Shown one piece after another: positions 1 through 10,991 of a DNA stretch of 10,991 nt. The first letter of the stretch is position 1. Every line of letters begins with the position of its first letter. This DNA is from Chryseobacterium sp. (GTDB lineage: Bacteria; Bacteroidota; Bacteroidia; Flavobacteriales; Weeksellaceae), in the NCBI GenBank assembly GCA_003852805.1, contig RDDY01000153.1, positions 1 through 10,991 on the forward strand, written 5' to 3'. The notes under the pieces were generated by a model. It saw nothing but the letters and a program-made list of their open reading frames with translations. It was not told where the DNA came from and made no database searches. The translations under genes were made by a program, and so were the position numbers.

Positions 1-920
1 GGATCTTCAAGATCGGTTAAGATTCTCCAGTGGCCTCTTTTCACGTTCTTTTTGGTCAGTCCCGCAAACATCACGCGGTCCAAAGCTTCCACCTCGTATC
101 CCATCTTCTTGAAGATCCTGCGGACAACACGGTTCCAGCCGATGTGCAACTCTATCCCGACTTCGTTGCGCGGTTTGCCTTCGATGAAAGAAATAGCGTC
201 TACTTCTGCCACTCCTTCCTCTAGACGGACTCCTTCTGCAATGGTTTGCAAATCTGCCGTTGAAAGTTTCCGATCCAAAGTCACATGGTAGATCTTTTTC
301 ATGTCGAAAGACGGATGGGTCAATTTCTCGGTCATATGTCCGTCATTGGTCAACAGAATCACTCCGGTGGTCTGACGATCCAATCGCCCGACAGGATACA
401 GACGGTACGGTGAAGCGTTGGCCACTAAATCCATTACCGTTTTTCTCGCTTTTTCGTCTTTGGTTGTGGAGATATAGCCTTTTGGTTTGTTCAGCAGAAC
501 GTAAACGGGTTTCTCCGGCGTAATTCCTTGGCCGTCGAACACCACCCGATCGGTTTTTTGTACTTGGTAACCGAGCTCGGTGATCACTTTTCCATTCACT
601 TCTACCAAGCCTTGTGCAATCAGTTGATCGGCCTCGCGGCGGCTGCAAATGCCGGAATTGGCGATGTATTTATTTAAACGAATGGTATCTTTCTCCGGCT
701 TCGCTTGCAATTTCTGCAGCTTGCGCTTTTGCACAAATTGACGAATTCGGTCGTTCTGCTCCTTGCGATCGTCGAAACGTTTCGGTCCGCGAGACTCCCC
801 GCCCGGCCGGTTTTTGCCGCTACCGAAGCTTGGCGTGTCGGAGCCACGACTGCGTCGCGAAGCTTGTGGCCTGTCTCCGAATTTATGCTTGCCGGAATTG
901 CTTTTCCGTTCTCTGCTCAT
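1..920 (-). CDS. rluB: RluB/RsuA-family 23S rRNA pseudouridine synthase, C-terminus cut by window edge
   Basis: This enzyme would convert a specific uridine of ribosomal RNA to pseudouridine in the cytoplasm. The frame opens at ATG 920-918 and stays open to position 1, giving 306 codons without a stop. Residues 1 to about 75 are a basic, Ser/Arg/Gly/Lys-rich, probably disordered tail, which I recall as common in Bacteroidota members of the family. An S4 RNA-binding domain follows at about 80-125 (RLNKYIANSGICSRREAD). The catalytic domain has VLLNKPKGY at 141-149 and the signature GRLDRQTTGVILLTNDG at 178-194, with D181 as the expected catalytic aspartate, then KKIYHV at 208-213. The start is supported by a promoter 18-50 bases upstream. 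The gene lies 65 bases downstream of the UbiA-family gene on the same strand. RluB is the likeliest member, but RluE, RluF or RsuA specificity cannot be excluded from sequence alone. Confidence 0.93.
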   Translation of the reverse strand, partial: MSRERKSNSGKHKFGDRPQASRRSRGSDTPSFGSGKNRPGGESRGPKRFDDRKEQNDRIRQFVQKRKLQKLQAKPEKDTIRLNKYIANSGICSRREADQLIAQGLVEVNGKVITELGYQVQKTDRVVFDGQGITPEKPVYVLLNKPKGYISTTKDEKARKTVMDLVANASPYRLYPVGRLDRQTTGVILLTNDGHMTEKLTHPSFDMKKIYHVTLDRKLSTADLQTIAEGVRLEEGVAEVDAISFIEGKPRNEVGIELHIGWNRVVRRIFKKMGYEVEALDRVMFAGLTKKNVKRGHWRILTDLED

Positions 921-937
921 AACGTATGTATTTGCTG

Positions 938-970
938 CAAAGTTAGCGATTTCGGCGCAGTAGCCGTCAA
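938..970 (-). promoter_or_regulatory. Bacteroidota-type promoter for the pseudouridine synthase gene
   Basis: On the minus strand TAACTTTG (945-938) matches the Bacteroidota -7 consensus TAnnTTTG exactly. TTGAC (970-966) lies 20 bases upstream, in the place of the -33 TTG/TTTG element. The -7 box ends 17 bases before the ATG. The downstream gene therefore probably has its own transcript besides any read-through from the UbiA-family gene. Assigned by consensus only. Confidence 0.6.
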
Positions 971-985
971 CGCCTTGCTGTTGTA

Positions 986-1879
986 CTAAGTAAGACCGTC
1001 CAAAAGCATTGCCACAATGCCCACGAAGATCCACAAGCGCAAAATATTCATCACCACAAAGCGGGATGTGCGCCGGAAAGACAAAAGAAAATACATGCAT
1101 ACGGTCTGCAAGAAAGCGCCCGAGATGAAATAGCCGGCCATCATGGGATGCGTATTCCAATTCTGTTCCGCAAGCAGCAGTGCAACAACCGCCATCAATG
1201 CCTGAACACCGGCAACTATATACAGCGTTTTTTCGACGCCGAGAGTATTAGCCAACGTGCGGTACCCGAACACTCGGTCGGCGTTGCGGGTCAAAGTATC
1301 TTTGATCAAATCAATCGCCAGCAGAATCAAAAACAGGAAAACGGCCATCAAGAATATGCGGACGGAGAAGTGTCGGTAATAAACCAATAACCCGAAGAAC
1401 GGATAGAGCGACAAACCTACAAAACTCAGATTCTTGACAAGCGCCAAACGATTGAGCTTATGGCTGTACAACCACATAGCAAATTGATAAACAAGAAGAT
1501 ACAGGAACACATGCCACGACAATAAAGCGGCAATGCCCAGCGTCAATGCATTCAAAATCAAATAAACGTAGAGATAGTATTTCTGCTCAAGGAAAGTCTG
1601 AATCCTCGTGCGGAAAGGCCGGATGATTTGGTCACGGTCGCGGTCGTAAAATTGGTTGATGATGCTGCCGGCTGCAATGCTCATCACCGTAATCAGAATT
1701 ATGGCGTGCACGCGCAGATCAAACGCGGCGACATCCAGATTATCCTCTTGGCCGAATAAAAAAAATGCGGAAACGTAGAGCGCCGAGGTCAAAAGCATCA
1801 ACATGAACACCTTCACCCCCAGCAGCAATGCCAGAAACTGCGAAAATCTATAGCCGAACAGATTTTTTTTGGCCGACAT
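986..1879 (-). CDS. UbiA-family membrane prenyltransferase, geranylgeranylglycerol-phosphate geranylgeranyltransferase-like
   Basis: A 297-residue integral membrane protein with about eight or nine hydrophobic segments. It has both aspartate-rich motifs of the UbiA superfamily, which bind the prenyl diphosphate through magnesium: NQFYDRDRD at 75-83 (N75, D79, D83, the NxxxDxxxD pattern) and D190-LIKD194 with D201, followed by the conserved FGYRTLA at 204-210. The loop LYSHKLNRLALVKN at 137-150 is also typical. The family moves a polyprenyl chain onto an acceptor such as a quinone precursor, haem or glycerol phosphate. Flavobacterial relatives, as I recall them, are usually labelled geranylgeranylglycerol-phosphate geranylgeranyltransferase, but substrate cannot be read from the motifs, and MenA-like menaquinone synthesis is an alternative. 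It starts 20 bases after the GHMP kinase stop, so the two are probably co-transcribed, which suits an isoprenoid role. Confidence 0.85.
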   Translation of the reverse strand: MSAKKNLFGYRFSQFLALLLGVKVFMLMLLTSALYVSAFFLFGQEDNLDVAAFDLRVHAIILITVMSIAAGSIINQFYDRDRDQIIRPFRTRIQTFLEQKYYLYVYLILNALTLGIAALLSWHVFLYLLVYQFAMWLYSHKLNRLALVKNLSFVGLSLYPFFGLLVYYRHFSVRIFLMAVFLFLILLAIDLIKDTLTRNADRVFGYRTLANTLGVEKTLYIVAGVQALMAVVALLLAEQNWNTHPMMAGYFISGAFLQTVCMYFLLSFRRTSRFVVMNILRLWIFVGIVAMLLDGLT

Positions 1880-1899
1880 ACCGCAGGTTCTCTAAGACC

Positions 1900-2826
1900 T
1901 TAGAAACGGTAAATCACCTCTTTGCGGAAACCTTCCAACATTTTCTCGGTCTTCTCATAATCTTGGGTAAAGCCCAAAATATAACCGCCACCACCGCTGC
2001 CGCAAAGTTTCAGATAGTAAGCGTTACTTTCCAGACCGTCTTTCCAAATATTGGAAATGCCTTCGGGGATCATTGGTCTCAGATGTTCGTACGCCCACAT
2101 GGACAGTTTCTTCAAGTTTTTGAAAAGCGGGTTGACTTCCTTTTTCAGAAATGCATCAATACAGGCATTGTTGTAGCGGATAAATTCCTCCTTCAGCGTT
2201 CTGCGGAAGCCTTCGTTTTTCAGCTTTTCAAAGAAAATATTAACCATCGGGCCGGTCTCACCTGTGGTCCCCGAATCGATTAGAAAAATGGCGCCTTTGC
2301 CTTTCTCTTCGGCCGGCACTGCCACGCGGTCAACGTTTTCACGGTTTTCGATGAGGATGGGCAGATTCATGTAACAGATCAACGGATCGATGCCCGAGCT
2401 GGTTCCGTGGAAATAAGATTCCAGCAGCCCGAAAACTTTTTTAAGTTCCTTCAGCTCGTCTTTGCCTATGGTAGCGGCATCGTATTTTTGGACGGAATAC
2501 CGCTCAAAAACAGCAGCCACCAGAGCGCCGGAACTGCCCACGCCGTAACCCTGCGGAATGTTTGAATCGAAAAACATACCCTGCGCGAGATCGAATTTCA
2601 GTTGCTCAACATCCAGTTGGAAAGCTTCCGGCAATTCCAGATTTTCCAGATAGTCCGCGTAATCTTTCAACGATCGGTTCGACTTTTTCTCGAAGTCGCT
2701 TTGCAAGTCACCGAACTTAAGACAACCTTTATAAAAGCTATATGGCAAAGTAAGCCCTTGCGAATCTTCGATAATTCCGTATTCGCCAAAGAGCAGGATT
2801 TTTGCGTAAAAAAGCGGATTTGCCAT
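1900..2826 (-). CDS. GHMP-family kinase, mevalonate-kinase-like
   Basis: A 308-residue cytoplasmic kinase that probably phosphorylates mevalonate (or a related mevalonate-pathway intermediate) using ATP. All three GHMP motifs are visible: KILLFGEY at 9-16 (motif 1), the ATP-binding PQGYGVGSSGALVAAV at 91-106 (motif 2), and KLCGSGGGGYILGF at 273-286 (motif 3). HGTSSGIDPL at 140-149 carries D147, in the place of the catalytic aspartate of mevalonate kinases, and is the best sign of that subfamily. Length is typical. The ATG start follows a -7 promoter box by 17 bases. The UbiA-family prenyltransferase follows after 20 bases. Phosphomevalonate kinase or another small-molecule GHMP kinase remains possible; no other mevalonate-pathway gene is in the window to settle it. 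Confidence 0.85.
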   Translation of the reverse strand: MANPLFYAKILLFGEYGIIEDSQGLTLPYSFYKGCLKFGDLQSDFEKKSNRSLKDYADYLENLELPEAFQLDVEQLKFDLAQGMFFDSNIPQGYGVGSSGALVAAVFERYSVQKYDAATIGKDELKELKKVFGLLESYFHGTSSGIDPLICYMNLPILIENRENVDRVAVPAEEKGKGAIFLIDSGTTGETGPMVNIFFEKLKNEGFRRTLKEEFIRYNNACIDAFLKKEVNPLFKNLKKLSMWAYEHLRPMIPEGISNIWKDGLESNAYYLKLCGSGGGGYILGFTQDYEKTEKMLEGFRKEVIYRF

Positions 2827-2831
2827 AGTCG

Positions 2832-2851
2832 ATCTTTGTAGTGCAAAGATA
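2832..2851 (-). promoter_or_regulatory. Promoter -7 box of the GHMP kinase operon, embedded in an inverted repeat
   Basis: On the minus strand TATCTTTG (2851-2844) is an exact TAnnTTTG -7 element 17 bases before the kinase ATG. No strong -33 TTTG is visible at the right distance; the nearest is a TTTA about 15 bases upstream. The box overlaps a perfect inverted repeat: ATCTTTG and CAAAGAT (plus-strand positions 2832-2838 and 2844-2850) around the five bases TAGTG. The repeat could be an operator or a small hairpin in the 5' leader. Confidence 0.55.
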
Positions 2852-2902
2852 CGAAATTTACGACTTTAAACGCAGGCTTATAGTGAATTATGCAACGAGA
2901 GG

Positions 2903-3835
2903 CTAATACAATTGCTGCTCCTCCGCTTCTTCCATCAACTTTAAATAAGTCTCGTAGCGGGTTTGCAAAATATCACCTTCTTCCACGGCGGGGCGCACCG
3001 CACAGCGCGGTTCGGTCAGGTGCAGGCAATTGTTGTATCGGCAGTTCTCGGCCGTTCTAAAAATCTCGGGAAAAAAATGTTGGATTTCTTCAGGCTTCAC
3101 GTCTATCATGGCAAATTCTCTTACGCCCGGAGTATCGATTACCGCGCCGCCGAACGGCCAAAAATGCATTTCGGCAAAAGTCGTGGTGTGTTTTCCTTTC
3201 AGATGGACATCCGATATATTGCCCGTGCGCAGATTGATTCCCGGAGAAAGCGCATTCACCAAAGTCGATTTCCCGCTGCCCGAATGGCCGAAGAAAACAC
3301 TTGTTTTATTTTTCAGTAAATTCTGCAATTCGACAAGGTTGACGCCTGCCGTAGCAGAGACCTCAAGACTTTTATAACCGATATTCTCATACACTGTTTT
3401 CAGGTCAGAGATATACTGTCGGTCTTTCTCGTCGGCCAGATCCATTTTGTTGAACAGAATGAGCGCAGAGATATCGTAAGCCTCGCACGACGCCAAAAAA
3501 CGATCCAAGAAACCCAAAGAGGTTTCGGGCATTTTCAGTGTAAAAACAAAGCAGGCAACGTCGATGTTTGACGCAATGATGTGGGCTTCTTTCGACAGGT
3601 TGACCGATTTCCGAATCAGGTAATTTCGTCTCGGTTCGATCTTGGTGATCCAAGCGATATCGTCTTTTTCCAGTTTAAAACCCACGCGATCGCCCACCGC
3701 CAGCGGATTTGTAAGACGCATTTTCAGCAGTTTGAATTTGCCGCGGATACGCGCTTCAAACACTTCGTTGGATGACAGGTCCATCACTCGGTACCAGCTT
3801 CCCGTAGACTTTATGACCAGTCCGTGCCGCTCCAT
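2903..3835 (-). CDS. rsgA: Ribosome small-subunit biogenesis GTPase RsgA
   Basis: A 310-residue circularly permuted GTPase that acts late in 30S ribosomal subunit maturation. An N-terminal OB fold covers about 1-75. The G motifs come in the permuted order G4-G1-G3 that defines the family: NKMD at 129-132, GHSGSGKST at 183-191, then DTPG at 234-237, with KHTTT at 215-219 as the switch (G2) region. The C-terminal zinc site has C265, C270, H272 and C278 (CRYNNCLHLTEPRC). I chose ATG 3835-3833. It shares one base with the TGA of the upstream DAHP synthase fusion (TGATG), which suggests translational coupling, and the protein begins MERHGLVIKSTGSWY, a normal RsgA N-terminus. The frame can be opened 43 codons further up, but that would lie wholly inside the chorismate mutase coding region and resembles nothing in RsgA. 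Confidence 0.95.
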   Translation of the reverse strand: MERHGLVIKSTGSWYRVMDLSSNEVFEARIRGKFKLLKMRLTNPLAVGDRVGFKLEKDDIAWITKIEPRRNYLIRKSVNLSKEAHIIASNIDVACFVFTLKMPETSLGFLDRFLASCEAYDISALILFNKMDLADEKDRQYISDLKTVYENIGYKSLEVSATAGVNLVELQNLLKNKTSVFFGHSGSGKSTLVNALSPGINLRTGNISDVHLKGKHTTTFAEMHFWPFGGAVIDTPGVREFAMIDVKPEEIQHFFPEIFRTAENCRYNNCLHLTEPRCAVRPAVEEGDILQTRYETYLKLMEEAEEQQLY

Positions 3836-4908
3836 CAATGCATCAAGCGGTTCTGAATCTCCACCGATTCTTCGTGAATGGCTCTGAAAACCTTTTCTAT
3901 AAATTCTCGGGACATGCCGGACTCTTCGGCTTTCATCGTCGAGTACTCCGCTATGGTTTTCCAACGATCGGGTTGAAAAACGGCAATGTTGTTTTCTTTT
4001 TTCAAGGAACCGATTTTCTCCGACAACTTCATACGCTGGGAAAGAAGTTCGATCAATTGAAAATCAAGATCGCTGATCTGCGTGCGTCTGCGGTTGATTT
4101 CCTCGTCATAACCGCAAAGATCGAGATTCCTTATTTTTAAATGAGCAATCATTTCTGCCAACCGATCAGGCGTTATCTGCTGCTCTGCATCGGTCCAAGC
4201 ATCGTCGGGGGAACAGTGCGTTTCGATCATCAGTCCGGCAAAACCGCAATTCATCGCCTCCTGAGAAACTTCGGCCAAGCCCGTTCGGTTGCCGCAAATG
4301 TGCGACGGATCATTGAGCACGGGAATGTGCGGATATTGCCTGATGAAATCCAAGGCGATTTGCCAGTTGGGATTGTTCCGATATTTCGATTTCTGATAAG
4401 AAGAGAACCCGCGATGGATCACACCGAGTTGTGTAACATTCTGCCCCACAAGCCGCTCCAACGCACCGACCCACAAACCCAAGTCGGGATTAACGGGGTT
4501 TTTCACCAGCACCGTTTTGGTGGTATCGCGCAGCGCCATCGCTATTTCCTGAACGGTGAACGGATTGGCCGTCGAGCGTGCACCGATCCACAAAATATCC
4601 ACATCTGCCTCCAACGCTGCCAAGACGTGGTGCGCATTGGCCACCTCGGTAGCGGTTCGGAAGCCGTATTCTTCTTTTACCTTCCGCAGCCATTTCAGCC
4701 CGATTTCGCCCACGCCCTCAAAACCGTTTGGTTTGGTACGCGGCTTCCAGATCCCTGCGCGAAATACGGAAACTTCTGCACCCGAGAGTTTTATGCCTTT
4801 GGCTGTTTCCAGCATCTGAGTCTCGCTCTCGGCGCTGCAAGGCCCGGCAATAATCATCGGTTTCTTATACTGCTCTATCCAGGTCGGCTTCAGTTCTTCT
4901 AACTTCAT
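3835..4908 (-). CDS. Bifunctional DAHP synthase (type I beta) / chorismate mutase (AroQ)
   Basis: This 357-residue enzyme catalyses the first step of the shikimate pathway (phosphoenolpyruvate plus erythrose 4-phosphate to DAHP) and also chorismate to prephenate, on the route to phenylalanine and tyrosine. Residues 1 to about 265 are the short DAHP synthase barrel: GPCSAES at 22-28, IGARST at 108-113, K136 of VKNP, HRGFSS at 165-170, DPSH at 200-203, and ETHCSPDDAW at 229-238. Residues about 270-353 form an all-helical AroQ chorismate mutase; my hand alignment to the E. coli domain places R275, R292, K303 and R315 at its active-site R11, R28, K39 and R51. The same architecture is known from Porphyromonas and Prevotella, where prephenate inhibits the synthase through the mutase domain, so similar feedback is likely. 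It starts 10 bases after the tau stop codon and overlaps rsgA by one base. Confidence 0.94.
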   Translation of the reverse strand: MKLEELKPTWIEQYKKPMIIAGPCSAESETQMLETAKGIKLSGAEVSVFRAGIWKPRTKPNGFEGVGEIGLKWLRKVKEEYGFRTATEVANAHHVLAALEADVDILWIGARSTANPFTVQEIAMALRDTTKTVLVKNPVNPDLGLWVGALERLVGQNVTQLGVIHRGFSSYQKSKYRNNPNWQIALDFIRQYPHIPVLNDPSHICGNRTGLAEVSQEAMNCGFAGLMIETHCSPDDAWTDAEQQITPDRLAEMIAHLKIRNLDLCGYDEEINRRRTQISDLDFQLIELLSQRMKLSEKIGSLKKENNIAVFQPDRWKTIAEYSTMKAEESGMSREFIEKVFRAIHEESVEIQNRLMH

Positions 4909-4917
4909 CGGGAAGGT

Positions 4918-5526
4918 TTATGAGAAATCAAACCGCATCAAATCTTCAAGATCATTGAGTGCGGGGTTGATCTCAGCAAATTTATCAAATATTTTACGCT
5001 TCGTCAGGATTTCCTTTTTCAGATTCTCGTCTTGCACATATTCTACCGTGATGCTGAAATTGTTGACACGGTGCATAAAATGATTCAGAAAGCGGCGGCG
5101 CACCGTTTCCATTTCTGCTTTAACCGCTTGTGACGGTATTTTGATGTTAATGAGATTCTCGCCTGCTTTCAACAAAATGCAGGTGCTGATGGCCGCAAAC
5201 TTGACGGGATCTTTTTCGCGCAAGTCAACCAAGAACTCACTCCAATGCTCGTGCAGATCGGTCTCTGTAAAATGAGCGGCGGGAAGATCTTGGGGCTTTT
5301 CTTCTACCGTGTCCGGTTTTTCCTCCGTTCGGTTCAGCCAAGATTTGATGCTGAAGGCATTTACCGACGACGACGGTGCTTCTGTTTTTTTTTCGGGAGC
5401 CGCAGCAGCAGGAACCGGTTTAGGCGTACTTCGGGACTCGGCTACAACGGAGACTCTCTCTGCGCCGTTCGGCATTTCGCCGCCCCGACCTTCCTCGCTG
5501 TACCGAGGAGCTATTATGCGGAACTT
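4918..5526 (-). CDS. dnaX: DnaX tau-specific C-terminal extension, in -1 frame relative to gamma
   Basis: This 202-codon frame lies at -1 to the gamma frame and is open from the A10 run to TAA 4920-4918. Joined by a -1 shift after K358 it gives a 560-residue tau. It reads KFRIIAPRYSEEGRGGE, then a Pro/Ala/Glu-rich linker with AFSIKSWLNR, then a compact alpha/beta C-terminal domain ending in EINPALNDLEDLMRFDFS. In tau the C-terminal region contacts the replicative polymerase and the helicase, so that one clamp loader links both strands' polymerases. An internal ATG at 5475-5473 (MPNGAERV) would make a 185-residue orphan, and an automatic pipeline would probably call this a separate hypothetical protein. 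I favour the fused reading: the segment before that ATG is open back to the slip site and reads like the linker of flavobacterial DnaX, and there is no promoter or separate gene signal. Confidence 0.82.
   Translation of the reverse strand, partial: KFRIIAPRYSEEGRGGEMPNGAERVSVVAESRSTPKPVPAAAAPEKKTEAPSSSVNAFSIKSWLNRTEEKPDTVEEKPQDLPAAHFTETDLHEHWSEFLVDLREKDPVKFAAISTCILLKAGENLINIKIPSQAVKAEMETVRRRFLNHFMHRVNNFSITVEYVQDENLKKEILTKRKIFDKFAEINPALNDLEDLMRFDFS
5492..5509 (-). other. dnaX: RNA hairpin downstream of the dnaX slip site
   Basis: On the minus strand TCCTCG (5509-5504) and CGAGGA (5497-5492) form a perfect six-base-pair stem, four pairs of them G-C, with loop GTACAG. It starts 15 bases after the A10 run and 4 bases after the zero-frame TAA. 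Such a stem could stimulate a shift, but the spacer is longer than the 5-9 bases usual for ribosomal -1 frameshifting, so it may be incidental. Confidence 0.45.
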
Positions 5527-6599
5527 TTTTTTTTATTGTCGGCGTCTCCGCTCAACGATGCAAGCTGCATCAACGCGATCTCCACCGTCAAGCGCTGGTT
5601 TTGAGATGTTTTGTAATTGATGTCGGCTTGGTTGCAAATTTCCAACGCATCAATCAATTCTTGAGGCTGCCAAGCCAAGCTCTGCTGCAAATATTTCTCT
5701 TTGGTTTTCTCACCGACCTCTATCAGCCCGACAGTCATCGGATTTTGCGCCATCATCAGATCGCGGAAATGATTGCCGAGTCCGGCAATGAAAATGTGTG
5801 GGTCGAAACCTTTTTTAACGATTTCGCCAAACTTCAGCAGAATCGCAGGAATATCTGCACCTTTCGCCAAATCTGCGATATCCAAATAATAGTCGTAGTC
5901 CAATATATTCAGGGACTCAGCCGCCTTGGCCAGCGTAATATTCTTCTGGCTGAATGTTGCCAAACGATCAAAAATTGAGAGCGCATCACGCAGTGCACCG
6001 TCCGCTTTTTGCGCGATCAAATACAAAGCATCGTCCTCGTAAGAGATACCCTCCTTCTCCGCAATCTTCCGCAAATGCGCTTGGATGTCTTCGATTTGGA
6101 TTCGCTTAAAGTCATAAATCTGGCAACGCGAAAGAATGGTCGGGATAATTTTATGCTTCTCGGTAGTGGCCAAGATGAAGATAGCGTGCGCAGGCGGTTC
6201 TTCCAAGGTCTTCAGAAAAGCGTTGAACGCCGCTGAGGAAAGCATGTGCACCTCGTCGATAATATACACCTTGTACTTGCCTGTCTGCGGAGCAAAGCGC
6301 ACTTGGTCGATCAGTTGACGGATATCGTCTACCGAGTTGTTGGAAGCGGCATCGAGCTCATAAACATTAAGCTCGAAACCGTCGGCATCGGCATCGCTGT
6401 GTTTCTCGTTGATCTTTCTGGCCAAGATGCGGGCGCAAGTAGTCTTGCCCACGCCGCGCGGACCACAGAAAAGAAGCGCCTGAGCCAGTTGGCCTGTGTC
6501 TATGGCGTGATCCAGTGTATCTGTTACATGGGCCTGCCCCACCACGGTATCGAACTCTAACGGCCGGTATTTCCGGGCTGAAACCACGAAGTTTTCCAT
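5514..6599 (-). CDS. dnaX: DNA polymerase III gamma/tau subunit, gamma-like zero-frame product (clamp-loader ATPase)
   Basis: The ATPase of the replicative clamp loader, which opens the beta sliding clamp and loads it onto primed DNA. The zero frame encodes 361 residues: Walker A GPRGVGKTT at 46-54; Walker B with DEVH at 115-118; sensor-1 region ATTEKHK at 144-150; SRC at 157-159, with R158 as the expected arginine finger; GALRDALS at 201-208 (sensor 2); and helical domain III to about 350. The zinc module usual between Walker A and B is absent: residues 62-82 contain no cysteine. The frame ends KKKSSA then TAA TAG, almost exactly where domain III ends, so this product would be a minimal clamp-loader subunit, shorter than the 431-residue E. 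coli gamma. A -1 shift at the A10 run yields tau instead. The DAHP synthase fusion and rsgA follow closely and are probably co-transcribed. Confidence 0.95.
   Translation of the reverse strand: MENFVVSARKYRPLEFDTVVGQAHVTDTLDHAIDTGQLAQALLFCGPRGVGKTTCARILARKINEKHSDADADGFELNVYELDAASNNSVDDIRQLIDQVRFAPQTGKYKVYIIDEVHMLSSAAFNAFLKTLEEPPAHAIFILATTEKHKIIPTILSRCQIYDFKRIQIEDIQAHLRKIAEKEGISYEDDALYLIAQKADGALRDALSIFDRLATFSQKNITLAKAAESLNILDYDYYLDIADLAKGADIPAILLKFGEIVKKGFDPHIFIAGLGNHFRDLMMAQNPMTVGLIEVGEKTKEKYLQQSLAWQPQELIDALEICNQADINYKTSQNQRLTVEIALMQLASLSGDADNKKKSSA
5525..5534 (-). promoter_or_regulatory. dnaX: A10 slippery run for gamma/tau frameshifting or transcriptional slippage
   Basis: The minus strand carries ten consecutive A (AAT AAA AAA AAA AGT in the zero frame). 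The second and third AAA codons with the preceding A form the heptamer A AAA AAA, suited to a tRNA-Lys slip of -1; the run is also long enough for RNA polymerase to add an A. Either event leads into the tau frame. The zero frame stops at TAA TAG three codons later. A GGAG (5549-5546) lies 11 bases upstream of the run, similar in placement to the stimulatory Shine-Dalgarno-like element of E. coli dnaX, though Bacteroidota use such sequences little for initiation. A homopolymer error (true A11) would remove the frameshift. Confidence 0.65.
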
Positions 6600-6603
6600 G
6601 TGG

Positions 6604-6635
6604 TAAAAGTAGTTATTTTTAATGCCTGCCGCAAA
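6604..6635 (-). promoter_or_regulatory. Possible dnaX promoter with a near-leaderless start
   Basis: On the minus strand TTTG (6635-6632) is followed after 20 bases by TACTTTTA (6611-6604), which matches TAnnTTTG except for the last base. The -7 box ends only 4 bases before the dnaX ATG, so a start site at the usual distance would give an mRNA with almost no 5' leader. The 58-base gap to the upstream gene holds no clear terminator, so read-through is also possible. Confidence 0.35.
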
Positions 6636-6657
6636 CCTGCAATATGCAAAAACAGAA

Positions 6658-7212
6658 TCAGAAACTGTACTTATCCGCTAACGCGTTGCGCTTTAAATGC
6701 AGCACTTTGTTGGACAGGTTTTTCAGAAGTTGCCGCTGATCGTGCAGTTTCCAAAAACTGTCGGAGTGAATCTGCGCGGCACTGCGCCTGCGCCGGAACT
6801 GCAACTGCCACGTGTCGGGATGGTGATAAAAAGTGACTATACCCAGATGATCGGGCACGTCGATAAACTCATATATTTCGTCGGGGATGACGAACGAGAA
6901 AAAGTTGCACGAATAATCTCCCGTCGATATCTTGTCGTGCTTCAGATGAAAGCGTCCGCCATTTTCATACGCTTTCTTGAAATCGTTTCTGAGGTCGGCC
7001 CGAGAGGTTTTGAACTCGTATTCATGGCTCAAACCGCCGTTATCTATCACCAGCAAATCGGCTTCCCAACTCCACACATAATGGTTGGTCAAAACAATAT
7101 CCTCACTCGGATCAAAATACTCTGAGGCAAAGCGGTGAATCAACTCGTCGGCTGTCTTCTTGGTACTATTCACCTTATTATAACGCAGATCCGTGTTTTT
7201 TAGTTTCCGCAA
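6658..7212 (-). CDS. Small PD-(D/E)XK-nuclease-like protein of unknown function, non-ATG start
   Basis: A 184-residue soluble protein, not assigned to a named family. WSWEADLLVID at 47-57 followed by HEYEFKTSRADL at 63-74 fits the core of the PD-(D/E)XK nuclease superfamily: D52 (with E50) as the metal-binding acid and E66-x-K68 as the E-x-K motif, then the basic SRADLRNDFKK helix. The next segment, with HLKHDK (89-94) and a hydrophobic strand NFFSFVIPDEIYEF (103-116), resembles my recollection of small phage and bacterial proteins of MmcB-like type. The C-terminal part is Arg/Lys-rich (RRRRSAAQ at 140-147). The usable frame contains no ATG. Possible starts are TTG 7212-7210 (used here), CTG 7215-7213, or GTG 7173-7171 (171 residues). 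The in-frame ATG at 7230-7228 is immediately followed by TAG, so the gene may be mildly damaged or mis-sequenced there. It lies 58 bases upstream of dnaX. A DNA repair or nuclease role is inference from the motif alone. Confidence 0.7.
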   Translation of the reverse strand: MRKLKNTDLRYNKVNSTKKTADELIHRFASEYFDPSEDIVLTNHYVWSWEADLLVIDNGGLSHEYEFKTSRADLRNDFKKAYENGGRFHLKHDKISTGDYSCNFFSFVIPDEIYEFIDVPDHLGIVTFYHHPDTWQLQFRRRRSAAQIHSDSFWKLHDQRQLLKNLSNKVLHLKRNALADKYSF

Positions 7213-7351
7213 CAGAGATCGGCTCTACATAAATTGCTGCTTTTTCCTGCGGTTTTTTCCGTAATTACAAATGCTTGATCCGTAAAGCCGTTCCACTGTT
7301 ATAAATTGAAATATAAATATATTTGTGTTCCTCTAAAGCAGGACATTTTCT
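7213..7351. other. Divergent intergenic region between the nuclease-like gene and the histidine kinase operon
   Basis: 139 bases that separate two divergently read genes. The right half is A+T-rich (around 7297-7325) and holds the -7 box of the kinase operon. On the minus strand an ATG-TAG pair lies at 7230-7225, just before the nuclease-like frame. I see no convincing TAnnTTTG box for the minus-strand gene and no strong inverted repeat. Confidence 0.6.
7318..7325 (+). promoter_or_regulatory. Promoter -7 box of the histidine kinase/response regulator operon
   Basis: TATATTTG matches TAnnTTTG exactly, 26 bases before the kinase ATG, in an A+T-rich stretch. No clear TTTG lies 19-21 bases upstream, so the -33 element is weak or absent. 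Assigned by consensus and position only. Confidence 0.5.
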
Positions 7352-9604
7352 ATGGATAGATTTCTGAAAGAGAACAGCAGCCGAGAAATGCTGCTGTCGT
7401 TATTTGCCGAAGCACCGGTTGCAATGGTGGTGCTGATGGGCGAAGATTTTATTTTTCAAGCCGTTAACAAGTTGGCTCTACAGCTGTTCGGTAAAGATGA
7501 GGCAATTGTGGGCAAGCCGTTGTTAAAAGCCATACCCGAACTAAAGGATCAAAAGTTTCCCGCTATTTTGCGCAAAGTTTTAGATAGCGGGAAAACCTAC
7601 CACGGTCACCACGAACGAGCCCTCTTGCACCGCAACGGAGAACTGCAGGAAGCCTTTTTCGATTATATTTATTCGGCACTTCGCGATGCAGACGGCAAGG
7701 TCATTGGCATCCACGTTATCGCAACCGAGGTTACGGAAACCATTCGCGCTATCCAAGAAATGCAGGAAAGCGAGAACCGCTACCGCGATCTTATCCTGAA
7801 TGCAGACGTGGCCACCGCCATTTACAAGGGCGAGGAAATGGTTGTAGAAATGGCAAACGACAGGATGCTGCGCGTTTGGGGAAAGGATAAATCCGTAATC
7901 GGCAAAAAGCTGAAAGATGCGTTGCCGGAGTTGGACGGTCAACCGTTTCACCAATTGCTGGCAGATGTGCACCGCACAGGCAACACCTACAAAGCCGAGG
8001 AAGACCGCGTAGATCTGGTTGTGGATGGCAAGTTGCAAACGTTCTACTACAATTTCAGTTATAAAGCTATCCGCAACATCAGCGGAGAAATCATCGGAAT
8101 TCTGAATATGGCCGTCAATGTAACCGAGCAGGTTTTGGCCAAACGCCGCGCCCAAGAAAACGAGGCACGCATCCGCAGTATAATTTTGAACGCTCCGCTG
8201 CCGATGGTTTTACTGCGGTCAGAGAAACTCATCTTCGAAATCTGCAACGAGCGAAACAGCGACCTTTGGGCACTGCCCGACGACGTAGTAGGCCAGTCTA
8301 TTATCGAGAGATTCGACGAACACCTGAATCATCCCGTGATAGCTGCAGCGCGCGAGCCTTTTCTCACCGGAAAACCGAGCCGTCTTTGGGAATACCGGAT
8401 AGAAACCGAAGAAGGCGAAACCGACCGGTACGTGAATTATGTTTTTCATCCGCTGTTTGACGCCGAGCGCCAAGTGGAAGCGGTGATCGGTACCGGATAC
8501 GAGGTGACGGAAGAGCTCAGGATCCGCAGACAACTGCGCGCAAACGAGGAAAAGTTCAGGATGCTGGCCAACTCTATGCCTACCATCGCTTGGACCACCG
8601 ATCGGTTCGGCAATGTCGAGTTTTTCAACGACAAATGGTACGCTTACACAGGTACCGACTCCGACGGCACGGACGACAACGATTGGCTCTCCGCCGTGCA
8701 CGAGGATGACCGCAAGCGCGTAGGAAAGCTTTGGGAAAAATGTGTGCGCGGCGGATCTGCTTACGAAACAGAGTACCGACTTCAAGACAAGAGCAGCAAC
8801 CGTTACCGCTGGTTCTTGGTGCGCGGAATTCCGTTGCGAGACGAAAACGGCGAAATCATACAATGGATCGGGAACAATACCGATATTCATGATTTTAAAA
8901 TGCTGCAAAATCAAAAGGATGATTTCTTGGGCATTGCCAGCCACGAGTTGAAGACGCCGTTGACCAGCATCAAAGCTTACGCACAGGTGCTCGAAAAGAA
9001 ACTTCGCAAAACAGGCGACGACAAAAACGCTGATTTTGTCATGAAAATGGACAGGCAAGTGAACAAGCTCAACTCATTGATTGCTGATCTGTTGGACGTT
9101 ACCAAAATTCAGAACGGGAAAATGCAGTACACCGAGGGTGCCTTTTGCATGGGCGATTTGGTGGAGGAAGTTGTGGAGCAGCTGAGACACACAGCGGACA
9201 AATACCGCATCGATCTGGTGCACAACGATAAAGCCGATGTGTACGGCGACAAAGACAGAATCGGTCAGGTAATTATCAACCTGATCAGCAATGCCATGAA
9301 ATATTCGCCGCAGAATGAACAGATCAACGTGACCTGCGTGCAAGAGAACGGACAAGTCACCATCTGTGTTCAGGATTTCGGCATCGGGTTGCCCGATGAC
9401 AAACAAGACAAAGTGTTTGAACAGTATTACCGAGTGAGCGGCGACAAGCAGCACACCTTCCCCGGTCTCGGGCTGGGTCTTTACATTTCATCCGAAATTG
9501 TCAAACGTGCGGGCGGCAGAATTTGGGTAAACAGCGTGTTGGGAAAAGGGTCTACTTTTTGCTTCAGCCTTCCGACGGCAGGAGAAAATGAAGTTGTTAG
9601 TTAG
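7352..9604 (+). CDS. Soluble multi-PAS sensor histidine kinase
   Basis: A 750-residue sensor kinase that would autophosphorylate on a histidine and pass the phosphate to a response regulator, most simply the one encoded next to it. There is no signal peptide or membrane segment, so it should be cytoplasmic. Four PAS domains come in tandem: about 16-128, 146-258, 276-388 and 400-514. The first three are alike (each begins like LFAEAPVAMVVL or LILNADVATAIY and ends in a VTE motif); the fourth is a different PAS/PAC type with YRWFLVRGIPLRDENG. The HisKA domain has the H box ASHELKTP with H531. The HATPase domain has the N box NLISNAMKY at 643-651 (N643, N647), the G1 box DFGIG at 675-679 and the G2 box GLGLGL at 705-710. 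All catalytic residues look intact. The PAS ligand cannot be read from the sequence; intracellular redox, small molecules or light are all possible. The response regulator starts 8 bases after the stop. Confidence 0.95.
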   Translation: MDRFLKENSSREMLLSLFAEAPVAMVVLMGEDFIFQAVNKLALQLFGKDEAIVGKPLLKAIPELKDQKFPAILRKVLDSGKTYHGHHERALLHRNGELQEAFFDYIYSALRDADGKVIGIHVIATEVTETIRAIQEMQESENRYRDLILNADVATAIYKGEEMVVEMANDRMLRVWGKDKSVIGKKLKDALPELDGQPFHQLLADVHRTGNTYKAEEDRVDLVVDGKLQTFYYNFSYKAIRNISGEIIGILNMAVNVTEQVLAKRRAQENEARIRSIILNAPLPMVLLRSEKLIFEICNERNSDLWALPDDVVGQSIIERFDEHLNHPVIAAAREPFLTGKPSRLWEYRIETEEGETDRYVNYVFHPLFDAERQVEAVIGTGYEVTEELRIRRQLRANEEKFRMLANSMPTIAWTTDRFGNVEFFNDKWYAYTGTDSDGTDDNDWLSAVHEDDRKRVGKLWEKCVRGGSAYETEYRLQDKSSNRYRWFLVRGIPLRDENGEIIQWIGNNTDIHDFKMLQNQKDDFLGIASHELKTPLTSIKAYAQVLEKKLRKTGDDKNADFVMKMDRQVNKLNSLIADLLDVTKIQNGKMQYTEGAFCMGDLVEEVVEQLRHTADKYRIDLVHNDKADVYGDKDRIGQVIINLISNAMKYSPQNEQINVTCVQENGQVTICVQDFGIGLPDDKQDKVFEQYYRVSGDKQHTFPGLGLGLYISSEIVKRAGGRIWVNSVLGKGSTFCFSLPTAGENEVVS

Positions 9605-9612
9605 TTTTTAAA

Positions 9613-9975
9613 ATGAATTCCAAGAAGATTTTAGTAATCGACGACGATTCAGCAATTCTCGATTCTTTGGAGTTGATGCTGGATTTTGAAGGATATGAGG
9701 TTTGCGTGCATGAATGCGGCGCCGACGGGTTGAAAACAGCCGAAATGGACAAACCCGATTTGATACTGTTGGACATGTGGCTCTCAGGCGAGGATGGACG
9801 CGATATTTGCCGGACTTTTAAACTGCAAGAGCATACGCGAAATACGCCGGTGATCATGATGTCGGCCAGCCGCGGTCTGGAAAACACCGCGATAGAAGCC
9901 GGCGCAGACGCCTTCGTAGCCAAACCTTTTGAGATGGATATGATCGTGCAGAAAGTCAGGGAATACGTTTCTTAG
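9613..9975 (+). CDS. Single-domain (receiver-only) response regulator
   Basis: A 120-residue receiver domain with nothing after it. The conserved residues are present: the acidic pocket at D10-D12 (VIDDD), phospho-acceptor D54 (LILLDMWLSGEDG), S84 in MMSAS as the switch Ser/Thr, and K104 in AKPF. With no DNA-binding or enzymatic output domain, it must act by binding a partner protein or as a phosphorelay carrier, as CheY or Spo0F do. It starts 8 bases after the histidine kinase stop, so the two are co-transcribed and very probably cognate. The ATG has only an A/T-rich stretch before it and no Shine-Dalgarno sequence, normal for Bacteroidota. The start is fixed by the usual receiver N-terminus KKILVIDDD. 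The frame ends shortly before a strong intrinsic terminator. Confidence 0.95.
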   Translation: MNSKKILVIDDDSAILDSLELMLDFEGYEVCVHECGADGLKTAEMDKPDLILLDMWLSGEDGRDICRTFKLQEHTRNTPVIMMSASRGLENTAIEAGADAFVAKPFEMDMIVQKVREYVS

Positions 9976-9992
9976 CTTATTGCGATAAAAGA

Positions 9993-10991
9993 TCAAGACT
10001 GCTCTGCAATCCGATTGCAGAGCTTTTTTATGGCATCCTGCGGGGTTGCCCAAGAAGTGATCAATCGAATGGCTGCGCGATCGCCTAAGTCTCGCCAAAC
10101 ATAAAAATCGAATTCCTTCAACAATTCATCGATCAGCGGCTTTGGTAAAACAGGGAAAATCTGGTTCGTAAATGTGTCGGCCAATAAAGTGTGACCCGCC
10201 TCTACAAATGCATGTTTCAGTTCCATCGCATGGCGGTTTGCGGTCGTTGCCAATTCAAGATAAAGACCGTCTGTCAACAGCTCACGAAACTGCAAACCCA
10301 GCAGTCGACCTTTGGCCAACAGTGCTCCTTTTTGTTTGACATTGAAATCAAAATCACGTTGCAGATCGGTATTGTTGATTATGAGGGCCTCGCCCAACAA
10401 TGCGCCGTTTTTAGTTCCGCCCAAATAAAAAACATCGGTCAATGCTGCAACATCGGCCATCGTCACATTGCTCGGCTTGGCCACCAAAGCTTGCGCCAGT
10501 CGTGCGCCGTCCATAAACAGCAACAGTTCATTGCGCTTGCAATAATCGGATAAAGCTTTCAATTCATCAAGCGAGTAGATTGTCCCCAGCTCGGTAGCAT
10601 TGGAAATATAGACCATGCGCTGTTTCAACTGATGCGGCTTGTTCTGGTGTTGCGCTATCATCGCCGATATCTTTTCCGGCGTTAATTTTCCGTCTTCGGT
10701 AGGTACGCCGTGCACCTTGTGCCCCGTTGCTTCTATGGCACCGGCTTCGTTGGTGAAGATGTGACCTGTATCTGCGGAGATCACGCTTTCGTAAGGCTTC
10801 AGCAGTGCAGAGATTACGAGCAGATTGGCTTGCGTTCCACCACTTACAAAATGTACAGCGGCGTGTGGATGCTTGCATTCGGCCTTGATCAATTCAGCGG
10901 CCTCGAGTGAATAATCGTCATTACCATAGCCGGCTTGCTGTACCATGTTGCTGTCCGTCAACGCTTTTAAAATCCGTGGGTGGCAGCCTTC
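9993..10991 (-). CDS. Threonine-aldolase-family PLP enzyme (beta-eliminating lyase), N-terminus cut by window edge
   Basis: A pyridoxal-phosphate enzyme of fold type I, probably a low-specificity L-threonine aldolase (threonine to glycine and acetaldehyde). The frame is open to the right edge, with 332 codons visible. It begins EGCHPRILKALTDSN and QQAGYGNDDY, which match the usual N-terminus of the family, so only a few residues are missing. A shorter frame from TTG 10961 is therefore not the true start. Other family signs are HFVSGGTQANLLVI (visible residues 47-60), the substrate-side GHIFTNEAGA (76-85), the cofactor-binding aspartate D161 in MDGARLAQAL, and the Schiff-base lysine K194 in YLGGTKNGALLG. 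Alanine racemase-like or other beta-eliminating activity cannot be excluded. The gene converges on the response regulator, and its last codons overlap that operon's terminator. Confidence 0.93.
   Translation of the reverse strand, partial: EGCHPRILKALTDSNMVQQAGYGNDDYSLEAAELIKAECKHPHAAVHFVSGGTQANLLVISALLKPYESVISADTGHIFTNEAGAIEATGHKVHGVPTEDGKLTPEKISAMIAQHQNKPHQLKQRMVYISNATELGTIYSLDELKALSDYCKRNELLLFMDGARLAQALVAKPSNVTMADVAALTDVFYLGGTKNGALLGEALIINNTDLQRDFDFNVKQKGALLAKGRLLGLQFRELLTDGLYLELATTANRHAMELKHAFVEAGHTLLADTFTNQIFPVLPKPLIDELLKEFDFYVWRDLGDRAAIRLITSWATPQDAIKKLCNRIAEQS
10001..10029 (+). terminator. Intrinsic terminator of the histidine kinase/response regulator operon
   Basis: GCTCTGCAAT (10001-10010) and ATTGCAGAGC (10014-10023) are a perfect 10-base inverted repeat with a 3-base centre (in practice a 9-bp stem with loop TCCGA), followed at once by six T (10024-10029). 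It starts 25 bases after the response regulator stop. On the other strand the same bases encode KKLCNRIAEQ, near the C-terminus of the aldolase. The T run lies only on the plus-strand side, so termination should be one-directional. Confidence 0.9.

What the first reader, a model, noticed from the sequence alone, without database searches (positions are those of the whole stretch)
5492..5549. dnaX split by an A10 run: probable programmed frameshift or transcriptional slippage making gamma and tau
Seen: the zero frame reads AAT AAA AAA AAA AGT TCC GCA and then tandem stops TAA TAG; the -1 frame is open from the same run through 202 codons of tau-like C-terminal sequence. The break falls at the end of clamp-loader domain III. 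A GGAG lies 11 bases upstream and a 6-bp hairpin 15 bases downstream. Known: E. coli makes gamma by -1 ribosomal frameshifting on A AAA AAG and Thermus makes gamma/tau by RNA polymerase slippage on an A9 run. Here the polarity is the Thermus/E. coli logic with tau as the shifted product. The long run and the loosely placed hairpin favour slippage over ribosomal frameshifting. The caveat is that A11 in the real genome would give one uninterrupted tau frame.
Basis: partly seen in the sequence, partly recalled or inferred. Interest (0 to 1): 0.72.

Follow-up and report, generated by a model that had tools for sequence, protein, structure and literature searches.

The report
dnaX A-run switch: gamma and tau
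In this bacterium the DNA-polymerase gene dnaX is cut in two by ten A's in a row, very probably a built-in slip site that lets one gene make a short and a long protein; its relatives keep the run while the default product flips between lineages, and a DNA-repair gene in the same genome seems to be built the same way.

Summary
Confirmed: dnaX (minus strand) reads gamma (361 aa) in frame 0, meets A10 (5525-5534) and stops at TAA TAG; the -1 frame carries 202 codons of tau tail. It is no error: in 143 of 146 genomes of the window's family with a match the open frame ends at gamma size, and 70 of 73 loci read have tau at -1 across A10, A11 or A13. Of 216 Bacteroidota loci 197 have A9-A11 at the joint, in all three codon phases. 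Where tau is in frame, both other frames stop within 8 codons in 76 of 81 loci (control 24%). Polarity flipped at least 19 times, 31 on the best tree. RNA-polymerase slippage fits best; ribosomal -1 shifting is not excluded. The type was described in 2013 (PMC3711429). New as far as my searches go: the polarity flips, and ligD in the same genome with the same layout (39 of 70 family loci have the ligase frame at -1 across A9-A10).

The parts
5514..6599 (-). dnaX frame-0 ORF, gamma-like product, 361 aa, ends KKKSSA then TAA
   Evidence: Pfam DNA_pol3_delta2 6e-35 and DNAX_ATPase_lid 1e-13 over cut-off, DNA_pol3_gamma3 below it; NCBIfam dnaX_nterm 383 bits, cut-off 250
5525..5534 (-). A10 slippery run, codon phase 0 (AAT AAA AAA AAA AGT)
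   Evidence: A9-A11 at this joint in 197 of 216 relatives
5511..5516 (-). tandem frame-0 stops TAA TAG, three codons after the run
4918..5526 (-). -1 frame tau tail, 202 codons plus stop
   Evidence: matches positions 433-610 of the gamma/tau model PRK14971, E 1.5e-11, far below that whole-protein model's cut-off; 38% identity to the in-frame tau tail of L130, E 4e-38
5492..5509 (-). 6-bp hairpin downstream of the run; not conserved
5546..5549 (-). GGAG, 11 bases upstream of the run; absent from the 5 congeners
5385..5393 (-). second run, A9, inside the tau tail and in the tau frame; no run of 9 or more in the tails of the 5 congeners

Best explanation
The A10 in dnaX is a programmed RNA-polymerase slip site. 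RNA polymerase copies the run with variable length. Transcripts with ten A's (or ten plus or minus three) are read in frame 0 and stop three codons later, giving gamma (361 aa). Transcripts with one A more (or two fewer) enter the -1 frame and give tau (about 560 aa). Selection holds the run near ten A's and keeps stops close in the frames that are not tau; which frame is the genomic default is free to drift, so the polarity flips between lineages. Shown here: the anatomy, its conservation, purifying selection on the -1 frame among congeners, the polarity flips. Inferred: that both proteins are made, that the slip is by RNA polymerase, and the ratio.
For: Split conserved: the open frame ends at gamma size in 143 of 146 genomes of the family with a match and in 5 of 5 congeners (run A10 in four, A13 in one, equal modulo 3). 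Run length is held, phase is not: A10 164, A11 28, A9 6, A13 2, A8 1, A7 1, none 14 of 216; phases 0/1/2 are 82/85/31 of 198 classified. Tau-in-frame relatives keep stops in both other frames: both within 8 codons in 76 of 81, against 24% at control codons of the same genes, the layout described for Thermus. Tau lies at +1 in 4 of 198 (L034, L051, L209, L210), out of reach of a -1 ribosomal shift. At least 31 polarity changes on the best tree, 19 after collapsing branches with support under 95. Flip by one A: L136 (A10) and L130 (A11), protein distance 0.007; flip with A10 kept: Aquimarina L032 and L044. Tail dN 0.006-0.008, dS 0.09-0.13 in three close congener pairs. A_AAA_AAG in frame in 0 of 70 gamma-first loci of the family. 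Same design in ligD.
Against: No transcript, read or protein data. A_AAA_AAA lies in frame in all 198 classified loci, so -1 ribosomal shifting on the same run is not excluded; A_AAA_AAG is in frame in 16 of 43 gamma-first loci outside the family. SD-like motifs 4-18 nt upstream are more frequent than control in those 43 (8, 19%, against 6%), though not at 8-18 nt (1 of 43). In the window the +1 frame stays open 34 codons, so one class of slipped transcript would give an odd tail; it is one of two exceptions among 113 tau-at--1 loci. 15 of 216 loci have no run of 8 or more, and four of these (L073, L074, L097, L227) have a short frame 0 without one. The window's own tail is too diverged from its congeners for a dN/dS value (dS saturated). 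Some one-base flips, and the A9 of L034, could be homopolymer sequencing errors. Loci were picked to cover families with both polarities, so the flip count is not from an even sample.
Confidence: 0.83

Rival explanations
1. Programmed -1 ribosomal frameshifting on A_AAA_AAA within the run, helped by the upstream GGAG and the downstream hairpin, makes tau.
For: A_AAA_AAA is in frame; GGAG and a 6-bp hairpin sit near the run in the window; tau is at -1 in 113 of 198 classified loci; outside the family 16 of 43 gamma-first loci have A_AAA_AAG in frame and 8 of 43 an SD-like motif 4-18 nt upstream, control 6%; the 2016 review speaks of ribosomal shifting for reversed dnaX genes and names Chlorobium phaeobacteroides.
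Against: Run held near 10 rather than 7, and in every codon phase; A_AAA_AAG in 0 of 70 gamma-first loci of the family; mean z of the 60 nt downstream -0.43 in the family, controls -0.29 (150 nt on) and +0.13 (300 nt upstream), elsewhere -0.44 against -0.47 and +0.03; SD-like 8-18 nt upstream 4 of 73 and 3 of 125, control about 5%; tau at +1 in 4 loci.
Confidence: 0.12
2. DNA-level phase variation: the A10 tract changes length between cells, switching dnaX between gamma-only and tau states.
For: Near-identical relatives differ by one A (L136/L130, L132/L167).
Against: A cell locked in a gamma-only state would lack tau, which is expected to be needed for replication (general knowledge, not tested); 143 of 146 genomes of the family have the same state; some flips keep A10 and differ downstream (L032/L044).
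Confidence: 0.03
3. The tail is a separate, independently initiated protein (gene fission).
For: The window tail has an ATG at codon 18 (185-aa ORF), and databases carry such ORFs as hypothetical proteins.
Against: Start codons are not conserved: of 113 tau-at--1 loci 20 have ATG/GTG/TTG in the first 20 tail codons and 14 an ATG in the first 60; residues directly after the run (KFLILAP, KYRIVPP) recur in the tau frame upstream of any start; three relatives have it fused in frame.
Confidence: 0.015
4. Sequencing or assembly error, or a decaying gene.
For: The window is from a 388-contig assembly with junk-like runs near some contig ends.
Against: Same split in 5 of 5 congeners, one a single-contig genome, and gamma-size frame in 143 of 146 family members; tail dN/dS about 0.07 in congeners. 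A 99%-identical 361-aa protein on a 203,744-nt contig is in the protein database, though its row is marked as one the window encodes.
Confidence: 0.005

Closest known systems
Two-ORF dnaX type of Antonov et al. 2013 (PMC3711429; passages, section 23): 17 genes from 12 genera in which tau needs a -1 shift, nine with A10, transcriptional slippage proposed
   Same: Gamma stop in frame 0, tau at -1, A10 at the joint
   Different: No difference in kind for the window. The passages I saw give no polarity flips and no ligD; the supplementary figure with the nine A10 species was not seen, so Bacteroidota may be among them
Thermus thermophilus dnaX transcriptional slippage (A9; PMC1088944 passages; PMC5009743 section 21)
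   Same: A-run, stops near in the non-tau frames, both subunits from one gene
   Different: There tau is in frame 0 and gamma comes from slipped transcripts; here gamma is in frame 0
E. coli dnaX -1 ribosomal frameshifting (PMC5009743 passages and section 21; PMC3711429 section 23)
   Same: Gamma and tau from one gene by a -1 event on A-rich sequence
   Different: There A_AAA_AAG with SD-like and stem-loop stimulators and gamma as shifted product; here no A_AAA_AAG, and SD and stem-loop are not conserved
Shigella mxiE slippage (PMC1088944 passage)
   Same: Slippage needed for the longer product
   Different: U-run, unrelated gene

Membership tests
Two-ORF dnaX requiring recoding for tau (Antonov 2013 type) | dnaX N-terminal ORF and tau-tail ORF overlapping, tail at -1 | tested here: met
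Two-ORF dnaX requiring recoding for tau (Antonov 2013 type) | poly-A run at the joint (12 of their 17 genes) | tested here: met
   A10
Two-ORF dnaX requiring recoding for tau (Antonov 2013 type) | split conserved among relatives | tested here: met
   open frame of gamma size in 143 of 146 genomes of the family
Two-ORF dnaX requiring recoding for tau (Antonov 2013 type) | both products made | not testable with these tools
   no protein data on hand
Transcriptional slippage (Thermus dnaX mechanism) | A or T run of about 9 or more | tested here: met
Transcriptional slippage (Thermus dnaX mechanism) | nearby stops in both frames that do not give tau | tested here: inconclusive
   window: frame 0 after 3 codons, +1 only after 34; relatives: both within 8 codons in 76 of 81 tau-in-frame loci, both within 12 in 111 of 113 tau-at--1 loci
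Transcriptional slippage (Thermus dnaX mechanism) | mRNAs heterogeneous in run length | not testable with these tools
   no RNA reads on hand
Thermus/E. coli polarity | tau in frame 0, gamma shifted | tested here: not met
E. coli-type dnaX -1 ribosomal frameshift | in-frame A_AAA_AAG | tested here: not met
   0 of 70 gamma-first loci of the family, the window included
E. coli-type dnaX -1 ribosomal frameshift | conserved downstream stem-loop | tested here: not met
   6-bp hairpin in the window; in relatives folding is like the +150 control; Rfam on 5300-5700 to E 10 lists three unrelated families
E. coli-type dnaX -1 ribosomal frameshift | SD-like stimulator about 10 nt upstream | tested here: inconclusive
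   GGAG in the window, absent in 5 congeners, 8-18 nt upstream at background in relatives
DnaX gamma/tau protein family | N-terminal dnaX model over its cut-off | tested here: met
   dnaX_nterm 383 bits, cut-off 250
tau domain V fold | fold match of the tail to a solved tau C-terminal domain | tested here: inconclusive

The most novel reading that the evidence does not exclude
A-runs of 9-11 are a reusable, polarity-flipping domain switch in Bacteroidota. Selection holds run length and flanking stops, not the reading frame, so the same two products persist while the genomic default alternates. It is used in at least two genes of this genome: dnaX (gamma/tau) and ligD, where the 3'-phosphoesterase domain is made alone or fused to the ligase and polymerase domains. 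In ligD of the window's family 55 of 70 loci have A9-A11 at that joint, 39 with the long frame at -1 and 16 with it in frame; no A>=9 elsewhere in 129,393 nt; both other frames closed within 12 codons in 15 of the 16 in-frame loci (control 30%); dN/dS 0.035-0.081 in the -1 frame in 6 of 6 pairs tried; at least 6 polarity changes with weak branches collapsed, 11 on the best tree.
Probability: 0.65. Interest if true: 0.75.

Novelty: new member of a known kind. Interest (0 to 1): 0.6.

Why it matters
The role of gamma was long disputed (the 2016 review speaks of 'considerable controversy'). A phylum that keeps a slip site near ten A's through many frame flips is comparative evidence that both gamma and tau are needed, and it offers natural near-identical pairs (A10 and A11) to test it. 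It also means that annotation cuts tau in these genomes: the tail is filed as 'hypothetical protein' in several Kaistella and Chryseobacterium records, and many ligD genes there would look broken although the ligase frame is under strong selection.

Tried and rejected
Ribosomal stimulators: downstream folding, SD-like motifs and A_AAA_AAG gave no support in the window's family. A first SD test with a 22-nt stretch looked enriched outside the family (52 of 125, control 12%); most of this came from motifs within 8 nt of the run (42 of 125), such as GGA GAA; in the 43 gamma-first loci outside the family an excess at 4-18 nt remains (8 of 43, control 6%). Rfam on window 5300-5700 to E 10: three chance matches. 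Pfam on the tail: nothing over cut-off. Sequence profile of the tail against solved structures: one weak match, MJ1481, E 0.008, not pursued. Fold search: nothing at E 0.001 or better. Class-level ligD search: 10 of 80 genomes with a match; L365 is short in frame, the others were not analysed at DNA level. Scan for joints: of 16 exact A10 runs in a single-contig congener, dnaX is the only one joining two long frames, two others lie inside one open frame; of the window assembly's 16 exact A9 runs 15 were shown and none joins two long frames. Outside the class, of 20 loci ten have no run of 7 or more.

Rows dropped before counts: dnaX, 219 loci given, 3 duplicates dropped, 216 kept; 2 cut by the end of the stretch, 1 unclear (its A10 is at codon 453) and 15 without a run of 8 or more left 198 classified. 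ligD: 70 of the 75 match rows were read; three long paralog rows and two short pieces were not. The polarity-change counts come from a quick tree with one-rate-matrix model and SH-aLRT support.

Full report
What is there. The window is contig C199 of a 2.16-Mb, 388-contig assembly. On the minus strand dnaX starts at 6599 and runs 361 codons to TAA at 5514. It has the AAA+ and lid domains and scores 383 bits on the NCBI dnaX N-terminal model, cut-off 250. Just before the stop lies A10 (5525-5534): AAT AAA AAA AAA AGT TCC GCA TAA TAG. The -1 frame is open for 202 codons across and after the run. That tail matches the end (433-610 of 614) of the gamma/tau model PRK14971, E 1.5e-11, and the in-frame tau tail of relative L130 at 38% identity, E 4e-38.

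Not an error. The five congeners (six genomes searched, own included) show the same split: frame 0 closes 3-4 codons after the run, the -1 frame carries 201-202 codons, and the run is A10 in four and A13 in one, equal modulo 3. Of 148 genomes of the family 146 gave a match; in 143 of 146 the open frame is 361-419 aa, in three 560-593 aa. At DNA level 73 loci of the family were read, two of them named ones (L025, L026): 70 have tau at -1 (A10 55, A11 13, A13 2) and 3 have tau in frame, all A11. Three close congener pairs give tail dN 0.006-0.008 and dS 0.09-0.13; L003/L007 give 0.24 and 1.6; the window's own pairs are saturated. A 99%-identical database protein also has 361 aa, but its row is marked as one the window encodes.

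Wider survey. From 80 named loci, family loci and class-level loci (those picked to cover families with both states) 216 distinct dnaX loci were analysed. Longest A-run near the joint: none of 7 or more in 14, A7 1, A8 1, A9 6, A10 164, A11 28, A13 2; one A10 (L055) lies away from the joint, so A9-A11 stands at the joint in 197 of 216. Classified 198: tau at -1 113, tau in frame 81, tau at +1 four. Codon phases 0/1/2 are 82/85/31. The run is not a by-product of lysine codons alone: the AAA share of lysine codons averages 0.74, and the product over loci of the chances of unbroken AAA is 10^-74, not corrected for relatedness; elsewhere in the same genes there are 7 runs of A>=9, one of them A10, in 343,098 nt.

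Stops. In the 81 tau-in-frame loci only the making of gamma would ask for stops in the other frames, yet both lie within 8 codons in 76 (94%), against 24% at control codons of the same genes (medians 4 and 16). This is the layout the review describes for Thermus. In the 113 tau-at--1 loci both other frames close within 8 codons in 98 and within 12 in 111; the two exceptions are the window (+1 open for 34 codons) and L088 (61).

Polarity flips. On a quick tree of 213 N-terminal DnaX sequences, 198 labelled, at least 31 changes are needed; 27, 25 and 19 when branches with support below 80, 90 and 95 are collapsed; shuffled labels need 65 on average, 59 at least in 30 shuffles. L136 (A10, gamma first) and L130 (A11, tau first) are 0.007 apart and differ by one A in the run. 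In Aquimarina L032 and L044 both keep A10 and differ in frame downstream. One-base flips could in part be homopolymer sequencing errors; flips with A10 on both sides are not of that kind.

Mechanism. Slippage explains why length is held and phase is not, why both other frames are closed, and how tau can sit at +1. Ribosomal -1 shifting stays possible for the window, since A_AAA_AAA is in frame (as in all 198 loci), but A_AAA_AAG is in frame in 0 of 70 gamma-first loci of the family (16 of 43 elsewhere). The 60 nt downstream have mean z -0.43 in the family (n 73), against -0.29 at 150 nt further on and +0.13 at 300 nt upstream; elsewhere (n 125) -0.44, -0.47 and +0.03. SD-like motifs 8-18 nt upstream are at background (4 of 73; 3 of 125), while at 4-18 nt there is an excess in the 43 gamma-first loci outside the family (8 of 43, control 6%). 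A separately started tail is unlikely: starts are not conserved (20 of 113 in the first 20 codons), while residues right after the run recur.

Known or new. Antonov et al. 2013 described 17 two-ORF dnaX genes from 12 genera, nine with A10, and proposed slippage (PMC3711429: passages, section 23; its supplementary figure was not seen). The 2016 review notes such reversal in 'many fewer bacteria' (PMC5009743 section 21). The window is a member of that type. In searches (open-licence library only; listings, and passages of three papers) I found no report of the polarity flips.

A second gene. The assembly holds 7 distinct runs of A>=10; four lie within 70 nt of contig ends, three are internal. 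One of the three is in ligD, beside a Ku gene: frame 0 encodes the LigD 3'-phosphoesterase domain (212 aa), and the ligase and primase-polymerase domains lie at -1, open across A10 (Pfam). The other five congeners gave no match; in the family 64 of 148 genomes have it. Of 70 loci read, 55 have A9-A11 at that joint (A10 35, A9 18, A11 2): 39 long frame at -1, 16 long in frame; the other 15 have no run of 9 or more, 14 of them long in frame and one (L353, A8) long at +1. In the 39, both other frames close within 12 codons in 35. The linker between run and first Met is much alike in L325 (-1) and L324 (in frame). Six pairs give dN/dS 0.035-0.081 in the -1 frame. The fewest polarity changes are 11, or 9, 8 and 6 with weak branches collapsed, the odd locus left out; treekit's count with it is 12. 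Searches list no paper on ligD slippage. In ligD a separately started ligase is a stronger rival than in dnaX, because the first Met lies in a recurrent PML motif.

Noticed in passing
L293 (G000:C365:3494-3503, minus) and L295-L363: ligD is split by an A10 run between phosphoesterase and ligase domains with the same -1 layout as dnaX; 39 of 70 ligD loci of the family share the layout with A9 or A10, and 16 have the long form in frame.
   Followed up: partly
window 5385-5393, minus strand: A second slippery run (A9) inside the tau tail, in the tau frame; slippage there would cut tau short. No run of 9 or more in the tails of the 5 congeners.
   Followed up: partly
L290 (G000:C222:8390-8401): A12 where the stop of a helicase-like ORF overlaps the ATG of a monooxygenase-like ORF; these names are my reading of the ORFs, no family search was run.
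   Followed up: no
protein search hits P0003, P0004, P0019, P0035 and others: The tau tail is filed as 'hypothetical protein' in Kaistella and Chryseobacterium records, an annotation artefact of the split.
   Followed up: no
L254-L259 and L260-L279, other classes of the phylum: A9 with stops in both other frames in 6 of 6 loci of one family (L254-L259); of the 20 loci ten have an A9 or A10 run and ten none of 7 or more.
   Followed up: partly
L073, L074, L097, L227: Four Bacteroidota dnaX loci with a short frame 0 (366-383 aa) but no A-run near the joint; how or whether they make tau was not looked into.
   Followed up: no
L280, L283, L284, L289: Runs of A10-A13 within 70 nt of contig ends, one followed by a G-rich stretch: likely artefacts of the assembly.
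   Followed up: no
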